Positions 1 through 64,000 of a DNA stretch of 64,000 nucleotides are shown here, piece after piece. Where the stretch lies: NCBI RefSeq assembly GCF_016862795.1, contig NZ_BONQ01000090.1, positions 1-64,000 on the forward strand. Reading direction: 5' to 3'. Both the position numbers and the translations under genes were made by a program. The notes beneath the pieces are model-generated. The model worked only from the letters and a program-made list of their open reading frames with translations, was not told where the DNA came from and searched no databases. The DNA is from Dactylosporangium siamense (GTDB lineage Bacteria > Actinomycetota > Actinomycetes > Mycobacteriales > Micromonosporaceae). The first letter of the stretch is position 1; every line of letters begins with the position of its first letter.

Positions 1-829
1 GAAACGCCGGCAGCCGCCACGGACGGCGCCCGCCGACGACGACGTCCCGGCGCAGCGCTGCCCTCACCGTGCCGATGCGGCCGAACAGCATGAGGTTGAA
101 ACCGGCGGGTCGAAACGTCACCCGGACGTCGAACGGATCCTGAGGGGGCGCGAGCCATACCCGCTTGTCGCCGAGGACGACCGTCGAGGAAGGTGTGTAC
201 GCCGAGCGGAACCGCACCGCGATCGGCCGGCGGGGCATCGGCAGCGACGTGTTCAGCAGCGTGCCGTAGTCGTGGTGCAGCATGCCGACGAAGAACAGCT
301 CCCAGTACAGGGCGGCGTGCTCATCCGGCATCCACCACGGCCGGCCCAGCGCGCGGGCCATGTCCCAGCCGTGCACCAGGAGCTCGTTGACCAGGTGGGC
401 GACGACTCCGGCGACGGGCACCCGCGAGTCGCCGAGCCACCGCAACGGAGCCTCCGGCCGCATGGACCCCGTCGCGGCCAGGATCCGGTCGACGGACTCG
501 CCGAGCAGCGCCGACAGCCGGTCCGGAGCACGCTCGGCGTAGTGCGAGAGCACATGAGCGTTGAGGTCGGCCACCGTGTCCACGTTGACGGTGTCCAGGG
601 CCGCCTCCAGGTCCGGCACGTCCAGGGAAGCCGTGCCGTGCTCCACCAGGGACACGTACATCATCGCGATGCCCAGCACGTGCGCGGCCGAGTCGGCGAC
701 GGTCCAGTCGGCGGTCGCCATCGCGCTGCCGGCGCGCCCGTCGGTGAGCAGGGACCTGAACCGGTCGCTGCTGTCGCGCAGCGCGGTGCGGGCCAACTGC
801 CAGCGCTGTGGCGGCACCGAGTAGGTCAC
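1..829 (-). CDS. maleylpyruvate isomerase family (mycothiol-dependent, DinB-like) protein, partial
   Basis: The frame reads from a GTG at 827-829 to the window edge, giving 276 codons, so the C-terminus is missing. The start overlaps the stop of the upstream FAD gene as GTGA, implying translational coupling. The N-terminal part looks like the DinB/four-helix fold of mycothiol-dependent maleylpyruvate isomerase relatives: an early helix with TVADSAAHVLG, and later LVNELLVHGWDMARALGRPW, the usual family motif with a metal-binding His. In this family mycothiol or another low-molecular-weight thiol is the cofactor, but most members have no known substrate. Pairing with an FAD monooxygenase suggests a small redox or degradation unit. 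The family call is fairly sure; the reaction is unknown. Confidence 0.75.
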   Translation of the reverse strand, partial: MTYSVPPQRWQLARTALRDSSDRFRSLLTDGRAGSAMATADWTVADSAAHVLGIAMMYVSLVEHGTASLDVPDLEAALDTVNVDTVADLNAHVLSHYAERAPDRLSALLGESVDRILAATGSMRPEAPLRWLGDSRVPVAGVVAHLVNELLVHGWDMARALGRPWWMPDEHAALYWELFFVGMLHHDYGTLLNTSLPMPRRPIAVRFRSAYTPSSTVVLGDKRVWLAPPQDPFDVRVTFRPAGFNLMLFGRIGTVRAALRRDVVVGGRRPWRLPAF

Positions 830-2190
830 GCGGCGCTCTGCGGGACGGCGGCGGCCGGGCGGGGCCGGCGCAGGGAACCGCGGAGCACCCGCAGCAGCGT
901 GCCCGGCGTCAGCAGCGACGCCGGTGGCCGCACGAGGTTCACCACGCGCAGGAACGCGGCGCCGAGCGTGGCGTCCCGGGTCGCGGCGGCGTGCAGCCGG
1001 TGGACGAACGCGTTGGTCACCCGGACCCGGGCGGTGCGGCGCCCCGGGACCTCGCGGAACCGCAAGTCTGTCCCGACCGCGATGGACCATGGCGCGTCGA
1101 TGATCCTTGCGGCGTCCCGGAAGAAGGTTCGCGCGAGCCCTGTGCGAAGCCCCTTTCGCGAGGCGAGCAGCCGGCGCAGCAGCAGCGCCTGCAGGGACGC
1201 GACCGTCATGCCCTGACCGTAGATCGGGTTGAAGCTGCACAGCGCGTCGGCCACGACCAGGTATCCCGACGGGAACCGGCGCAACCGTTCGTACCGGCGC
1301 CGGACACTGGCCGGGAACCGCATCGTCGCGGCGTCGCTGACCGGCCGGGCAGCCCGGACGATCGTCGCGATGTGCGGTGCGGACAGCGAGTCGGCGAAGG
1401 CTGCCATACCCGCGTCGTCCGTCGGCGGTTGCTCGCCGAGCATGCCGCTCAGCGCGACCGCGACCCGGTCGTCCTCCAGCGCCGCGGCGATCCCGGCCCG
1501 CGGCGCGCCGGGGACCGCGTTGGTCAGCGCACCCAGCATGCCGTCGAGGTGCGATGGATCCCGTTGGTACACGCGGGTGACATAGGTGACGTCGACCCGG
1601 ACCTGGTCCTCGCGCGGCACAGGAAAGCCGAGCTGCGCCAGCCACCGCGGGCTTCGTGAGGCCCGGCCGCCGGCGTCCACGACGAGATCCGCCGTGATGT
1701 CGTAGGGCTGCTCGAGGTCGCCGAGCGGGCAGATCCGCACGCCCAGAACGGCGCCGTCGCCGGTGAGCAACGAGACGACGTCGGCGCCGGTGATCATCCG
1801 CACCGCGGGCAGCGCCGCGACCCGCTCCCGGACGGTGTGCTCGAGCAGCGGCCGGCTGACCCCGACCGCGATGAGGTCGGACGGCGCCCGCCGCATCGGG
1901 TAGCCGTCGTTGCACCAGTGCACCTGTCCGTGCAGGTCGACCATCGGCGCCCCGGCGTCGCTCAGCTGCGCGCCGAGACCCGGGAACAGTTCCTCCAGGG
2001 CTTCCCGCCCGCGCGACAGCAGCACGTGGAGTTGGCGGCCCTGCGGCACGCACCGGCGATGTGTGGGCGTGACCGGCAGCTCGTCGCGGTCCACCACGAT
2101 CACCTGAGCGAAATGCGCGCTGAGCACCCGGACGGTCAGCAGCCCGCCCATGCTCGCGCCGATCACCACCGCCGTGCCTGCACCAGCCAT
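826..2190 (-). CDS. FAD-dependent monooxygenase/oxidoreductase
   Basis: This 454-residue protein begins with a dinucleotide-binding motif, VVIGASMGG, followed by an acidic residue ending the second strand (VVDRDELP), as in flavin hydroxylases of the PHBH/geranylgeranyl reductase type. A second FAD contact, VVADALCSFNPIYGQGM, lies near residue 300 and matches the family DG/GxGxN region with some change. Tryptophan halogenase motifs are absent. ATG at 2190 is chosen; a GTG at 2199 is possible in the same frame. A TAGAGT hexamer ending seven bases before the ATG would fit a leaderless transcript. It is coupled by GTGA overlap to the downstream isomerase-family gene. The substrate is unknown. Confidence 0.8.
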   Translation of the reverse strand: MAGAGTAVVIGASMGGLLTVRVLSAHFAQVIVVDRDELPVTPTHRRCVPQGRQLHVLLSRGREALEELFPGLGAQLSDAGAPMVDLHGQVHWCNDGYPMRRAPSDLIAVGVSRPLLEHTVRERVAALPAVRMITGADVVSLLTGDGAVLGVRICPLGDLEQPYDITADLVVDAGGRASRSPRWLAQLGFPVPREDQVRVDVTYVTRVYQRDPSHLDGMLGALTNAVPGAPRAGIAAALEDDRVAVALSGMLGEQPPTDDAGMAAFADSLSAPHIATIVRAARPVSDAATMRFPASVRRRYERLRRFPSGYLVVADALCSFNPIYGQGMTVASLQALLLRRLLASRKGLRTGLARTFFRDAARIIDAPWSIAVGTDLRFREVPGRRTARVRVTNAFVHRLHAAATRDATLGAAFLRVVNLVRPPASLLTPGTLLRVLRGSLRRPRPAAAVPQSAA

Positions 2191-2234
2191 GAGTCGCACT
2201 CTATTGATCCGTGCAGCTCGATGTCGTCTCTCTC

Positions 2235-2294
2235 GTTGCGCACTTCGAGGTTGCGCACTTCGAGGTTGCGCACTTCGAGGTTGCGCACTTCGAG
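2235..2294. repeat. four perfect tandem copies of a 15-bp unit
   Basis: The unit GTTGCGCACTTCGAG occurs four times without a mismatch at 2235-2249, 2250-2264, 2265-2279 and 2280-2294. It lies between the FAD gene start and the terminator-like hairpin behind the GH76 gene. The length is a multiple of three, but no coding frame is convincing here. The perfect copies suggest recent slippage. Confidence 0.95.
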
Positions 2295-2296
2295 GA

Positions 2297-2324
2297 GGCC
2301 CGTCCCGCCGGAGCGGGACGGGCC
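2297..2324 (-). terminator. hairpin terminator behind the GH76 gene
   Basis: A perfect 12-bp GC-rich stem (GGCCCGTCCCGC, 2297-2308) with a four-base loop closes with 2313-2324. It sits 10 bases past the stop of the GH76 gene. No U-tract follows, which is common for actinobacterial terminators. Confidence 0.75.
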
Positions 2325-2334
2325 GTGGCGAAGG

Positions 2335-3747
2335 TCAGCTGCGCGACCAGCGCTGGTTGGCGCCGCCGTTGCAGGTCCAGATCGCGAGGAGGGTGCCGTT
2401 GGCGGTGCCGTGCGCGGTGGCGTCGAGGCACTTGCCGGAGGCGGCGCTGACCACGGTGCCGTCAGCGTTGACGGTCCACTGCTGGTTCGTGCCCGCGTGG
2501 CAGTCGTAGATGATGACCGCCGCGCCGTTGGCGGTGCTGCCGCCGCTCACGTCGAGGCACTTGCTGCCGTACACCTGGAGCTGCCGGGAAGCCGTGGCCA
2601 CCCAGCGTTGGTTCGTCCCGCCGTTGCAGTCCCACAGCGCGACCCGGGTGCTGTTCGTCTGGCTGGAGCCGGGGACGTCGACGCAGCGCCCGGACTCGGC
2701 GCCACGAAGGACGCTGCTCGGCGGTTGGGACACGCTGCCGAGTGCGGCGATGAGCGCCGCCGCCGAGGCGGCCTGGGTGGTGGGGCTCCAGAGGGCGAAC
2801 GGCCCGACGAAGGAGTTGCCCTGCTGCCCGGCGCTGTTGGTGTTGTTGGCCAGGATCGAGTTGGCGGTGGTGGTGATGAAGCCGTCGTACTGGGTCGTCC
2901 CCACGGCAGTGGCCAGGGCGCGCAGGTAGCGGATGAAGATGCCCTTGAACGCCTGGCCGTCGCCGGAGCAGTTCGGCTCGCAGCCCTCGTAGAGGACGTT
3001 GTTGCGGTTGAAGCGGGCGACGCCGGCGGTGGCGATCGAGCGGGCCGTGGTCAGCAGCGACGCGTCGCCGGTGGCGCGGTTGAGCTCGATCAGACCCTGC
3101 AGCACGACGCCCTGGTTGTACGTGTACACCGCGGTGCTGTAGCCGCAGCTGGGGATGGTGATCCCGTCGCGGACCAGGTTGTTGCTGATCACGCCGTTGC
3201 CGCGCAGCCAGTTCCATTCGGCCGAGGCCCAGCCGAGGTAGGTGGTGTCGCCGGCGATGCGGTTGTGCAGGCCGGCGGCCGCGGCGAGGAACAGCTCGTT
3301 GGCGATCGACGCCTTGTACTGGCGGTCGGTCTTCCAGTAGACGCCGCCGCCGCAGGTGCCGTCCCAGTAGTTGTGCATGTACTTGACGAGGTTCTCGGCG
3401 GTGGTGAGGTAGGCGCGGTTGCCGGTGATGTCGTAGGCCTGGATCCAGACGAGCGCCCACCAGCCGGTGTCGTCGATGTACTCGTTGGTGAAGTCGGCAT
3501 TGCGAGCGTAGGCGCCGGCGATGGCGTAGTCGTACTGGGTGTCGCCGGTCGCCTGGCGATAGGTCATCACGGTGCTCAGCGACACGGCGCTGGTCCACCA
3601 GTCGCTGCCGATCCGGCCGGTGTTGGCGTTGTAGGACTGCATCAGGACGCCGACGCTGTTGGAGGCCGGCGTCGCCGCCGATGCGACGCCCGCTGACCCG
3701 GCCAGGAAAAGGCCGAGCGTGAGCACAACGATCAGTATCTTTCGCAT
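2335..3747 (-). CDS. secreted GH76 family glycosidase (alpha-1,6-mannanase type) with C-terminal ricin B domain
   Basis: This 470-residue protein has a Sec signal peptide (about residues 1-25, ending VASA-A). The GH76 alpha/alpha-barrel covers about 26-335 and shows the paired catalytic aspartates of the family at D92-D93 (YIDDTGWW). The last 124 residues are a ricin-type beta-trefoil (CBM13) with three QxW-like repeats (NQRW, NQQW, NQRW). GH76 enzymes cleave alpha-1,6-mannan, as in fungal walls or actinobacterial lipomannan. The ATG at 3747 is supported by GAGGAG seven bases upstream; a TTG just before it is less likely. It starts 13 bases behind the GH59 gene, so the two form an operon. The ricin domain is nearly identical to the one in that neighbour. 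Confidence 0.9.
   Translation of the reverse strand: MRKILIVVLTLGLFLAGSAGVASAATPASNSVGVLMQSYNANTGRIGSDWWTSAVSLSTVMTYRQATGDTQYDYAIAGAYARNADFTNEYIDDTGWWALVWIQAYDITGNRAYLTTAENLVKYMHNYWDGTCGGGVYWKTDRQYKASIANELFLAAAAGLHNRIAGDTTYLGWASAEWNWLRGNGVISNNLVRDGITIPSCGYSTAVYTYNQGVVLQGLIELNRATGDASLLTTARSIATAGVARFNRNNVLYEGCEPNCSGDGQAFKGIFIRYLRALATAVGTTQYDGFITTTANSILANNTNSAGQQGNSFVGPFALWSPTTQAASAAALIAALGSVSQPPSSVLRGAESGRCVDVPGSSQTNSTRVALWDCNGGTNQRWVATASRQLQVYGSKCLDVSGGSTANGAAVIIYDCHAGTNQQWTVNADGTVVSAASGKCLDATAHGTANGTLLAIWTCNGGANQRWSRS
2338..2709 (-). repeat. ricin-domain coding repeat, copy A
   Basis: This segment encodes the last 124 residues of the GH76 protein. About 110 of the 124 are identical by eye to the last 124 residues of the GH59 protein (3764-4135). 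The two copies are direct repeats about 1.05 kb apart. Confidence 0.85.
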
Positions 3748-3760
3748 CAAGGAACTCCTC

Positions 3761-6372
<2,612 letters not shown>

Positions 6373-7368
6373 TCACCGTCCGCGACCACCCCGCAGCACG
6401 AGCCTGGTCGGCAGCAGCACCTGCGTGGTCGGCCCGGTCTCGCCGGCGATCCGGCCGAACAGCAGCTCCGCCGCGCGCCGGCCGAGCTCGACCGTGTCGT
6501 AGGTGACCAGCGGGACCGGCCGCGGCAGCAGGTCGACCAGCTCAAGGTCGTCGAAGCCGGCGACGCCGACCTCGTCGCGCCCCGCGACGGCGTGCAGCAC
6601 CCCGACGCAGATCCGGTTGTTGTCGGCGAAGATCGCGTCGGCGGCGGCCGGGCCGTCCAGCAGTGCCGTCGCCGCGGCGCGGGCCGCCTCGACGGTGTGG
6701 TTGTCGAGGCTGACCAGCACCGGGTCGTAGCCGAGGCCGGCGTCCTCGACCGCCCGCCGGTAGCCGGCGAGCCGGTCGGCGCCGGTGAACACGGCCGGGT
6801 CGCCGCCGATGTAGCCGATCCGGCGGCGCCCCTGCGCGGTCAGGTGCGCGACCGCCTCACGCGCGCCGCCGTAGTTGTCCAGCACCACCGAGTCGGCCGG
6901 CACGCCCTGCGGCACCCGGTCGATGAAGACCATCGGCGCCCAGCGGGCCAGCTCCGCGTGCAGGTCGACGTGGTCGTGCGCGGTCGGGGTGACCAGCAGC
7001 CCGTCGACCCGCCGGCGGACCAGGTCGCGCAGCAGGTCGCGCTCCTGCTCGAAGCGCTGCCCGGTGCTGCCGACGACCAGCATGTGCTGGTGCCGCCGGG
7101 CGGTCTCCTCGGCCCCGCGGGTGACCCCGGACCAGAACGGGTTAGCCGGGTCCTCGATGAGTAACGCGACCGTCTCGGTGGTCTGACCCGGGCGTAAGCC
7201 GCGGGCGAGCTCGTTGCGGTGGAAGCCGAGCTCGGTGATCGCGCGTTCGACGGCGTAGCGCGTCTCCGGGCGGATGTACCGCTCGTCGTTGACCACCCTC
7301 GAAACCGTCGCGGGGCTCACCCCGGCCAGCACTGCCACGTCACGCATGGTGGGTCGCCTCGACGTCAC
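6373..7368 (-). CDS. LacI family transcriptional regulator
   Basis: This 331-residue protein has an N-terminal LacI helix-turn-helix (MRDVAVLAGVSPATVSRVV, residues 8-26) with a hinge helix, then a periplasmic-binding-protein-like effector domain (ALLIEDPANPFW; FIDRVPQG; GYIGGDPAVFTGADR; VGVAGFDD). The GTG start at 7368 has AGGAGG four bases upstream. It is divergent from the sugar ABC transporter/GH38 operon and upstream of the GH59-GH76 genes, so it is placed to repress both. The effector is inferred to be a mannose- or galactose-containing sugar released by these enzymes. Confidence 0.93.
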   Translation of the reverse strand: MTSRRPTMRDVAVLAGVSPATVSRVVNDERYIRPETRYAVERAITELGFHRNELARGLRPGQTTETVALLIEDPANPFWSGVTRGAEETARRHQHMLVVGSTGQRFEQERDLLRDLVRRRVDGLLVTPTAHDHVDLHAELARWAPMVFIDRVPQGVPADSVVLDNYGGAREAVAHLTAQGRRRIGYIGGDPAVFTGADRLAGYRRAVEDAGLGYDPVLVSLDNHTVEAARAAATALLDGPAAADAIFADNNRICVGVLHAVAGRDEVGVAGFDDLELVDLLPRPVPLVTYDTVELGRRAAELLFGRIAGETGPTTQVLLPTRLVLRGGRGR

Positions 7369-7384
7369 CGGACCTCCTCAGGGA

Positions 7385-7413
7385 TTGACCGACCCAGATT
7401 ATCTGATTACGTT
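7385..7413 (+). promoter_or_regulatory. promoter of the sugar ABC transporter operon
   Basis: TTGACC (7385-7390) and TACGTT (7408-7413) are separated by 17 bases and match the vegetative actinobacterial consensus TTGACn/TAnnnT. The transporter start codon lies 60 bases downstream. Confidence 0.6.
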
Positions 7414-7427
7414 CTCTGATTACGTTC
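7402..7427. repeat. 13-bp tandem direct repeat over the -10 element
   Basis: TCTGATTACGTTC occurs twice back to back (7402-7414 and 7415-7427), duplicating the -10 hexamer TACGTT. It lies between divergent lacI and the ABC operon and may be a regulator binding site or a slippage product. Confidence 0.85.
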
Positions 7428-7473
7428 TCATACAGCTCCGTCACCGGTTCCGCCACGACCCTCGGGAGCAGCG

Positions 7474-8814
7474 ATGCGACGCATCGTCACGTTTACAGCC
7501 CTGTCCGTCCTGATCCTCCCCGCCGCCGCGGCGTGCGACTCCAGCACCGGGGACGGCGGCAAGACCGTCACCGTCGCCTACCAGAAGTTCGGTGCGTTCA
7601 CGCAGATGGACGACCAGATGAAGAAGGTCAAGTCCCAGTACGAGGCGGCCCACCCCGGCTCCACCGTGAAGCTGGTCCCGATCGAGGCCGCGGAGAACGA
7701 CTACTACACCAAGCTGTCGCTGATGAACCGGTCGGCGAACACCGCACCCGACGTCATGTACGAGGACACGTTCCTCGTCAACACCGACATCGCCGCGGGC
7801 TTCCTCGCCCCGATCGACGACCACCTCGCCAAGTGGCCGGACTGGAGCCAGTTCACCGACGCCTCCAAGACCGCCGCGAAGGCCCTGGACGGCAAGACCT
7901 ACGGCGTGCCGATGGGCACCGACACCCGCGCGCTCTGGTACAACAAGGACCTCTTCGCCCAGGCCGGCATCACCGTGCCGTGGGAGCCGAAGACCTGGGA
8001 CGACATCCTCGCCACGGCCCGCACCCTCAAGGCCAAGCTGCCCGGCGTCATCCCGCTCAACGTCTACTCGGGCAAGGCCGCCGGCGAGGCCGCCACGATG
8101 CAGGGCCTGGAGATGCTGCTGTACGGCACCCAGGACACCCTGTATGACGACGCGGCCAAGAAGTGGATCGGCTCCAGCCCCGGCATGCTCGACTCGCTCG
8201 GCTTCATCAAGACCATCTACGGCGAGGGCCTCGCCCCGACCCCGCAGGACGCGCTCGACCCCAACTTCGGCAGCCGGTTGAGCACCGAGCTGCTGCCCGG
8301 GGGCAAGCTGGCCATCGCGCTGGACGGCTCCTGGCAGAGCGGCACCTGGCTGCCCACCGGCTCCAAGCCGTGGCCACAGTGGAACACCGTGCTCGGCCTG
8401 GCCGCGATGCCGACCCAGAAGGGCCAGGCGCCGGGAAGGACCAGCATGTCCGGTGGCTGGGTGCTGTCGGTCGGGTCGAAGAGCAAGGACAAGCAGGCCG
8501 CGTTCGACTTCGTCAGCCTGGCGCTGAACAAGGACAACACCCTCGCCTACGACATCGCCGCGAGCCAGATCGCCGAACGCGCCGACGTCGCCGCCGACCC
8601 GGCCTACCTGGCGGCCAACCCGACCCTGAAGTTCTTCACCGACCTGGTGACCGTCACCCACTTCCGGCCCGCGTACGCGGACTACCCGCAGGTCTCCAAT
8701 GCGATCCAGGTCGCGATGGAGGCCGTCATGACCGGCCAGCAGAGCCCGCAGCAGGCCGTCACGGCGTTCGGCAACCAGCTCAAGCAGGTCGTCGGACCAG
8801 ACAAGGTCAAGTAG
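7474..8814 (+). CDS. sugar ABC transporter substrate-binding lipoprotein
   Basis: This 446-residue protein has a lipoprotein signal with a lipobox ending at C21 (PAAAAC), so it is anchored outside the membrane. The rest is a family-1 extracellular solute-binding protein: an N-terminal TVAYQKFG strand, VMYEDTFLVNTDIAAGFLAP, YGVPMGTDTRALWYNKDLF near residues 145-165, and ALDGSWQSGTWLP in the second lobe. GGGAG precedes the ATG by five bases. It leads an operon of binding protein, two permeases and GH38 alpha-mannosidase, which suggests an alpha-mannoside oligosaccharide as ligand. No ATPase gene is present; actinomycetes often share one MsiK-type ATPase among such importers. Confidence 0.93.
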   Translation: MRRIVTFTALSVLILPAAAACDSSTGDGGKTVTVAYQKFGAFTQMDDQMKKVKSQYEAAHPGSTVKLVPIEAAENDYYTKLSLMNRSANTAPDVMYEDTFLVNTDIAAGFLAPIDDHLAKWPDWSQFTDASKTAAKALDGKTYGVPMGTDTRALWYNKDLFAQAGITVPWEPKTWDDILATARTLKAKLPGVIPLNVYSGKAAGEAATMQGLEMLLYGTQDTLYDDAAKKWIGSSPGMLDSLGFIKTIYGEGLAPTPQDALDPNFGSRLSTELLPGGKLAIALDGSWQSGTWLPTGSKPWPQWNTVLGLAAMPTQKGQAPGRTSMSGGWVLSVGSKSKDKQAAFDFVSLALNKDNTLAYDIAASQIAERADVAADPAYLAANPTLKFFTDLVTVTHFRPAYADYPQVSNAIQVAMEAVMTGQQSPQQAVTAFGNQLKQVVGPDKVK

Positions 8815-8819
8815 CGCCG

Positions 8820-9668
8820 ATGTTGCGCCGGTTCACCCCACTGCTGCCCGCCGTGGCGCTGCTCCTGGTCTTCTTCGCGGGGCCGATGCTGTGGAGCGTC
8901 TACACCGCCTTCACCGACATGGCGTTGACCGGGTCCGTGAGCGTCGACTTCGTCGGGGCCGACAACTTCACCCGGATGGCGCAGGATCCGGCGTTCCTGC
9001 ACTCGCTGCTGCTCACCCTCGTGTTCGTCGTCGGCTCGGCGGTCATCGGGCAGAACACGCTCGGCCTGCTGATCGCGCTGCTCCTGCGCGGTCGCGGCCG
9101 GGCGTCCCGGACCGTCGTCACCGGCCTGATCATCGCCGCCTGGGCGGTGCCGGAGACCGTCGCCGGCTTCTGCTGGTATGCCTTCCTGTACCGCACGGGC
9201 ACGCTCAACCAGCTCCTGCAGCACTTCGGCGTCCAGCAGAACTGGCTCTACACCACGCCGATGCTGGCCGTCATCCTGGCCAACGTCTGGCGCGGCACCG
9301 CCTTCTCCATGCTCGTCTACTCCGCGGCGCTGTCCGACGTGCCGCCGGAGCTGGTGGAGGCCGCGCAGGTCGACGGCGCGTCGGCGTGGCAGCGGCTGCG
9401 GCACATCACGCTGCCGATGATCCGCCGCTCGATCGTGAGCAACCTGATGCTCATCACGCTGCAGACCCTGGCCGCGTTCGGGCTCATCTACGTGATGACC
9501 GGGGGCGGACCGGGCAACGCCAGCCAGACCACGCCGTTGTACATGTACCAGCAGTCGTTCAAGTTCTACCAACTCGGCTACGGCACCGCGATGGCCCTGG
9601 TGCTGCTGCTCATCGGGGGCCTGTTCTCGTTGATCTACCTGCGACTGATCAAGCTGGAGGACGGATGA
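8820..9668 (+). CDS. sugar ABC transporter permease (MalF type)
   Basis: This 282-residue membrane protein has about six transmembrane helices. The cytoplasmic EAA loop reads EAAQVDGASAWQRLRHITLP, the contact for the ATPase. The ATG lies five bases behind the stop of the binding-protein gene, and the gene ends in an ATGA overlap with the next permease. It is the shorter MalF/UgpA-type partner without a large periplasmic insert. Confidence 0.93.
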   Translation: MLRRFTPLLPAVALLLVFFAGPMLWSVYTAFTDMALTGSVSVDFVGADNFTRMAQDPAFLHSLLLTLVFVVGSAVIGQNTLGLLIALLLRGRGRASRTVVTGLIIAAWAVPETVAGFCWYAFLYRTGTLNQLLQHFGVQQNWLYTTPMLAVILANVWRGTAFSMLVYSAALSDVPPELVEAAQVDGASAWQRLRHITLPMIRRSIVSNLMLITLQTLAAFGLIYVMTGGGPGNASQTTPLYMYQQSFKFYQLGYGTAMALVLLLIGGLFSLIYLRLIKLEDG

Positions 9669-10477
9669 TCAGGCGGTTGCCGGTCTACCTGGCCCTCGCC
9701 GTGGTGGCGGTGGCGTTCCTGCTGCCGTTCGGGTGGCTGCTGATCGCCTCCGTGCAGCCCGGCGCGGCCCTGAACGCCGACATCACCTGGGAGGTCTCCG
9801 CCGCCAACTTCACCGACATCCTCGACGCCGACACCGTGTTCATCCCGATGTGGAACTCGTTCGTCATCTCCGGCGGCACCGCCCTGCTGACGGTCCTCGT
9901 CGCCGTATTCGCCGCGTACCCGCTGTCGCGGTACCGGACCAGCTTCGGCCGGTCGTTCCTCTTCGTCATCCTGTTCGCCACCGGCCTGCCGATCACCGCC
10001 GTCATGGTGCCGGTCTACGCCATGTACAGCCGGTTCAACCTCATCGACTCGGTGCCGGCGACGATCGCGTTCATGGCCGCGTCGTCACTGCCGTTCGCGG
10101 TGTGGATGATGAAGAACTTCATGGACAGCGTCCCGGTCAGCCTCGAGGAGGCGGCCTGGACCGACGGCGCCGGCTGGTTCCAGTCGCTGCGGCGCATCGT
10201 GCTGCCGCTGATGGTCCCGGGCCTCACCGTCGTGCTGATCTTCACGTTCGTCCTGCAGTGGGGCAACTTCTTCGTCCCGTTCATCCTGCTGCTCAGCCCC
10301 GAGAAGCAGCCGGCGTCGGTGACCATCTACACGTTCTTCTCGCAGTACGGGCAGGTGGCCTACGGCCAGCTCGCCGCGTTCTCGATCCTCTACACCGCGC
10401 CGGTGATCCTGCTGTACTCCGCACTGTCCAAAGTGCTCGGTGGGGCGTTCAGCCTGACCGGCGCGGTCAAAGGCTGA
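9665..10477 (+). CDS. sugar ABC transporter permease (MalG type)
   Basis: This 270-residue protein has six predicted helices and an EAA loop (LEEAAWTDGAGWFQSLRRIV). The N-terminal LPFGWLLIASV and an early extracellular segment (WEVSAANFTDIL) are typical of MalG/LacG-type subunits. It begins inside the stop of the first permease (ATGA, 9665-9668) and is followed 13 bases later by the GH38 gene. Confidence 0.93.
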   Translation: MIRRLPVYLALAVVAVAFLLPFGWLLIASVQPGAALNADITWEVSAANFTDILDADTVFIPMWNSFVISGGTALLTVLVAVFAAYPLSRYRTSFGRSFLFVILFATGLPITAVMVPVYAMYSRFNLIDSVPATIAFMAASSLPFAVWMMKNFMDSVPVSLEEAAWTDGAGWFQSLRRIVLPLMVPGLTVVLIFTFVLQWGNFFVPFILLLSPEKQPASVTIYTFFSQYGQVAYGQLAAFSILYTAPVILLYSALSKVLGGAFSLTGAVKG

Positions 10478-10490
10478 AAGGTCCTGCTGC

Positions 10491-13400
10491 ATGCGCATCC
10501 TCGCCGTCACCGGCACCGAACTGTTCGTCACCGGCCCGCTGCAGGTCGTCCGCGTCGAGGTCGCGGACTGGCCGGGAAGGATGGACATCACCGGCGACGG
10601 CGTCCGGGGCCACGCGGATGTCCACAGTGGACCTGTGGTGGAGGTCGGCGTCGAGTGTACGGCGCCGCCGGGCACCGAGGTGCCGATCCAGGTCACGACC
10701 GGCGACGGGCACAGCGCGGACGCGACCCTCGTCGTGGCCGAGCCGGGGTGGACGGTGTGGATGGTGTCGCACTTCCACTACGACCCGGTCTGGTGGAACA
10801 CCCAGGCGGCCTACACGGCGATGTGGGACCGTGCGGGCCGCCTGGGCACCGAGTTCCGGGCCGGGTTCCAGCACACCGGCTTCGACCTGGTCCGGCTGCA
10901 CCTGGAGACGGCCCGGCGGGACCCCGACTACAAGTTCGTACTCGCCGAGCTCGACTACCTCAAGCCCTACTGGGACAGCCACCCGGAGGACCGGCGGTAC
11001 CTGCGGACCCTGCTGGACGAGGGCCGGCTCGAACTCATGGGCGGCACCTACAACGAGCCGAGCACCAACCTCACCTCGGCCGAGTCGACGATCCGCAACC
11101 TGGTGCACGGCATCGGCTTCCAGCGCGACATCGTCGGCGGCGACCCCCGCACCGCCTGGCAGCTCGACGTCTTCGGGCACGACCCGCAGTTCCCCGGCCT
11201 GGTCGCCGACGCCGGGCTGGACTCCTCGTCGTGGGCCCGGGGACCGTTCCACCAGTGGGGGCCGATGCTGTGGACGCATGAGCCCCGCGACGGCTGGGGT
11301 GACCCGGCCACGATGCAGTTCAGCTCCGAGTTCGAATGGATCTCCCCGTCGGGGCGTGGGGTGCTGACGCACTACATGCCGGCGCACTACTCGGCCGGCT
11401 GGCACATCGACGCCCAGCCGACCCTGGCCGGCGCCGAGCAGCACGTGTATGAGCTGTTCCTGCTGCTGAAGCAGGTCGCCGCGACCCGCAACGTGCTGCT
11501 GCCCGTCGGCACCGACTACACGCCGCCGGCGAAGTGGGTGACGCGGATCCAGCGGGACTGGAACGCCAGGTACACCTCGCCGCGCTTCGTGTGCGGGCTG
11601 CCGAGCGAGTTCTTCGCCGCGGTCCGGTCCCAGCTGGACCGCGAGGGGCGAACGCCGAGCCCGCAGACCCGGGACATGAACCCGGTCTACACCGGCAAGG
11701 ACGTGTCGTTCATCGACACCAAGCAGGCGCAGCGGCACGTCGAGGCGCTGCTGGTGGACGCGGAGCTGTTCGCGACGGTGGCGGCCGCGCACGGCGCCGG
11801 GTTCCCGCACGAGGCGGTCGACAAGGCGTGGCGGCAGCTGGTCTACGGCGCGCACCACGACGCCATCACCGGCAGCGAGTCCGACCAGGTGTACCTGGAC
11901 CTCCTCGCGGGCTGGCGGGAGGCACACGACCTGGCCGCGTCGGTGCTCGACGGGGCGCTGCGCCGGCTCGGCCCGGAGGATGGGGGCGGGCCGGGCCGGC
12001 GGGTCGTCGTGTTCAACCCGTCGGCGTGGCCGCGCACCGACCTCGTGCGGGTCCGTGTCGAGTTCGGCGAGCCCGGCACCGCAGGTGTTTCGGTCGGCGA
12101 CCGGCCGACGCTGCTGGAACACGTCCGGCGGCATGCCGACGGCACCGTCGCCGCCGCCGACGTCGTGTTCCGCGCCGCCGACGTCCCGGCGCTGGGCTAC
12201 CGCGCCTGGCCGCTGACCGAAGCCGGCGCCGCCGCGGGCTGGAGCGAGGTCGGCGGGACGCCGGTCATCGAGAACGAGGTCTACCGGGTGACCGTCGACC
12301 CGGCCCGCGGCGGCTGCGTGTCCAGCCTCGTCGACCTGCGCACCGGCCGCGAGCTGTTGCAGCCCGGCCGGGTCGGCAACGAGCTGCTGGTCTACGACGA
12401 GTACCCGGCCCACCCGCGCTTCCACGAGGGCCCCTGGCACCTGCTGCCGAAGGGGCCGGCGACGCACGGCTCGGCCCGCGGGCCCGCCGGCAGCGTCCGG
12501 GTCGAGCACAGCCCGCTCGGCGAGCGGATCACCGTCACCGGCGGGACCGGCCCGCTGCGCCACACCCAGACCCTGACGCTCTGGCACGGCGGCGACCGGC
12601 TCGAGCTGACCACCAGGGTCGACGACTTCACCGGCGAGGACCACCTGGTCCGGCTGTGCTGGCCGGCCGCGGTCGCCGGTGGGCTGCCGGTCAGCGAGGT
12701 CGGCAACGCCGTCGTCGGCCGCGGGTTCGGCCTCATCGACGTGGACGCCGAGCAGGCGCCGTGGACCCTCGACAACCCGGCGCAGCACTGGTTCGCGGTC
12801 TCCAGCACCGCCCGCGTCGACGTGCACGACCTCGCCGGGACCCGGCGGCACACCCGCGCGTTCGGCATCGCCGAGATCATCGCCGAGGACGCCGACCGGG
12901 CGGGCGTCCGGGACCTCGCCGTCGCCCTCGTCCGTCGCGGCGTCACGGCCACCACCTCCCGGCCGGACGGTCCCCGCTACGGCCGGCTCGCCGTCGACTC
13001 GAACCTGCCCGACGTGCGGATCAGCGTCGGCCGGACCGCGTTCACGGCCGCTGTTCTCGCCGCCGCCGGCCCCGGCTACGCCGACGAGGTCGACCGGCAG
13101 CTCGCCGCGGACGGCCGGGCCCGCGTGCTGGTCCCGGCCGCGAAGGCACTGACGGGCGTGTGGCTGCCCAACGCCGACCTGACCGGCGTGCTGGACCTGC
13201 CCGTGCTCGTCGTCGTCGACGACGTCGAGGCGCTGTGCGCGGACCTGGCCACCGGGGTCGTGCCGGTGACCCAGCCGCTCACCGGCCTGCCCGACCCGGA
13301 CCTCGACGACCGGACCGTGGCGCTGGTCAACCGGGGCGTGCCGGGCTTCGCCGTCGACACGACCGGCGCCCTGCACCTGTCGCTGCTGCGCTCCTGCACC

Positions 13401-14615
13401 GGCTGGCCGTCCGGGGTGTGGATCGACCCGCCGCGGCGCACCGCCCCGGACGGCTCGACGTTCCAGCAGCAGCACTGGACGCACACCTTCGACGCGGCGC
13501 TCGTCGCCGGCGCCGGCGACTGGCGCGCCACCGGCCTGGTCCGGCACGGCCACGAGGTGAACCACCCGCTGCACGCCCGCGTCACGGACGGCGCCGCCGC
13601 CGCATCGGGCGGTTACGTGACGGTGGAGTCCGACGGTGACGTGGTCGTGGCGGCGCTCAAGCCGACCGGCAACCCCCTCGCGTCGGGTGCCGCCGCCACC
13701 GCCGTGGACAGCGTCACGGTCCGGCTGTACGAGGCCGCGGGGCGCCCCACCGACGTGCGGCTGCGGCTGTGGACACCGGCGACCGGCGCGACGGCCACGA
13801 ACCTTCTCGAAGCCCCTGGCGACGCGCTGCCCGTGCGGGACGGCGAGGTGCTGCTGTCCCTCGGCGGCGCCGACATCGCGCAGGCCGCCGTCCGGGTCGG
13901 CCCGATCGCCGCGGCCGTGGCACCGGCGGAGCCCGCGTACGCGAAGTACTGGCTGCACAACACCGGGCCCGCGCCGACCGGGAACCTGCCGGTCACGGTG
14001 CACCTCGACCCGCCGGTGTCCGTCGTGGACGGGCCGGTCGCGGTGACGGTGACGGTGGCGTCGGACCTGACCGCGGACCGGGCGCTCGGCGCCGTCGAGC
14101 TGGTGGTGCCGCCCGGCTGGAACGCTTCGCCCTCGGCGTTCCCGTATGACCTGGCACCCGGCGGCCACACCCGCCACGAGGTCGTCGTCCGTCCGCCGGA
14201 CCGGCCCGGATCCGGCGTGCACTGGCTGCGGGCCCGCACCGAGCGCGGCGTCGAGGACGTCGCCCGGCTCCTCGTCGGCGCCGACGGCCCGGAGATCGTG
14301 ACCGCCGTCTGGAGCGACCCGTCGGAGCTGGTGCTGCGACCGGGCCAGGAGACCGAGATCGCGCTCAACCTCGCCACCGACGCGGCCGGGCCGATCTCGG
14401 TCGAGGTGCAGCTGATCAGCCCCTGGCACACGTGGGACCTGTTCCCCGCACCGGCGGCGCTGGTGGAGCTGCCCGCCGGAGGCCGGAGCACGCTCCGGCT
14501 GCCGGTGCGGGTCCCCGCGGGCCACGGTCCGGGCCGGTGGTGGGCGCTGTGCAGGATCGCGCACGCCGGCGAGCTGCACTACACCGAGCCGATCACCGTC
14601 GCGGTGACGGCATGA
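10491..14615 (+). CDS. GH38 family alpha-mannosidase with NEW3-like C-terminal domain
   Basis: This 1374-residue protein has no signal peptide, so it acts in the cytoplasm. After an N-terminal beta domain, the GH38 catalytic domain starts near residue 88 with the zinc motif SHFHYDPVWW (H94, H96, D98). The catalytic nucleophile is D226 in WQLDVFGHD, and a later H in GAHHDAITG belongs to the zinc site. The middle holds the GH38 beta-sandwich domains. The last ~110 residues (SVEVQLISPWHTWDLF, ending in a Gly-rich strand) resemble a NEW3-type beta-sandwich. GH38 enzymes remove alpha-linked mannose. Fourth in the ABC transporter operon, it should process the imported oligosaccharide. At 1374 residues it is longer than the usual ~1000. 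Confidence 0.93.
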   Translation: MRILAVTGTELFVTGPLQVVRVEVADWPGRMDITGDGVRGHADVHSGPVVEVGVECTAPPGTEVPIQVTTGDGHSADATLVVAEPGWTVWMVSHFHYDPVWWNTQAAYTAMWDRAGRLGTEFRAGFQHTGFDLVRLHLETARRDPDYKFVLAELDYLKPYWDSHPEDRRYLRTLLDEGRLELMGGTYNEPSTNLTSAESTIRNLVHGIGFQRDIVGGDPRTAWQLDVFGHDPQFPGLVADAGLDSSSWARGPFHQWGPMLWTHEPRDGWGDPATMQFSSEFEWISPSGRGVLTHYMPAHYSAGWHIDAQPTLAGAEQHVYELFLLLKQVAATRNVLLPVGTDYTPPAKWVTRIQRDWNARYTSPRFVCGLPSEFFAAVRSQLDREGRTPSPQTRDMNPVYTGKDVSFIDTKQAQRHVEALLVDAELFATVAAAHGAGFPHEAVDKAWRQLVYGAHHDAITGSESDQVYLDLLAGWREAHDLAASVLDGALRRLGPEDGGGPGRRVVVFNPSAWPRTDLVRVRVEFGEPGTAGVSVGDRPTLLEHVRRHADGTVAAADVVFRAADVPALGYRAWPLTEAGAAAGWSEVGGTPVIENEVYRVTVDPARGGCVSSLVDLRTGRELLQPGRVGNELLVYDEYPAHPRFHEGPWHLLPKGPATHGSARGPAGSVRVEHSPLGERITVTGGTGPLRHTQTLTLWHGGDRLELTTRVDDFTGEDHLVRLCWPAAVAGGLPVSEVGNAVVGRGFGLIDVDAEQAPWTLDNPAQHWFAVSSTARVDVHDLAGTRRHTRAFGIAEIIAEDADRAGVRDLAVALVRRGVTATTSRPDGPRYGRLAVDSNLPDVRISVGRTAFTAAVLAAAGPGYADEVDRQLAADGRARVLVPAAKALTGVWLPNADLTGVLDLPVLVVVDDVEALCADLATGVVPVTQPLTGLPDPDLDDRTVALVNRGVPGFAVDTTGALHLSLLRSCTGWPSGVWIDPPRRTAPDGSTFQQQHWTHTFDAALVAGAGDWRATGLVRHGHEVNHPLHARVTDGAAAASGGYVTVESDGDVVVAALKPTGNPLASGAAATAVDSVTVRLYEAAGRPTDVRLRLWTPATGATATNLLEAPGDALPVRDGEVLLSLGGADIAQAAVRVGPIAAAVAPAEPAYAKYWLHNTGPAPTGNLPVTVHLDPPVSVVDGPVAVTVTVASDLTADRALGAVELVVPPGWNASPSAFPYDLAPGGHTRHEVVVRPPDRPGSGVHWLRARTERGVEDVARLLVGADGPEIVTAVWSDPSELVLRPGQETEIALNLATDAAGPISVEVQLISPWHTWDLFPAPAALVELPAGGRSTLRLPVRVPAGHGPGRWWALCRIAHAGELHYTEPITVAVTA

Positions 14616-14641
14616 CCGGTCCGGAGCGCAGCGGAGGGCGC

Positions 14642-15199
14642 ATGACCGAGGTTGCCGCCTGGGTCGCGGGTCGGCCGATCGCCGTCGCCGCGGTCGACGA
14701 GCGGCTCGACGCGCTGCGCCGCGGCCCGTACGCGGCCCGGCTCCCCCACCCGGCCACGGCCGAGGGCCGCAACCTACGCCGGTGGCTGGTGCAGGTGCTC
14801 ACCGTCGAGGGGGTCGTCGAGCACGAGGCCGCCCTGCTGGGGTTGACCGCCGACGGCGAGCCGCGGCCGGTGCGCCTCGCCGACGCGTTGCGCACCGGCG
14901 GGGTCGTCGCGGCCGTGATCGCCGCACACCCCGTCGCCCGGGTGCTGCGGGACCGCGTCGCGCCGCCGGTGCCGGCGGACGAGACCGAGACCCGGGACTA
15001 CTTCCGTCGCAACCGGGACCGGCACCCGCAGGACTACGCCGTGGAGCGCGACGCTCTCGCGGCCCGGCTCGGCGCCGAGGACGCGGAGCGGCGGTTCGCC
15101 GGGTGGCTCGAGGAGCGGTGCGCGGCCCTGGTCCGCCTCGAGCCGGGCTACGAGCACCCCGGGGACCCCCGCCACGCCGACGCGGTGCACCGGCACTGA
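14642..15199 (+). CDS. hypothetical protein at the end of the mannoside operon
   Basis: This 185-residue protein has no signal peptide or membrane helix and I do not recognise a firm family. Its layout of a short beta start (VAGRPIAVAAVDERL), helices and an ETRDYFRRNRDRH segment faintly resembles the N-terminal chaperone part of SurA/PrsA-type prolyl isomerases, but no parvulin domain follows. ATG 14642 has GGAGG four bases upstream. Another ATG at 14612 overlaps the GH38 stop as ATGA and would add ten residues. Translational coupling suggests a job tied to the mannosidase. Confidence 0.7.
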   Translation: MTEVAAWVAGRPIAVAAVDERLDALRRGPYAARLPHPATAEGRNLRRWLVQVLTVEGVVEHEAALLGLTADGEPRPVRLADALRTGGVVAAVIAAHPVARVLRDRVAPPVPADETETRDYFRRNRDRHPQDYAVERDALAARLGAEDAERRFAGWLEERCAALVRLEPGYEHPGDPRHADAVHRH

Positions 15200-15223
15200 C
15201 GGGGGCCTGTTCGGGTCAGCGGG

Positions 15224-16351
<1,128 letters not shown>

Positions 16352-16400
16352 TCAGGGTGCCGCCGGACGGTTGGCGGACCGCCCGGATGGAGCGTTGATG

Positions 16401-16434
16401 CCGTCCCGGGCGTGGCGGCGCACGCCCGGGACGG
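16401..16434 (-). terminator. hairpin terminator behind the GH2 gene
   Basis: A perfect 14-bp stem (CCGTCCCGGGCGTG, 16401-16414, with 16421-16434) with a six-base loop lies 28 bases past the GH2 stop and before the SGNH gene start. Confidence 0.75.
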
Positions 16435-16461
16435 GGCTTCGGTGCAGCGAAAACGCTGCGG

Positions 16462-19263
16462 TCAGGCGGAGAAGAGGAAGTAGACGCTGCGGTGGTAGTC
16501 GCCGGCGGCGACGTTCGGCTGGCTCTCCGGGCCGACGGACGCGGCGCCGTGGAACTTGTTGCCGATCGGCGCGATCCCGTCGAGGAAGGAGATGTTGCCG
16601 CCGGGGAACGGCGCGGTGGCGGTCTGCGGGTCCGGTCCGACGGCGGGCGTGAACAGCCGCAGGAACAGTCCCTCCTCGGCGGCGACCATGGTGATGTTGC
16701 CCTCGGTGGTGCCGAGCCGGGCCCAGCAGGTGCGGGCGTGGTAGCCCTTGAACTCCGGGTACTGGAAGCCGCTCGCCCCGGTGGCGGTGTTGTTGTACTG
16801 CTTGGTCCACACGTCCGGGGTGACCCCGCGCAGCCGGTTCTTCCAGACCCGGTAGGGGCCGTCGCCGAGCCAGGTCACGCTGCGCACCTTCGACTCGGGA
16901 TAGTCGAGGTTGACGCCGAGGTAGTCGTGGTTGCCGGTGCGGTGGTAGCGGTACTCCATCTGCAGCCAGCCGCTGCTGTCCAACCGCCACCGCACCGAGG
17001 TCAGGTCGCCGGTGTAGTTGGCCTGCACGACCCAGCCGCTGCCGTCCTTGAAGTGACTGAGGCCGGTGAAGGTGCCGGTGCCCACCGACAGGGCCGGGCC
17101 GTTGGTCAGGGACACCGCCGTGCCGTCGCGGCTGACCGCGGTCAGCCGGCCGTTGGACTTGCCGATGGTGATCCGGAGGGTACCGGCGGCCATGGTGACC
17201 CCGGTCGAGTTCTCCGTCGCGGTGACCGACCCCGACCCGGGCACGACGATGCGGCTGCGGTAGTCGGCGGCCTTCTTGATCCGCCACAGCCAGCCGGTGA
17301 TGACGCGCCCGGTCGGGTCGGTGGCGGTGATCCCGAGGGCGTCGTTCCCCGCCCAGTCCGCCGGCAGCCCGAGGACCAGCGAGCCGGTGCCGCCGGGGGC
17401 GACGTCGGGGCCGGTGAAGGTGCGTTCGGCGGTGACGGTGTGCCCGGTGCCCGCCCCGGGGTTCGGGAACTTCACCAGCTGCCAGGTGAAGCGCAGCTGG
17501 TTGACGTTGGTGAAGGTGTACCGGTTCTGGATCTTCGTGGTGCCGTCGAACGCGGACGGGAACGTGTTGGCGTAGTAGTCGGGGCTGTTGAGCTGGATCG
17601 GTGACCAGATGTCCCGGACGGTGGCGAAGCTCGCCTCCTTCTCCAGGTACGGGCCGAGGATCCCGTCGGGGGCGCGGTTGCCGAACGTGTCGATGGCGCC
17701 GCCCCGGTCGTCGCGGGCCACGGACTCGTCGGCGAACGCCCAGATGAACCCGCCGGCGGAGCGCTGGGCGCCGTTCATGACCTTCCAGTAGTCGTTGAGC
17801 CCGGCGCCGACGCCGCCGTCGTACAGGCCGTGCAGGAACTCCGTCGGCATGAAGATGGTGTTGCCGGCGGCCTTGTTCGCGGTGCTGGTGTAGGTCTGGT
17901 AGTGACTTGTGTCGATCCCGCTGAACGTGGTCCACGGGTGCAGGACCTTGCGCTGCTGCGGGTCGTAGAGGGCGTAGTCGTCGTCCAGGGCGGTGTTCCA
18001 GCCGCCCTCGTTGCCGTTGCACCAGAACAGGATCGACGGGTGGTTGACGTCCCGGCGCACCATCGCCGCGACCAGCGGCGCGCCGACGTTCTCGTCGTAG
18101 CGCCGCTGCCAGCCGGTGAGCTCGTCCAGGACGTACAGGCCGAGTTCGTCGCACAGGTCGAGGAAGAACGTGTCCGGTGGGTAGTGCGACATCCGGACCG
18201 CGTTCATGTTCATGTCCTTCATCAGCCCGATCGCCTGGCGGGCGAGCCGCGGGCTGGACGCCCGGCCGAGGGTCGGCCAGAACGTGTGCCGGTTGACGCC
18301 CTTGAGCACGATCCGCTTGCCGTTGACGTAGATCCCGTCGCCGGTGCGGACCTCGATCGTGCGGAACCCGAACCGGGTCGCCGTGCTGTGCAGCGCCGTG
18401 CCGGACCCGTTGGCGAGGGTGAGCTCGACCTGGTAGAGGTTCGGCGTCTCCGCGGTCCACAGCGCCGGCTGGGAGGCGGTGGTGCTCACCCGCACCGTGG
18501 CCGCGCCGCTGGCGACGCTCGCGGAGAAGGAGCCGCCGACGGCGGTGCCGTCCAGCTTGCGGATCTGTGCGGTGACCCGGCCGGCCGCGGTCACCCCGGC
18601 GAGGGCGACGTCGGCGGTGAACGTGCCGTCGGCCTTCGCGTTGACCGCGACCCGGTCGATCCGGGCCGCCGGGAACGCCTGCAACGTCACCGGCCGGAAG
18701 AGGCCGCCGAAGTTCCAGAAGTCGCCGCGGCGCTCGGCGTCGTTGATCGAGTTGTTCGAGGACTCCTTGCTGACGGTCACCTCGAGGAGGTTCGACTGGC
18801 CGAGCCGCAGCAGCCCGGTGATGTCGTAGCGGAACTGGTAGAAGCCGCCCTGGTGCGTCGGCCCCGCGGAGGTGCCGTTGACCTTCACGGACGCGTCGGT
18901 CATCGCGGCCTCGAACACCACGAAGATCCGCCGCCCCGACCAGCTGGCCGGCGGGGTGAACGTGTGCCGGTAGTTGCCCTTCTCCTCCGGCACGAGGGTG
19001 CCGCCGTAGTTGTAGCTGCCGAAGCCGTGGAACTCCCAGTTCGACGGGGTCGGGATGGTGCTCCACTCGCCGCTGCGGCGCCCTGCGGTGACCTGGAAGT
19101 CCCAGGGGACGGTGTTGTCGGCGTCGGTGCCGGTGAGGTACACGGTCTCGGTCACCGGCCCGGCGAGCGCGGCGCCGGCGGGCTGGGCCCGGACCACGCC
19201 GAGCGCGGTCAGGCCGGCCCCGGCGGCGCCGAGCGCCAGCACCTTGCGACGGTTGATGTCCAT
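16462..19263 (-). CDS. secreted GH2 family beta-galactosidase-like enzyme
   Basis: This 933-residue protein starts at ATG 19263 with GGGAG seven bases upstream. It has a Tat-type signal (NRRKVLALG, residues 4-12). The GH2 jelly-roll domain (about 35-200), immunoglobulin-like domain and TIM barrel (from about residue 305, IYVNGKRIVLKGVNRHTFWP) are in the standard order. The acid/base is E419 in WCNGNEGGW; E475 in MPTEFLHG is the likely nucleophile. The C-terminal ~370 residues resemble the large beta-domain of LacZ-type enzymes (LGDGPYRVWKNRL). Export and Tat use suggest folding before secretion. It starts 13 bases behind the sorbosone-dehydrogenase gene. The exact sugar (beta-galactoside or another) is not decided. 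Confidence 0.9.
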   Translation of the reverse strand: MDINRRKVLALGAAGAGLTALGVVRAQPAGAALAGPVTETVYLTGTDADNTVPWDFQVTAGRRSGEWSTIPTPSNWEFHGFGSYNYGGTLVPEEKGNYRHTFTPPASWSGRRIFVVFEAAMTDASVKVNGTSAGPTHQGGFYQFRYDITGLLRLGQSNLLEVTVSKESSNNSINDAERRGDFWNFGGLFRPVTLQAFPAARIDRVAVNAKADGTFTADVALAGVTAAGRVTAQIRKLDGTAVGGSFSASVASGAATVRVSTTASQPALWTAETPNLYQVELTLANGSGTALHSTATRFGFRTIEVRTGDGIYVNGKRIVLKGVNRHTFWPTLGRASSPRLARQAIGLMKDMNMNAVRMSHYPPDTFFLDLCDELGLYVLDELTGWQRRYDENVGAPLVAAMVRRDVNHPSILFWCNGNEGGWNTALDDDYALYDPQQRKVLHPWTTFSGIDTSHYQTYTSTANKAAGNTIFMPTEFLHGLYDGGVGAGLNDYWKVMNGAQRSAGGFIWAFADESVARDDRGGAIDTFGNRAPDGILGPYLEKEASFATVRDIWSPIQLNSPDYYANTFPSAFDGTTKIQNRYTFTNVNQLRFTWQLVKFPNPGAGTGHTVTAERTFTGPDVAPGGTGSLVLGLPADWAGNDALGITATDPTGRVITGWLWRIKKAADYRSRIVVPGSGSVTATENSTGVTMAAGTLRITIGKSNGRLTAVSRDGTAVSLTNGPALSVGTGTFTGLSHFKDGSGWVVQANYTGDLTSVRWRLDSSGWLQMEYRYHRTGNHDYLGVNLDYPESKVRSVTWLGDGPYRVWKNRLRGVTPDVWTKQYNNTATGASGFQYPEFKGYHARTCWARLGTTEGNITMVAAEEGLFLRLFTPAVGPDPQTATAPFPGGNISFLDGIAPIGNKFHGAASVGPESQPNVAAGDYHRSVYFLFSA

Positions 19264-19276
19264 GGTGGCGCTCCCG

Positions 19277-21349
19277 TCAGTTGCCGAGGGTGACGTGGAA
19301 GAGCTTCTCGTTGCTGTTGTTGGGGATGCTGTCCTTGTCACCGGTGGTGCTGGTGGTCAGCCACAGCCCGCCGTCCGGCGCGGGTTCGACGGTGCGCAGC
19401 CGGCCGTAGGTGCCGTTGAAGTACGCCTGCACGTTCGTCAGCGACGTGCCGGAGATGACGGCGCGGTACATGCGGGTGCCGCGTTCGCAGGCGATGTACA
19501 GCACGTCCCGCACGATCGCGATGCCGGAGCAGGAGCCGTCCGCGGTCGGGTACGTGCGTTTCGGCGCGATGTATCCGGCGGTGCCGCAGGTGCCGCTGGT
19601 GCCCTCGCAGGCGGGCCAGCCGTAGTTGCCGCCCTTGGTGATCAGGTTCGTCTCGTCCATGACGGCGTTGCCGAACTCCTGCTCCCACAGCCGGCCCTGG
19701 GAGTCGAACGCGAGCCCCTGCGGGTTGCGGTGCCCGTAGCTCCACACGTAGTTGCCGAACGGGTTGTCGCCCGGCACGCTGCCGTCGGTGTTGAGCCGCA
19801 GCACCTTGCCGTTGAGGCTGTTGATGTTCTGGGCGTTGTCGCCGTTCTGCGCGTCACCGGTGCTGGCGTACAGCTTCCCGTCCGGGCCGAACCGCAGCCG
19901 GCCACCGTCGTGGAACTTGTTGCGCAGGATGCCCTGCAGCAGGATCTGCTCGCTGCCCGTGTTCAGCGAACCGTTCTCGTACTTGATCCGCACGATCCGG
20001 TTGTCGGTCGGCGAGGTGTGCATGATGTACAGCCAGTGGTCGCTGGCGTAGTTGCTGGAGATCGCCAGGCCGAGCAGGCCGCCCTCACCGTCGGTGTTCT
20101 GCACGTTGGGCACGGTGCCGATGGTGTTCTTCGCGCCGGTCGAAGGGTTGAGCCGCACGATGTCGTGCGCGTCGCGGCGGGTGTAGAGGATGTTGCCGTC
20201 GGGCAGGGTGACCAGGCCCCACGGGATGTCGGTGTCGGTGCCGATCTGGGTGACCGCGCAGACGGAACTGCCGCACGCCGCGCCGGTGGTGACGTTGGCG
20301 GTGTTGCTGCGCGGCGACTGGTTGGCCTGCGCGTCGCGGGCGACGACCTGATACGCGTAGGTCCGGTTCGCGGCCAGGGCGCTGTCGATGAACGTGGTCG
20401 CCGGGGTCGTGGTCGCGGTGCCGGTGATCGTGCCGACCTTCGCGTTGTCGCGGTAGATGTCGTAGGCGCGGACCTGGATGTTGTCCGTGGCGGCGGTCCA
20501 GCGCAGGGTGACCGTCGTGCCGGACGCGGATCCGGTGAGCCCGGTCGGGGCGGTCGGCGGGGTGGTGTCGGCCTGGCACTGCGGCGGCGTGATCTGCACC
20601 GTCGTGCTGGCCTGGGACACGTTGCCGGCGGCGTCGCGGGCGTTGACGTACAGGCCCCAGGTGACGCCGGCGACCACGGTCAGGTCGGTGGACAGGGTCG
20701 TGACGGACTTCATCAGCTGCCCGTCGTGGAACACGTCGTAGAACGCGACACCCACGTTGTCGGTCGAGGCGTTCCAGGAGAACGTGACCGCGTCACACAC
20801 CAGGTTGCTGACCCGCGGGTTGCCGGGCACGGTCGGCGGCTGCGTGTCACCCGCGGTGGTCGTCCACTTCTGGTTGCTCTGCCCGTTGCAGGTCCACAGC
20901 GCGACCGGGGTGCTGTTGGCGGTGGCGGCACCGGTCACGTCCAGGCACAGGCCCGACTGGACGCTCGTGATGGTGCCGTCGGTGTTGATCCGCCACTTCT
21001 GGTTCTGCCCGCCGTTGCAGGTGTAGATCTGCGCCGTCGCGGGTGCGGTCGTGTCGTTGCCGGCGACGTCCAGGCACTTCGGCGCGTCGTACACGCGCAG
21101 CTCACCGGCGGTGGTGAAGGTCCATGCCTGGTTCGCCTGGCCGTTGCAGTCGTAGATGTTGACGAGGGCCTTGTCCGTCTGGGACTGGCCGACCACGTCG
21201 AGGCAGCGGCCCGACGCGACGCTCTTGATGGGTGTTCCGACGGCGGCGTCGGCCGGTACATTCACCGCCACCAGCACCACGGTCACCGTGGCGAGCATGG
21301 CGGCGGCGGCGAGGGCCAGCCTTCGTGGTTTGGTCGATGCTGGGCGCAT
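19277..21349 (-). CDS. secreted ricin B / fibronectin III / glucose-sorbosone dehydrogenase protein
   Basis: This 690-residue protein has a Sec signal (to about ADA-A, residue 36). A ricin beta-trefoil (about 37-167, NQAW, NQKW, NQKW) comes first, then two fibronectin III domains (about 172-260 and 268-355). The C-terminal ~320 residues are a six-bladed GSDH/PQQ-dependent sugar dehydrogenase-like propeller (DGEGGLLGLAIS, KFHDGGRLRFGPDGKLY, YGHRNPQGLAFD, GGNYGWPACEG). GSDH proteins oxidise aldoses with PQQ, though many secreted members are untested. The modules are in reverse order to the other ricin proteins here, with the ricin domain in front. It is the first gene of a pair with GH2. Confidence 0.88.
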   Translation of the reverse strand: MRPASTKPRRLALAAAAMLATVTVVLVAVNVPADAAVGTPIKSVASGRCLDVVGQSQTDKALVNIYDCNGQANQAWTFTTAGELRVYDAPKCLDVAGNDTTAPATAQIYTCNGGQNQKWRINTDGTITSVQSGLCLDVTGAATANSTPVALWTCNGQSNQKWTTTAGDTQPPTVPGNPRVSNLVCDAVTFSWNASTDNVGVAFYDVFHDGQLMKSVTTLSTDLTVVAGVTWGLYVNARDAAGNVSQASTTVQITPPQCQADTTPPTAPTGLTGSASGTTVTLRWTAATDNIQVRAYDIYRDNAKVGTITGTATTTPATTFIDSALAANRTYAYQVVARDAQANQSPRSNTANVTTGAACGSSVCAVTQIGTDTDIPWGLVTLPDGNILYTRRDAHDIVRLNPSTGAKNTIGTVPNVQNTDGEGGLLGLAISSNYASDHWLYIMHTSPTDNRIVRIKYENGSLNTGSEQILLQGILRNKFHDGGRLRFGPDGKLYASTGDAQNGDNAQNINSLNGKVLRLNTDGSVPGDNPFGNYVWSYGHRNPQGLAFDSQGRLWEQEFGNAVMDETNLITKGGNYGWPACEGTSGTCGTAGYIAPKRTYPTADGSCSGIAIVRDVLYIACERGTRMYRAVISGTSLTNVQAYFNGTYGRLRTVEPAPDGGLWLTTSTTGDKDSIPNNSNEKLFHVTLGN

Positions 21350-21368
21350 CAGTCCTCCAGGTCTGGAA

Positions 21369-21397
21369 GCCGGATCAGGTTAGCGGACCGATCCGGC
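21369..21397 (-). terminator. short hairpin between the dehydratase and dehydrogenase genes
   Basis: GCCGGATC (21369-21376) pairs perfectly with GATCCGGC (21390-21397) over a 13-base loop, 13 bases past the dehydratase stop. It is weak and could be an attenuator or partial terminator. Confidence 0.35.
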
Positions 21398-21409
21398 GTG
21401 GGTGTTCGG

Positions 21410-22705
21410 TCAGCGGACGTCGCGCCACGCCGCACCGTCGGGGAACGTGTAGCGGCGCAGGGATTCCGGTTGCAGGGTCACGCTGTAGCCCGGTTTCGTC
21501 GGCAGCCGGTAGCGGCCGGCGACGACGGTGACCGGGTCGGTGAAGTGTTCGTGCAGGTGGTCGACGTATTCGACCATCCGGCCGTCGAGGGAACCGGACA
21601 CCCGCAGGTAGTCGAAGATCGACAGGTGCTGGACGTATTCGCAGAGGCCGACGCCGCCGGCGTGCGGGCAGACCGGCACGCCGAACTTGGCGGCCATCAG
21701 CAGCACGGCGAGGACCTCGTTGACGCCGGCGACCCGGCACGCGTCGACCTGGCAGACGCCGATGGCACCGGCCTGCAGCAGCTGTTTGAACATGACCCGG
21801 TTGGCGGCGACCTCACCGGTGGCGACCGGGATCGGCGCGACCGCCCGGGCGATCCGGGCGTGGCCGAGGACGTCGTCGGCGTGCGTCGGCTCCTCGATCC
21901 ACGCCGGGCGGACCGCCGACAGCGCGGCCATGTTGGTGATCGCCTCGTCGACGTCCCAGACCTGGTTGGCGTCCATCATCAGCAGCGCGTCGGGGCCGAT
22001 CTCGGCGCGGATCAGCCGGGCCCGGCGCACGTCGTCCTCGATGCGGCCGCCGACCTTCATCTTCATCGCGGTCCACCCGTCGGCGACGGCCTTGCGGGTC
22101 AGCTCCCGGACCTTGTCGTCGGAGTAGCCGAGCCACCCCACCGACGTGGTGTACGCGGGGAAACCCTCGGCCGTGAGCCGCTCGAGCCGCTCGGCGGACC
22201 CGGTCGCCCCCTTGTCCAGCAGGTCGCGGGCCTCGTCGGGGGTCAGCGCGTCGCTGATGTGGCGGAAGTCGATCGCGGCGACCAGGTCCTCGGTCGGTAG
22301 CGTCGCCAGCAGCTCCCACATCGGCAGCCCGGCGAGCTTCGCCCGCAGGTCCCACACGGCGTTGACGATCGCCCCGGCCGCCATGTGGATGACGCCCTTC
22401 TCCGGGCCGAGCCACCGCAACTGCACGTCGGCGGTGAGCGAGCGCAGGAACTGCACCGGCGCGGCGAAGATCTCCTCGACCGAACGCCCGACGACGTGGT
22501 GGCGCAGTGCCGTGACGGCGAGGCAGGTGATCTCGTTGCCGCGGCCGTTGGTGAAGGTCAGCCCGGTGCCGGTCAGCCCGGCGTCGGTGCGCAGCTCGAC
22601 GTACGTCGCCGAGTAGTCCCCCTTGTTGATGGCGTCGGATCCGTCACCCTGGGCGGCGGTCGGGAAGCGGACGTCGTGGACGGCGAGCTCGATGATGGTG
22701 GCCAA
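21410..22705 (-). CDS. L-fuconate dehydratase, enolase superfamily
   Basis: This 431-residue cytoplasmic enzyme should dehydrate L-fuconate to 2-keto-3-deoxy-L-fuconate in non-phosphorylative fucose breakdown. Visible active-site residues are K215/K217 (AMKMKVGG), metal ligands D245 (MMDANQVWD), E271 (WIEEP) and E298 (GEVA), and H348 (CPHAGGVGL). From memory of the Xanthomonas FucD numbering (218/220, 248, 274, 301, 351), the spacing matches with a constant offset of three. The start is a TTG at 22705 with GGGGAG eight bases upstream; no ATG fits. It lies 56 bases behind the second LacI gene, so probably in the same transcript. Confidence 0.85.
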   Translation of the reverse strand: MATIIELAVHDVRFPTAAQGDGSDAINKGDYSATYVELRTDAGLTGTGLTFTNGRGNEITCLAVTALRHHVVGRSVEEIFAAPVQFLRSLTADVQLRWLGPEKGVIHMAAGAIVNAVWDLRAKLAGLPMWELLATLPTEDLVAAIDFRHISDALTPDEARDLLDKGATGSAERLERLTAEGFPAYTTSVGWLGYSDDKVRELTRKAVADGWTAMKMKVGGRIEDDVRRARLIRAEIGPDALLMMDANQVWDVDEAITNMAALSAVRPAWIEEPTHADDVLGHARIARAVAPIPVATGEVAANRVMFKQLLQAGAIGVCQVDACRVAGVNEVLAVLLMAAKFGVPVCPHAGGVGLCEYVQHLSIFDYLRVSGSLDGRMVEYVDHLHEHFTDPVTVVAGRYRLPTKPGYSVTLQPESLRRYTFPDGAAWRDVR

Positions 22706-22761
22706 TGGGGGTGCTCCCCGTTCATCTGGGTGGCGGCGGCAGATGGGAGCGGAGCGGCACG

Positions 22762-23754
22762 TCAGCGCGCTGGCGGTGCCGTTCCGGTGGAGCTGCGGAT
22801 GACCAGTTGCGAGGTGACGGTGCGGCGCGCGGCGCCGCTCGGGTCGGCGTCCTGCAGCAGCTGCAGCAGCAGGTCGACACCGACCCGGCCGAGCTGCTCC
22901 TTGGGCTGCGCGAGGGTGGTCAGGGACGGGCTGACCATCTCGGAGAACATGATGTCGTCGACACCGATCACGCTGATGTCGCCCGGGACGGAGACGTTCT
23001 TCGCCCGGAACCGGTTGAGCAGCCCCAGCGCGATCAGGTCGTTGTAGGCGATCACCGCGGTCACGCCCGCGGACAGCACCAGGTCCGCGGCGGCGACGCC
23101 ACCGGCGAACGTCGGTGCCACCGCGCCGACCTCGACGAGATCGAGGCCGGCCGGCGTGGTGGCGGCCCGCAGGCCCCGCAGCCGCTCCCGGTTGGACCAG
23201 GACGTGCGCGGCCCGGCGACGTAGCCGACCCGGTGGTGCCCGAGCGCCTGCAGGTGGGCGACGGCCTGGCGGATGCCGTCGGCGTTGTCGATGGTGACCG
23301 CGGGGACCTTGCTGACCCTGCGGTTGAGCAGGACGGTGAGCGTGTCGCCGGTGACGCCGCGCAGGTCGGTCTCGCTCATCCGCGACGAGCACAGCACGAT
23401 GCCGTCGACCTGCTTGCACAGGGCCCGGATCAGCCCGACCTCGACGGTCGGGTCCTCCCCCGTGTCGGCGAGCAGGACCGAGTAGTCGGACTCCCGCGCC
23501 CTGCCCTGGACGCCCTTGACGACCTCGGGGAAGAACGGGTTGCTCAGGTCGGTGACGATCAGCCCGATGTTGCCGGTCCGGCCGGTGATGAGCCCCCGGG
23601 CGGCCCGGTTGGGCCGGTAGCCGAGCTCCGCGGCGATCTGCTGGACCCGCAGGCGGGTCTCGGCATTGACGAGGTCCGGCACGGACAGGGACCGGCTCAC
23701 CGTTGATGGTGAGACCCCCGCCGCCCGGGCGACGTCATAGATCGTCGCGACCAT
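22762..23754 (-). CDS. LacI family transcriptional regulator
   Basis: This 330-residue protein begins MVATIYDVARAAGVSPSTVS, a typical LacI helix-turn-helix, followed by the hinge and effector domain (GLIVTDLSNPFFPEVVKG, VLLADTGED, VTIDNADG, SVIGVDDIMFSEMVSPSLTT). ATG 23754 has a perfect AGGAGG six bases upstream; the open frame continues upstream but without protein-like sequence. It heads the fuconate dehydratase transcript and faces the GH12 gene. A palindrome in its own promoter suggests autoregulation. The effector is probably a fucose- or galactose-related sugar (inference). Confidence 0.92.
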   Translation of the reverse strand: MVATIYDVARAAGVSPSTVSRSLSVPDLVNAETRLRVQQIAAELGYRPNRAARGLITGRTGNIGLIVTDLSNPFFPEVVKGVQGRARESDYSVLLADTGEDPTVEVGLIRALCKQVDGIVLCSSRMSETDLRGVTGDTLTVLLNRRVSKVPAVTIDNADGIRQAVAHLQALGHHRVGYVAGPRTSWSNRERLRGLRAATTPAGLDLVEVGAVAPTFAGGVAAADLVLSAGVTAVIAYNDLIALGLLNRFRAKNVSVPGDISVIGVDDIMFSEMVSPSLTTLAQPKEQLGRVGVDLLLQLLQDADPSGAARRTVTSQLVIRSSTGTAPPAR

Positions 23755-24086
23755 CGACCGCCTCCTGTTTCTAGCTCCGTCGGCTTCGCCAGCGGTTCCG
23801 TGGGGGGTTCCCACCCCACACCCCCCACGCTCGCTTCGCTCCCGTTCGCGCTCTCGTCTGTCATCGTTGTCATGGGAGTCTGCAATCCTTTGCAGGAGGT
23901 TGTCAAGCAAAAGCGGTCATCGATTCCCCAAAATCCCACACGCATCGACAGCTTCTGGCGCAGCCCTGTCACAACCGATCGACCGGCTGTATCGCCGGTT
24001 GTATCGCCAGCGGTAGCACGCGGTCACCTATCTGGCCGTGGCGGGCGGTGACTCAATCGATGTACACCGACATCTGGAGGCATCGC
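23755..24086. promoter_or_regulatory. divergent regulatory region: lacI promoter with operator, and GH12 upstream repeats
   Basis: On the minus strand TTGACA (23906-23901) and CAGACT (23882-23877) are 18 bases apart, and a palindrome CTGCAA-TCCT-TTGCAG (23880-23895) sits between and over them, as expected for an autorepressor site. Towards the GH12 gene there is a dyad ACCGGC-N6-GCCGGT (23982-23999) overlapping two tandem 12-bp near-copies of GTTGTATCGCCG (23986-24009). The rest of these 332 bases holds no gene I can support. Confidence 0.6.
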
Positions 24087-26399
24087 ATGCACGTGGCAAC
24101 ACTCCGACGGCGAGCACTGCTGGCGGGCACCGGGCTCCTCGCCCTGGTGGCCGCCGTCCTGCCGCCCGCCGCCGCCCAGGCCGCACCCGCGTCGTTCACC
24201 CCGACGGCGACGTACAACGGCGGCGGCAACCGCTACACGGGCGCCACCGTCACCTCGCCCGAGGGCGTCTACCGGGTCGCGACGAACCTGTGGAACCCGG
24301 CGGTCAGCGGCGGGTTCACGATGAACTACGACACGGCGCAGTCCGGGTTCTCGGTCACCAACTACACCGCCAACTCCTACTTCGGCTCCGACGCCAACAC
24401 CGGACCGGCGTGCACGAACGGCGCGGACTCCTTCGACCCGAACTGCGACTGGGCCGGCGCCGGAGACCCGTGGATCAACCCGAACAGCGGCGTCCGGGAC
24501 CAGTACGCGACGACCGGTGGCACGGCGCCGTTCGTGGCGCAGCAGCCGCCCGCGGACGGGGTCAACCACACGACCGGCACCGCGAACGAGTTCAGCCACC
24601 AGATCCACGCGCCGGCGGCCTACCCGAGCATCATCGCCGGCTGCCACTGGGGTGAGTGCGCGCCGACGGCCACGACACCGCCGGGTGCGCCGTTCCCGAA
24701 GCAGGCCGCCGGGGTCGCCCGGATGGACTCGGTGTGGAACATCAGCACCCCGGCCACGGCCGGGACGAACGAGGCGTGGGACGCGTCCTACGACATCTGG
24801 TTCGACTCGAACTGCCGGCCGCAGCCGACCGGCTGCGCGAACCAGGGCAGCACCCTGCCGACGAACCCGGCGGCGCTCAACAACCCCGGGCAGAACGACG
24901 GCGCCGAGATCATGATCTGGGTCAACAACCAGGGCTACAACAACGCCAACGCGGCCGACGCGCAGAACCCGGCCAGCTACGCGGCGCACGCCGGGAAGAT
25001 CCAGCCGGCCGGTCAGCCGCTGCTGGTCAACGTGTCCATCCCCGGCATCCGTACCATCGTCAACGGCGTGTCGACGGCGACCACCTTCGACGTGTGGGGC
25101 GGCCGGGTGCGCAGCTTCGACAACGGCGTGCGGTGGAACGTCATCTCGTTCGTCGCCCGCACGAAGGGCACCGGGCTCGTCGGTGACCCGGCGGTGCCGC
25201 AGTCGGTCGCGGCCAACGGCGGCTTCGACAGCCACATCTTCACCAAGTACGCCGCCAGCCTCGACGACATGGGCATCTACTGCGCCACCGATCCCGGCTC
25301 ACCCATCACCCCGGAGCAGACCACCTGCCTGGAGATGCGCTGGTGGCTGACGTCGGTGCAGGCGGGCTTCGAGATCTGGAACCTGCCGCAGGCCTCGACG
25401 ATCGCCACGACGAAGTTCAGCGTGAACCCGGTCGCGGTCAGCGGCGGGATCAACACCGGCGGCCGGGCGACCGCCGACGGCACGCCGCTGGTGCACTGGG
25501 ACGACGTGTTCGTCATCAACGCCACCGGCTGCACCCCGTCGACGAGCGCCACCTGGAAGATCGTCGGACGCAACTACGCGACGACCCCGCCGACGGAAGG
25601 GTTCACGCTCAGCGGCAACCTCACCGACACCGGGTCCGGCACCTACACCGCGACCGGCGTCGGGCCGCTGCGAAATCCGAACGCCGGCTACGTCCTGCAC
25701 GACGAGGCGCAGGTGATCATCGCGATCACGTGCGGCGGGCAGACGTTCACCAGCACCGGCAACCTGTTCATCGACCCGAGCGGGCGGGTGTTCAACACCG
25801 CGGGCGCGGCGGTGAGCGGGGCGACGGTGACGCTGTACCGTTCGGCCACGCAGAACGGCACGTACACGGTGGTGCCCAACGGCAGCACGACGATCATGTC
25901 GCCGCGCAACCGGGTGAACCCGTCGATCACCAACGGGTACGGCTTCTACCGCTGGGACGTATCACCGGGCTGGTACAAGGTCCGCGTGGCGAAGGCCGGC
26001 TGCACCCAGCCGGGCACGACCCAGCCGTACGTCGACTCCGCCGTCAAGCAGGTCGCGGTGAACCTGCCGCCGGTGACGAACCTGGACCTGGTGCTGTCGT
26101 GCGGTGAGACGCCGTCGCTGCCGACGACCGTGGTGGTGCGCGCGCCCGGGGTACGGCCGATCAGCCAGGGTGGCTACTGCGCCGACGTGTACGTCACCAA
26201 CAACACCGGCACCGCGAAGGAGTGGTTCACGACCTTCGCGATCCCGGCCGGGCAGCACGTCAGCCAGACCTGGAACATGGTGCTGACCCAGCAGGGCGCG
26301 ACGGCGACGAACGTGCACGCCGACCCCGTGAACCCGTGGAACAAGATCCTGCAGCCGGGTCAGACGACGAGCAACGTCGGGTTCTGCACCGGACCGTAA
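24087..26399 (+). CDS. secreted GH12-type endoglucanase/xyloglucanase with C-terminal CBM2
   Basis: This 770-residue protein starts at ATG 24087 with GGAGG six bases upstream and has a Sec signal (cut near AQA-A, residue 32). Residues 40-435 look like an enlarged GH12 jelly roll: YRVATNLWNP, WNISTPATAGTNEAWDASYDIWF, nucleophile E274 in AEIMIWVN and acid/base E429 in AGFEIWN. The two glutamates are 155 residues apart, well above the usual GH12 distance, because of inserted Cys-containing loops. A beta-rich part with a carboxypeptidase-regulatory-like domain (about 575-670) follows. The last ~85 residues resemble a cellulose-binding CBM2 (YCADVYVTNNTGTAKEWF, ending in WNKILQPGQT). GH12 enzymes cut beta-1,4-glucans. 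It is divergent from the second lacI. Confidence 0.75.
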   Translation: MHVATLRRRALLAGTGLLALVAAVLPPAAAQAAPASFTPTATYNGGGNRYTGATVTSPEGVYRVATNLWNPAVSGGFTMNYDTAQSGFSVTNYTANSYFGSDANTGPACTNGADSFDPNCDWAGAGDPWINPNSGVRDQYATTGGTAPFVAQQPPADGVNHTTGTANEFSHQIHAPAAYPSIIAGCHWGECAPTATTPPGAPFPKQAAGVARMDSVWNISTPATAGTNEAWDASYDIWFDSNCRPQPTGCANQGSTLPTNPAALNNPGQNDGAEIMIWVNNQGYNNANAADAQNPASYAAHAGKIQPAGQPLLVNVSIPGIRTIVNGVSTATTFDVWGGRVRSFDNGVRWNVISFVARTKGTGLVGDPAVPQSVAANGGFDSHIFTKYAASLDDMGIYCATDPGSPITPEQTTCLEMRWWLTSVQAGFEIWNLPQASTIATTKFSVNPVAVSGGINTGGRATADGTPLVHWDDVFVINATGCTPSTSATWKIVGRNYATTPPTEGFTLSGNLTDTGSGTYTATGVGPLRNPNAGYVLHDEAQVIIAITCGGQTFTSTGNLFIDPSGRVFNTAGAAVSGATVTLYRSATQNGTYTVVPNGSTTIMSPRNRVNPSITNGYGFYRWDVSPGWYKVRVAKAGCTQPGTTQPYVDSAVKQVAVNLPPVTNLDLVLSCGETPSLPTTVVVRAPGVRPISQGGYCADVYVTNNTGTAKEWFTTFAIPAGQHVSQTWNMVLTQQGATATNVHADPVNPWNKILQPGQTTSNVGFCTGP

Positions 26400-26411
26400 G
26401 GAGTAATGACT

Positions 26412-26445
26412 GGCGGGTGTCGGCGTTGGGAGGCCGGCACCCGCC
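26412..26445. terminator. bidirectional terminator between convergent genes
   Basis: A 13-bp stem with one G-T pair (26412-26424 with 26433-26445) and an eight-base loop lies between the GH12 stop and the stop of the regulator at 26449. CTTTC follows on the plus strand. Confidence 0.75.
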
Positions 26446-26448
26446 CTT

Positions 26449-28839
26449 TCACGTCCCGCCCTCGGCGGCGTACGCCATCGCCTCGGTCAGGCTCATCCTC
26501 GCGCCCTGCGCCCAGGCCCGGGTCATCGCCTCGTGGTCGAGGTCGCGGTGCACGACGGCGAGGTCGCGGTCGTGGATGGCCCGCTCCACCGGGTTCATGA
26601 GCACGGTGCTGGACTCGGCGAGCAGCGCGAGGGCGCCGAACAACCGGGCCGCCCGCGCCGCCTGCCGTTGCACCACGGCGAGGCTGGCCAGGCCGGCCAG
26701 GGATCGCACGATGCCGGCCCGGTCCGCGCCGGCCTGGTTGAGCTCCAGGCTGCGGCGGAAGCAGTCGCGGGCCCGGGCGGTGTCGCCGGCGGCGAGCGCG
26801 GCGTGGCCGAGGTGCTCGAAGGAGGTCGCGATCCCCCACGTGTTGGCGAGTTCGTCGAACAGGCCGAGGGCCTCGCCGAAGCGCTCCGCGGCCCGGACGT
26901 GCCCGCCCTGGGCCAGGTCGGCGAGGCCCAGGTGGGACAGGGTGATGGCGCAGCCCCAGGCGTGCCCGAGCCGCCGGAACAGGGCGCGGCTCGCGTCGAA
27001 CAGCGCCTCGGCGCCGGCCGGGTCGGGCAGGCCGAGGCGGCTCTGGCCGAGGTGGTCCAGGGTCCAAGCGATGCCCTCGGTGTCGTCGAGGCCGCGGAAC
27101 AGCAGCAGGCTCTCCTCGAACAGCGCGAGGGCTTCGGCGCTGCGGCCGGATGCCTGCAGCATCGCGCCGACGCCGTGCAGCGCCTCGGCGATGCCGCGCG
27201 GGTCGCCGAGCCTGCGGAACAGCGCCAGGCTCTCGTCGAAGCACGCCTTCGCCCACAGGTGGTCGTTGCGATCCACGGCGATCCAGCCGGCGCCGTTGAG
27301 CACGTTGGCGCGCACGGCCGGGTCGTGCTCGCCGGACAGGTGCATGACGAGGGTAACCCAGCGGCTGGCCTCCGTGTGGTGCGAGCGGATGTGCCAGAAC
27401 TTCCACAGCGCGGCGACCAGGCGCAGCCCGGCGTCGGCGTCGTCGCGCTGGATGTGCCACTCGAGGGCGCCACGCAGGTTGTTGTGCTCGATGCCGAGCC
27501 GGTCCAGGTCGGTCTCCTGCTCGGCGAGGGCCAGGTAGTAGCGGGCGTGCCGGGCCCGGACCTGGTCCCGTTCGCCGGATGCGGCGAGCCGCTCCAGGGC
27601 GTATTCGCGGATCATCTCGAGGAAGTCGGCGTAGCGTTCGCCGTCGGCGCGGACCTCCTGCCGGAGCAGGTTCTTGTCCACGAGTCCGGTGACGCCGTCG
27701 AGGACCGCGGCCGCGTCGAGGTCCAGCACCGCCTCCGCGGCCGGCAGGCAGAACCCGCCGGTGAACACGGCGAGCCGGGCGAACAGCAGCTGCTCCGCGG
27801 GCTCGAGCAGGTTGTAGCTCCAGTCGATGGTGCGGCGCAGCGTCTGCTGGCGCTCGGGCAGGTCCCGCGGTCCGTCGGTGAGCAGCGCCAGGCGGTGGTT
27901 GAGCCGGGCCAGGATCGCGGCCGTGGACAGCAGCGCGACCCGGGCGGCGACGAGCTCGATCGCCAGGGGGAGGCCGTCGACGCCGCCGCAGATCGCGGCG
28001 ACGTCGCCGGCGTTGGCGTCGGTCAGCGCGAACGCCGGGTCGACCGCGCCGGCGCGTTCGACGAACAGTTCGACGGCGGCGGACCGCGCGACGGCGGCGG
28101 CGGTCGCGGCGGTGCGGGCGCTGGGCAGGGCGAGCGGCGGGACCGGGATGAGCCGCTCACCGCGGATGTGCAGCGGCGCCCGGCTGGTGGCGAGGATCCG
28201 CAGCTCGGGGCAGGCGGTGAGCAGCTCCGCGAACAGCCGGGCCGCGCCGAGCAGGTGCTCGCAGTCGTCGAGCAGCAGCAGGAGCCGGCGGTCGCGGAGG
28301 TGGTCGACGAGCACGTCGACGAGTGGAGTGCCGGCGACCTCCCGCACGCCGAGCGCCGTGGCGAGCGTGGGCACGACCAGGGCCTCGTCGCCGACGGGGG
28401 CGAACGCGACGAAGCAGACGCCGTCGGGGAACACCGCCCGCAGGTCGCCGGCCACCTCGACGCTGAGCCGGCTCTTGCCGATCCCGGGCGGACCGACCAG
28501 GGTGACGATGCGGATGCTGCGTTGCAGGACGGTGCCGCGGACCAGCTCGACCTCGGCGTCCCGGCCGATCAGCCGGGTCAGCGGCGCCGGCAGGTTCGAC
28601 CGGGTGGCGGGCATGGCATGGCGGCCGAGCCCGACGAACGCGCCCTGCTGCTCCGGGTCGATGCGCAGGCAGTGGGCGAGGCGTTCGGCAAGCTCGCGGG
28701 AGGGGCGGCGCTCGTCGGTCTCGACCTTGCGGATCGTGACCACCGAGTAGCCGACCTGGTTGGCCAGGTCCCGCTGCGTCATGTCGAGTGCGCGCCGCCG
28801 GTGCTTGATGACCTGCCCGAACGTGGCGACGACGGCCAC
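26449..28839 (-). CDS. XRE-type helix-turn-helix regulator with NB-ARC-like ATPase and TPR repeats
   Basis: This 796-residue protein has an N-terminal XRE helix-turn-helix (about 6-62, MTQRDLANQVGYSVVTIRKVE) and a STAND/AfsR-type ATPase with Walker A GPPGIGKSRL near 115 and Walker B LLLLLDDCEHL. From about residue 430 there are TPR-like helical repeats (AEALFDASRALFRRLG and similar, spaced about 40). Such one-component regulators are thought to be held off by the ATPase until a ligand is sensed. The GTG start at 28839 has only a very close GGGGGAG, so it is not certain. A perfect 16-bp palindrome lies seven bases upstream. The targets are unknown. Confidence 0.85.
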   Translation of the reverse strand: MAVVATFGQVIKHRRRALDMTQRDLANQVGYSVVTIRKVETDERRPSRELAERLAHCLRIDPEQQGAFVGLGRHAMPATRSNLPAPLTRLIGRDAEVELVRGTVLQRSIRIVTLVGPPGIGKSRLSVEVAGDLRAVFPDGVCFVAFAPVGDEALVVPTLATALGVREVAGTPLVDVLVDHLRDRRLLLLLDDCEHLLGAARLFAELLTACPELRILATSRAPLHIRGERLIPVPPLALPSARTAATAAAVARSAAVELFVERAGAVDPAFALTDANAGDVAAICGGVDGLPLAIELVAARVALLSTAAILARLNHRLALLTDGPRDLPERQQTLRRTIDWSYNLLEPAEQLLFARLAVFTGGFCLPAAEAVLDLDAAAVLDGVTGLVDKNLLRQEVRADGERYADFLEMIREYALERLAASGERDQVRARHARYYLALAEQETDLDRLGIEHNNLRGALEWHIQRDDADAGLRLVAALWKFWHIRSHHTEASRWVTLVMHLSGEHDPAVRANVLNGAGWIAVDRNDHLWAKACFDESLALFRRLGDPRGIAEALHGVGAMLQASGRSAEALALFEESLLLFRGLDDTEGIAWTLDHLGQSRLGLPDPAGAEALFDASRALFRRLGHAWGCAITLSHLGLADLAQGGHVRAAERFGEALGLFDELANTWGIATSFEHLGHAALAAGDTARARDCFRRSLELNQAGADRAGIVRSLAGLASLAVVQRQAARAARLFGALALLAESSTVLMNPVERAIHDRDLAVVHRDLDHEAMTRAWAQGARMSLTEAMAYAAEGGT

Positions 28840-28845
28840 CTCCCC

Positions 28846-28861
28846 CGCACCACGTGGTGCG
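28846..28861. promoter_or_regulatory. perfect 16-bp palindrome upstream of the XRE-ATPase regulator
   Basis: CGCACCACGTGGTGCG reads the same on both strands and ends seven bases before the GTG start. It is a candidate operator for the regulator itself. Confidence 0.55.
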
Positions 28862-28880
28862 TAACACGTATGGAACCCCG

Positions 28881-28894
28881 TGGAAACGCTTCCA
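28881..28894. promoter_or_regulatory. LacI/cre-like operator palindrome
   Basis: TGGAAACGCTTCCA is symmetric in six of seven pairs around a central CG, the hallmark of LacI-family operators, and differs at one place from the cre consensus as I recall it. It lies in the 96-base gap between two minus-strand regulator genes, 42 bases upstream of the XRE-ATPase start. Confidence 0.45.
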
Positions 28895-28935
28895 AGGTGC
28901 CCGGTGGGCCCTGCGGCGTCATGAGTGGACGGTGC

Positions 28936-31566
28936 TCAGTTTTCCGCGGTGGGCATACTCAGGGCGGCCGCGAGGCCCTCGCGGCCATGGACGCCGAGCT
29001 TGAGATATACACGGGCGAGGTGGTTCTCCACGGTACGGCCGGAGACGGTGAGCCGCTCGGCGATGTCCCGGTTGCTCAGCCCCCGGGCGGCGAGCAGCGC
29101 GACCTCGCGTTCCCGCCGGGTGAGCCGGTCCCCGGTGCCGGCCCGGGCCAGCAGCGGCGTGTGCAGCCCCGGGCACCGCGCGGCGAGCGCGGCGGCGGCC
29201 GCGGCGACGCGGGCCGGGTCGCGGGTCGCCCCGCCGGCCGCGACGGCGGCGGCAGCCATCGCGTCGGCGGCGTACACGGTGAATCCGAGGCGCAGGAACC
29301 GCTCCGCGGCCGCCTCCGGGTCCCCGCCTCCGACGAACGCCTGGATGGCCGCGCCCAGCGGCCATCCGTCCGGCACCGTCACCCCGGCCAGCACGGCGGC
29401 GGCCAGGTCGGGACGGCCGAGCCGGGCGAGGTCGTTGCAGATCACGACGACGGGCATGACGGCGCCGCGCCCGGCCCAGTGCCGGGCCCGCTCCGCGAGG
29501 GTCACGCACGCCCCGTGCGGGTCGCCGGTGTGCGCGGTGTGCCAGGCGACGGCCCGGTCGATCTCGTAGTGGTACATCCGGACCTGGCGCAGCTCGGGCC
29601 GGGTCGAGGCGAGTTCGGCGCGCAGCACCGCGGCCCGGGCGCTGTCGCCCTGGTGCACGGCGACGAGCAACCCGATCGCGAGCACCCAGCCGAGCCCGAT
29701 CGGCGAGTTGACCTGCCGGAAGTAGGCGGCGGCCTCGACCGCGTGCCGGCGGGCCCGGTCCAGGTCACCGGCGGGCAGTTCGAGGGACGCGAGCCCGGCG
29801 GTGATCCAGGCGAGCCCGTGCGCGTCGCCGGTGGCGGCCGCGGCCCGCAACGCCGCGCCGCCGAAGTCGCGGGCCTCGGCGGGGTGGCCGGCGTCGGTGA
29901 TGACCCGCACGCACAACCCGGCCAGGCCCGGCAGGACGCCGCTGTCGCGGTGCTCCCGGTCGGCCTCGGCGATCAGTTGGTACGCCCGGCGGGACAGCCG
30001 CATCGCCTCCGGGAACCGCCCCGCCATCATGAACGCCATGCCTCCGGCCGCGGCGGCCCGCAGCTCGTCGGGTCTGCCGTCCTCGACGAGCGGCTCCAGC
30101 AGCGCGAGGGCCTCGGTCGGCGCCCCGGACGCGGCCAGCAGCATGCCGCGCTGCGCGGCCAGCTCCGCCCGCCAGACCGGACCGTCGACGCCGGCCCCGG
30201 CGACCTCCAGGACCTCGAGGGCCTCGTCGAGGCGGCCGGCACCCCAGCCGAGGTAGAACGCGCGGGTCAGGGCGACCCCGGCCCGGCCCTCGTCGGAGTC
30301 GACGGTCGCGGCGAGCCGGTCGAGGGTCCGGTACCCGTCGGCGAACCGGCCGTCGTCGAACTGGGCCGCGCACACCAGCAGCCCCGCCTCGACGGCGCCG
30401 GTCGCCTGCCAGGCGTGCCGGGCGAGACGTTCCCGCAGCCCGGCGCCGGCCCGCAGCAGCGTCGCCCGGCGCGCCGCCTCCGTCATCCACGCCGGGTCGA
30501 ACCCGCCACCGCCGGTGAGCCGCCACACCGCCCAGCGCAGCAGGTCGTCGGCGCGCCGGGCACCGGTCCGCTCGTACAGGTCGGCGAGGGTCCGGCTGTA
30601 TCGCAACCGCGCGGACGCGGGCAGGGTGGCGCGCAGGATCTCCCCGTACAGCGGATGCGCCAGCCCCGCCGGTAACCGGTGCCCGTCGCGGCGGACCACG
30701 ATCAGCCCGCGCCGCTCCAGGGACTCGACCGCCTCCGGGTCGCACAGCTCGTGCAGCCAGCTCAGGCCGAGCTGCCCGGCGAGGGCAAGCAGCTCCAGGG
30801 CCCGCCGCTCCGCCGGGGTGGTGCTGCGCAGCCGCGCGTCGAGCAGGTCCGTGAGCCGCTGCGACGCCGTCTGCGCCGGCCGCAGGTGCCACAGCCCGTC
30901 GACGACGGCGAGCGCGCCGGTCTCCAGCGCGTCGCCGAGCAGCTCCCGCACGTAGAGCGGGTTGCCGGCGGAGACCCGCTGGATGAACGCGACAGTGATG
31001 CTGGAGACCGGCCCGTCCAGCACCGCGGCGAGCAGCGCGCTGATCGCCGCCGGCCCGAGCGGTTCCAGGTCGACCCTGGTCAGCCGGCCGGTCCTGACGA
31101 AGTCCGGGGCGGGTTGCCCGGAGCGCAGGGTGGCGATGACGTCGAGCAGCCCACCGGCGACGATCTGGTGGACGACCAGCGCCGACAGCGGGTCGAGCAG
31201 GTCGATGTCGTCGACGAGCAGGACCGCTCGGACGTCGGGGTCCGACTCGGCGGTCAGGGCCCGCACCACGGCCGCCACCGCACCACCGGCGTCGTCGACG
31301 GCCCGCGTCCGCGACGAGCTCCAACGCGCGAAGGCACCCAGCGGCACGTCCCGGCCCGCCTCGGAGGCATGCACCCGCAGCACCCGGCCGCCGCCCCGCG
31401 CGGTGACGACCTCGTCGGCGAGGCGGCTCTTGCCGATCCCCGCCGGTCCGATGACGAGGGCCCCACCGGCCTCGACCGCACCGATCGCGCCTCTCACCGC
31501 GGCCCGCTCCACGTCGCGGGCCACGAACGGCCACCGCCGCTGCGGCTGGTGCGTCTCGACCGGCAT
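28936..31566 (-). CDS. LuxR family (LAL-type) ATPase regulator
   Basis: This 876-residue protein has an N-terminal AAA-type ATPase (Walker A GPAGIGKSRL near 40-49, Walker B AVLLVDDIDLL near 115) and a long alpha-helical TPR-like middle. The C-terminal LuxR/GerE helix-turn-helix (LTRREREVALLAARGLSNRD, then VENHLARVYLKLGV) covers about 808-865. LAL proteins activate metabolic or antibiotic genes after ATP and ligand binding. ATG 31566 has GGAGG immediately upstream. It shares its orientation with the XRE-ATPase regulator and is divergent from the hydrolase/caspase pair, so it could control either side. Confidence 0.9.
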   Translation of the reverse strand: MPVETHQPQRRWPFVARDVERAAVRGAIGAVEAGGALVIGPAGIGKSRLADEVVTARGGGRVLRVHASEAGRDVPLGAFARWSSSRTRAVDDAGGAVAAVVRALTAESDPDVRAVLLVDDIDLLDPLSALVVHQIVAGGLLDVIATLRSGQPAPDFVRTGRLTRVDLEPLGPAAISALLAAVLDGPVSSITVAFIQRVSAGNPLYVRELLGDALETGALAVVDGLWHLRPAQTASQRLTDLLDARLRSTTPAERRALELLALAGQLGLSWLHELCDPEAVESLERRGLIVVRRDGHRLPAGLAHPLYGEILRATLPASARLRYSRTLADLYERTGARRADDLLRWAVWRLTGGGGFDPAWMTEAARRATLLRAGAGLRERLARHAWQATGAVEAGLLVCAAQFDDGRFADGYRTLDRLAATVDSDEGRAGVALTRAFYLGWGAGRLDEALEVLEVAGAGVDGPVWRAELAAQRGMLLAASGAPTEALALLEPLVEDGRPDELRAAAAGGMAFMMAGRFPEAMRLSRRAYQLIAEADREHRDSGVLPGLAGLCVRVITDAGHPAEARDFGGAALRAAAATGDAHGLAWITAGLASLELPAGDLDRARRHAVEAAAYFRQVNSPIGLGWVLAIGLLVAVHQGDSARAAVLRAELASTRPELRQVRMYHYEIDRAVAWHTAHTGDPHGACVTLAERARHWAGRGAVMPVVVICNDLARLGRPDLAAAVLAGVTVPDGWPLGAAIQAFVGGGDPEAAAERFLRLGFTVYAADAMAAAAVAAGGATRDPARVAAAAAALAARCPGLHTPLLARAGTGDRLTRREREVALLAARGLSNRDIAERLTVSGRTVENHLARVYLKLGVHGREGLAAALSMPTAEN

Positions 31567-31652
31567 GCTCCTCCGAACGTCCCAAGACGACTACACCACG
31601 CCGCCGCAACCATCGAGCCGTTTCTCCGCGTCGATCCGGCGCGGCCCGGCAC

Positions 31653-31658
31653 TATCAT
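31653..31658 (+). promoter_or_regulatory. possible -10 element for the hydrolase-caspase operon
   Basis: TATCAT lies 37 bases upstream of the GTG at 31695. No convincing -35 is seen at the right distance, so this is only a candidate. Confidence 0.3.
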
Positions 31659-31694
31659 GGCGGGGTCGGATTCCCGGGCGGGCGGAGGTTTGCG

Positions 31695-32513
31695 GTGCCT
31701 CGTATCGTCGGAGTCCACGGCGTGGGCAACTACGATCCGGACCTCACCGCCGACCAGGCCGCCGAGGACCTCGCGTGGATCTGGACCGACGCGCTGCGCC
31801 GGCAGTTGCCCGCCGACGCGGTCGACCTGCGGGTCGCCTACTACGCGCCGCACCTGCGCGGCGAGACCGGGCAGAGCCTGGCCTGGGACCTGCCGCTGCC
31901 GCCGGAGCTCGCCGCGGCGGTCCAGCGGTGGGCGGAGGCGCTCGGCGCGCCCGCCGAGGTCGCGCAGGGGTACCTGACCCAGCCGGCGCGACAGTTCGCG
32001 GAGTGGGTCGCCGCCCGGTTCGGCCTCGACGCGCGGCTGATGCGGTGGTTCGTCGCGACGTTCCTCACCGAGGTCGACGCCTACCTGCGCGACGAGGACG
32101 GCGCCGCCCGGCACGCCGCCCGCGACACCGTGATCCAGGCCGTCGCCACGCACCGCCCGCAGGTCGTCGTCGCGCACTCGCTCGGCTCGGTCGTGGCGTA
32201 TGAGGCGCTGCACGCGCCCCGCGACTTCACGATCGACCTGTTCCTCACCGTCGGCTCGCCCCTGGCCATGCCCGACGTGGTCCTGCACCGGCTCGCGGCG
32301 CACACCGGCACCGTGCCGCGCCGGCCGCCGCGGGTCCGCCGGTGGGTGAACGTCGCCGACGTGGGCGACGTCGTCGCGGTGCCGTCGTCCCTGGCCGGGT
32401 CGTTCGCGGTGGACGCCGACCTGCGCGAGACCGTCGGCCTGTTCGACTTCCACCGGGTCGTGAAGTATCTCAACAGCGGCGTCGTGGCAGGGGCCATTGC
32501 CTCCGTCGGGTGA
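31695..32513 (+). CDS. alpha/beta hydrolase (serine esterase/lipase type) coupled to the caspase-STAND-DnaJ gene
   Basis: This 272-residue protein starts at GTG 31695 with GGAGG six bases upstream. It has no signal peptide. An early strand with HGVGNY (H8-Y13) supplies an oxyanion-like turn, and VVVAHSLGSVVAYEAL carries the nucleophile S162 in a GxSxG-like AHSLG. Later VADVGDVV and DFHRVVKYL can supply the acid and the His. Lipase/esterase domains of this sort are known effectors in STAND-centred conflict systems. The gene overlaps the caspase fusion gene by 17 bases, so the two are made together. I infer a partner effector, for example acting on lipids or esters when triggered; the substrate is unknown. 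Confidence 0.85.
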   Translation: MPRIVGVHGVGNYDPDLTADQAAEDLAWIWTDALRRQLPADAVDLRVAYYAPHLRGETGQSLAWDLPLPPELAAAVQRWAEALGAPAEVAQGYLTQPARQFAEWVAARFGLDARLMRWFVATFLTEVDAYLRDEDGAARHAARDTVIQAVATHRPQVVVAHSLGSVVAYEALHAPRDFTIDLFLTVGSPLAMPDVVLHRLAAHTGTVPRRPPRVRRWVNVADVGDVVAVPSSLAGSFAVDADLRETVGLFDFHRVVKYLNSGVVAGAIASVG

Positions 32514-35500
32514 CCTGCGGGCCTTGAGCATCGGCATCAGCCGGTTCGGCCGCAGGCGGGAACGGGGACAGGAGGCAGCCGCCGCCCGGTGGGACCCCCT
32601 GGACTTCGCCACCGACCGGGTCCAGGCGATGACAGCGGTCCTGGCCCGGTTCGGGTACCGGTGCGAAACGCCGCCGGACCTCGCGGCGCTCACCGCGGAA
32701 CGCCTCGCCGACGGCATCTGGACCGCGGCGGCCAACCTCGGCCCCGACGGCGTCCTCGTCGTCCACCTGCTCACCCACGGACACGTGTCGGAGACCGGCG
32801 CCCTGTACGCGGTCGGCGCCGACGGCCAGCACCACTCCCTGAGCGACGTCGGGCACTGGCTGCGCAGGATCGTGGACACCCCGGGATCGCCCCGCACGCT
32901 GTTCCTGCTGGACCTGTGCCACGCCGGCGCCGCCACCCGGATGAGCTGGCAGATGTCCGTGGCCGGCGGCGACAGCCGGGCCTGGGTGATCGCGGCGTGC
33001 GCCCCGACCCGCGGCGCCTTCAGCGGCCGCTTCAGCGAGGCCGTCGTCAACGTGTTGCGGGCGTTCGCCGACAGCCGCATCGACATCGACCCGATGCTGC
33101 CCTTCATCCCGCTGGCCACGGTCGCCCGCGAGATCCGCCGCGAGGTGCAACGGCTGACCGACGAGCGCGGCGCATACGCGCAGGAGGTCACCGCCACCGT
33201 TGTCGACATCTCCGCCGAACCCACGGAGCTGCCGTTCTTCCGCAACCCGCGGCACTACACGGACCCGCGCGTCCAGGCCCGCCCGCGGGTCGACACGGCG
33301 CTCGCGCCGTTCCTCGACGACCTCGACGACACCCTGGATCCGGCGCACTTCGTGGAACGCGCCGCCGGCCACGAGGGCCGGCTCGACCTCGGCTGCTTCC
33401 AGGGCCGCCGCCGGGAGCTGCGGTTGCTGTCCGCCTGGTTCGACGGCCACGACGACGTGCGGACCCGCGTCATCACCGGCAGCCCCGGCGTCGGCAAGTC
33501 GGCGCTGCTCGGCGTGCTCGTGTGCGCGGCCCACCCGGTGCTGCGGCGCCCGACGCAGCCGATCTGGGAGCACGTCGACAAGTACCCCGCACCCAACCCG
33601 CGGCTCGTCGCCGTGCACGCCCGCCAACGGTCCCTGCCCGACCTGGTCCGCTCGCTCGCCCGGCAGCTGTCGCTGACCGTCGGCGACGATCACGCCACCG
33701 ACGACCTGCTCGCCGGGATCGCCGGCAGCCCGGAGCCGCCCGTCGTCGTCCTCGACGCCCTGGACGAGGCCGTCGACCAGGTGCAGGTGATGTCGCGGCT
33801 GCTGCTGCCGCTGGCCCGGCTCGATCGGCCGGACGGCCGCCCGGCGTGCCGGCTGCTGGTGGCGACCCGGCGGTGGGAGCGGTTCGGGCCGCTGCTCGCG
33901 CTCGCCTCCCCCGGGCTCGTCGACCTCGACGACGTGCCGACGGAGACCGTCCGCTACGACGTGGAGAGCTACGTCAGCGACCTGCTGCGCCGGCACAAGC
34001 CGTACGACACGGTCGACTACAGCGGCGCCCGGCAGACGTTCGCCGCGGCGGTCGCGACCGCGCTCACGTCGCCCGACGAGCGGTCCCGGCGCAGGGAATG
34101 GGGCGAGTTCCTCGTCGCCGGCCTGTACGCCCATCACCTCGTGACCGGCTACGCGCCCATCCGGGAGGCGGTGGATGCGGCGGAGCTGGGCTGGCGGGTA
34201 CCCATGACGCTGCCGGACCTGCTGGAGCTCGACCTGACCGTGCGCGCCGGGGTGCGGTGGCTGCGGCCCGTGCTCGCCGCGGTCGCGCACGCTCGGGGCG
34301 ACGGCATGCCGGCCAGGACCATCGGACACGCCGCCAGGGCGTTCCTCGGGGTGTCGAACCCCGAGGAGGCGCCCCCCGAGGAGATCGCGGCGGCGCTGCG
34401 CACCGCCCGCTTCTACCTGCGGCGGGTCACCGATGTGGACGGCACGACGCTGTACCGGCTGTTCCATCAGAGCCTCGCGGATCATCTGCGGTCGCATCCG
34501 GTGCAGCGGACCGAGACCGGGGCCGCCGATCCGCAGCTGCTGCTGGCCGCGCTGCTCGCGCCGTTGAGCGGGACCGACGGGCACCGGTGGGACATCGCGG
34601 AGCCGTACCTGTTGCGGCACGCGGTCCAGCACGCGGTGGACGCCGGTCAGGACACGTTGCTGCTCGACGAGGTCGAGTTCCTGGTCCACGCCGACCCCGC
34701 GGCCGTGGCGCCGCTGCTGGCCGGGCATCCGTGGTTGACCGCCGACGACCTGCTCGAGGCCGCGGCCGCCGGGCCGACGCCGTTGCAGCGGCGGCAGCTG
34801 CTGGCGCTGTGCGCGGTGCGCCACGGCGCCCACGACGCCGCCTGGCGTCTGGCGAACCCGCCCGGGCAGGCGCCCGCGCCGTGGCAGCCGGTCTGGTCGT
34901 TCGGCAGTGCCGCCACGGCGCTGGCGTGCGCGGAAGGGGCGGACGTGATCGCCGTGGGCGACCGGGCGGGCAACGTGCACCTGCTCGACCGCGACCGGGG
35001 CACACCGCTCGCGCCGGTCCACCTCGAGGCATCCCCGGTCGTCGCGCTGGCGTTCGGATACCACACCGGCCGGCTGGTCCTCCTCGCCTGCGCCGGCAGC
35101 TCGATGTGGCTGCTCGACGGCACGACGGGCGCCGTGCTGCACACCACTGTCACCGGCCCCTTCCCGTTCGGGAGCGTAAGCCTCACCTCGGTTGCCGGGC
35201 GCCTGTTCGCGGTCCTTGCCGGCCCTCTGGGCATTGTCGAACTCCTCGACGTCTTCTCCGGCGAGGACTCACTGCTGCGCACCGACCTGCCGCTCTTCCC
35301 GGCGGTGGCGCCCCTCGGCGATCGGTTCGAGCAGGTGTCCCTCGGCGGCGACGACAACCCGCTGTGCTTCACCGTCGGCGACCGGCTGCTGGCCGCGACC
35401 GCCGAGGACAGCGCCGTGGTCGTCTGGGACGTCGAGGAGCAGCGGCGGATCGACGTCGTGCCGGTGACCGGGCGGGTCGGCGCGCTCGCCGTCACCGACT

Positions 35501-36891
35501 GGGGCGACATCGCCGTGCTGGCAGCGGGGCAGGTCCTCCTGCTGGCCCACCGCAGTCAGGACGACGAGCCCGATCCCGTCGCCGAGCCCGTGGTGCCGCC
35601 GGAGCCGCCGGTGCCGCCGGAGGAGCCAGCCGTCGGCCGGGCCAGGGTGCCCGACCCACCGCCAGCCGAGGAACCGGCGCCCGACGAGGATCAGCCCAGG
35701 TCCGCGGCGCCGCACGACGGGTTCCAGGACATCATGGACGAGTTCTTCGGTGCCGCCGCCAGCCGCGGGCCGCGCCCGCGGACCCGGCCGGGCGCCGACG
35801 CGATCCTCCGCCTCGATCTCGACCTGCAGGAGACCGCGTTCGGCGTCGAGGCACCGATCACAGTCGACACCGCGGTCGTATGCGCCACCTGCACCGGCAA
35901 CGGCACCGCACCCGGCACCCACCCGGTGACCTGCGACGTCTGTGACGGCCGAGGCGAGATCCAATCGGTGCAACGCACGTTCCTCGGCCAGGTCAACAAC
36001 TCCCGGCCGTGCTCGGCGTGCCAGGGTTTCGGCATCGTCATCCCGCATCCGTGCAAGCTGTGTGCCGGGGACGGCCGGCTCCGCACCCGCCGCTCGCTGA
36101 CCGTGAAGATCCCGGCCGGGGTCGAGGACGGCATGCGCGTCCGGCTCGCCCGGCAGGGCGAGGTCGGTCCCGGCGGCGGTCCTGCCGGCGACCTGTACGT
36201 CGAGATCCACGAGCGCCCGCACGACGTGTACTCCCGCAAGGGCGACGATCTGCACTGCCGGATCACCGTCCCGATGACGGTGGCGGCCCTCGGCACCCGG
36301 TTCACGATCAAGACCCTCGACGGCGAGGAAACCGTCGATGTCGAGCGCGGTACCCAGCCGGGATCAACGTTGCGCATCGCCGGCAAGGGCGTGCCGCACC
36401 TGCGCGAGCGCGGCCGGGGTGACCTGTTCGTCCACCTCGACATCCGGACACCGGCCAATCTCAGCACCGCCGAGCGCCGGACGCTCACGCAGTTCGTGGG
36501 CGTCCGGGCGGAGCAGGCCACCATCGTGCCGTCCTCCTACAGCGAGCACGAACAGGACGTCCACCTGCAGGCGGCGGTGCCGATGGCCCTGGCCGCGCTC
36601 GGCACGAGCGTCGAGGTGCGGACGCCGACCAAGGGCGACGTGCAGGTCAGCATCTCCGCGGGCACGCAGCCGAACGCCAAGACCCGCCTCCGCGGCCACG
36701 GCAGCCTCGGCGCCACCGGAAAGGCCGGTGACGTCATGGTCCAGTTCGACGTGCAGGTGCCCACCGACCTGAGCCTCGAGGCGGAGCGGGTGCTGCGGCG
36801 GTTCGCGGAGCTGCGCAACGAGACCACCGTGCCAGGGTCGGAGCCATCAGGCTTCTTCAGTCGCGTCCGGGACGCGTTCAACGGCAGGTGA
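32497..36891 (+). CDS. caspase-like protease / STAND NTPase / propeller / DnaJ zinc-finger and C-terminal domain fusion
   Basis: This 1464-residue protein lies in one open frame. Residues 1-240 are a caspase-like domain with catalytic His in LLTHGH (H94 or H96) and Cys C141 in LLDLCHAG. Residues 300-600 are a STAND-type NTPase with Walker A GSPGVGKSA (328-336) and Walker B VVVLDALDEA (416-425). A helical part follows, then WD-like blades (about 795-1020, e.g. DSAVVVWDVEEQRRID). After a Pro/Glu linker come a G/F-like FQDIMDEFFG (1076-1085) and DnaJ CTD I with four intact CxxCxGxG motifs (C1129, C1146, C1172, C1186). CTD II (about 1250-1333) and an extra CTD II-like copy (about 1352-1440) end the protein. 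No J domain or HPD is present. The TTG start overlaps the hydrolase gene. I infer a stress- or phage-triggered protease. Confidence 0.9.
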   Translation: MPPSGDLRALSIGISRFGRRRERGQEAAAARWDPLDFATDRVQAMTAVLARFGYRCETPPDLAALTAERLADGIWTAAANLGPDGVLVVHLLTHGHVSETGALYAVGADGQHHSLSDVGHWLRRIVDTPGSPRTLFLLDLCHAGAATRMSWQMSVAGGDSRAWVIAACAPTRGAFSGRFSEAVVNVLRAFADSRIDIDPMLPFIPLATVAREIRREVQRLTDERGAYAQEVTATVVDISAEPTELPFFRNPRHYTDPRVQARPRVDTALAPFLDDLDDTLDPAHFVERAAGHEGRLDLGCFQGRRRELRLLSAWFDGHDDVRTRVITGSPGVGKSALLGVLVCAAHPVLRRPTQPIWEHVDKYPAPNPRLVAVHARQRSLPDLVRSLARQLSLTVGDDHATDDLLAGIAGSPEPPVVVLDALDEAVDQVQVMSRLLLPLARLDRPDGRPACRLLVATRRWERFGPLLALASPGLVDLDDVPTETVRYDVESYVSDLLRRHKPYDTVDYSGARQTFAAAVATALTSPDERSRRREWGEFLVAGLYAHHLVTGYAPIREAVDAAELGWRVPMTLPDLLELDLTVRAGVRWLRPVLAAVAHARGDGMPARTIGHAARAFLGVSNPEEAPPEEIAAALRTARFYLRRVTDVDGTTLYRLFHQSLADHLRSHPVQRTETGAADPQLLLAALLAPLSGTDGHRWDIAEPYLLRHAVQHAVDAGQDTLLLDEVEFLVHADPAAVAPLLAGHPWLTADDLLEAAAAGPTPLQRRQLLALCAVRHGAHDAAWRLANPPGQAPAPWQPVWSFGSAATALACAEGADVIAVGDRAGNVHLLDRDRGTPLAPVHLEASPVVALAFGYHTGRLVLLACAGSSMWLLDGTTGAVLHTTVTGPFPFGSVSLTSVAGRLFAVLAGPLGIVELLDVFSGEDSLLRTDLPLFPAVAPLGDRFEQVSLGGDDNPLCFTVGDRLLAATAEDSAVVVWDVEEQRRIDVVPVTGRVGALAVTDWGDIAVLAAGQVLLLAHRSQDDEPDPVAEPVVPPEPPVPPEEPAVGRARVPDPPPAEEPAPDEDQPRSAAPHDGFQDIMDEFFGAAASRGPRPRTRPGADAILRLDLDLQETAFGVEAPITVDTAVVCATCTGNGTAPGTHPVTCDVCDGRGEIQSVQRTFLGQVNNSRPCSACQGFGIVIPHPCKLCAGDGRLRTRRSLTVKIPAGVEDGMRVRLARQGEVGPGGGPAGDLYVEIHERPHDVYSRKGDDLHCRITVPMTVAALGTRFTIKTLDGEETVDVERGTQPGSTLRIAGKGVPHLRERGRGDLFVHLDIRTPANLSTAERRTLTQFVGVRAEQATIVPSSYSEHEQDVHLQAAVPMALAALGTSVEVRTPTKGDVQVSISAGTQPNAKTRLRGHGSLGATGKAGDVMVQFDVQVPTDLSLEAERVLRRFAELRNETTVPGSEPSGFFSRVRDAFNGR

Positions 36892-38199
36892 GGACAGGGC
36901 CGCGCCGACCGCGACCTGTTGCATCGCCAGGACACACGCCTCGGCGACGGCCGGGGCCAGGTGGTGGGTGTCGAAGACGATGCGGACCTGGACCGCGTCC
37001 ACGGCGTCCTCCACGTTGACCATCAGCGGCTCGTGCGGGCTGTCGCGGGCCACCGGCCAGTCGAGCCGGGTCCGCGCCAGGGCCTCCATCATCAGCTCCG
37101 GGGTGGCCCCGTCGCCCAGGTCGAGGCGGTCGCCGGTGCGGCGGTCGTTGAACAGCACCGACAGGTCGATCGGTTCACCGCGTTCGCGTTCGACGTCCGC
37201 GACGACCTCGGCCAGGCGCAGCGGGTCGAAGCTGGCGTACTTGTACGTCGACATGACCGCCCGGCGCACCCGGTCCAGGACCTCCGGGAACGGTGCGCCG
37301 GCAACGTCGACGACGCACAGACCGGCCTGGTTCACGGGGCTGACCACGTCGGCGAGGCCCGGCCAGAACCGGTTGCCGACGATCGGCCGGATCACCACCG
37401 GCTCGACGCCGAACACCCGGGCGGCGGCCACCGCGAACACCGCGAGCAGCGCCGCCGCCGGGTCGACGCCGTGGCGCTCCACGATGATCCGCAGCGCCAG
37501 GTGCATCGCCGGGGAGTGCAGGAGGCCTTCGCGGTAGCGCGGTTCGCACGGGTCGGTGGAGGCCGGCACGGTACGGGCGGGCACGGTGCGCAGCTGCCGC
37601 CGCCAGTAGCGCAGCGCAGCCTCGTTCTGGCGTTGCCCCGCGGGGGAACGCTGGCGGCGCGCCTGTTCCAGTGGTTGCAGGCCGGCGACGGGCGCGGACT
37701 CGCGGCGGGTGACCTCGTCCATCATGATGGCGCCGCCGAGGGCGTCGGTGACCAGGTGCGTGGCGACGGTGACCTGATGCGTCAGCTCGCCGTGCCGCCG
37801 CACCACGCCGACCCTGACGGGCCAGTCCTTGACGTGGTCGAGGTCGCCCGAGCGGTACCAGTCGAACAGGGCGGACGCGAAGGTCTCGGCGTCGTCGGGC
37901 GCGTCGTAGACCTCGATCGTGAACTCGCCGCCGGCCGACACCTCCTGGCGGACCCGCCCGTCGGCATCGAACCGCAGTCTCGTGCGCATGCTCTGGTACC
38001 GGCCGAGCGTGTACCGCAGGTCGTCCACGATGTCGTCGAGGGTGGTGCCGGGCTTGAGCCGGCTCGGGCCGCCGATCGGGATCCAGCTGCGCTGGCGCAC
38101 CATGGCGAGCCAGATCTCCTGCTGGCCCCACGCCAGGTCGTCGACCCCGGACCCGTCACCGGCGAACTCGAACCGCACCTGGTCGGACATGACAAACAT
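36847..38199 (-). CDS. stand-alone condensation-domain protein
   Basis: This 450-residue protein resembles a single NRPS condensation domain: LAWGQQEIWLAM at the start (core C1), a central ATHLVTDALGG in place of HHxxxDG, and IRPIVGNRF and DLSVLFNDRR further on. The catalytic second His and the Asp are kept, while the first His is Thr and the Gly is Ala. No adenylation or carrier domain is nearby. Such free-standing proteins can act as acyltransferases on small substrates. ATG 38199 has GGAGAG six bases upstream. The 3' end overlaps the end of the convergent caspase-DnaJ gene by 45 bases. It lies 18 bases behind a PadR gene, probably its regulator. Confidence 0.8.
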   Translation of the reverse strand: MFVMSDQVRFEFAGDGSGVDDLAWGQQEIWLAMVRQRSWIPIGGPSRLKPGTTLDDIVDDLRYTLGRYQSMRTRLRFDADGRVRQEVSAGGEFTIEVYDAPDDAETFASALFDWYRSGDLDHVKDWPVRVGVVRRHGELTHQVTVATHLVTDALGGAIMMDEVTRRESAPVAGLQPLEQARRQRSPAGQRQNEAALRYWRRQLRTVPARTVPASTDPCEPRYREGLLHSPAMHLALRIIVERHGVDPAAALLAVFAVAAARVFGVEPVVIRPIVGNRFWPGLADVVSPVNQAGLCVVDVAGAPFPEVLDRVRRAVMSTYKYASFDPLRLAEVVADVERERGEPIDLSVLFNDRRTGDRLDLGDGATPELMMEALARTRLDWPVARDSPHEPLMVNVEDAVDAVQVRIVFDTHHLAPAVAEACVLAMQQVAVGAALSSPAVERVPDATEEA

Positions 38200-38217
38200 G
38201 GCAGCTCTCCGCGGGCT

Positions 38218-38541
38218 TCAGTCGGTGCGCCGCGCCAGCCGCAGCCGGCGGTCGGCCGCGGCGGCGTTGCGGTGCAGGCGGTCGGTCTCGGCGCTGAGCA
38301 GGTCGAAACCCGGTGTGGTGAGCCGGTAGTAGCGCCGCAGCCGGGACGCGACGACCTCTTCCCGGTCCAGCTCGATCAGGCCGTCGCCGCGCAGCCGGTC
38401 GAGGATGCCGTACAGCGTGCCGGCCCGCAGGCGAACCCGGTCCTCCGAGATGCGCCGCACGTCCTCCAGCACGCTGTAGCCGTGCTGCGGCTCGGCCGCG
38501 AGCGCGGCCAAGATGAGGAACGTGGACTCACGCAGCGGCAA
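38218..38541 (-). CDS. PadR family transcriptional regulator
   Basis: This protein of about 107 residues is a PadR winged helix: LRESTFLILAALAAEPQHGY, ISEDRVRLRAGTLYGILDRL and a C-terminal RYYRLTTPG wing. A TTG at 38541 is chosen because GAAGGG lies about nine bases upstream; a GTG at 38550 is also possible, and the open frame extends to 38589. PadR proteins repress genes for phenolic-stress or multidrug functions. Here the only gene in the transcript behind it is the condensation-domain gene. Confidence 0.85.
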   Translation of the reverse strand: MPLRESTFLILAALAAEPQHGYSVLEDVRRISEDRVRLRAGTLYGILDRLRGDGLIELDREEVVASRLRRYYRLTTPGFDLLSAETDRLHRNAAAADRRLRLARRTD

Positions 38542-38644
38542 ACCGCCCACACCCTTCGCACAACGGCAGTGACAGCGCGACGCTAACACCGCCGGCGCGG
38601 CGTGGACGGTTCGGCGGGTGATACAAAAACCGATACACCGCCGA

Positions 38645-39199
38645 TCAGCCGATCAGCCGCTCCGCGGTGTCGAAGGCCGCCGTGCCGTCGGTGCAGTGCG
38701 CGGCGAGGAAATCGTGGACGTCACCGCCGCCGGTCTGGACCGGCCCGCACGCCGAGATCCCGCGCAGCCCGCTGTAGACGCAGACGACCCGACCGGCGCC
38801 CGCCGGCCCGCCCCGCGCGAGCATCGCGTCGCAGCGCTGCCACAGCTCGCCCAGCCGGTGCGCCGCCGCCGCGTTGTCCGTGTACACGCCGCCCCACCCG
38901 ACCTGCATGATGACGGCGAGCCGGCCGTGCACGAGGTGGTAGTTGACGGCGTAGGAGTTGACGCCGTGGCCCGCGTGGCTCACCGCGACGTAGTCAGGGG
39001 TACCGCCGGCGAGGACGTCGGCCAGGAACCCGGGCTCGAACAGGTACATCTGGAACGGGTCGATGTCGCGCGTGGTCCAGCACCACGGCTGCGGCGCCCG
39101 CAGCGCCGGCCGCAGCGCGTCGGGCACCGGCGGGACCGGCAGCCCGCTCGACGCGAACGCCGCGGTGAGGTCTTCCCATGACGAGCCGTCCGTCTGCAC
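38645..39199 (-). CDS. hypothetical protein
   Basis: This 184-residue protein probably starts at GTG 39199, though no good Shine-Dalgarno is seen. I do not recognise a family. It has no signal peptide or membrane helix. Aromatic-rich blocks (MYLFEPGFLADVL, HAGHGVNSYAVNYHLVHG, MQVGWGGVYTD) suggest a compact alpha/beta fold. It is divergent from the beta-lactamase-like gene, with 52 bases between them. Confidence 0.65.
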   Translation of the reverse strand: MQTDGSSWEDLTAAFASSGLPVPPVPDALRPALRAPQPWCWTTRDIDPFQMYLFEPGFLADVLAGGTPDYVAVSHAGHGVNSYAVNYHLVHGRLAVIMQVGWGGVYTDNAAAAHRLGELWQRCDAMLARGGPAGAGRVVCVYSGLRGISACGPVQTGGGDVHDFLAAHCTDGTAAFDTAERLIG

Positions 39200-39251
39200 C
39201 CGCCGATTGTGTCGCCGAGTGCCGGGCCGGGCAACGGAGGAGACTGGTTCC

Positions 39252-40301
39252 GTGACGTCACTCGGCGACCAGCTCACCGCTCTGGCCCGCGAAGCGCCGA
39301 TGCCGGCGGTCGCGGTCGTGGTCTTCACCCCGGACGAGCGGCTCGCCGAGGTCGTGCACGGCGTCGCGGACCTCGGCACCGGCCGGCCCGCTCGGGTTGC
39401 CAGCTGGTGGGACCTGGCCAGCCTCACCAAGGTCCTCGTGACGGTCCCCGAGGTGCTCGACCTGGTGGCGCGGCAGCGGATCGGGCTCGACCAGCCGCTG
39501 CACGCCGCCTGGCCGGCCGCCCGGCACGCGCCGTTCGCCGCCGCGACCGTCGCCCAGCTGCTGAGCTACGACGCCGGCCTGCCCGCCACCGTCCCGTTCT
39601 TCACCGGCCTGGCGGGACGCGACGCGATCGTCGAGGCCGCCCTGCGCACGCGGCTGGACCGGCCCGTCGGCTCGGGTGCCGTGTACAGCGACGTGAGCTT
39701 CGTCGTGCTCGGCGCCATGGTCGAGGCGCTCACCGGGAGATCCCTGGCGGCCGCCGCGCTGGAGCGGAGCGGCCTGCGGTATCCGCCGCTGCCGGGCGCG
39801 GCCGTGGCGACCGAGCACTGCGCCTGGCGGGACCGGTTGATCACCGGCGAGGTGCACGACGAGAACGCCGCGGCGATGGGCGGGGTCGCCGGGCACGCGG
39901 GCGCGTTCGCGACGATCGGGCTGCTGGCCCGGACCGGGCAGGACTGGCTCGCGGAGCGGGTGACGACCGCGGAGCTGCACCGGGCGGTCCGCCGGCAGTG
40001 GTCGTCGAACGGCGACGGCGAGCGCTTCGGCCTCGGCTGGTGGCTGACGCCCACCCGGGCGCTGGGTGGGCCGTCCGCCGGTCCGGCGGGGTACGGCATG
40101 TCCGGGTTCGTCGGCAACCGGATCTGGCTGGAACCCGAGCGCGGCTACGGCGTGGCGGTGCTGAGCAACCGCATCCATCCCGTCCGCGCCGACCGGGAAC
40201 CGTTCACCGCGTGGTGCGCCCGCCTGCTGGACCTCGTCGCCGCGGCGGTCAGAATCCGATCACCGGCACCGACTCCACCGCACCCCACGCCAGGCCGCTG
40301 A
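39252..40301 (+). CDS. serine beta-lactamase family (class C-like/esterase) hydrolase
   Basis: This 349-residue protein starts at GTG 39252, with GGAGGAG nine bases upstream. It shows the serine-penicillin-recognising motif SLTK near residue 55 in WDLASLTKVL and a YxN-like YSDVSF near residue 140. The C-terminal strand (GYGMSGFVGNRIWLEPERGYGVAVLSN) carries a GFVG in place of the usual HTG/KTG. No signal peptide is present, so it is probably a cytoplasmic esterase or peptidase rather than a resistance enzyme. Its 3' end overlaps the convergent membrane-protein gene by 53 bases. Confidence 0.85.
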   Translation: MTSLGDQLTALAREAPMPAVAVVVFTPDERLAEVVHGVADLGTGRPARVASWWDLASLTKVLVTVPEVLDLVARQRIGLDQPLHAAWPAARHAPFAAATVAQLLSYDAGLPATVPFFTGLAGRDAIVEAALRTRLDRPVGSGAVYSDVSFVVLGAMVEALTGRSLAAAALERSGLRYPPLPGAAVATEHCAWRDRLITGEVHDENAAAMGGVAGHAGAFATIGLLARTGQDWLAERVTTAELHRAVRRQWSSNGDGERFGLGWWLTPTRALGGPSAGPAGYGMSGFVGNRIWLEPERGYGVAVLSNRIHPVRADREPFTAWCARLLDLVAAAVRIRSPAPTPPHPTPGR

Positions 40302-40899
40302 CCGTGCACGCCACGACGGCCGCGACGGCGAACCTCGACCACGACCGCGGACCCCGCCGCCGGCCGAACATCCACGCGGTGACCGCGATCCCCGCGACGA
40401 CCTGCAGGCACCCTTCGGCGAGCCGCTGCCGCCCGTGGTCACCGACGGCGAGCAGGCTGACGACGATGTCGACGCCGGCCCCGGCCAGCAGCCCGCAGGC
40501 CAGCCCGGCGGCGGCCGCCGCGACCGGCGCCCGGTCGGTGCGGATCACGTGCGCCAGCACACCGAGCACGGCACCGCCCACCACGGACAGCAGCATCCAG
40601 TACGCCGCCGCCGTCATCAGCCCGTCGCCGGCGCGGCCGGCGTTGAGCAGGTAGTAGCAGCCGGTCGCCGTGCACAGGACCACGATCGCGGCGGCCGCCG
40701 CGCCGGCCCGCGTCCGCGCCGGGAACGCCGCCACGAACGCCGCGCAGCCCCACGCGAAGCCGGTGCTGGCAAGGAACTGCAGCACCGTGCGCGCCGTGCC
40801 GTCGACCCGGTCGGCATACACGCAGGCCACCCCGAGCCCCAACCCCACCACGACCGGCACCAGCCATCCGAGACGCGACCTCACCATGACTGCCATCAT
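40249..40899 (-). CDS. DUF6518 family membrane protein
   Basis: This protein of about 216 residues is almost wholly hydrophobic with six to seven predicted helices. It shows the family pattern LGLGVACVYADR, then RTVLQFLASTGFAWGCAAFVAA. Function is unknown. Three in-frame ATGs (40899, 40896, 40887) are possible; GAAAG eight bases before the first favours it. It is divergent from the SigE-type sigma factor gene. Confidence 0.8.
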   Translation of the reverse strand: MMAVMVRSRLGWLVPVVVGLGLGVACVYADRVDGTARTVLQFLASTGFAWGCAAFVAAFPARTRAGAAAAAIVVLCTATGCYYLLNAGRAGDGLMTAAAYWMLLSVVGGAVLGVLAHVIRTDRAPVAAAAAGLACGLLAGAGVDIVVSLLAVGDHGRQRLAEGCLQVVAGIAVTAWMFGRRRGPRSWSRFAVAAVVACTVSGLAWGAVESVPVIGF

Positions 40900-40971
40900 C
40901 CAGATCGCTTTCAACCTCCGCACGGGGTGGCGCGTCAGTGCGGTGACAGGCCATGAGGGAGAGGCGATGGT

Positions 40972-41481
40972 GTGGAGATCGAGGGCTTCGCGCAATTCGT
41001 GGCGGTGCGCTACGCCGAGCTGGCGCGCACCGCCTACCTGCTGACGGGTTCGCCGCACGCCGCCGAGGACCTGGTGCAGTCGTGCCTGTTGAAGGTCATG
41101 GCGCGGTGGGACGAGGTCGACGATCCGATGGCGTACCTGCGGCGGGCGATGGTCAACCAGCGGATCAGCCTGTGGCGGCGTCTGCAGCGGGAGCTGCTCA
41201 GCGCCCGGCCACCGGACACGGTGGTGTCCGACCCGTCCGGTGGGCTGGCCGACCGGACGACCCTCGTGGCCGAGCTGGCCCGGCTGCCGAAGCAGATGCG
41301 GGCGGTGCTGGTCCTGCGCTACTTCGACGACCTGTCCGAGGCGGATACGGCCGCCGCGCTGGGGTGCTCGGTCGGCTCGGTGAAGAGCCAGGCGTCGCGG
41401 GGGCTGGCCCGGCTGCGGACGTTGCTGAGCGAGCCGGTGGAGGCCCTGGAGAACCCTGCGGTGCGAAGGAGTGGGCAGTGA
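40972..41481 (+). CDS. SigE family ECF RNA polymerase sigma factor
   Basis: This 169-residue protein has sigma region 2 (FVAVRYAELARTAYLLTGSP, AEDLVQSCLLKVMARWD) and region 4 (LPKQMRAVLVLRYFDDLSEA, CSVGSVKSQASRGLARLR). The WRRLQRE link and the lack of extensions fit the actinobacterial SigE-type group. GTG 40972 has GAGAGG seven bases upstream. Its stop overlaps the start of the next gene (GTGA), which encodes a single-pass membrane protein and may be its anti-sigma factor. Confidence 0.92.
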   Translation: MEIEGFAQFVAVRYAELARTAYLLTGSPHAAEDLVQSCLLKVMARWDEVDDPMAYLRRAMVNQRISLWRRLQRELLSARPPDTVVSDPSGGLADRTTLVAELARLPKQMRAVLVLRYFDDLSEADTAAALGCSVGSVKSQASRGLARLRTLLSEPVEALENPAVRRSGQ

Positions 41482-42914
41482 CTGAAGTGGAAGACCGGCT
41501 GCGGGCGGAGCTGATCCGCTCGGCGGACGTCATGCGGCCCGCGCAGGATCCGATGCGGCGTCTGCTCGCCCGCCGTCGCCGCCGCCTGCACTGGCGCTGG
41601 ACGGGTGTCCTGGCCACCGTCGTGGCGCTGACATTGACGGGCGGGGCGCTCACGACCGCCGGCGGGCCCGCGCCGGACGTCCCCCCGACGCCGCCGCCGG
41701 TCGGTCCGGCACGGGAGACGATGAAGTTGCCGATCACCTCGCAATGGACCCGCGAGCTGCTGGCCGCGCCGACCCGCGGCAATCTCGCGGGCGACACCGC
41801 GCTGGTCGCCGACCTCACCCGGCAGCTGGCCGCCAATCGGCGGTTCTGGAACGTGGACCCGGCGCTGGACCGGGTGAAGGTGCTGCTGCTGGCCGATGTC
41901 GCCGGGGCGCGGATGTACGTGATGGCGTACTACAACGACACCCATGCCGTGTCCGTCAGTTCGGGCGGCCCGCCCGGAAGTTCGACGGCCGCCCTCGCGG
42001 GTGGCGAGTTCGGCGGCGGCGTCGAGGGTCTGCGCCCGTTCACGGCCTCCAGCGCGGGCGCCGAGCTCACCGGTAGGCCGCCGTACTCGTACGTGTGGGC
42101 GCTGGCACCGCCGGGCTGCCAGATCGCCACCTCCCGGGAGGCGCGGTTCGAGGAGGCGGGCACGGTCACCCGCACCTGGGTCGACCAGGGCGACCACGTC
42201 GTGCGCCCGGGCAAGGACCTCACCATGTGGTGGCGGTTCACCTGTGGCGGGGTCGTGCGCGACGTCGAACAGGGATCGTCGGACATCGCAACCCCGGCGA
42301 CGCTCACGGGCCCGGCGGTGACCGAACGCGGCCAGGCCGACCCGGCGCTGGTGACCCAGGCACTGGCGGAGTGGCGGTCGCTGCCGGGACTGCCGGTCAG
42401 CCGGCACCGGGCGCTGTGGGGCGGGACCCCGCCGGGCACCACCGAGCCGACGGTGGTCGTCGTCGGTGAAGCGCCGGGCGGTGGCGTGCAGGTCTGCGCG
42501 CTCACCGGCACGGACGAGCACCCGGTGTTCGCCACGGTGGTGGCGAACAGCCCGCTCGACTACAGCGGCGGCAACCCGATACCGGCCGGCGGCCCCCGGG
42601 CAGGCGTCACCACCGCCGTCGCCGCGTCGGCCGATCTGGTGGTGGTGCGGCTGCCCGACCCGGCCGACCCGTTCGTCCTGTCGGACCGGCTGCTGGTGAT
42701 CGCCCCGCCGGGCGCCACCAAGCTGCAGCTCACCGGCAGCGGCACGCCGACGGTACCCCTCGTCGACGGCGTGGCCGTGATCACCGCGAAGACACCGGCG
42801 GTCCTGACGGTGCGGGCGACCGACGCCGGCGGCGCGACCCTCGCACAGCTGAAGGTGTCCGAACCCGACGCCGACGGCCTGATCTTCGGCCAGGCCCTGC
42901 TGCGGCGCTGGTAG
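41478..42914 (+). CDS. membrane-anchored protein paired with a SigE-type sigma factor (possible anti-sigma)
   Basis: This 478-residue protein has a cytoplasmic N-terminus of about 40 residues (VEDRLRAELIRSAD, RRLLARRRRR), one transmembrane helix (about 42-62) and a large outer domain with a Pro-rich stretch first. The outer part shows no family I can name. The layout and coupling (GTGA overlap, AAGGAG six bases before GTG) match sigma/anti-sigma pairs, but no ZAS motif (HxxxCxxC) is seen, so an anti-sigma role is inference. Confidence 0.8.
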   Translation: MTEVEDRLRAELIRSADVMRPAQDPMRRLLARRRRRLHWRWTGVLATVVALTLTGGALTTAGGPAPDVPPTPPPVGPARETMKLPITSQWTRELLAAPTRGNLAGDTALVADLTRQLAANRRFWNVDPALDRVKVLLLADVAGARMYVMAYYNDTHAVSVSSGGPPGSSTAALAGGEFGGGVEGLRPFTASSAGAELTGRPPYSYVWALAPPGCQIATSREARFEEAGTVTRTWVDQGDHVVRPGKDLTMWWRFTCGGVVRDVEQGSSDIATPATLTGPAVTERGQADPALVTQALAEWRSLPGLPVSRHRALWGGTPPGTTEPTVVVVGEAPGGGVQVCALTGTDEHPVFATVVANSPLDYSGGNPIPAGGPRAGVTTAVAASADLVVVRLPDPADPFVLSDRLLVIAPPGATKLQLTGSGTPTVPLVDGVAVITAKTPAVLTVRATDAGGATLAQLKVSEPDADGLIFGQALLRRW

Positions 42915-42953
42915 GTCGCCGGCGGTGGCCCCGGCGACCGGTATGGTGCAGCG

Positions 42954-43757
42954 ATGAACCGCACCGCGCTGGTCACCGGGGCCTCGTCCGGTATCGGGAA
43001 GGCCACCGCCGCCGCGCTCGCCAGCCGGGGTTACCGGGTCATCGGCACCAGCCGTCGGCCCGATGCGCTCAAGCGGGAGCAGCGGCTGGACGGGGTCGAA
43101 TACGAGCCGCTGGACCTCGGCGACGAGGCGTCGATCGAGGCCCTGGCCGCCGCTATCGGCCCGGTCGACGTGCTGGTCAACAACGCCGGGGAGAGCCAGT
43201 CGGGTCCGTTCGAGGAACTGCCCGGCGACGCGTTGCGCCGGCTGTTCCAGGTCAACGTCCTCGGGCCGGTCCACCTGAGCCAGCTGCTCCTGCCCGGGAT
43301 GCGGGAGCGGCGGTACGGCAGAGTGGTGATGGTCGGGTCGATGCTCGCGTCGTTCCCGCTCGCCTACCGCTCGTCGTATGTCGCGTCGAAGGCCGCGTTG
43401 AAGGGGTTCAGCGACGGGGCCCGGCACGAGTACACACCGTTCAACGTGTGGCTCACGACGGTGGAGCCCGGGTCGATCAACACGGGGATCAGCGAGCGCC
43501 GGACGAAGTACGTGGCGGAGGGCTCGCCGCACCGGGCGGACTTCGAGCGGATGCTTGCCGCGCTCGACCGCAACGAGAGCAAGGGCGTGCCGGCCGAGCG
43601 GGTCGCCGAGACGATCGTCAAGGCGGTCGAGGCGCCCCGGCCGAAGGCGTTCTACGCGGTCGGCAGCAACGCGCCGGTCGTGTTCCCGCTGCGGCGGCTG
43701 CTGCCGTCGGGCCTGGTGGCGAAGACCGTCCACCGCCGCCACGACCTGCGCCGCTGA
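42954..43757 (+). CDS. short-chain dehydrogenase/reductase
   Basis: This 267-residue classical SDR has the NAD(P)-binding TGASSGIG (residues 8-15), a Rossmann Arg in GTSRRPD that favours NADP, NNAG near 80, the catalytic Ser block VVMVGSML and YxxxK in SSYVASKAAL. No membrane segment is present. The substrate is unknown. It follows the sigma/membrane pair by 39 bases and may be its own unit. Confidence 0.92.
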   Translation: MNRTALVTGASSGIGKATAAALASRGYRVIGTSRRPDALKREQRLDGVEYEPLDLGDEASIEALAAAIGPVDVLVNNAGESQSGPFEELPGDALRRLFQVNVLGPVHLSQLLLPGMRERRYGRVVMVGSMLASFPLAYRSSYVASKAALKGFSDGARHEYTPFNVWLTTVEPGSINTGISERRTKYVAEGSPHRADFERMLAALDRNESKGVPAERVAETIVKAVEAPRPKAFYAVGSNAPVVFPLRRLLPSGLVAKTVHRRHDLRR

Positions 43758-43805
43758 GCCGAGCGGACGGTCGGGCGGAAAACCTGGAAAAAGTTCCGGC
43801 CGGGT

Positions 43806-43834
43806 TGTCGATCGGGGCGGGGGTGCGTTCGTAG
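43806..43834 (+). promoter_or_regulatory. candidate ECF42-type promoter
   Basis: TGTCGA (43806-43811) is followed after 18 bases by CGTAG (43830-43834). A TGTCGA -35 is the motif I recall for ECF42 sigma factors. It lies 51 bases upstream of the first gene of an operon that ends with such a sigma factor. Confidence 0.45.
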
Positions 43835-43885
43835 CCCAGGTGAGAGACCGGCGCAGGGCCGGTCCGCACCGCACCGGAGGCCGCA

Positions 43886-44323
43886 ATGAGCACCACGACC
43901 CACACCGCCGCCCAGTCCCCCACCCAGCACACCGCCGCCGGCCGGCCGTCGCTGCGCTCGCTGCTGCTGGCCGGTGCCGCCGCCACGGCCGTGGCCAGCG
44001 TCGCGACCGCGACCGTCGCGGCCGCCGGGCACGCGGCCGGGATCAGCCTGGACGTGTCCGGCGCGCCCATCCCGGTGCCCGGGTTCGCCACGCTGACCGC
44101 GGTGTTCTCGCTGGTCGGGCTGGTGCTCGCCGCGGTGCTGCGGCGTTTCGCGGCCCGCCCGCGCCGGGTGTTCGTGCGCACTACGGTGGCGTTGACGGCG
44201 CTGTCGCTGGTGCCGGACGTCATCGCGGACGCCGCGCCCTCGACGAAGGCGCTGCTGATGCTGACGCACCTGGTCGCCGCCGCGATCGTCATCCCCGCGA
44301 TCGCCCGCCGCCTGTCCGCCTGA
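43886..44323 (+). CDS. DUF6069 family membrane protein
   Basis: This 145-residue protein has about four transmembrane helices. The GISLDVSGAPIPVPGFATLTA segment after the first helix and the PSTKALLMLTHLVAAAIVIP end are typical of DUF6069. CGGAGG lies five bases before the ATG. It is first in an operon with a DGPF protein and an ECF sigma factor. Function is unknown. Confidence 0.85.
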   Translation: MSTTTHTAAQSPTQHTAAGRPSLRSLLLAGAAATAVASVATATVAAAGHAAGISLDVSGAPIPVPGFATLTAVFSLVGLVLAAVLRRFAARPRRVFVRTTVALTALSLVPDVIADAAPSTKALLMLTHLVAAAIVIPAIARRLSA

Positions 44324-44347
44324 AGCACCACCGACGAGGAGCCGACG

Positions 44348-44701
44348 ATGAAGCAGTACATGTTGTCCGTGCACCACGACTACGACGTGCCGATGCCGAC
44401 CGGGGATGACCTGCAGGCCTCGTTCGAGCAGGTCGACCGGGTCAACCAGGAGATGGTGAGCACCGGCGTCTGGGTCTTCGGCGGTGGCCTGCTGTCACCG
44501 GACACCGCGACCGTCGTGCTGGCCGGGACCGGGGACACGACGATGACCGACGGGCCGTTCACCGAGACCAAGGAGCAGCTCGGCGGGTTCTGGGTGATCC
44601 GCTGCGCCGACCTCGACGCGGCACTCAGCTGGGCGGAGCAGTGCTCGCAGGCGTGCCGGGGCCCGGTCGAGGTGCGGCCGTTCGAGGACGAGCCCGCCTG
44701 A
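44348..44701 (+). CDS. YCII-related DGPF domain protein
   Basis: This 117-residue protein is a dimeric ferredoxin-like alpha/beta fold of the YciI type with the signature DGPFTETKEQLGGFWVI near residues 68-84. GAGGAG precedes the ATG by six bases. DGPF proteins are the standard partners of ECF42 sigma factors, and this one ends three bases before such a gene. The biochemical role is unknown. Confidence 0.92.
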   Translation: MKQYMLSVHHDYDVPMPTGDDLQASFEQVDRVNQEMVSTGVWVFGGGLLSPDTATVVLAGTGDTTMTDGPFTETKEQLGGFWVIRCADLDAALSWAEQCSQACRGPVEVRPFEDEPA

Positions 44702-44704
44702 GCC

Positions 44705-45883
44705 ATGGACCTCGACGGCATCTACCGGGCGGAGTACGGACGCTGCGTGGCCACGCTCGCCCGCCTCCTCGGCGACATCAGCATCGCCGAGGAGGCCGTC
44801 CAGGACGCGTTCACCGTGGCCCTGGAGAAGTGGGACACGCCGCCGCCCAACCCGGGGGCGTGGATCGTGACCACGGCCCGGAACCGGGCCATCGACCGGC
44901 TGCGCCGCGAATCGACCCGCGAGGCCCGGCACGCCCAGGCGCTGCTGCTGTATCAACCCGACGAGCCCGAGGAGGTAGGACCCGTGCGCGACGACCAGCT
45001 CCGCCTGATCTTCACCTGCTGCCACCCGGCGCTCGCGCCGCTGGCGCAGACGGCGCTCACGTTGCGGCTCATGGGCGGGCTCGAGGTGCCCGAGATCGCG
45101 CGGGCCTATCTGGTGCCGGAGGCGACCGTCGCGCAGCGCATCGTGCGGGCGAAGAAGAAGATCCGCGACGCGGGCATCCCGTACCGCGTGCCGGGCGGTG
45201 CCGAACTGCCGGCCCGGCTGCCACCCGTGCTGACCGTGCTGTATCTGATCTTCAACGAGGGGTACGCGTCGACGTCCGGCGACCTCGTCCGCACCGACCT
45301 GTGCCTGGAGGCCGTCCGGCTGGCCCGGGCGCTCGCCGACCTGATGCCCGACGAGCCCGAGGTCCTCGGGCTCCTCGCCCTGCTGATCCTCATCGAGGCC
45401 CGGCGCCCGGCCCGGGTGAGCCCCACGGGTGAGCTCGTCACCCTCACCGAGCAGGACCGGTCGCTGTGGAACCAGGAGCTGATCGCCGAAGGCCACGCCC
45501 TGGTCCGCCGGTGCCTCAAGCGCAACCGGCCCGGACCGTACCAGATCCAGGCCGCCATCAATGCGGTGCACACCGACGGGCCGGCCACCGACTGGGTCCA
45601 GGTGCTCGCGCTCTACGACCAGCTCCTGGCCCGGTCGTCGACCCAGGTCGTGCTGCTCAACCGGGCCGTCGCCGTCGCCGAGGTGCACGGCCCGGCGCTG
45701 GCCCTCGCGTCGATCGAGGGCGTCGACCTGCCCGGGTACCACCTGCTGCCGGCGACGCGGGCGGACCTGCTGGCCCGGCTCGGCCGGACCGGCGAGGCCC
45801 GCGCCGCCTACGACGAGGCGATCACCCTGGCCGGCAACGACACCGAGCGGACGTTCCTGCAGGGCCGCCGCGCCGAGCTCTAG
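44705..45883 (+). CDS. ECF42-type RNA polymerase sigma factor with C-terminal extension
   Basis: This 392-residue protein has sigma region 2 (YRAEYGRCVATLARLLGD, EEAVQDAFTVALEKWD, PGAWIVTTARNRAIDRLRR) and region 4 (LALTLRLMGG-like helix, VPEIARAYLVPEATVAQRIVRAKKKI). About 200 further residues (LYLIFNEGYASTSGDLVRTDLCLEA and TPR-like helices) are typical of ECF42 and take the place of an anti-sigma factor. It lies three bases behind the DGPF gene. The promoter-like TGTCGA upstream of the operon suggests autoregulation. Confidence 0.92.
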   Translation: MDLDGIYRAEYGRCVATLARLLGDISIAEEAVQDAFTVALEKWDTPPPNPGAWIVTTARNRAIDRLRRESTREARHAQALLLYQPDEPEEVGPVRDDQLRLIFTCCHPALAPLAQTALTLRLMGGLEVPEIARAYLVPEATVAQRIVRAKKKIRDAGIPYRVPGGAELPARLPPVLTVLYLIFNEGYASTSGDLVRTDLCLEAVRLARALADLMPDEPEVLGLLALLILIEARRPARVSPTGELVTLTEQDRSLWNQELIAEGHALVRRCLKRNRPGPYQIQAAINAVHTDGPATDWVQVLALYDQLLARSSTQVVLLNRAVAVAEVHGPALALASIEGVDLPGYHLLPATRADLLARLGRTGEARAAYDEAITLAGNDTERTFLQGRRAEL

Positions 45884-45890
45884 CGACGCT

Positions 45891-46727
45891 CTAGAGACGC
45901 AGCAGCGCGTCCACCACGACCGGCCACGCCACCCGCGGCACGCCCTGGCCGACGCCCGGCAGGGTGAGCAGCGTGGCGCCGGGGATCTCCGCGGCCAGCG
46001 CCACCGCATTGCCGTGCGGGAAGAACGGGTCCTCGTCGCCGTGCACCACCAGGGTCGGCGCGGTGATCGTGCCGAGCCGCTCCCGCCACCGCGGCCGGCA
46101 GTCGACGGCGGCGAACATGCTGCCGACGTGGCTGGCCCGCTGCGCCTGCGGGGTCCGGCCGGCCTGGTCGAACACCGCTCCGGCCGTGGCTCGGGCGTCG
46201 CGCTCGTCGAAGCCCCGTGACCCGGACAGCAGCCGCGCGCTGCCGGTCATGTACTCCACGACGCTGTCGCGGTCGGTCCAGTCCGGTGCGGGACGCCCGA
46301 ACAGCTGCCCCATCACCTCGGGGTCGTGGTCGGGCAGGTCCGGATCGACGGGGCCGGGTGCGACCGGCCGGGTGGAGATCAGCGTCAGCGACGCGACCTG
46401 GTCGGGGTGGTCGAGCGCGAGGAGCTGGGCGATGAACCCGCCGACGCCCATCCCGACCACGTGGGCCCGGTCCAGCTTCAGCTTCGCGAGGAGCCGGGAC
46501 GCGTCGGTCACCAGGTCGCGCAGGTCGTAGTCCGGCGCGTCGGGGTCGGCGTATGTCGACCTGCCCGCGTCGCGCAGGTCGTAGCGCACCACGTGGCGCC
46601 CGCGCAGCGCGGCGCAGAACTCGTCGGGCCAGCTCATCATGGTGATGCCGATGAGCAGTACCGCCGGATCCGCCGGATCTCCGAAGGTCTCCACGCACAA
46701 CTCGACACCGTTGGTCTTGGTCTGCAT
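45891..46727 (-). CDS. alpha/beta hydrolase fold protein lacking the nucleophile Ser
   Basis: This 278-residue protein follows the epoxide hydrolase/haloperoxidase-like pattern (VLLIGITMMSWP oxyanion loop, RYDLRDAGRST, APTLVVHGDEDPFFP with the acid Asp). At the nucleophile elbow it reads VVGMGVGG, with Gly where Ser of GxSxG belongs. The expected C-terminal His is also unclear, since GVGQGVPR stands where a GxGH is usual. It may be non-catalytic. It is convergent with the ECF42 operon, with seven bases between stops. Confidence 0.88.
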   Translation of the reverse strand: MQTKTNGVELCVETFGDPADPAVLLIGITMMSWPDEFCAALRGRHVVRYDLRDAGRSTYADPDAPDYDLRDLVTDASRLLAKLKLDRAHVVGMGVGGFIAQLLALDHPDQVASLTLISTRPVAPGPVDPDLPDHDPEVMGQLFGRPAPDWTDRDSVVEYMTGSARLLSGSRGFDERDARATAGAVFDQAGRTPQAQRASHVGSMFAAVDCRPRWRERLGTITAPTLVVHGDEDPFFPHGNAVALAAEIPGATLLTLPGVGQGVPRVAWPVVVDALLRL

Positions 46728-46766
46728 ATCAGTGCATACGAAGCGGGGGCGGGAAAGTCATCGGGG

Positions 46767-49061
46767 TCAGGCGACGAGTTCCCGCTGGGCGGCGAGGAGG
46801 CGGGTCATCCCGTCGGCCGGCATCGGGCGGGCCAGGTGGTATCCCTGGCCCACGGTATAGCCGAGCTCGATCAGCCGGTCGGCCTGCGCGCCGTTCTCGA
46901 TGCCCTCGGCGACGGTGTCCAGGCCGAGCGCGAGGGCGAGCTGCATGACGGCCCGCGCCACCGCCTGCCGGGCGTCGGCCTCCGGCGAGCCCGGCGGGTC
47001 GAGTTCGACGCCGTCGACGAACGACTTGTCGAGCTTGACGATCGCGGCCGGAAACGCGCGCAGCAGGCTCAGCGACGACTCGCCGGTGCCGAAGTCGTCC
47101 AGGGCGAGGCGGACGCCGAGGCCGTGCAGCTGGAACAGGGCGCGGGAGACCTGCTGGCCACGCAGCACCGCCGACTCGGTCAGCTCCAGGACGAGCCGGT
47201 CGGCGGGCAGGCCGGAGTCGGCGAGGGCGGCCTGGACGTCGGCGACGAAGTCGGGGTCGTGCAGCTGCCGGACGGACACGTTGGGTCCGAACTTCTGCAG
47301 CGCGTCGGGGCCGAACTCGGCGAGCCACTCCGCCGCCTGCCGGCACGCCTCGCGCAGCACCCACCGGCCGATCGGCACGATCAGCCCGGTGCTCTCCGCC
47401 GCCGGGATGAACTCCGCCGGTGGGATCATCCCGCGGGTCGGGTGCTGCCAGCGGGCGAGCGCCTCGACGCCGACGATCCGGCCGGTCCGCAGCGCCACGA
47501 TCGGCTGGTAGTGCACGGTGAACTCACCCGCGTCGAGGGCCCGTCGCAGCTCGCCGCCGAGCTGGGCGTGACCGGCCACCGGCTGGGCCATGCCGTCGTG
47601 GTAGCGCACCCAGTTGGCCTTGCCGCGCTGTTTGGCCGCGTACATGGCCACGTCGGCGTCGCGCAGCAGCTGGTCCAGCGGGGTGCCCGCGGGTGCGGTG
47701 GCGATGCCGACGCTGGCGTGCACCAGCAGCCGGTGCTGGCTGAGCGGGCCGGTGAACGCGTCCAGGGTCCGCTGCGCGATCGTCTCGCCGAGCGTGGTCG
47801 CCCCGGTCACCAGCACCGCGAACTCGTCGCCGCCGAGGCGCACCGGCAGGCCGTCGGCGCCGCCGGCGGTCCGCAGCACGTCGGCGACCGCGATCAGCAG
47901 GTGGTCACCGACGTCGTGGCCGAGCGAGTCGTTGATCGTCTTGAAGTCGTCGAGGTCGACCAGCAGCACCGTCGCGTCCCCGTGCTCCAGCTGCGCGCCG
48001 AGCCGCTGCCGGAACAGCGCGCGGTTGGCCAGGCCGGTCAGGCCGTCGTGGGTCGCCTCGTGCTGCAGCCGCTCCTGCGTGACCCGCTTGTCGGCGAGCA
48101 GCCGGGCGTTCTCCCGGAACGCGACGAACTGCCGGACCGTGACCAGGCCGGTCACCAGCACCGACGCGATGATGACGAGCTTGTCGGTCCAGGTGAGCAC
48201 GCCGGGGATGACGGCGATGAGCGGCACGTCGACGGCCGCGACCGCGACGTACGGCAGCCAGGTGCCGGCCCGGCCACGGCGGGCGGCCGTGTGCGCCCAC
48301 TGCCGCCGGACGGCGAGCACGGCGAGCACCGGCGCGAGCGGCATGACCACCGCCTGCGCCGGCACGGTGCCGGGGTCACCGCCGAGCACCAGCAGCAGCG
48401 CCACCCCGGCGCCGACGAACCCGGTCAGGCCGATCAGGCGCAGCGCCGACCGGTCGATCGGGCCGCCGCGGATGTAGGCGACCTTGGTGATGCCGCCGAC
48501 CGCGAGGGCGAACGACAGGCCGAGCAGCACGATCGTCTGGGTGCTCCACCGTCCCGGGGCCGTCAGCATCGGGGCCAGGCCGAAGTGGAACAGCACCGTG
48601 CCGCAGCCGAGGAACGCGATCGAGCGGTCCAGCCACTGCCGCCAGCGTTCGGCGGCGCTGGTGATGCCGAGCGGGACCCGCACCATCGCCCACATGGCGA
48701 CCAGGAACCCGGCGCCTGCCGGCACCGCCGCCGCGGTCGGCATCGCCGGCAGGATCGAGGTGTCCCGGAACGCGGCCGCGGCGAGGACGGCGTACCCGAC
48801 GCTGACGCAACCGAGCGCCGCCAGCATCAACCGCCAGAAACCGCGGGCCGGGTCGGTCAGCGGGGCGCGGCGCAGCAGGTCCCGGACCGCGAGGGTGGCG
48901 ACCGTGGCGCCGACCGGCAACACCAGGTACGACACGGCGGCCGGGCCGGCTCCGGTGGCCAGCCAGACGGCATACCACAGCGCGCCGACCGCCGCGAGGC
49001 CGACGACGGCCGCGACGTGACGCAACGGGGCTCGCTGGTCGGCGGTCACGGAGCGCCTCAT
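46767..49061 (-). CDS. membrane GGDEF-EAL protein (cyclic di-GMP turnover)
   Basis: This 764-residue protein has about 8-10 N-terminal transmembrane helices (to about residue 300). A GGDEF domain (DGLTGLANRALF, VRLGGDEF intact) and an EAL domain (VGVEALARWQHP, LDDFGTGESSLSLL) follow. Both catalytic signatures look intact, so it could make and break c-di-GMP. No PAS or GAF sensor is seen, so the membrane part is probably the input. The gene stands alone between opposite or unlinked genes. Confidence 0.93.
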   Translation of the reverse strand: MRRSVTADQRAPLRHVAAVVGLAAVGALWYAVWLATGAGPAAVSYLVLPVGATVATLAVRDLLRRAPLTDPARGFWRLMLAALGCVSVGYAVLAAAAFRDTSILPAMPTAAAVPAGAGFLVAMWAMVRVPLGITSAAERWRQWLDRSIAFLGCGTVLFHFGLAPMLTAPGRWSTQTIVLLGLSFALAVGGITKVAYIRGGPIDRSALRLIGLTGFVGAGVALLLVLGGDPGTVPAQAVVMPLAPVLAVLAVRRQWAHTAARRGRAGTWLPYVAVAAVDVPLIAVIPGVLTWTDKLVIIASVLVTGLVTVRQFVAFRENARLLADKRVTQERLQHEATHDGLTGLANRALFRQRLGAQLEHGDATVLLVDLDDFKTINDSLGHDVGDHLLIAVADVLRTAGGADGLPVRLGGDEFAVLVTGATTLGETIAQRTLDAFTGPLSQHRLLVHASVGIATAPAGTPLDQLLRDADVAMYAAKQRGKANWVRYHDGMAQPVAGHAQLGGELRRALDAGEFTVHYQPIVALRTGRIVGVEALARWQHPTRGMIPPAEFIPAAESTGLIVPIGRWVLREACRQAAEWLAEFGPDALQKFGPNVSVRQLHDPDFVADVQAALADSGLPADRLVLELTESAVLRGQQVSRALFQLHGLGVRLALDDFGTGESSLSLLRAFPAAIVKLDKSFVDGVELDPPGSPEADARQAVARAVMQLALALGLDTVAEGIENGAQADRLIELGYTVGQGYHLARPMPADGMTRLLAAQRELVA

Positions 49062-49128
49062 CGGCCACGGCGGCGGGCACCTGACGGTCCGCCACCCTTC
49101 TGCGACGCAACCGCAACCGGCCGGCGGC

Positions 49129-49566
49129 TCAGTCGGCGAGCGTGTGCCGGAGCCGGTCGATGACGCGCAGGATCTCCGCGCGGTGTTTCGCCGATTTCAG
49201 CCAGGCCGGCAGGCGGGCCGTCAGCGTCATGCCCGGCCCGTCGGTGCGCAGTTTCGCGCCGACGTAGTCGTCCAGCAGGTCCAGGTGCCCCCGGTGCAAC
49301 GCCCACAGCGTGTGGCCGCCGCAGCACTCGGCCCGCAGCCACAGCGGCACCTGGAAGAACGGGTCGACCGGCGCACCCCAGACCGAGGTCGCGCCGCGCG
49401 GCTCCCACGCGGCCACGTGACCGCACTGGCCGCAGGTGAGCCGGCGCGGCCAGTAGGCCACCCATCGGCTCGCCGTGGGCCGCGCGGTGCTCACGGCCCG
49501 GCGCCCGCAGCGGGGGCAGACGACATCGATCGGGTCGGCCGCGAGTTCGTACAGTCCGCTGATCAC
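49129..49566 (-). CDS. hypothetical protein with two zinc-ribbon Cys pairs
   Basis: This 145-residue protein begins at GTG 49566. CPRCG (residues 17-21) and CGQCG (45-49) form a zinc-ribbon-like site, and a third Cys pair (ECCGG) is near 80. The C-terminal part (ARLPAWLKSAKHRAEILRVI) is helical and basic. Similar small proteins are common in actinobacteria and have no assigned function. No operon partner is evident. Confidence 0.75.
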   Translation of the reverse strand: MISGLYELAADPIDVVCPRCGRRAVSTARPTASRWVAYWPRRLTCGQCGHVAAWEPRGATSVWGAPVDPFFQVPLWLRAECCGGHTLWALHRGHLDLLDDYVGAKLRTDGPGMTLTARLPAWLKSAKHRAEILRVIDRLRHTLAD

Positions 49567-49644
49567 CGAAGCTGGATGTCCACGAAGCTGTCGCCGGCCT
49601 CGACGCGTTGCACCCGGTCGGCTCGGAGGACGGCGTTCACCCGA

Positions 49645-50310
49645 TCAAGTGTGCCAGGGGCGTCTCGCGCCGAGCACGTTGAGGGCGACGCCCCAGATCA
49701 GGAACACCGTCAGCCACTGCGGCCACGCCAGGCCGCTCATGTCGCCGGACAGGAGGTGCCGGGCGGTCGGGTACGGCGTCAGCCAGTCCTCCGTCGACCC
49801 GGGCGCCGCGCGCAGCGCCAGCCACAGCAGCAGCGGCACGAAGGTGGCCAGGAACGCCAGCGGCACCGGCCGCACCAGCAGTCCCAGGCCGGTCCCGACC
49901 AGCACGGCGAGCACCTGCACGAGCACGCTGCCGAGCGCGATGGTGGCCGCGTGCCGCCACGGGTCCGGCGCGCTGCCGCGGGTCGTGAACGCCGCGCACG
50001 CCACGGCCCCGAACGCGCCGAGGCCGGCGGCCAGCAGCACCACGGCCCACAGGGTCGACAGGAGCCGCTCCCGGTCCCTGACCACCAGGATGCCCAGCAG
50101 CGGCACGGTGACCGACATGAGGCTCTGCACCGGGTCGCTGATCGTGGCGAAGGTCAGCTCCTCGGGCTTCATGGCCGCGACGAGCACCTCGGCCGCCACC
50201 AGCGCCAGCAGCAGGGTGACCCCCACCGTCCTGCGTCGTGGCCGCGTCCCCAGACACCGCCGCACCGCGTCGAACGTCGCCGCCCTGAATCCATCGACAC
50301 CCGCCGTCAC
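49645..50310 (-). CDS. ABC-2-type membrane protein
   Basis: This protein of about 221 residues has six predicted helices with an N-terminal cytoplasmic segment, like permease subunits of ABC-2 exporters (ISDPVQSLMSVTVPLLGILVV; WLTPYPTARHLLSGDMSGLAW). The GTG at 50310 is the most likely start, but the ribosome site is weak. No ATPase gene is adjacent. A deletion remnant of a two-component system lies just upstream in the opposite direction, so an ATPase gene may have been lost too (inference). Confidence 0.7.
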   Translation of the reverse strand: MTAGVDGFRAATFDAVRRCLGTRPRRRTVGVTLLLALVAAEVLVAAMKPEELTFATISDPVQSLMSVTVPLLGILVVRDRERLLSTLWAVVLLAAGLGAFGAVACAAFTTRGSAPDPWRHAATIALGSVLVQVLAVLVGTGLGLLVRPVPLAFLATFVPLLLWLALRAAPGSTEDWLTPYPTARHLLSGDMSGLAWPQWLTVFLIWGVALNVLGARRPWHT

Positions 50311-50420
50311 CGGCCGAGCATGGCAGACCCGGATCCCGCGACACATCGGCCGATGGACGGGGAGCCAGGCACGACTTTGGTAGGTCCCAGCCGGGGTGGT
50401 GCACCTCGTAAGCTGCGGCC

Positions 50421-50968
50421 ATGCTCTTCGCGTTGCTCGTGCCCGAACCGGCGGACAGTCCCCGGTCGGCGCGGCGCAACACGGTGGCCGACGCCGTCGC
50501 GGTCGGTCTGGCCGCCGGCTACGGCGCGCTGATGCTGCCGCTCGGCGACGCGACGCACCCCGGTGCGGCGATGACGACTACGTCCTCGAGGCGCTCCGCG
50601 GCGGCGCCAGCGGCTTCCTGCTCAAGGACACCCCGCCCCGCGACATCATCGCGGCGGTGCGCACCGTCGCGGCCGGGGCGGCGATCCTGTCCCCCGCGGT
50701 CATCCGCCGGCTCATCGACCACGTCGCCGACCCCCTCGCCGGGCCGCGGCGGGCCCGGGCCCGCGAGCGGCTCACCGCGCTCACCGGCCGCGAACGCGAG
50801 GTGGCGCTCGCCCTGGGCCGGGGCCTGTCCAACGCGGAGATCGGCGCCGAGCTCGGCATGAGCGTGCCCACCGCCAAGGGCCACGTGTCCCGGCTGCTGT
50901 CCAAACTGGACCTCAACAACCGGGTGCAGGTCGCGCTGCTCGTCCACGACGCGGACCTGCCGGACTGA
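50421..50968 (+). pseudogene. two-component remnant: histidine kinase N-terminus joined to a LuxR-type response regulator C-terminus
   Basis: From ATG 50421 about 50 codons read like the membrane start of a sensor kinase (SARRNTVADAVAVGLAAGYGALMLPLG). At about 50570-50580 the sense shifts to another frame, which continues YVLEALRGGASGFLLKDT (the last third of a receiver domain) and an intact LuxR helix-turn-helix (LTGREREVALALGRGLSNAE, TAKGHVSRLLSKL). The kinase body, the phospho-Asp and the receiver start are absent. I read this as one deletion that removed most of a kinase-regulator pair. The DNA-binding end might still be made from an inner start, but phospho-control would be lost. Confidence 0.7.
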
Positions 50969-50974
50969 CCGGCG

Positions 50975-53900
50975 TCACCCGATCACCCGTGGCGGGAGCC
51001 TGGTCCGCTCGTAGCGGTCCCGGTTGCGCGCCGGCAGGTCGCACACGTCCGCGGCGGCCTCAGCGCTCATGCCGAGCGCGGTCAGCCGGGCGACGGCCGT
51101 CGCCCGCTCGGCCGCCGCCCGCTCGGGGCGGCCGCGCAGCAGCGCGGCGGCGATGCCGGCGTGGGCCCGGGCCTGTTCATACGGCCACTGCCGCCGCCTC
51201 GCCTCGTGCAGGGCCCGGCCGTGCAGCGTGAGGGCCTCCTCGCCGCGGCCGAGGACGGTGAGGGTTTCCCCGAGGTGGTTGGCGATGATCGGTTCGAAGT
51301 AGCCGTCGCTGAGGGCGCAGGCCTGGTCGTAGGCCTGCTGCTGCAACCGCAGCCCGGCCTGCGGGTCTCCGTTCGCGGTGAGGAGCCGGCCGTAGTCGCT
51401 GAGCGTCTCGGCCGCCCCGCCGAGGTTGCCGAGCTGGCGTTTCAGGTTGATCGCCCAGGTGAGGACCACCCCGGCCGCGGCGTGCTGGCCGAGGGCGATG
51501 TTGACGCTGCCAAGCCAGCCCAGCGCGACGCTGAGCGCATGGCCGGTGAGACGCAGCACGGGCACGGCCGCGATCAGCTCCCGCTGGGCCGCTAGGTGCC
51601 GGCCCAGCTGATGCAGCGTCGCGGCGCTCTCGACCCGGGCGATCGCCTCCCCCACCGGGTCGTGTTGCTCGCGCGCCACCCGGCACACGTCGACGGCGAG
51701 TCGCACGCCCTCCAGATGGCGGCCCTCGTGCCGGAGCAGGATGATCGTGTTCTTCCGCAGGTTGCGGGCGAGTTCCTGGTTGCCGAGCCGCTGGTACAGG
51801 TGGATCGCCCGTTCGACGCTGGCGCGGCAGTCCGCGTACCGGCCGAGCCGCAGATACAGCCCGCCCGCCAGGTGGTTGGCCGATGCGACGAGTGCGTCCT
51901 CACCGAGCGTTTCGGCGGCGGCGATCGCCTGCTCGGCGAGCCGGAGCCCGTCGGCGCTCAGTCCGAAGACGTCAGCGGAGTGCAGTGCCATCAGGGCCAA
52001 CCGGGCGGTGTAGCCGTGCGCCGCCGCCTGCTCCGCGATGCGGACCTGCTCCATCAGCCGCGGCCAGTTCGCCAACGCCCACGCGGCGCCGGCCGCATCG
52101 TCGGCGAACACCGGCCCGTACGGCGCCGGCGGCACCGGCAGCACCGCGGCCCGGGCGGTCACCATCAGGTGGTGCCCGGCGCGGTCCATCGCGTACAGGT
52201 AGCCGTGCAGCATCCGCTCGACCGCGGCGGCGCGTTCCGGCTCGGTGACGAGGCTCGCGGCGAACGCCCGGACCAGGTCGTGCAGGCGGTACTGCCCGGG
52301 GATGTCCGCCTGGACCAGGTTGACCTCGACGAGCCGGTCGAGCAGGTCCGTGGTCTCCTCCATCGGCAGGTCCGCGAGCGAGGCGGCCGCCCACACCTCG
52401 AACGTCCCGGCCGGGTGCAGACCCAGCCGGCGGAACAGTAGCTGCTGCCTCGGCTGCAGCTGCCGGTAGGACAGGTCGAACGCGGCCTCGGCGCTGGTGC
52501 CCTCCGCGCTGATGGCGATCGGGGCGCGGGCCGCGTCCGCCAGCTGGGTCGCCATCATGTCGATCGTCCAGCGGGGCCGGTGCCGCAGCCGGTGGCCGAC
52601 CAGCCGGACGGCGAGCGGCAGCCGCCCGCACAGCTCGACGATCGCCGCCGCGGCGACGGGATCCGCGCTGACCCGGTCGTCGGCGGTGTCGCGCAGCAGG
52701 GCGACCGCGTCGCGCTGGTCGAGCAGGTCCACTGACAGGCAGGTGGCGCCGTCGATCGGGGCGAGCCGGGTCCGGCTGGTGACGAGGACCAGGCCGGGGC
52801 CGTCGAGGTCGAGCAGCGGATCGATCTGCGCGCTGCCCGCGGCGTTGTCCAGCAGCACGATCGTGCGCTGCCCCTGCAGCCGGCGGCGCCAGAGCGCGAC
52901 CCGCTCGGGGCCGCTGTCCGGGATCGAGCGCTGGTCGACCTCCAGCTGCCGCAGCAGGATTCCCAGGGCGTCGTGGGTGGTGACGGGCTCGTGTTCGCTG
53001 TGGCCGTGCAGGTCGATGAACAGGTGCGCGTCCGGATACCGGGCCTGCGCGGCCCGGGCGGCGGTGAGCGCGAGGGCGGACTTGCCGACCCCGGCCATGC
53101 CGTCGATGACGACGACGTGTGGGCCGGGCCCGGGGTGCTGGCCGGCGTGCGCGATCCGGTCGAGTTCGGGTTCGCGGCCGATCAGCCGGCGCGGCGCTCG
53201 CGGCAGGTGGCGGGGCGCCGGCCCGGACGGCGGTGGGTCGGACGGCGGGGGGCCGGAGGGCGGTGCCGACGTGACCGGGTCGCCGGCCGCCGGCCGGCCG
53301 ATCGCGTCGAGGTAGGCCTCGCGCAGGGCGTCGCCCGGGTCGATGCCGAGGTCGTCGTGGAGCCGCCGGGCGTGCTCCTGATACACGGCGATGGCGTCGG
53401 GTCGCTGCCCGTCGTGGATGAGCGCCGTCATCAGCAGGACCGCGAACCGCTCCCGCAGCGGATGCTCCGCGGTGAGCTGCCGCAGTTGCGGGACCAGCCG
53501 CCGGTGCCGGCCGAGCCGCAGTTCGACCTCCGCGCACTCCTCGGTCGCGGCCAGCCGCAGCTCGTCGAGCCTGGTCGCGTGCCGGGCGAGCGCGTCCCCG
53601 GCGAGGCCGGCGAGCGCCTCGCCCCGCCAGAGTGCCAGCGCGGCGTGGAACGCGTCCGCCGCCGCGGCGAGGGCATCGGCGGCCGCGAGCCGGCGCGCGC
53701 CGGCCACGCCGGTGGTGAACTCGGCGACGTCGAACCGGCAGTCGGCGAGGTCGAGCTGATACCCGGAGCGGACGGTGCGCAGGGACGGCCCGGCGGGTGG
53801 GCCGAGCGTGCGCCGCAGCCGGTGCACGGCGGTGCGCAGCTGCTGGCGCGCCGTCGCCGGTGGCTCGTCCCAGGCGAGGTCGATGAGCTGCCCGACGCTG

Positions 53901-54019
53901 ACCGGCCGGCCGGCGTCCAGCAGCAGCCCCGCCAGCACACGCTGGCTGTGCAGCCCTTCGACGCGCAGCGGCCGGCCGTCACGGATCACCGTGAGCGGGC
54001 CCAGTACCCCGAATTCCAT
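50975..54019 (-). CDS. SARP/AfsR family regulator with NB-ARC ATPase and TPR
   Basis: This 1014-residue protein starts at MEFGVLGPLTV, the standard beginning of the OmpR-like winged helix of SARPs. A BTAD domain (about 95-240, ending LGIDPGDALREAYLDAI), a Pro-rich linker and an NB-ARC ATPase (P-loop GMAGVGKSAL near 310, LLDNAAGSAQID) follow. TPR repeats fill the last ~350 residues. GGGGA lies about five bases before ATG 54019. AfsR-like proteins activate secondary metabolism, but no biosynthetic cluster is seen here. It is convergent with the two-component remnant, six bases apart. Confidence 0.92.
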   Translation of the reverse strand: MEFGVLGPLTVIRDGRPLRVEGLHSQRVLAGLLLDAGRPVSVGQLIDLAWDEPPATARQQLRTAVHRLRRTLGPPAGPSLRTVRSGYQLDLADCRFDVAEFTTGVAGARRLAAADALAAAADAFHAALALWRGEALAGLAGDALARHATRLDELRLAATEECAEVELRLGRHRRLVPQLRQLTAEHPLRERFAVLLMTALIHDGQRPDAIAVYQEHARRLHDDLGIDPGDALREAYLDAIGRPAAGDPVTSAPPSGPPPSDPPPSGPAPRHLPRAPRRLIGREPELDRIAHAGQHPGPGPHVVVIDGMAGVGKSALALTAARAAQARYPDAHLFIDLHGHSEHEPVTTHDALGILLRQLEVDQRSIPDSGPERVALWRRRLQGQRTIVLLDNAAGSAQIDPLLDLDGPGLVLVTSRTRLAPIDGATCLSVDLLDQRDAVALLRDTADDRVSADPVAAAAIVELCGRLPLAVRLVGHRLRHRPRWTIDMMATQLADAARAPIAISAEGTSAEAAFDLSYRQLQPRQQLLFRRLGLHPAGTFEVWAAASLADLPMEETTDLLDRLVEVNLVQADIPGQYRLHDLVRAFAASLVTEPERAAAVERMLHGYLYAMDRAGHHLMVTARAAVLPVPPAPYGPVFADDAAGAAWALANWPRLMEQVRIAEQAAAHGYTARLALMALHSADVFGLSADGLRLAEQAIAAAETLGEDALVASANHLAGGLYLRLGRYADCRASVERAIHLYQRLGNQELARNLRKNTIILLRHEGRHLEGVRLAVDVCRVAREQHDPVGEAIARVESAATLHQLGRHLAAQRELIAAVPVLRLTGHALSVALGWLGSVNIALGQHAAAGVVLTWAINLKRQLGNLGGAAETLSDYGRLLTANGDPQAGLRLQQQAYDQACALSDGYFEPIIANHLGETLTVLGRGEEALTLHGRALHEARRRQWPYEQARAHAGIAAALLRGRPERAAAERATAVARLTALGMSAEAAADVCDLPARNRDRYERTRLPPRVIG

Positions 54020-54163
54020 CGATCCCCGTCGTCGATTGTCGGTGCAGGATATCGAACCCGCTCGCGCTGTGCTGGACAGCCACAGCAACCACGACAGCGC
54101 TCCACACCCGGCTCCTGGAATTTGGTACTGGCGCCAATCAGTTGGCTGTGCAAACCTTTTGGC

Positions 54164-54865
54164 ATGACCACTGATTCAGCGCCCGCCGCCGGCGACCCCC
54201 GCCGGCTGCTGGCGGACGTGCGCGCCCTCGCCCGCCGGGTGCGGGTCGACCAGCGGGTGACCTGGGTGGCGCTGCTGGTGCTGGCCGCGGTGACGTTCGC
54301 GGCGATCCCGATCGACTACTACGGCCTGGACGTGCGCTGCGAGCCGGGCGCCGCCGCGGACCTGGTGCGGCCCGCGGACGCCTCCGTGTGCACGACCTGG
54401 CGCCGGGGCGCGGTGTTCTACTGGCCGCCGGCGCTGCTGCTGGCGTACACGGCGATCGCCGTCTGCTACGTCCGGGTCGCCCGGGCCCGGGGGCTGGGCA
54501 CGCGGGTGCTGCCCTACGCGATCACCGGGGGCGCGCTGACCGTCGGGTTCGCCGCCGCGTGGATCCTCGCCCGGCTGTTCCTCGGTCCGCATCAGTTCCC
54601 CTACTGGGTGCTGCTGCTGGACCGCCTGACCGCGCCGTGGGGCACGATCGGGGTGGCGCTGCTGGTGCTGGCCCGGCTGGAGCGCAACGTCGCACTGCTG
54701 GTGTTCACGCTCGGATACCTGGCGGTGGTGCTGGTGCCGGTCACCTTCGGCGTGCACTTCGCCTGGGCGGACCGCACGGAGTTCCTGCCGGCGCAGGTCA
54801 TCAACGGCACGGTGCTGCTGCTGGGCGCCATCGGCTTCGCGGTCGCCCGCCGGCGGCACCGGTGA
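54164..54865 (+). CDS. multi-pass membrane protein coupled to a winged-helix regulator
   Basis: This 233-residue protein has six predicted helices after a 30-residue cytoplasmic start (DPRRLLADVRALARRVRV). An outer loop between helices 1 and 2 has two Cys (CEPGA, CTTW). No family is recognised. The gene overlaps the next as GTGA, so the regulator downstream is made together with it. The 144-base gap upstream of it shows no clear Shine-Dalgarno. Confidence 0.8.
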   Translation: MTTDSAPAAGDPRRLLADVRALARRVRVDQRVTWVALLVLAAVTFAAIPIDYYGLDVRCEPGAAADLVRPADASVCTTWRRGAVFYWPPALLLAYTAIAVCYVRVARARGLGTRVLPYAITGGALTVGFAAAWILARLFLGPHQFPYWVLLLDRLTAPWGTIGVALLVLARLERNVALLVFTLGYLAVVLVPVTFGVHFAWADRTEFLPAQVINGTVLLLGAIGFAVARRRHR

Positions 54866-55188
54866 CCGCCGAGCAGCACCCGGTCACCGGCCTTGACGAG
54901 GTCGTGCACCAGCGGGTCCGGCTGGGCATCCTCACCATCGCGCACGAGGCCCGCCGGGCGGAGTTCGGCTATCTGCGCACCCAGCTGGACCTCACCGCCG
55001 GCAACCTCTCCAAACACCTGAGCGTCCTGGAGGCGGCCGGCCTCATCGAGCTCGAGAAGGGGTACGCCGGGAAACGCGGCCGCACCTGGATCACGCTGAC
55101 GCCCGCCGGCGACGTTGCCCTCGCCGAGGAGGTCGGGCGGCTGAAGGCACTCATCGCCCGGATCGAGACGAACCCGGAAGCCCGGTAG
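54862..55188 (+). CDS. winged-helix transcriptional regulator
   Basis: This 108-residue protein is a MarR/ArsR-like winged helix: VRLGILTIAHEARRAEFGYL, LDLTAGNLSKHLSVLEAAGL as recognition helix and KRGRTWITLTPAG as wing. It starts at GTG 54862 inside the stop of the membrane-protein gene. Small regulators of this type often pair with membrane proteins and repress their own operon. Confidence 0.9.
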   Translation: MTAEQHPVTGLDEVVHQRVRLGILTIAHEARRAEFGYLRTQLDLTAGNLSKHLSVLEAAGLIELEKGYAGKRGRTWITLTPAGDVALAEEVGRLKALIARIETNPEAR

Positions 55189-55189
55189 A

Positions 55190-55789
55190 TCAGCGGCGGG
55201 ACGCGACCGCGCGGATGGCGACCAGGAGGTCCTCGCCGGAGATCGCGTGCTCGGGGTCGACGAGATGCTGGGCCACCACGCCGGTCAGCAGCACCTGGTA
55301 GAACGCGCCGACCTGGCGGGCCAGCTCGGGCTCGGCTGCGGGATCGATGCCGTCGAACAGGGCGGCCAGGCCGAACTGGGCCTGCTCCTGGGCGTTGCCG
55401 CCGGCGCCTTCCGGGGCGTTGCCGAGGAACTTCTCGCGCAGCTCCGGGGAGCGCTCCAGCTGGGTGAGGACCTCGAACTGGGTGGCCCACAGCGGCCGGT
55501 TGGTGCCGACGGAATCGATCACGCGGCGCCAGATCGCGGTGAAGCGGTCCTGCGGGGACAGCGCCCGGTCCTCCTCGCTGGCCAGGGCGCGCTCCAGCTC
55601 CTCCCCCCACTGCTCCATGGCCCGCACCAGCGCGACGCTGAGCAGCGCCTCGGTCGTGCCGAAGTGGTAGCCGATCGCGGCCAGGCTGACACCGGCCGCG
55701 GTGGCCACGTCCCGTGCCGTCGTCCGCGCGAATCCCTTGGTGAGCAGGCACGTCAACGCGCCGTCGACCAGCTTCTCCCGATTGCCCAT
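55190..55789 (-). CDS. TetR family transcriptional regulator
   Basis: This 199-residue protein has an N-terminal helix-turn-helix (TTARDVATAAGVSLAAIGYHF, residues ~23-43) and a TetR-type ligand domain. ATG 55789 has no Shine-Dalgarno, but TACTAT (55801-55796) ends six bases upstream, fitting a leaderless mRNA. It is divergent from a proline-iminopeptidase-like hydrolase with a shared operator, so it probably represses both. Confidence 0.9.
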   Translation of the reverse strand: MGNREKLVDGALTCLLTKGFARTTARDVATAAGVSLAAIGYHFGTTEALLSVALVRAMEQWGEELERALASEEDRALSPQDRFTAIWRRVIDSVGTNRPLWATQFEVLTQLERSPELREKFLGNAPEGAGGNAQEQAQFGLAALFDGIDPAAEPELARQVGAFYQVLLTGVVAQHLVDPEHAISGEDLLVAIRAVASRR

Positions 55790-55795
55790 GCGCCG

Positions 55796-55848
55796 ATAGT
55801 ACGTCTCACACACCCGTCTTGCACAATCGTGTGACACGTGTGTACCGT
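55796..55848. promoter_or_regulatory. divergent promoters with shared operator between TetR and hydrolase genes
   Basis: On the plus strand TTGCAC (55819-55824) and TACCGT (55843-55848) are 18 bases apart, and the hydrolase ATG begins six bases later. On the minus strand TACTAT (55801-55796) lies six bases before the TetR ATG. CGTGTGACACG (55828-55838) is a perfect dyad around one base within the plus-strand spacer and is the likely TetR site. Confidence 0.6.
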
Positions 55849-55854
55849 AGCGGC

Positions 55855-56802
55855 ATGAACATCAACGAGGGTCGGTACGTAACGGTCGGCGGCGTCGAGC
55901 AGTGGGTGCAGATCAAGGGCCAGAACCGGGACAACCCCGTCCTGCTCGTCGTCCACGGCGGGCCCGGCTCCCCGTACTCGCTGTTCACTCCGGTGCTGCG
56001 CGAATGGGAGCAGGACTTCACCGTCGTGCACTGGGACCGGCGCGGCTGCGGCAAGACCCTGCGCCGCAACGGCGCCCCGCGCCCCGGTGAGCTCACCTTC
56101 GAGCGGGCGATCGACGACGGCATCGAGGTCAGCGAGTTCCTGCGCGGGCACCTGGCGACCGACCGGCTCACCCTGATGGCCGGCTCGATGGGCACGATCA
56201 TCGGGCTGCCGATGGCGCAGCGCCGGCCCGACCTGTTCAACGCCTACGTCGGCACCGACTTCTACGTCAGCATGCTCGAAAACGAACGCCAGGGCTACCA
56301 GGACACCCTGCAGCGGCTGCGCGCCGCCGGCGACAAGCGGGGCGTGGCCGCCCTCACCAAGGTCGACCCCGACCCGGCCGCATGGACCGTCAAGGACTGG
56401 CTGGTGCGCATGCAGTGGGCCATGGCCAAGGACCCCACCAGCCCCAACGTCGTGATGAAGCTGATCATGCCGCTGCTGCTGAAGAACCCGGACTACTCTC
56501 TCATCGACGCGTGGAACTGGCTCAAGGGCTTCGGCGCGGTCCGCGACGCGATGTTCGAGCAGTTCATGCGGTTCGACGCCGACGCGCTGGGCACCACCTT
56601 CGAGATCCCGTTCTTCCTGTTCCAGGGCGCCAGCGACGTGGTCACCCTCACCGGTCCCGCGGTCGAGTACTTCGACCGGGTCCAGGCACCGCGCAAGGAG
56701 CTGGAGCTCATCGACGGCGCCAGCCACTTCTGCGCCTTCACCAACCCCGCCCAGTTCCTGGCCGCGCTCCGCAAGCACGTCCTTCCCCTCACGGTGGCCT
56801 GA
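55855..56802 (+). CDS. alpha/beta hydrolase, proline iminopeptidase-like
   Basis: This 315-residue protein shows HGGPGSPYSLF (oxyanion loop typical of prolyl aminopeptidases), VVHWDRRGCGKT, nucleophile elbow MAGSMGTIIG with Ser, and ELIDGASHFCAF with the catalytic His near the end. It has no signal peptide. ATG 55855 has no Shine-Dalgarno and sits six bases behind a -10 hexamer. Control by the divergent TetR protein suggests a role in breaking down an inducing compound. The peptide or ester substrate is not known. Confidence 0.88.
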   Translation: MNINEGRYVTVGGVEQWVQIKGQNRDNPVLLVVHGGPGSPYSLFTPVLREWEQDFTVVHWDRRGCGKTLRRNGAPRPGELTFERAIDDGIEVSEFLRGHLATDRLTLMAGSMGTIIGLPMAQRRPDLFNAYVGTDFYVSMLENERQGYQDTLQRLRAAGDKRGVAALTKVDPDPAAWTVKDWLVRMQWAMAKDPTSPNVVMKLIMPLLLKNPDYSLIDAWNWLKGFGAVRDAMFEQFMRFDADALGTTFEIPFFLFQGASDVVTLTGPAVEYFDRVQAPRKELELIDGASHFCAFTNPAQFLAALRKHVLPLTVA

Positions 56803-56823
56803 CCGGGCCGGCAACGCCGCGCG

Positions 56824-56854
56824 GATCCGGACCGGCACGTCACCGGTCCGGATC
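56824..56854 (+). terminator. hairpin terminator behind the hydrolase gene
   Basis: GATCCGGACCGG (56824-56835) pairs perfectly over 12 bp with CCGGTCCGGATC (56843-56854) around a seven-base loop, 21 bases past the stop. Confidence 0.8.
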
Positions 56855-57108
56855 ACCCCCGTTGCACGCACCACGGTCGTCGCCGGGCCCGCAGACCGAA
56901 CGGTAGGGATTGCCGCGGCGGGGCGGAAGAGGCCCCGGCGAAGGGCGCCGGAGGGCGGGTTTGCGCTGATGGCGGGCTGGCTGCGGGTTTCAACGCAGCG
57001 GCGTGACATCAATCACCCGGCATCAACCGGGGCCGGAAATTCCTTGAAACCCGCGGGTCGTGTCGCGCGTGATACTCGTGCAGCCATTGGGCCGAGCGAG
57101 AGGACGCC
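56855..57108 (+). promoter_or_regulatory. upstream region of the second SigE-type sigma gene with possible ECF promoter
   Basis: Together with the terminator this makes a 306-base gap without a gene. TGAAAC (57045-57050) and CGTGATA (57068-57074), 17 bases apart, resemble an ECF-type promoter and lie about 35 bases before the GTG at 57109, which would allow autoregulation. I see nothing else of note. Confidence 0.3.
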
Positions 57109-57636
57109 GTGGTCACGGTGCACGACGATCCGCGCACGGCCGACGACCGTCCACACCGGCACGTCAGCTTTGCGGCCTTCTACGCCTCATCGTTCCAGGC
57201 GGTCACCATCCAGCTCTTCGCCTACACCAACGATCTTGACGCCGCCCAGGACGTCGCGCAGGAGGCGTTCTACCGGGCGCTCGTGCGGTGGGAGAAGATC
57301 TCGGCGTACCAGGACCCGGTGACCTGGGTCCGGCAGGTCGCCTGGAACCTCGCCACCAGCCGCTGGCGCAAGGCCCGCACCGCGGCCCGGTTCGCCCGCC
57401 GACACCGTGAGGAACACGTGCCCGGGCCGGAACCGGACCGGGTCGCACTCGCCAGGGCGCTGGCCACCCTGCCGCGGCGGCAGCGCCGCATCCTGATCCT
57501 GTTCTATCTCGCCGACCTTTCGGTCCGCGACATCGCCGAGCAGGAAGGCATCCCCGAGGGCACCGTCAAGACCTGGCTGCATCGCGGCCGCCTCGCGCTC
57601 GCCGGACAACTCGCCGAGGAGCCGCAGGATGTCTGA
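57109..57636 (+). CDS. SigE family ECF RNA polymerase sigma factor
   Basis: This 175-residue protein has region 2 (FYASSFQAVTIQLFAYTNDL, AQDVAQEAFYRALVRWEKI) and region 4 (ATLPRRQRRILILFYLADLS, GIPEGTVKTWLHRGRLAL). GTG 57109 has AGAGGA about four bases upstream. It overlaps by eight bases the next gene for a single-pass membrane protein, the same arrangement as the SigE-type pair at 41 kb. Confidence 0.92.
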   Translation: MVTVHDDPRTADDRPHRHVSFAAFYASSFQAVTIQLFAYTNDLDAAQDVAQEAFYRALVRWEKISAYQDPVTWVRQVAWNLATSRWRKARTAARFARRHREEHVPGPEPDRVALARALATLPRRQRRILILFYLADLSVRDIAEQEGIPEGTVKTWLHRGRLALAGQLAEEPQDV

Positions 57637-58744
57637 CCTTCGCGACCCACTCGTCGACGCGTTCGCGGCGTTGCGCGGCGACGTCACCCCGCACGTCACC
57701 ACGCCCGGCCCGGCCGACCTGTACCGCCGGCTGGACACCCGCCACCGGCGCGTGAAGATCGCCACGACGGCGGCCGTCGCGCTCGCCGTGGCAGGCACGT
57801 TCGCCGTCCTGCGCGCGGGTCCGGGCGGGGACGACACCTCGGGCGTCGGCACGAACACGGGGAGCACCGAGACCTCCGTCGAGAAGCTCTCCGAATCGAC
57901 GCTGGACCTGCCGGCCTGGCGCGGCGAGGCGGCGAGCGCATGCGTGTCGGGCCCGACACGATTCAGCGGGGGTGCCCACCGCGGCCCGAACGGCACGGTC
58001 ATCATCCAGCAGGTGGCGGACGTCGACGTCGACCATGACGGCGCCAAGGAGGCCGTGATCCATCTCAACTGCACGATCCAGGATGCGGTCACGTTCCAGG
58101 TCGTGGCGGTCCGGCGGGACGCAACCGGCGCGCTGCGGACCGTCGGGCAGGTCGCCGCCCAGGACGACGACCTGCGAGCGGTGTGCAGCGTGCAGCCCGT
58201 GGTCAAGGGTGCGGTGAAGCTGCTGGTCTCCGACGACACGCGGCCGGACGCCTGCACGAGGCCGCCGTCGAATCAGACAGCCATGCAGTGGCGCACCTAC
58301 ACCTGGGACGGCCGGACCTTCCGGCAGACCGGCGGGCCGACCACGTTCCCGCAGCTCCCGACGGGCGTCGACCTGGCCGTGCAGGGCTGGCAACGCTCCG
58401 CCTTCACCGACCTGGGCGGTGGCATGCGTCGTGGCAACCTGACCGTCACGGTGCGCAACAACAGCGCGATCGAGGCACCCGGCTGGTGGCTGTACCTGCC
58501 GATCCCGCGAAACGCCACGGTCACCAGCCGATACGGCTGCGTCTCCCTGTCCCCCGGAGCCACGGCCGCCGCATTGTGCATCGGCCTGCCGCTCAAGGCC
58601 GGCGCCGAGTTCTCCCTGACCGTCACCATGGACATCCCGTCGAACGTCGACTGGCCGCACTGGGTGGTGCAGGTCTGGACTCCAGACGACTACACGGACC
58701 CGGACGTCGGCAACAACGACGCCGAATACGACGTCGGCCCGTGA
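57629..58744 (+). CDS. membrane-anchored protein paired with a SigE-type sigma factor
   Basis: This 371-residue protein has an N-terminal cytoplasmic part (PLVDAFAALRGDV, DLYRRLDTRHRRVK), one transmembrane helix (about 43-60) and a large outer domain containing DVDVDHDGAKEAVIHLNC, an FG-GAP/VCBS-like Asp-rich calcium loop. The C-terminal half has a beta-rich domain (LTVTVRNNSAIEAPGWW). It overlaps the sigma gene by eight bases and may act as its anti-sigma factor or sensor. No known anti-sigma motif is seen. Confidence 0.8.
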   Translation: MSDLRDPLVDAFAALRGDVTPHVTTPGPADLYRRLDTRHRRVKIATTAAVALAVAGTFAVLRAGPGGDDTSGVGTNTGSTETSVEKLSESTLDLPAWRGEAASACVSGPTRFSGGAHRGPNGTVIIQQVADVDVDHDGAKEAVIHLNCTIQDAVTFQVVAVRRDATGALRTVGQVAAQDDDLRAVCSVQPVVKGAVKLLVSDDTRPDACTRPPSNQTAMQWRTYTWDGRTFRQTGGPTTFPQLPTGVDLAVQGWQRSAFTDLGGGMRRGNLTVTVRNNSAIEAPGWWLYLPIPRNATVTSRYGCVSLSPGATAAALCIGLPLKAGAEFSLTVTMDIPSNVDWPHWVVQVWTPDDYTDPDVGNNDAEYDVGP

Positions 58745-58780
58745 ACCCGGTCGCGGGTCCACGGGCCGACGATCACGGCC

Positions 58781-61120
58781 TCAGGGGCCGGGTGACACTC
58801 CCGTGCCGACCGTCTTGTCGCCGGTGCCCTGCTTCGCGGGGAACGTGACAATCGGCGTCTTCAGCGCGATGACGGCGTCGCCGAGGAAATCGCGCCAGAT
58901 CATGCCGGGCAGCGTGCCGCCGATGATGGCTTTGCCGCTCTTGTCGACGATCTTCTGTTCTTGCGCCTTGTTGCCGACCCAGACCGCGACCGCCAGGCCG
59001 TTCGACTTGGTGGCGGGGTCGTAGGCGGTGTAGCCGACCATCCAGGCGTGGGCGTTGTCGGCGGAGCCCGGCGTCAGCTGCCAGGCCCCGGTCGCGCCGG
59101 CAACCGGGCGGCCGTCCTTGAGCTTCAGGCCGTAGTGCAGCGGCACGCCCTGCAGGACCGCGTTGAGGTCGTCGGCCATCGGTTCGGTGAAGCCCGGGAT
59201 GCGCTTCGGGTTGATCACCTCGCCGTAGGTCTTCTTGCCGTTCTCCCACACCTCCTTGAGGAAGTGGGTCTTCGCCGCGACGCCACGGGCGGCGAAGGTG
59301 GCGATGCCGCCGGCCTGGTCGAGGACGGTCACCGGGTACTGGCCGATGGCGACGTCGGTGTTGAAGAACTTCGGGAACACGTCGGAGCCCTTGTTCTGCG
59401 TCAGGTCGACCTTTCGCACGCCGCCACCTTGGACGGTGGCCCACATCTCGGTGATCCCGGCGGCGCGGGCCGTGTCGATCACCTTGGCCGGACCGACCTT
59501 CTCGGCGAGCCCGAAGAACGGGGTGTTGATCCCCAGCACGGTGGATTCATCCAAGGTGCACCACTTCGCGGAGCCCGAACGGCAAAACGGCGCGGCCGCG
59601 TTGTTCTCACCGGCGTTGCGGATCGGGTTCTGGGCGCCGCGGCCGCTGGCCGGGAACTCCTGCGGCGACTCGCCGTTCCAGTACGAGTCGGTCGAGTAGC
59701 CGGCCATCAGGCCCGTGGCGAGCGCGTAGGGCTGGAAGCTCGCGCCGGCCGGGTGACCGCCGCAGCACGAGTCCTCCCCGGCGCCCAGGACCGGGTCGCG
59801 GTAGGAGCCGGCGAAGTCGCCGCCGTTGCCGCTGTCACCGCCGTAGTAGGCCTTCACCGCTCCGGTGCCGGGCTCGACCGCGACGATGGCCGCCTGCAGG
59901 TTGCCGGGCTGGCCGTCCAGGTTCGACTCGGCGTTGCGGCTACCCTCGCGGACCGCGATCTGCTGCACGGTCTTGTCGATCGTGGTGACGATCTTCAGGC
60001 CGCCGTTGCGGATCCGGTCGAAGTGCTTCTTACCTTCCGGGCCCGTGCCCTCGTACAGCAGCGCTCCGGTCTTCGGGTCGGTCAGCGCCGCGACCTCGCC
60101 GAGCACGTGGTGGACGATGAGCCCTTCGGCCTTGTCGAGGCCGGCCTGCACGGTGATCGAGTTGGCGCGGGCCTCCGCGGCCGTCAGCACCTTCGCCGGG
60201 TACGCCAGCTTCTGGTCGGCGTCCTCCGACCGCACGAAGTTCAGCTTGATCACCGTGCGCTTGATGGCGTCGAAACGGTCCCGGGCCTGCTTGGCGTCCA
60301 CCGTCGGGTCGAACGGGCTGCCCTTGCCCTCGGTGCCCTCGGGGTTGTCGATCAGCCCGGCCAGGACGACGCCCTCGGCCATCGTCAGGTCCTTCGCCGG
60401 CTTGCCGAAGTACGCCAGTGACGCGGCCTGGATCCCGTACGCGCCCCGGCCGAAGTAGACGATGTTCAGGTACATCGTCATGATCTGATCCTTGGTGTAC
60501 GCCTCGTTGAGCTTCGTCGCGATGACCGCCTCGCGGGCCTTACGACCGAAGGACGCGCCCTCCAGTTCGGCCCACTGCCGCGCGTACTGCTGGCTGATCG
60601 TCGACGCGCCCCGGGTGTCGCCGCCGGTGACCTGGTTCCACAGCGCCCCGGCGGCCTCGGAGTAGTCGACGCCGCTGTTGGTGTAGAACGTCTCGTCCTG
60701 CGCGGCGACGACGACGTGCTGCACGTCCAGCGGGATCTGGTCGAAGGGCAGCACCGTGCGGTTCGTGTCGCCGATGCGCGCCATCGGGGTCGCCCCGTCG
60801 GCGTAGTAGATCGTCGTCGCCTGCTGCATGGCGACGTCCACGGGCAGCGCGACGCTGTCGTAGTAGTACGTGACGCCGACCAGGCCGAGGGCGGCGATCA
60901 GGACGAGGGCCGCGGCCGACCTGAGGAGGATCTTGCGGCGCCGCCGCTTGCGCGCCCCGACGGCCGTCGAGTGCGCGACGTCGCCGGCGGCCGCAGCGGT
61001 GACGGCATCGTCGGTCGCCGACAGGTCGGCGGGCGCTGGACCCGGCTCCTCGGTGGGCTCCCCCGACGCACTGTCAGTGATGTCCTTCGGCGGTGTGCGA
61101 TCCTGGTCGTCCTCGTCCAT
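58781..61120 (-). CDS. class A penicillin-binding protein with degenerate active sites
   Basis: This 779-residue protein has an acidic cytoplasmic tail, one transmembrane helix (about 64-85), a GT51 domain (about 95-290) and a transpeptidase domain (about 370-760). In GT51 the catalytic Glu of the EDxxF motif is Gln (Q141, AAQDETFY), while GASTISQQ and E197 in RKARE are kept. In the transpeptidase, SxxK reads A460-S-F-Q463, SxN reads G530-I-N and KTG reads A676-T-G. All three penicillin-binding motifs are thus lost. The overall fold is preserved over full length, so this is not simple decay. A structural or regulatory role in peptidoglycan synthesis is inferred. Confidence 0.9.
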   Translation of the reverse strand: MDEDDQDRTPPKDITDSASGEPTEEPGPAPADLSATDDAVTAAAAGDVAHSTAVGARKRRRRKILLRSAAALVLIAALGLVGVTYYYDSVALPVDVAMQQATTIYYADGATPMARIGDTNRTVLPFDQIPLDVQHVVVAAQDETFYTNSGVDYSEAAGALWNQVTGGDTRGASTISQQYARQWAELEGASFGRKAREAVIATKLNEAYTKDQIMTMYLNIVYFGRGAYGIQAASLAYFGKPAKDLTMAEGVVLAGLIDNPEGTEGKGSPFDPTVDAKQARDRFDAIKRTVIKLNFVRSEDADQKLAYPAKVLTAAEARANSITVQAGLDKAEGLIVHHVLGEVAALTDPKTGALLYEGTGPEGKKHFDRIRNGGLKIVTTIDKTVQQIAVREGSRNAESNLDGQPGNLQAAIVAVEPGTGAVKAYYGGDSGNGGDFAGSYRDPVLGAGEDSCCGGHPAGASFQPYALATGLMAGYSTDSYWNGESPQEFPASGRGAQNPIRNAGENNAAAPFCRSGSAKWCTLDESTVLGINTPFFGLAEKVGPAKVIDTARAAGITEMWATVQGGGVRKVDLTQNKGSDVFPKFFNTDVAIGQYPVTVLDQAGGIATFAARGVAAKTHFLKEVWENGKKTYGEVINPKRIPGFTEPMADDLNAVLQGVPLHYGLKLKDGRPVAGATGAWQLTPGSADNAHAWMVGYTAYDPATKSNGLAVAVWVGNKAQEQKIVDKSGKAIIGGTLPGMIWRDFLGDAVIALKTPIVTFPAKQGTGDKTVGTGVSPGP

Positions 61121-61200
61121 ACGCCCTACCTGTCCGTAGCGTCGAGTGATGATCGATCGCCGCAGATCCTACAAAACCGGCAGGCGTCCCACTGCCCCGC

Positions 61201-62256
61201 TTATACGGTCAGTAAGTAGTCGTCGGCCTCGGCGCTCCACCGCAGGTGCACCGCGCCGCTGGTGGCGGCCGCCTTGCAGAACTGCAGGAACGTTCGGTAA
61301 CCGAGTTTCTTCTCGCTGAAGTCGGGCCGGACCCGGCGCACCTGGGTCTTCAACCCGGACAGCGCCACCCCGGCGTCACCGGTGGTGACGTCATGCACGA
61401 CGGATCGCAGCAGCGCGAACGCCGCCTCCTGGTCGCCGTGCTCGGGCAGCGCCACCCCAGGGTCGCCCTTGGCGGGGCCGTCAGCCAGTTCGATCACGTT
61501 GCGGTCGGCGAGGTGGCGCAGCATCTCCCCGAAGGCGCGGAACCCGTAGTCCGACTCGCTGAACGTCGGGTCCTTGCGCAGCAGGGTCCGCTTCAGCGAC
61601 GACGCGGTGACCTCACCGCCGGAGCTGCCCTGCAGGCCGGCGACGGTCTGCGCGACGAGCACCGCGAGGGCGTCGCTGTCGCGGACCGGCTGCGGCGCCT
61701 CCGGCGCCGGCGGCGGCGACGCGAGCTGCGGCTCCGCGACGCGGGGCGCGCGGGGCGCGCGGGTGCGGGCGGCCGGCACCTCGACCCCTTCCAGGCGGTC
61801 GTAGTACAGGAACTCGTCGCACGCCGGTGGCAGCAGCGCCGACGTCGACTTCTCCACCCCGACGCCGATGACCCGCTTGTTGAGCCCGCGCAGCTTGTGC
61901 ACCAGCGGCGTGAAGTCACTGTCACCGGTGCACAGCACGAACGTCGAGATGTAGTCGCGCTCGAAGGCGAGCTCCATCGCGTCGACCGCCATCTTGATGT
62001 CGGCGGCGTTCTTCCGCGACGCGCCCATCCGCTGCGGCATCTCGATCAGCTCGACGTGGGACCGGGTCAGCATCCGGCGGTCCTCGTCGAAGTAGGACCA
62101 GTCGGCGTACGCCCGGCGCACCACCACCCTCCCCCGCTCAGCCAGGGCGTCGGCGATCGGCCGGAAGTCGAACGACATGCCGCCGAGATGGTCGCGTGCG
62201 CCCAGCGCGAGGTTCTCGTAGTCGAGGAACAGCGCGATACGGTCTTCCTGATCCAC
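61201..62256 (-). CDS. NYN domain (LabA/DUF88-like) protein with two LOTUS/OST-HTH domains
   Basis: This 351-residue protein has an N-terminal NYN PIN-like nuclease domain (about 5-155) with its acidic residues: ALFLDYENLAL (D12), AADIKMAVDAM and LCTGDSDFTPL. Two OST-HTH/LOTUS domains follow a Pro-rich linker: about 195-265 (LKRTLLRKDPTFSESDYGFRAF) and 280-350 (LKTQVRRVRPDFSEKKLGYRTF). NYN-LOTUS proteins bind and probably cut structured RNA. GTG 62256 is the start, without a clear ribosome site. It lies 80 bases upstream of the PBP gene in the same direction. Confidence 0.92.
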   Translation of the reverse strand: MDQEDRIALFLDYENLALGARDHLGGMSFDFRPIADALAERGRVVVRRAYADWSYFDEDRRMLTRSHVELIEMPQRMGASRKNAADIKMAVDAMELAFERDYISTFVLCTGDSDFTPLVHKLRGLNKRVIGVGVEKSTSALLPPACDEFLYYDRLEGVEVPAARTRAPRAPRVAEPQLASPPPAPEAPQPVRDSDALAVLVAQTVAGLQGSSGGEVTASSLKRTLLRKDPTFSESDYGFRAFGEMLRHLADRNVIELADGPAKGDPGVALPEHGDQEAAFALLRSVVHDVTTGDAGVALSGLKTQVRRVRPDFSEKKLGYRTFLQFCKAAATSGAVHLRWSAEADDYLLTV

Positions 62257-62302
62257 GCCGGTCAGCGTACGCCCGGCGACCCGCTGCCGATGGCGGGCTC
62301 CG

Positions 62303-62953
62303 TCAGACCTCGGTCCCGGGCGGCAGGTTCATGGTCACGGTGATCGTCGCCCCGGCCGGGCCGGTGCCGATGTGGAAGCTGTCGGCGATCTGCCGGGCCA
62401 GCAGCAGGCCACGTCCACCTTCGGAGTCGACCGGGGGAAGCCCGCCGAACCGTTTGAGGTCCCCGGCGAAGCCCGGGCCGTGGTCGGTCACGACGCACAC
62501 CAGGACGTCGCCGTCGCGGTACAGGCGGATCCGTCCCCAGCCGCCGCCGTGCCGGACCGCGTTGGTCAGCAGCTCCTGCACCGCCAGGACGAAGCCCGGC
62601 AGGAGCCGCTCGACGAGGCCGGCCTCGCGGCCGACGTGCGCGACCAGCTGGCGCACGCGTCGCACGCCGCCGGCGGTGAAGACCCGCGACACCGACTGCC
62701 CGGCCGCAACGCTCCTGGCGGCGGCGTCCTGGACGGCGCCGCGCCCGCGTAACCGGTGGCCGTGCCGGGCCGCGATCGCCGACATGGTGTCCACCGCGGC
62801 GGCCACGGCGGCACCCGCTCGTGCCTGCACGGCGGCGGACTCGGCCAACGCGGCAAGGGCGCGTCGCACGGGCTCGGCCGGGCTCGCCGCTCCGCCGACG
62901 CCCAGCCCCGGCACGTCCGCCGGATATCGATCACCTACGCCCATGGCCCGCAT
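62303..62953 (-). CDS. ATP-binding anti-sigma regulatory kinase-like protein (HATPase, RsbW type)
   Basis: This 216-residue protein has a C-terminal GHKL ATPase: N box LLTNAVRHGGG, G1 box DHGPGF and G2 box GGRGLLLARQIAD. The N-terminal ~75 residues are Ala-rich helix. RsbW/SpoIIAB-like single-domain kinases bind sigma factors or phosphorylate anti-anti-sigma factors. ATG 62953 has GAAGG close upstream; ATG 62944 is possible. No STAS-domain partner gene is seen nearby. Confidence 0.9.
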   Translation of the reverse strand: MRAMGVGDRYPADVPGLGVGGAASPAEPVRRALAALAESAAVQARAGAAVAAAVDTMSAIAARHGHRLRGRGAVQDAAARSVAAGQSVSRVFTAGGVRRVRQLVAHVGREAGLVERLLPGFVLAVQELLTNAVRHGGGWGRIRLYRDGDVLVCVVTDHGPGFAGDLKRFGGLPPVDSEGGRGLLLARQIADSFHIGTGPAGATITVTMNLPPGTEV

Positions 62954-63111
62954 CCCGCCTTCGATGTGGGCAGCGCCTCGATCTTACGCACGTCCGCAAC
63001 GCATGAGCGGGCACATCGATGGATCGCCGGTCGCGTCAGCCGCGCCGACGCACCTCCACGACGAGGTGTTTGGTCACCGGCTGTTCACTCTGGGTGCGTC
63101 GAGCTGCCGGG

Positions 63112-64000
63112 TCATGGTTCTCGTCGGAGTGCGGCACGGCCGTTGCTCCTTTCCTCGTCGATGTCGATGGTTGCCAGGCCGAACGTGGCGACGGCGCAGA
63201 CGATCAGGCAGCCGACGCCGAGGACCAGGGGCCAGCCGGAGCCGACGACGCTGGTCAGCACCACACCCGCGAGCAGCGTGGCCGCCGCGACGACGGCCCG
63301 CGCCGTCCGGTGGTGGGTCTCGTGACCGGCCGCCGGCCCGCTCCCGACCGTCACATCGGGCCCGGCCACCGGATCCAGGCGGCCCCGCAGGTAGAGGTGG
63401 AACAGCAGCGCCAGCGACGGCACCAGGACCACCGCGCCGGCGACGACGGCGACGACGACGGCGAGCAGCGTGGCCCGGCCGGCGGCGGCCTCCTCGACGG
63501 TCAGCCCCGGCAGGATGCTCGGTCGTTGCGCCGCCGCCCAGCCGGCCAGGACGGCCGCCACGGCGAGCGCCGCCGTGACCCGGGACGGGCCGAAGCGGCG
63601 CCGCTGGACCAGCACCAGCGTCACCAGTCCGGCGGCGGCGGAACTGCCGGCCATCACCGCACCCCAGCCACGGGTGAGGCCGTCGTACAGGGCCGGGGCG
63701 TCGGCGCGCACGACGAGCAGGCCGGCGAGGGCCAGAGCGCCCACGACCACGCCGGAGCCGAGGGCGCGGGCCCGGAAGTCGAGCTCCAGGCTCCGCTCGC
63801 CGAGCCGGTGCGCGTCGGCGGCGAGGTAGACCGCGGCGAGGTGGGCGCCGGTGGCCACGCCCAGCGCGCCGATGACGACCGAGGTCGGGTTGAGCCAGCT
63901 CGTGACGAGGTCACCGGCCGCGTTGCCGACGGGGACGCGGCCCGAGGCGATGCCGCCCACGGCGGCGCCCAGCGCGAACGGCGTCAGGATCGAGGAGAAC
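63112..64000 (-). CDS. cydB: cytochrome bd ubiquinol oxidase subunit II, partial
   Basis: The frame runs off the window edge, so only the C-terminal 296 codons are present. It has about seven transmembrane helices and the CydB pattern IASGRVPVGNAAGDLVTSWLNPTS, ALGVATGAHLAAVYLAADA and a buried RADAPALYDGLT segment. With CydA it forms the high-affinity terminal oxidase that reduces oxygen with quinol. The C-terminal tail (IDIDEERSNGR) is cytoplasmic. cydA would be expected just outside the window. Confidence 0.88.
   Translation of the reverse strand, partial: FSSILTPFALGAAVGGIASGRVPVGNAAGDLVTSWLNPTSVVIGALGVATGAHLAAVYLAADAHRLGERSLELDFRARALGSGVVVGALALAGLLVVRADAPALYDGLTRGWGAVMAGSSAAAGLVTLVLVQRRRFGPSRVTAALAVAAVLAGWAAAQRPSILPGLTVEEAAAGRATLLAVVVAVVAGAVVLVPSLALLFHLYLRGRLDPVAGPDVTVGSGPAAGHETHHRTARAVVAAATLLAGVVLTSVVGSGWPLVLGVGCLIVCAVATFGLATIDIDEERSNGRAALRREP

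What the first reader, a model, noticed from the sequence alone, without database searches (positions are those of the whole stretch)
32497..36891. Caspase-like protease fused in one frame to a STAND NTPase, a propeller and a J-less DnaJ
One uninterrupted 1464-residue frame carries a caspase-like His/Cys pair (H94 or H96 and C141), Walker A and B motifs (328-336, 416-425), WD-like blades, then a G/F remnant, four intact CxxCxGxG zinc motifs and DnaJ C-terminal barrels. Caspase-STAND proteins are known in multicellular actinobacteria as conflict or cell-death devices with a C-terminal sensor. A DnaJ substrate-binding module as that sensor, with the J domain and so the Hsp70 link removed, is an architecture I do not know. 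I infer that binding of misfolded or foreign protein to the DnaJ part frees the protease, coupling proteostasis or infection to cell death.
Basis: partly seen in the sequence, partly recalled or inferred. Interest (0 to 1): 0.92.

Follow-up and report, generated by a model that had tools for sequence, protein, structure and literature searches.

The report
Apoptosome-like caspase receptor wearing DnaJ
A soil actinobacterium carries a single protein that joins a caspase-like protease, an Apaf-1-like switch and part of a propeller to a copy of the cell's own chaperone DnaJ with its J domain removed; sister proteins carry pieces of other host proteins (DnaK, a phosphatase, a kinase, a GTPase, lipoyl domains) in the same place, which suggests that bacteria build immune receptors around decoys of their own proteins, as plants do.

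Summary
The frame is real. ORF 32497-36891 (1464 aa) is one uninterrupted, coding-like gene: caspase-like domain (H94/C141 invariant in 22 relatives), STAND NTPase, a partial propeller of about five blades, a Pro-rich linker, then a J-less DnaJ2 (no HPD, four CxxCxGxG, CTDI/II) plus a second CTDII. AlphaFold and Foldseek put residues 1-1072 closest to full-length Apaf-1. It is half of a two-gene unit: an overlapping upstream alpha/beta-hydrolase (31695-32513) has homologues at 84 of 118 receptor loci.

New here: the DnaJ part derives from the lineage's hrcA-linked dnaJ2 (79% identical to the resident copy) and remains constrained. Homologous receptors carry different host-derived domains in the same position: DnaK (about 1 kb nearly identical to resident dnaK, nucleotide-loop residues changed, SBD-beta absent), PP2C (metal-site Asp lost), a Cvn-like GTPase, a Ser/Thr kinase and paired E2 lipoyl domains. 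Most relatives have only a propeller.

Best reading: an apoptosome-like death or defence receptor whose C-terminal sensor is a captured, often disabled host protein (integrated bait). Caspase, STAND and hydrolase pairing is known; the DnaJ fusion and capture pattern were not found in the papers searched. Ligand, protease activity, phage protection and cell death are untested.

The parts
31695..32513 (+). Alpha/beta-hydrolase (lipase-like), 272 aa; overlaps the receptor start by 17 nt; S162 in HSLGS, D225, H253 and H8-G9 invariant
   Evidence: Homologue present in 84 of 118 loci that hold the caspase-STAND gene, usually directly beside it; alignment A3; AF2 pLDDT 87.6, best PDB match Nir2 DDHD domain, E 3.6e-5. 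No Pfam or PADLOC hit.
32497..36891 (+). Whole receptor gene: caspase, STAND, partial propeller, J-less DnaJ2, 1464 aa, TTG start
32497..33231 (+). Caspase-like protease domain (residues 1-245); H94 at 32776-32778, C141 at 32917-32919
   Evidence: Invariant dyad in 22 sequences; PDB profile hits to caspases; Foldseek caspase-9, TM 0.65 by target length
33304..34491 (+). STAND NTPase (residues 270-665); Walker A 33478-33504, Walker B 33742-33768
   Evidence: AAA_16/NPHP3_N weak Pfam hits; invariant motifs; Foldseek Apaf-1 E 2.1e-15
34492..34896 (+). Helical arm between STAND and propeller
   Evidence: AF2 secondary structure
34906..35544 (+). Partial WD-like beta-propeller, about five blades
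   Evidence: AF2 strands 806-1015; weak WD-type Pfam hits
35545..35715 (+). Pro/Glu-rich linker, low model confidence
   Evidence: Sequence; pLDDT under 50
35716..36513 (+). J-less DnaJ2: G/F remnant GFQDIMDEFFG, four zinc motifs (35881-36075), CTDI and CTDII
   Evidence: Pfam; 79% identical to the genome's hrcA-linked DnaJ2
36538..36807 (+). Second, more diverged copy of DnaJ CTDII
   Evidence: DnaJ_C E 1.2e-14 on its own; alignment to own DnaJ2
36850..36888 (+). DnaJ2-type C-terminal tail GFFSRVRDAFNG
   Evidence: Matches the end of the resident DnaJ2; conserved in DnaJ2s

Best explanation
It is a one-polypeptide, apoptosome-like immune or death receptor with an integrated bait. Shown: the caspase-like domain, an Apaf-1-like STAND switch and partial propeller, a C-terminal J-less DnaJ2 descended from the lineage's own dnaJ2 and still constrained, an overlapping lipase-like hydrolase gene, and sister receptors with other host-derived domains in the same place. 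Inferred: at rest the STAND module is autoinhibited. When a foreign protein, most likely from a phage, engages the DnaJ copy as it would engage the cell's real DnaJ (or loads it as a client), the STAND module exchanges nucleotide and oligomerises, and the clustered caspase domains become active and cut targets, possibly the partner hydrolase, which would then attack membranes and kill or arrest the cell. Removing the J domain (and the nucleotide-loop and metal-site residues in the DnaK and PP2C versions) keeps the bait from acting as, or disturbing, the real protein.
For: Caspase dyad and Walker motifs conserved; caspase profile hits; Apaf-1, Dark apoptosome and caspase-9 fold matches. DnaJ segment 79% identical to resident DnaJ2, 9/9 Cys kept, 9 of 55 differences in columns invariant among DnaJ2s versus 29 expected (P=2e-8), with dN/dS 0.49 against 0.11-0.19 for native DnaJ2 pairs. 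Sister receptors: DnaK nucleotide domain (HSP70 E 1.1e-153), a tract of about 1 kb with four synonymous nt changes from resident dnaK, with GIDLGTTNS changed to GIHLGDTNC and SBD-beta missing; PP2C with CSDG to CSSG and PDN lost; Cvn-like GTPase 53% to a resident copy; kinase and two lipoyl domains, the latter 59% to resident E2. The different captured domains lie on separate branches among propeller-only relatives. Hydrolase at 84 of 118 loci, matching the caspase/hydrolase pairing reported in PMC7159879. Precedent for a STAND receptor that reads DnaJ: bNACHT25 (PMC12169576).
Against: No ligand, protease activity, oligomer, phage protection or cell death has been tested. The DnaJ receptor is a single instance; its DnaJ is not a recent copy, since it branches near the base of the genus. 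Lipoyl lysines and the GTPase Walker A are intact, so not every captured domain is disabled. Some captured domains (kinase, GTPase, PP2C) are signalling proteins and could be signalling modules. The G329 PP2C is only 37% identical to resident homologues, so its origin from that genome is not shown. No defence island was seen around the window. The near-identical dnaK tract could in part be an assembly artefact. bNACHT25 required a J domain able to work with DnaK, which this protein lacks.
Confidence: 0.5

Rival explanations
1. Client-occupancy sensor: the J-less DnaJ keeps its substrate-binding zinc and CTD surfaces, binds unfolded or viral protein when chaperones are swamped, and the load triggers the STAND-caspase.
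For: Zinc motifs and CTD core intact, only three conservative changes in invariant core positions; an extra CTDII copy; the bNACHT25 authors propose binding of DnaJ-client complexes.
Against: Does not explain sister receptors with DnaK lacking SBD-beta, lipoyl, PP2C, kinase or GTPase parts. No J domain, although bNACHT25 needed DnaK-competent DnaJ.
Confidence: 0.25
2. Targeted quality-control protease: the DnaJ part delivers misfolded clients to the caspase for cleavage, with no cell-death role.
For: DnaJ binds clients (established knowledge); the protease is in the same chain.
Against: STAND switch and propeller of Apaf-1 type, the conserved hydrolase partner and swapping of the C-terminal part for non-chaperones are not expected for a housekeeping protease; rare, 15 of 355 family genomes carry the backbone.
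Confidence: 0.1
3. The C-terminal domains are signalling or docking modules that plug the receptor into host pathways (dimerisation through DnaJ, phospho-signalling, GTPase switching).
For: Kinase, PP2C and GTPase are signalling proteins; DnaJ CTDs dimerise (established knowledge).
Against: The PP2C has lost metal ligands, the DnaK its nucleotide-loop residues and SBD-beta; lipoyl domains are not usual signalling parts.
Confidence: 0.1
4. Recombination debris: chance insertions of host gene pieces at the 3' end of an expanding gene family, without function.
For: C-termini vary widely; the DnaJ copy evolves several times faster than native DnaJ2 by dN/dS.
Against: Frame kept over the whole DnaJ region, strong avoidance of invariant columns (P=2e-8), all cysteines kept, and several different in-frame captures in one clade.
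Confidence: 0.05

Closest known systems
Metacaspase-NACHT-WD40 proteins of prokaryotes (PMC3501461)
   Same: Caspase-like domain, STAND/NACHT NTPase and WD propeller in one chain
   Different: Propeller partial here and followed by J-less DnaJ2; that paper contains no mention of DnaJ or HSP70
NTP-dependent conflict systems of multicellular bacteria (Kaur et al. 2020, PMC7159879)
   Same: Caspase paired with a neighbouring alpha/beta-hydrolase gene; variable domains fused to caspase; the authors suggest inactive domains as decoys
   Different: No MoxR or vWA gene among the neighbours scanned here; EACC1 not tested. Their DnaJ case is a DnaJ domain on an FNIII-repeat protein beside HSP70 and GrpE genes, not a caspase-STAND chain
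bNACHT25 (PMC12169576)
   Same: Bacterial NLR-related receptor whose phage sensing depends on DnaJ
   Different: Uses the separate resident DnaJ with a working J domain; activation was read there by a DNA-degradation assay; here a J-less DnaJ is built into a caspase receptor
Apaf-1 and Dark apoptosomes with caspase-9/Dronc
   Same: NB-ARC/STAND arm and WD propeller, best structural match of the model
   Different: Caspase is in the same chain instead of recruited by CARD; C-terminal sensor extended by a host chaperone piece
Plant NLR receptors with integrated decoys (NLR-ID)
   Same: Receptor backbone with swappable domains copied from host proteins
   Different: Convergence only, no membership claimed; pathogen binding not shown here
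PARIS, Ronin and Panoptes (reviewed in PMC12409349)
   Same: Bacterial defences described as using decoys or mimicry
   Different: None is described there as a receptor with a captured housekeeping-protein domain

Membership tests
Caspase-STAND-propeller receptors (metacaspase-NACHT-WD40 kind) | Caspase His/Cys dyad | tested here: met
   H94, C141 invariant in 22 sequences; caspase profile and fold hits
Caspase-STAND-propeller receptors (metacaspase-NACHT-WD40 kind) | STAND NTPase with Walker A and B | tested here: met
Caspase-STAND-propeller receptors (metacaspase-NACHT-WD40 kind) | Complete WD propeller | tested here: inconclusive
   About five blades, then the linker and DnaJ part
Caspase-STAND-propeller receptors (metacaspase-NACHT-WD40 kind) | Proteolytic activity on oligomerisation | not testable with these tools
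   Needs protein
Caspase/alpha-beta-hydrolase pairs (PMC7159879) | Neighbouring hydrolase gene with Ser-Asp-His | tested here: met
VMAP-type ternary systems (PMC7159879) | MoxR ATPase and vWA genes adjacent | tested here: not met
   Neighbours scanned with Pfam are regulators, a condensation domain, a beta-lactamase-type gene and glycoside hydrolases
DnaJ (Hsp40) co-chaperones | J domain with HPD | tested here: not met
   Absent
DnaJ (Hsp40) co-chaperones | Zinc centre and CTDI/II | tested here: met
Known anti-phage systems in PADLOC 2023 | Model hit to receptor or hydrolase | tested here: not met
   Only a weak match over the DnaJ zinc region, E 0.0023
Integrated-decoy receptors (works-like test) | Same backbone with different host-derived domains in the same position | tested here: met
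   DnaJ2, DnaK, GTPase, PP2C, kinase, lipoyl
Integrated-decoy receptors (works-like test) | Captured domain resembles a resident protein but is disabled | tested here: inconclusive
   DnaJ without J, DnaK loop and SBD-beta, PP2C metal sites: yes; GTPase and lipoyl lysines intact
Integrated-decoy receptors (works-like test) | A pathogen protein binds the captured domain and its resident model | not testable with these tools
   Needs binding and infection assays

The most novel reading that the evidence does not exclude
Actinobacteria run a family of apoptosome-like caspase receptors whose sensors are decoys copied from their own core proteins (DnaJ, DnaK, 2-oxoacid dehydrogenase E2 lipoyl domains, phosphatase, kinase, GTPase), in at least one case homogenised with the resident gene by gene conversion, so that a phage that targets the real protein sets off a caspase and lipase death response: bacterial integrated-decoy immunity.
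Probability: 0.4. Interest if true: 0.93.

Novelty: new variant of a known kind. Interest (0 to 1): 0.8.

Why it matters
If right, the integrated-decoy principle known from plant NLRs was reached by bacteria with an Apaf-1-like caspase receptor, and the captured domains list which actinobacterial host proteins are worth monitoring, presumably because phages act on them. It turns a broad question (how do bacterial STAND receptors sense unrelated phages?) into direct tests with defined baits. Even the modest reading adds an architecture and a two-gene module with a conserved lipase-like partner that the PADLOC scan did not recognise.

Tried and rejected
Assembly chimera: rejected, since the DnaJ part differs from resident dnaJ2 at 25% of synonymous sites. 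H96 as catalytic residue: rejected by conservation. Recent copy of DnaJ2: rejected, it branches near the base of the genus. First collection scan with the whole protein found nothing; a profile scan did. Search of viral contigs for close relatives of the DnaJ part found none. Long open frames at some DnaJ hits in relatives: those re-examined were ordinary J-containing DnaJs with over-extended 5' frames. Hydrolase by PDB sequence profile: only weak lipase hits, resolved by structure. The G120 330-aa C-terminal domain stays unidentified. PADLOC gave no system.
Full report
What is there. The frame 32497-36891 (+) is open over 1464 codons, has the positional GC of a real gene in this genome and starts with a TTG that overlaps the end of the gene before it by 17 nt. 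Pfam finds DnaJ_C (1.4e-59) and the DnaJ zinc domain (2.2e-14), and weak AAA and propeller matches, but no caspase. The caspase is nevertheless real: a 21-member family profile hits caspase-3/6/7, the bacterial caspase-like GSU0716 and metacaspases, H94 and C141 are invariant in 22 sequences, and an AlphaFold model of residues 1-1072 (mean pLDDT 78.5) matches full-length Apaf-1 (E 2e-15), the human and fly apoptosomes, and caspase-9. The TM-scores over the whole chain are low (about 0.25 to Apaf-1), so this is domain order and local fold, not a rigid match. The propeller has about five blades and is followed by a Pro-rich linker, then a DnaJ that begins at the G/F remnant GFQDIMDEFFG, has four CxxCxGxG motifs and no HPD, and a second, more diverged CTDII that ends in the DnaJ2 tail GFFSRVRDAFNG.

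Where the DnaJ came from. Within its own genome the segment is 79% identical to a normal 374-aa DnaJ that lies directly after an HrcA-like gene, i.e. DnaJ2. Synonymous divergence is 0.31 from the resident copy and 0.47-0.53 from congeners, but trees place the fusion near the base of the genus, so the capture is old or was overwritten more than once; the diverged second CTDII fits a layered history (inference). The fused copy evolves faster than DnaJ2 (dN/dS 0.49 against 0.11-0.13 for four ortholog pairs and 0.19 for a fifth), yet its changes avoid positions that never vary in DnaJ2: 9 of 55 against 29 expected, P=2e-8, with only three conservative changes in the core and all nine cysteines kept. 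It is constrained, not debris.

The partner gene. The gene 31695-32513 is an alpha/beta-hydrolase: HSLGS serine, Asp225 and His253 are invariant in 25 homologues, and the model (pLDDT 87.6) is closest to the DDHD domain of Nir2, followed by weaker matches to esterases and lipases. Of 118 loci with the caspase-STAND protein, 84 hold this hydrolase, usually directly beside it; the 118 include some duplicate pulls of the same gene and some contig-edge loci, so the fraction is approximate. Kaur et al. 2020 reported that caspase domains of their VMAP systems always come with a neighbouring alpha/beta-hydrolase gene (PMC7159879), so the pairing is known; this receptor is one more user of it. PADLOC recognises neither gene as a system.

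The comparison that matters. The backbone is rare: 15 of 355 genomes of the same family (Micromonosporaceae, inferred from contig matches to Actinoplanes sp. DH11 and Allorhizocola rhizosphaerae), 9 of 399 sampled in the order, 12 of 395 sampled in the class; each count includes the window's own genome. In most relatives the C-terminus is a WD propeller. In the clade around the window's protein the place after or instead of the propeller is taken by different host-type domains: a DnaK nucleotide domain (G354), a Cvn-like GTPase (G006), a PP2C (G329), two lipoyl domains of an E2 (Actinoplanes sp. DH11), an unidentified 330-aa domain shared by a tandem array (G120), and, in a neighbouring clade, a Ser/Thr kinase (Actinomadura craniellae). 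In a 50-sequence tree these lie on separate branches between propeller-only relatives; 7 of 11 members of the window's clade carry one against 1 of the other 39 (Fisher P=2e-5; the two 330-aa cases are tandem copies, so not fully independent, and the comparison was made after seeing the data).

Signs of disabled copies. The G354 DnaK piece is a tract of about 1 kb with four synonymous nucleotide differences from the resident dnaK, flanked at both ends by short stretches that are still DnaK-like but diverged, the pattern of gene conversion into an older copy; the diverged 5' end changes GIDLGTTNS to GIHLGDTNC, and the substrate-binding beta domain is gone. An assembly error cannot be fully excluded for that tract. 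The G329 PP2C has lost the Asp of CSDG and the Asp-Asn of PDN that its resident homologues keep; it is only 37% identical to them, so where it came from is open. The DnaJ has no J domain. The GTPase P-loop and the lipoyl lysines are intact, so disabling is not universal.

Mechanism. Shown: the domains, the dyads and motifs, the operon-like pair, the host-like captured domains and the constraint on the DnaJ part. Inferred: autoinhibition and oligomerisation by analogy with Apaf-1, activation of the caspase, cleavage of a substrate (the hydrolase is a candidate), membrane damage and death, and phage proteins as triggers. The most economical reading of the whole family is an integrated bait: each receptor displays a copy of a protein that something foreign handles. 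The nearest experimental precedent is bNACHT25, which needs resident DnaJ to sense phage; its authors propose that it guards DnaJ or DnaJ-client complexes (PMC12169576). That system required a DnaK-competent J domain, which this protein lacks, so the mechanism cannot be the same in detail.

Known and new. Caspase-NACHT-WD40 proteins (PMC3501461) and caspase/hydrolase pairs (PMC7159879) are known, and Kaur et al. speculated about inactive domains as decoys. Searches of the open-access library for integrated decoys in bacterial receptors, chaperone-guarding receptors and caspase-STAND-DnaJ proteins found no description of this architecture or of the capture pattern; subscription papers and preprints outside the library were not seen. 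I file it as a new variant of a known kind, with a plausible but unproven larger claim.

Noticed in passing
L075:6613-8487 (own genome C4): A second J-less DnaJ fusion: an Hsp70-like nucleotide domain joined by a PPPVAE repeat linker to a DnaJ zinc remnant and CTD; a CHAT-like ORF lies about 0.9 kb away in the opposite orientation.
   Followed up: partly
G000-G006: This genus carries a large family of Hsp70-like nucleotide-domain proteins with variable C-termini: 13-20 matches per genome among the 20 candidates scored, with 62-117 candidates at first look.
   Followed up: no
L059, L142 (Actinoplanes sp. DH11, contig of 91456 bases): Tandem array of at least four caspase-STAND genes, each ending in the same unidentified 330-aa domain; a relative of the domain in a 507-aa frame sits on another contig.
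   Followed up: partly
L058:4051-5676: After the DnaK tract the G354 receptor ends in a helical DnaK-lid-like stretch and a Cys-containing domain (LPIGEAIELGFTPCGLC) that occurs in other proteins of the same and related genomes.
   Followed up: partly
L134, L205: Two relatives (unnamed G982; Streptomyces viridiviolaceus) end in a glycosyltransferase; in L205 it is the GT4-conflict domain (Pfam E 9e-128). L134 was judged by eye only.
   Followed up: no
L125, L127, L156 and others: Split versions: a caspase-STAND gene, the hydrolase gene and a separate WD-propeller gene, so the propeller can be supplied in trans.
   Followed up: partly
L196, L206: Distant caspase-STAND plus hydrolase pairs in Pseudomonas sp. 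RIT-PI-r and Nitrosospira briensis, outside actinobacteria.
   Followed up: no
window 26449-28839 (-) and 50975-54088 (-): Two further NB-ARC-type ATPases near the receptor: an HTH-NB-ARC-TPR protein and a BTAD/SARP-type regulator with NB-ARC.
   Followed up: no
window 36847-38199 (-): Condensation-domain (NRPS-like) gene convergent with the receptor, overlapping its 3' end by 45 nt.
   Followed up: no

Follow-up and report, generated by a model that had tools for sequence, protein, structure and literature searches.

A PonA1-type class A penicillin-binding protein with both enzymatic centres altered, retained under purifying selection in Dactylosporangium

The pseudo-PonA1 gene and its intact paralogues

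The window, by which we mean the whole analysed stretch of 64,000 nucleotides from Dactylosporangium siamense (contig NZ_BONQ01000090.1, positions 1 to 64,000), carries on its reverse strand a gene for a class A PBP paralogue, called pseudo-PonA1 below (Table 1). Its reading frame starts with ATG and has no internal stops, and its GC content by codon position is 0.65/0.49/0.95. In the 779-residue product Pfam identified a Transgly domain (residues 112-284, E 1.1e-49) and, only weakly, a Transpeptidase domain (residues 522-727, E 7.6e-6), so that membrane anchor, GT51 domain and transpeptidase (TP) domain follow each other in the order of a class A PBP. A short acidic cytoplasmic tail precedes the anchor. 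It resembles the N-terminus of the nearest degenerate relative, the G006 copy (MDEDDQDRTPP versus VDDDNDRTSP), and judged by sequence the starts of the two proteins look homologous.

Table 1. Positions of the pseudo-PonA1 gene, of its encoded features and of the adjoining genes in the window
Feature	Position	Strand	Evidence
ECF-type sigma factor gene and overlapping membrane-protein gene	57109..58744	+	
Pseudo-PonA1 gene, class A PBP paralogue	58781..61120	-	779 aa ORF, Pfam, motif alignment
Transpeptidase domain, ~residues 441-735	58916..59800	-	Pfam, solved relatives, model, structure match
A676-T-G678 replacing KTG	59087..59095	-	alignment
G530-I-N532 replacing SxN	59525..59533	-	alignment
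A460-S-F-Q463 replacing SxxK	59732..59743	-	alignment
GT51 transglycosylase domain, residues 112-284	60269..60787	-	Pfam Transgly; PF00912 match in own genome
GT loop between motifs 1 and 2, residues 154-170; R158, N163, Q170 lost	60611..60661	-	alignment
Q141 codon CAG replacing GT51 catalytic Glu	60698..60700	-	alignment
Membrane anchor, ~residues 64-86 within helix 56-89	60863..60931	-	sequence RKRRRRKILLRSAAALVLIAALGLVGVTYY; helix in model
NYN domain and OST-HTH/LOTUS protein gene	61201..62256	-	

The solved relatives found by sequence are class A PBPs, and for the TP domain M. tuberculosis PonA1. An earlier note on this DNA had described frame and fold landmarks as intact over 779 residues, and the AlphaFold2 model (31 rows) agrees with it: pLDDT is 84 and pTM 0.79, with most of the TP domain above 90 and low confidence confined to residues 1-56 and 166-170. 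The top Foldseek matches of the model were the class A PBPs S. aureus PBP2 and E. coli PBP1b; PonA1 was matched as well (5cxw, TM-score 0.87 normalised by target).

The 12.7 Mb assembly of this strain encodes six GT51 proteins. Two intact paralogues are 71% (G000:C71) and 60% (C123) identical to the window protein. The surroundings of G000:C71, with an ino1-like gene, ponA1 and a downstream membrane-protein gene, are conserved throughout the genus, and we take them to be the ponA1 locus, naming the genes after their mycobacterial counterparts. Two copies in the related genome G006 carry deletions. In the ponA1-locus copy G006:C13 (5900-8000 of the examined locus) a deletion within the GT domain, at about residues 202-248, shifts the frame; it is either a real loss or an assembly error. 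In G006:C21 (5639-8182 of the examined locus), the orthologue of G000:C123, an in-frame deletion removes GT motif 1 and the TP motifs are intact; this gene could encode a transpeptidase-only class A PBP.

The window protein shares domain order, membrane anchor and predicted fold with PonA1/PBP1 of M. tuberculosis and relatives and with the intact G000:C71, and its TP domain superposes on that of PonA1 (5crf/5cxw). It differs from PonA1 in the absence of the GT51 Glu, of the Ser and Lys of SxxK, of the Ser of SxN and of the Lys of KTG, in its short N-terminal tail, in the lack of a Pro-rich C-terminal tail and in its location outside the conserved ponA1 neighbourhood, where G000:C71 lies instead. 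By descent the window gene is a full-length class A PBP of PonA1 type; judged by its catalytic features, it falls outside the definition of the enzyme.

Catalytic residues in the window protein and its clade

Ungapped alignment of the motifs with about 50 homologues proved the earlier note right in all the substitutions it had quoted (Q141, AxxQ, GxN and ATG). GT51 motif 1 reads AAQDETF, with Q141, against AAEDxxF in active copies, a change that takes away the catalytic acid/base and leaves much of the site. The SxxK region is PAGASFQPY (A460, Q463) against PPGSTFKVY, the SxN region LGINTPF (G530, with N532 retained) against xSLNxPF, and the KTG region AGATGAWQ (A676, A679) against AGKTGTWQ. 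GT51 motifs 2 and 3 are intact (GASTISQQ and RKARE; expected GxSTIxQQ and RKxxE).

Are these losses scattered, or do they fall on the catalytic sites? In 38 active relatives 104 alignment columns are near-invariant. The window protein retains 89% of them, and the lost residues are E141, R158, N163, Q170, Y285, M290, S460, K463, S530, K676 and T679. In the TP domain the losses took five of six catalytic residues, a set that we chose from general knowledge of the PBP family, and none of the other 33 near-invariant residues (Fisher p = 1e-5), and therefore the catalytic loss goes beyond chance. The earlier note had allowed that the true Ser, Lys and Glu might stand at other positions; in the alignment to the 38 active relatives no substitute for them was found elsewhere in the protein.

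A single clade inside the PonA1 copies of the genus unites six degenerate paralogues with 100/99 support, in one tree and again in a repeat with more rows. They occur one per genome in six of the seven Dactylosporangium genomes; the seventh, G005, which is the smallest, has no member. Taking the members in the order G000 (the window), G006, G001, G004, G003 and G002, the SxxK site reads ASFQ, ATFH, ASFN, STFS, ATFG and ATFG, the SxN site GIN, ALR, SLS, SLN, SLN and SLN, and the KTG site ATG, IAG, IAG, KTG, KTG and KTG. The SxxK lysine is thus missing from all six and the serine from five, KTG is retained in three, and no more than two members, the window protein and G006_C14, have Gln for the GT51 Glu. 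The other four keep this Glu, and partial GT activity is possible in them. Residues N163, Q170, Y285 and K463 of the active copies, together with 154-156 and 169, are lost in all six members, with an alignment gap across most of the GT loop in G002_C69b. The whole clade thus has in common an altered GT loop and the absence of the SxxK lysine. The earlier note had proposed a search for orthologues with the same substitutions. The relatives show the same kind of loss; the exact combination at four sites is not shared, and the replacement residues differ.

The Glu-to-Gln change was also sought with an exact degenerate pattern, which divergent motifs escape. Among PBP genes it matched the window gene and one same-genus homologue in 355 Micromonosporaceae genomes, and the window gene alone in 397 genomes across the phylum. 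The exact pattern overlooked a third Glu-to-Gln protein, G001:3.39M. Four further matches were due to chance, none being a PBP.

Could the window protein still be an enzyme, with residual or changed activity through non-canonical residues such as E143 of the GT domain? This residue is present in both Glu-to-Gln proteins of the clade, and the TP domain is strongly constrained (see below). Moreover, Ogawara (2016, PMC6273383) listed 13 of 100 Streptomyces class A PBPs without SxxK and regarded them as able to function. Like the window protein, these are actinomycete class A PBPs missing SxxK residues, and because they were listed in Streptomyces, the kind itself is not new. However, they mostly keep SxN and KTG, whereas the window protein is altered in every TP motif as well as in the GT51 Glu; the likeness is one of description and does not imply homology to the clade. 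The Ser and Lys of SxxK and the Lys of KTG are all missing here, the replacements vary among relatives (Q/H/N/S/G), as those of a newly conserved catalytic set would not, and H602Q is the only new residue fixed throughout the clade. E. coli PBP1B E233Q, the equivalent of Q141, is GTase-defective (PMC7943195). We therefore consider retained or altered activity quite unlikely, and complete catalytic inactivity of the window protein is a strong inference.

Codon evolution and independent degenerate copies

How strongly has the altered protein been constrained during its evolution? In an in-house GY94 F3x4 branch codon model (15 genes, 750 codons; synonymous change near saturation for deeper pairs), omega was 0.121 in the degenerate clade versus 0.075 in active copies (2 delta lnL 32.5) and 0.104 on the window branch alone, which answers the dN/dS question raised in the earlier note in favour of purifying selection. 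Forcing the clade omega to 1 cost 538 lnL units. From active to degenerate copies omega rose from 0.063 to 0.235 in the N-terminal/TM part, from 0.050 to 0.107 in the GT domain and from 0.053 to 0.117 in the linker; the TP domain did not differ (0.088 and 0.099), with relaxation undetected there. The evolution of the clade is relaxed yet clearly purifying.

These values bear on the simplest alternative, that the gene is a decaying duplicate, a young pseudogene whose frame has stayed open by chance. Its motifs are degenerate, its neighbourhood is unconserved, and the protein evolves faster than active copies (the window protein is 68.9% identical to G006_C14, whereas the intact copies of these two species are 95.0% identical to each other). 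But an omega of 0.10-0.12 with such a cost for neutrality, a TP domain as constrained as in active copies, retention in six of seven genomes and the concentration of losses on catalytic residues all speak against it, and on the window branch about 15 stops would be expected under neutrality where none is present. Decay is strongly disfavoured. The reading of the gene as a pseudo-PBP, put forward in the earlier note, is well supported by the related degenerate paralogues in six species, by their purifying codon evolution and by the fold, intact in prediction.

A second degenerate clade (100/99 support) unites two G033 proteins, one of G068 and G001:3.39M; G033 and G068 represent two genera other than Dactylosporangium. 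At G033:C266 two tandem degenerate PonA1 paralogues (4459-8742 of the examined locus), their open frames 3 bases apart, lie between an ino1-like gene and an active ponA1 (9570-12443). In G068 one degenerate copy is flanked by the ino1-like gene and by the small gene preceding ponA1. G001:3.39M (5403-7307 of the examined locus) has lost every site (AAQDPGF, GNAFV, GLK, LAAG) and has a very long branch. Pairwise omega in this clade is saturated and gives no estimate, so that only omega = 1 is disfavoured. A third related pair, G006:C39 and G001:5.97M (4702-7731 and 4069-7029 of their examined loci), has Ala for the SxxK serine (PAATFK, PAATFA). Because the second clade and the third pair are separately degenerate, PonA1-type copies of this family have lost catalytic residues at least twice and probably three times. 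The position of the second clade beside ponA1 supports a partnership with PonA1.

Proposed role and its meaning

Synteny gives little further guidance. The G002 and G003 clade members are syntenic orthologues, and apart from this pair no conserved neighbourhood of the clade was found across the genus, so synteny points to no partner. In the window the gene for the NYN and OST-HTH/LOTUS protein lies 80 bases upstream of the pseudo-PBP gene on the same strand, and it is absent beside the other clade members examined. On the other side the sigma factor gene and the membrane-protein gene overlapping it are oriented towards the pseudo-PBP gene. Such a pair also adjoins the G002 and G003 pseudo-PBPs, and in three other species the sigma genes are not adjacent. 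ECF-type sigma and membrane-protein gene pairs are common in actinomycete genomes, and as a link to function the pair is suggestive only.

This pair would fit a protein acting as a ligand-binding sensor or sink, whose dead domains hold, but do not turn over, lipid II, nascent glycan or a GT-directed antibiotic, making it a receptor or decoy that signals or protects PonA1. The fold and most near-invariant residues are retained, and the Glu-to-Gln change spares much of the GT site. On the other hand, all six members have a changed GT loop between motifs 1 and 2 and may no longer bind ligand there; the sigma genes are not adjacent in every species; and a protein with no acylatable Ser would not be a covalent beta-lactam sink, which makes a covalent form of the decoy considered in the earlier note improbable. 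As a whole we consider a sensor or sink rather unlikely.

We favour, with a probability of roughly 0.55, a folded membrane-anchored PonA1-type PBP that neither polymerises nor cross-links and has been retained because it serves the wall synthesis machinery as a non-catalytic partner. A place in polar wall-synthesis complexes is proposed because of two mycobacterial results. M. smegmatis still forms ectopic poles when it overproduces GT-minus TP-minus PonA1, an effect for which the authors suggest scaffolding or recruitment (PMC4483258), and mycobacterial PBP1 restrains RipA-RpfB by protein-protein interaction (PMC2912383). A scaffold or regulator role is plausible by this analogy and leans on mycobacterial genetics. 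The short N-terminal tail and the missing C-terminal tail could mean a loss of PonA1-specific interactions, which counts against the partner reading.

In this reading the history of pseudo-PonA1 began with duplication of a PonA1 copy inside Dactylosporangium, a filamentous bacterium of the soil. The duplicate would have shed both PonA1 tails, the long repeat tail in the cytoplasm and the Pro-rich one at the C-terminus, along with the SxxK lysine and residues of the GT loop, and the lineages would then have diverged, losing further catalytic residues while purifying selection held the remainder of the protein. Pseudo-PonA1 would join PonA1-like complexes at hyphal growth sites and there, without catalysing anything itself, fill or arrange the sites at which synthase partners, nascent strands or hydrolases bind, so that the place and amount of active PonA1 work would be tuned by it. 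Partner, localisation and regulatory effect are all inferred.

The principle proposed here, a catalytically dead wall-enzyme fold that regulates active wall enzymes, is known from the degenerate LytM proteins EnvC, NlpD and ActS of E. coli (PMC8360153). These amidase activators have the LytM/M23 hydrolase fold and are unrelated by descent to pseudo-PonA1. The engineered PonA1 of PMC4483258 is inactive by design and acts on growth when overproduced; it is a laboratory mutant and the window protein is natural. An inactive PBP1B is likewise a laboratory mutant that, as cited in PMC2912383, still affects growth when overproduced. The window protein is best read as the natural counterpart of the GT-minus TP-minus PonA1 mutant. 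In the literature searched we did not find described a loss of both centres with selection tested, nor its recurrent origin.

Given two or more independent clades, and the presence of members of one of them within the ponA1 locus, we tentatively suggest that hyphal Micromonosporaceae may have repeatedly evolved dedicated non-catalytic PonA1 subunits, and that active and dead class A PBPs may carry out polar wall synthesis there together in one complex, a picture which we consider somewhat less likely than not. Catalysis-independent functions of class A PBPs have so far been suspected from overproduced engineered dead mutants. A natural, selectively maintained PBP lacking both centres would give a clean test of them, as ordinary polymerisation or cross-linking would be an unlikely cause of any effect of its gene. 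Such a protein is also a caution that annotation as a PBP alone does not prove a synthase or a beta-lactam target.
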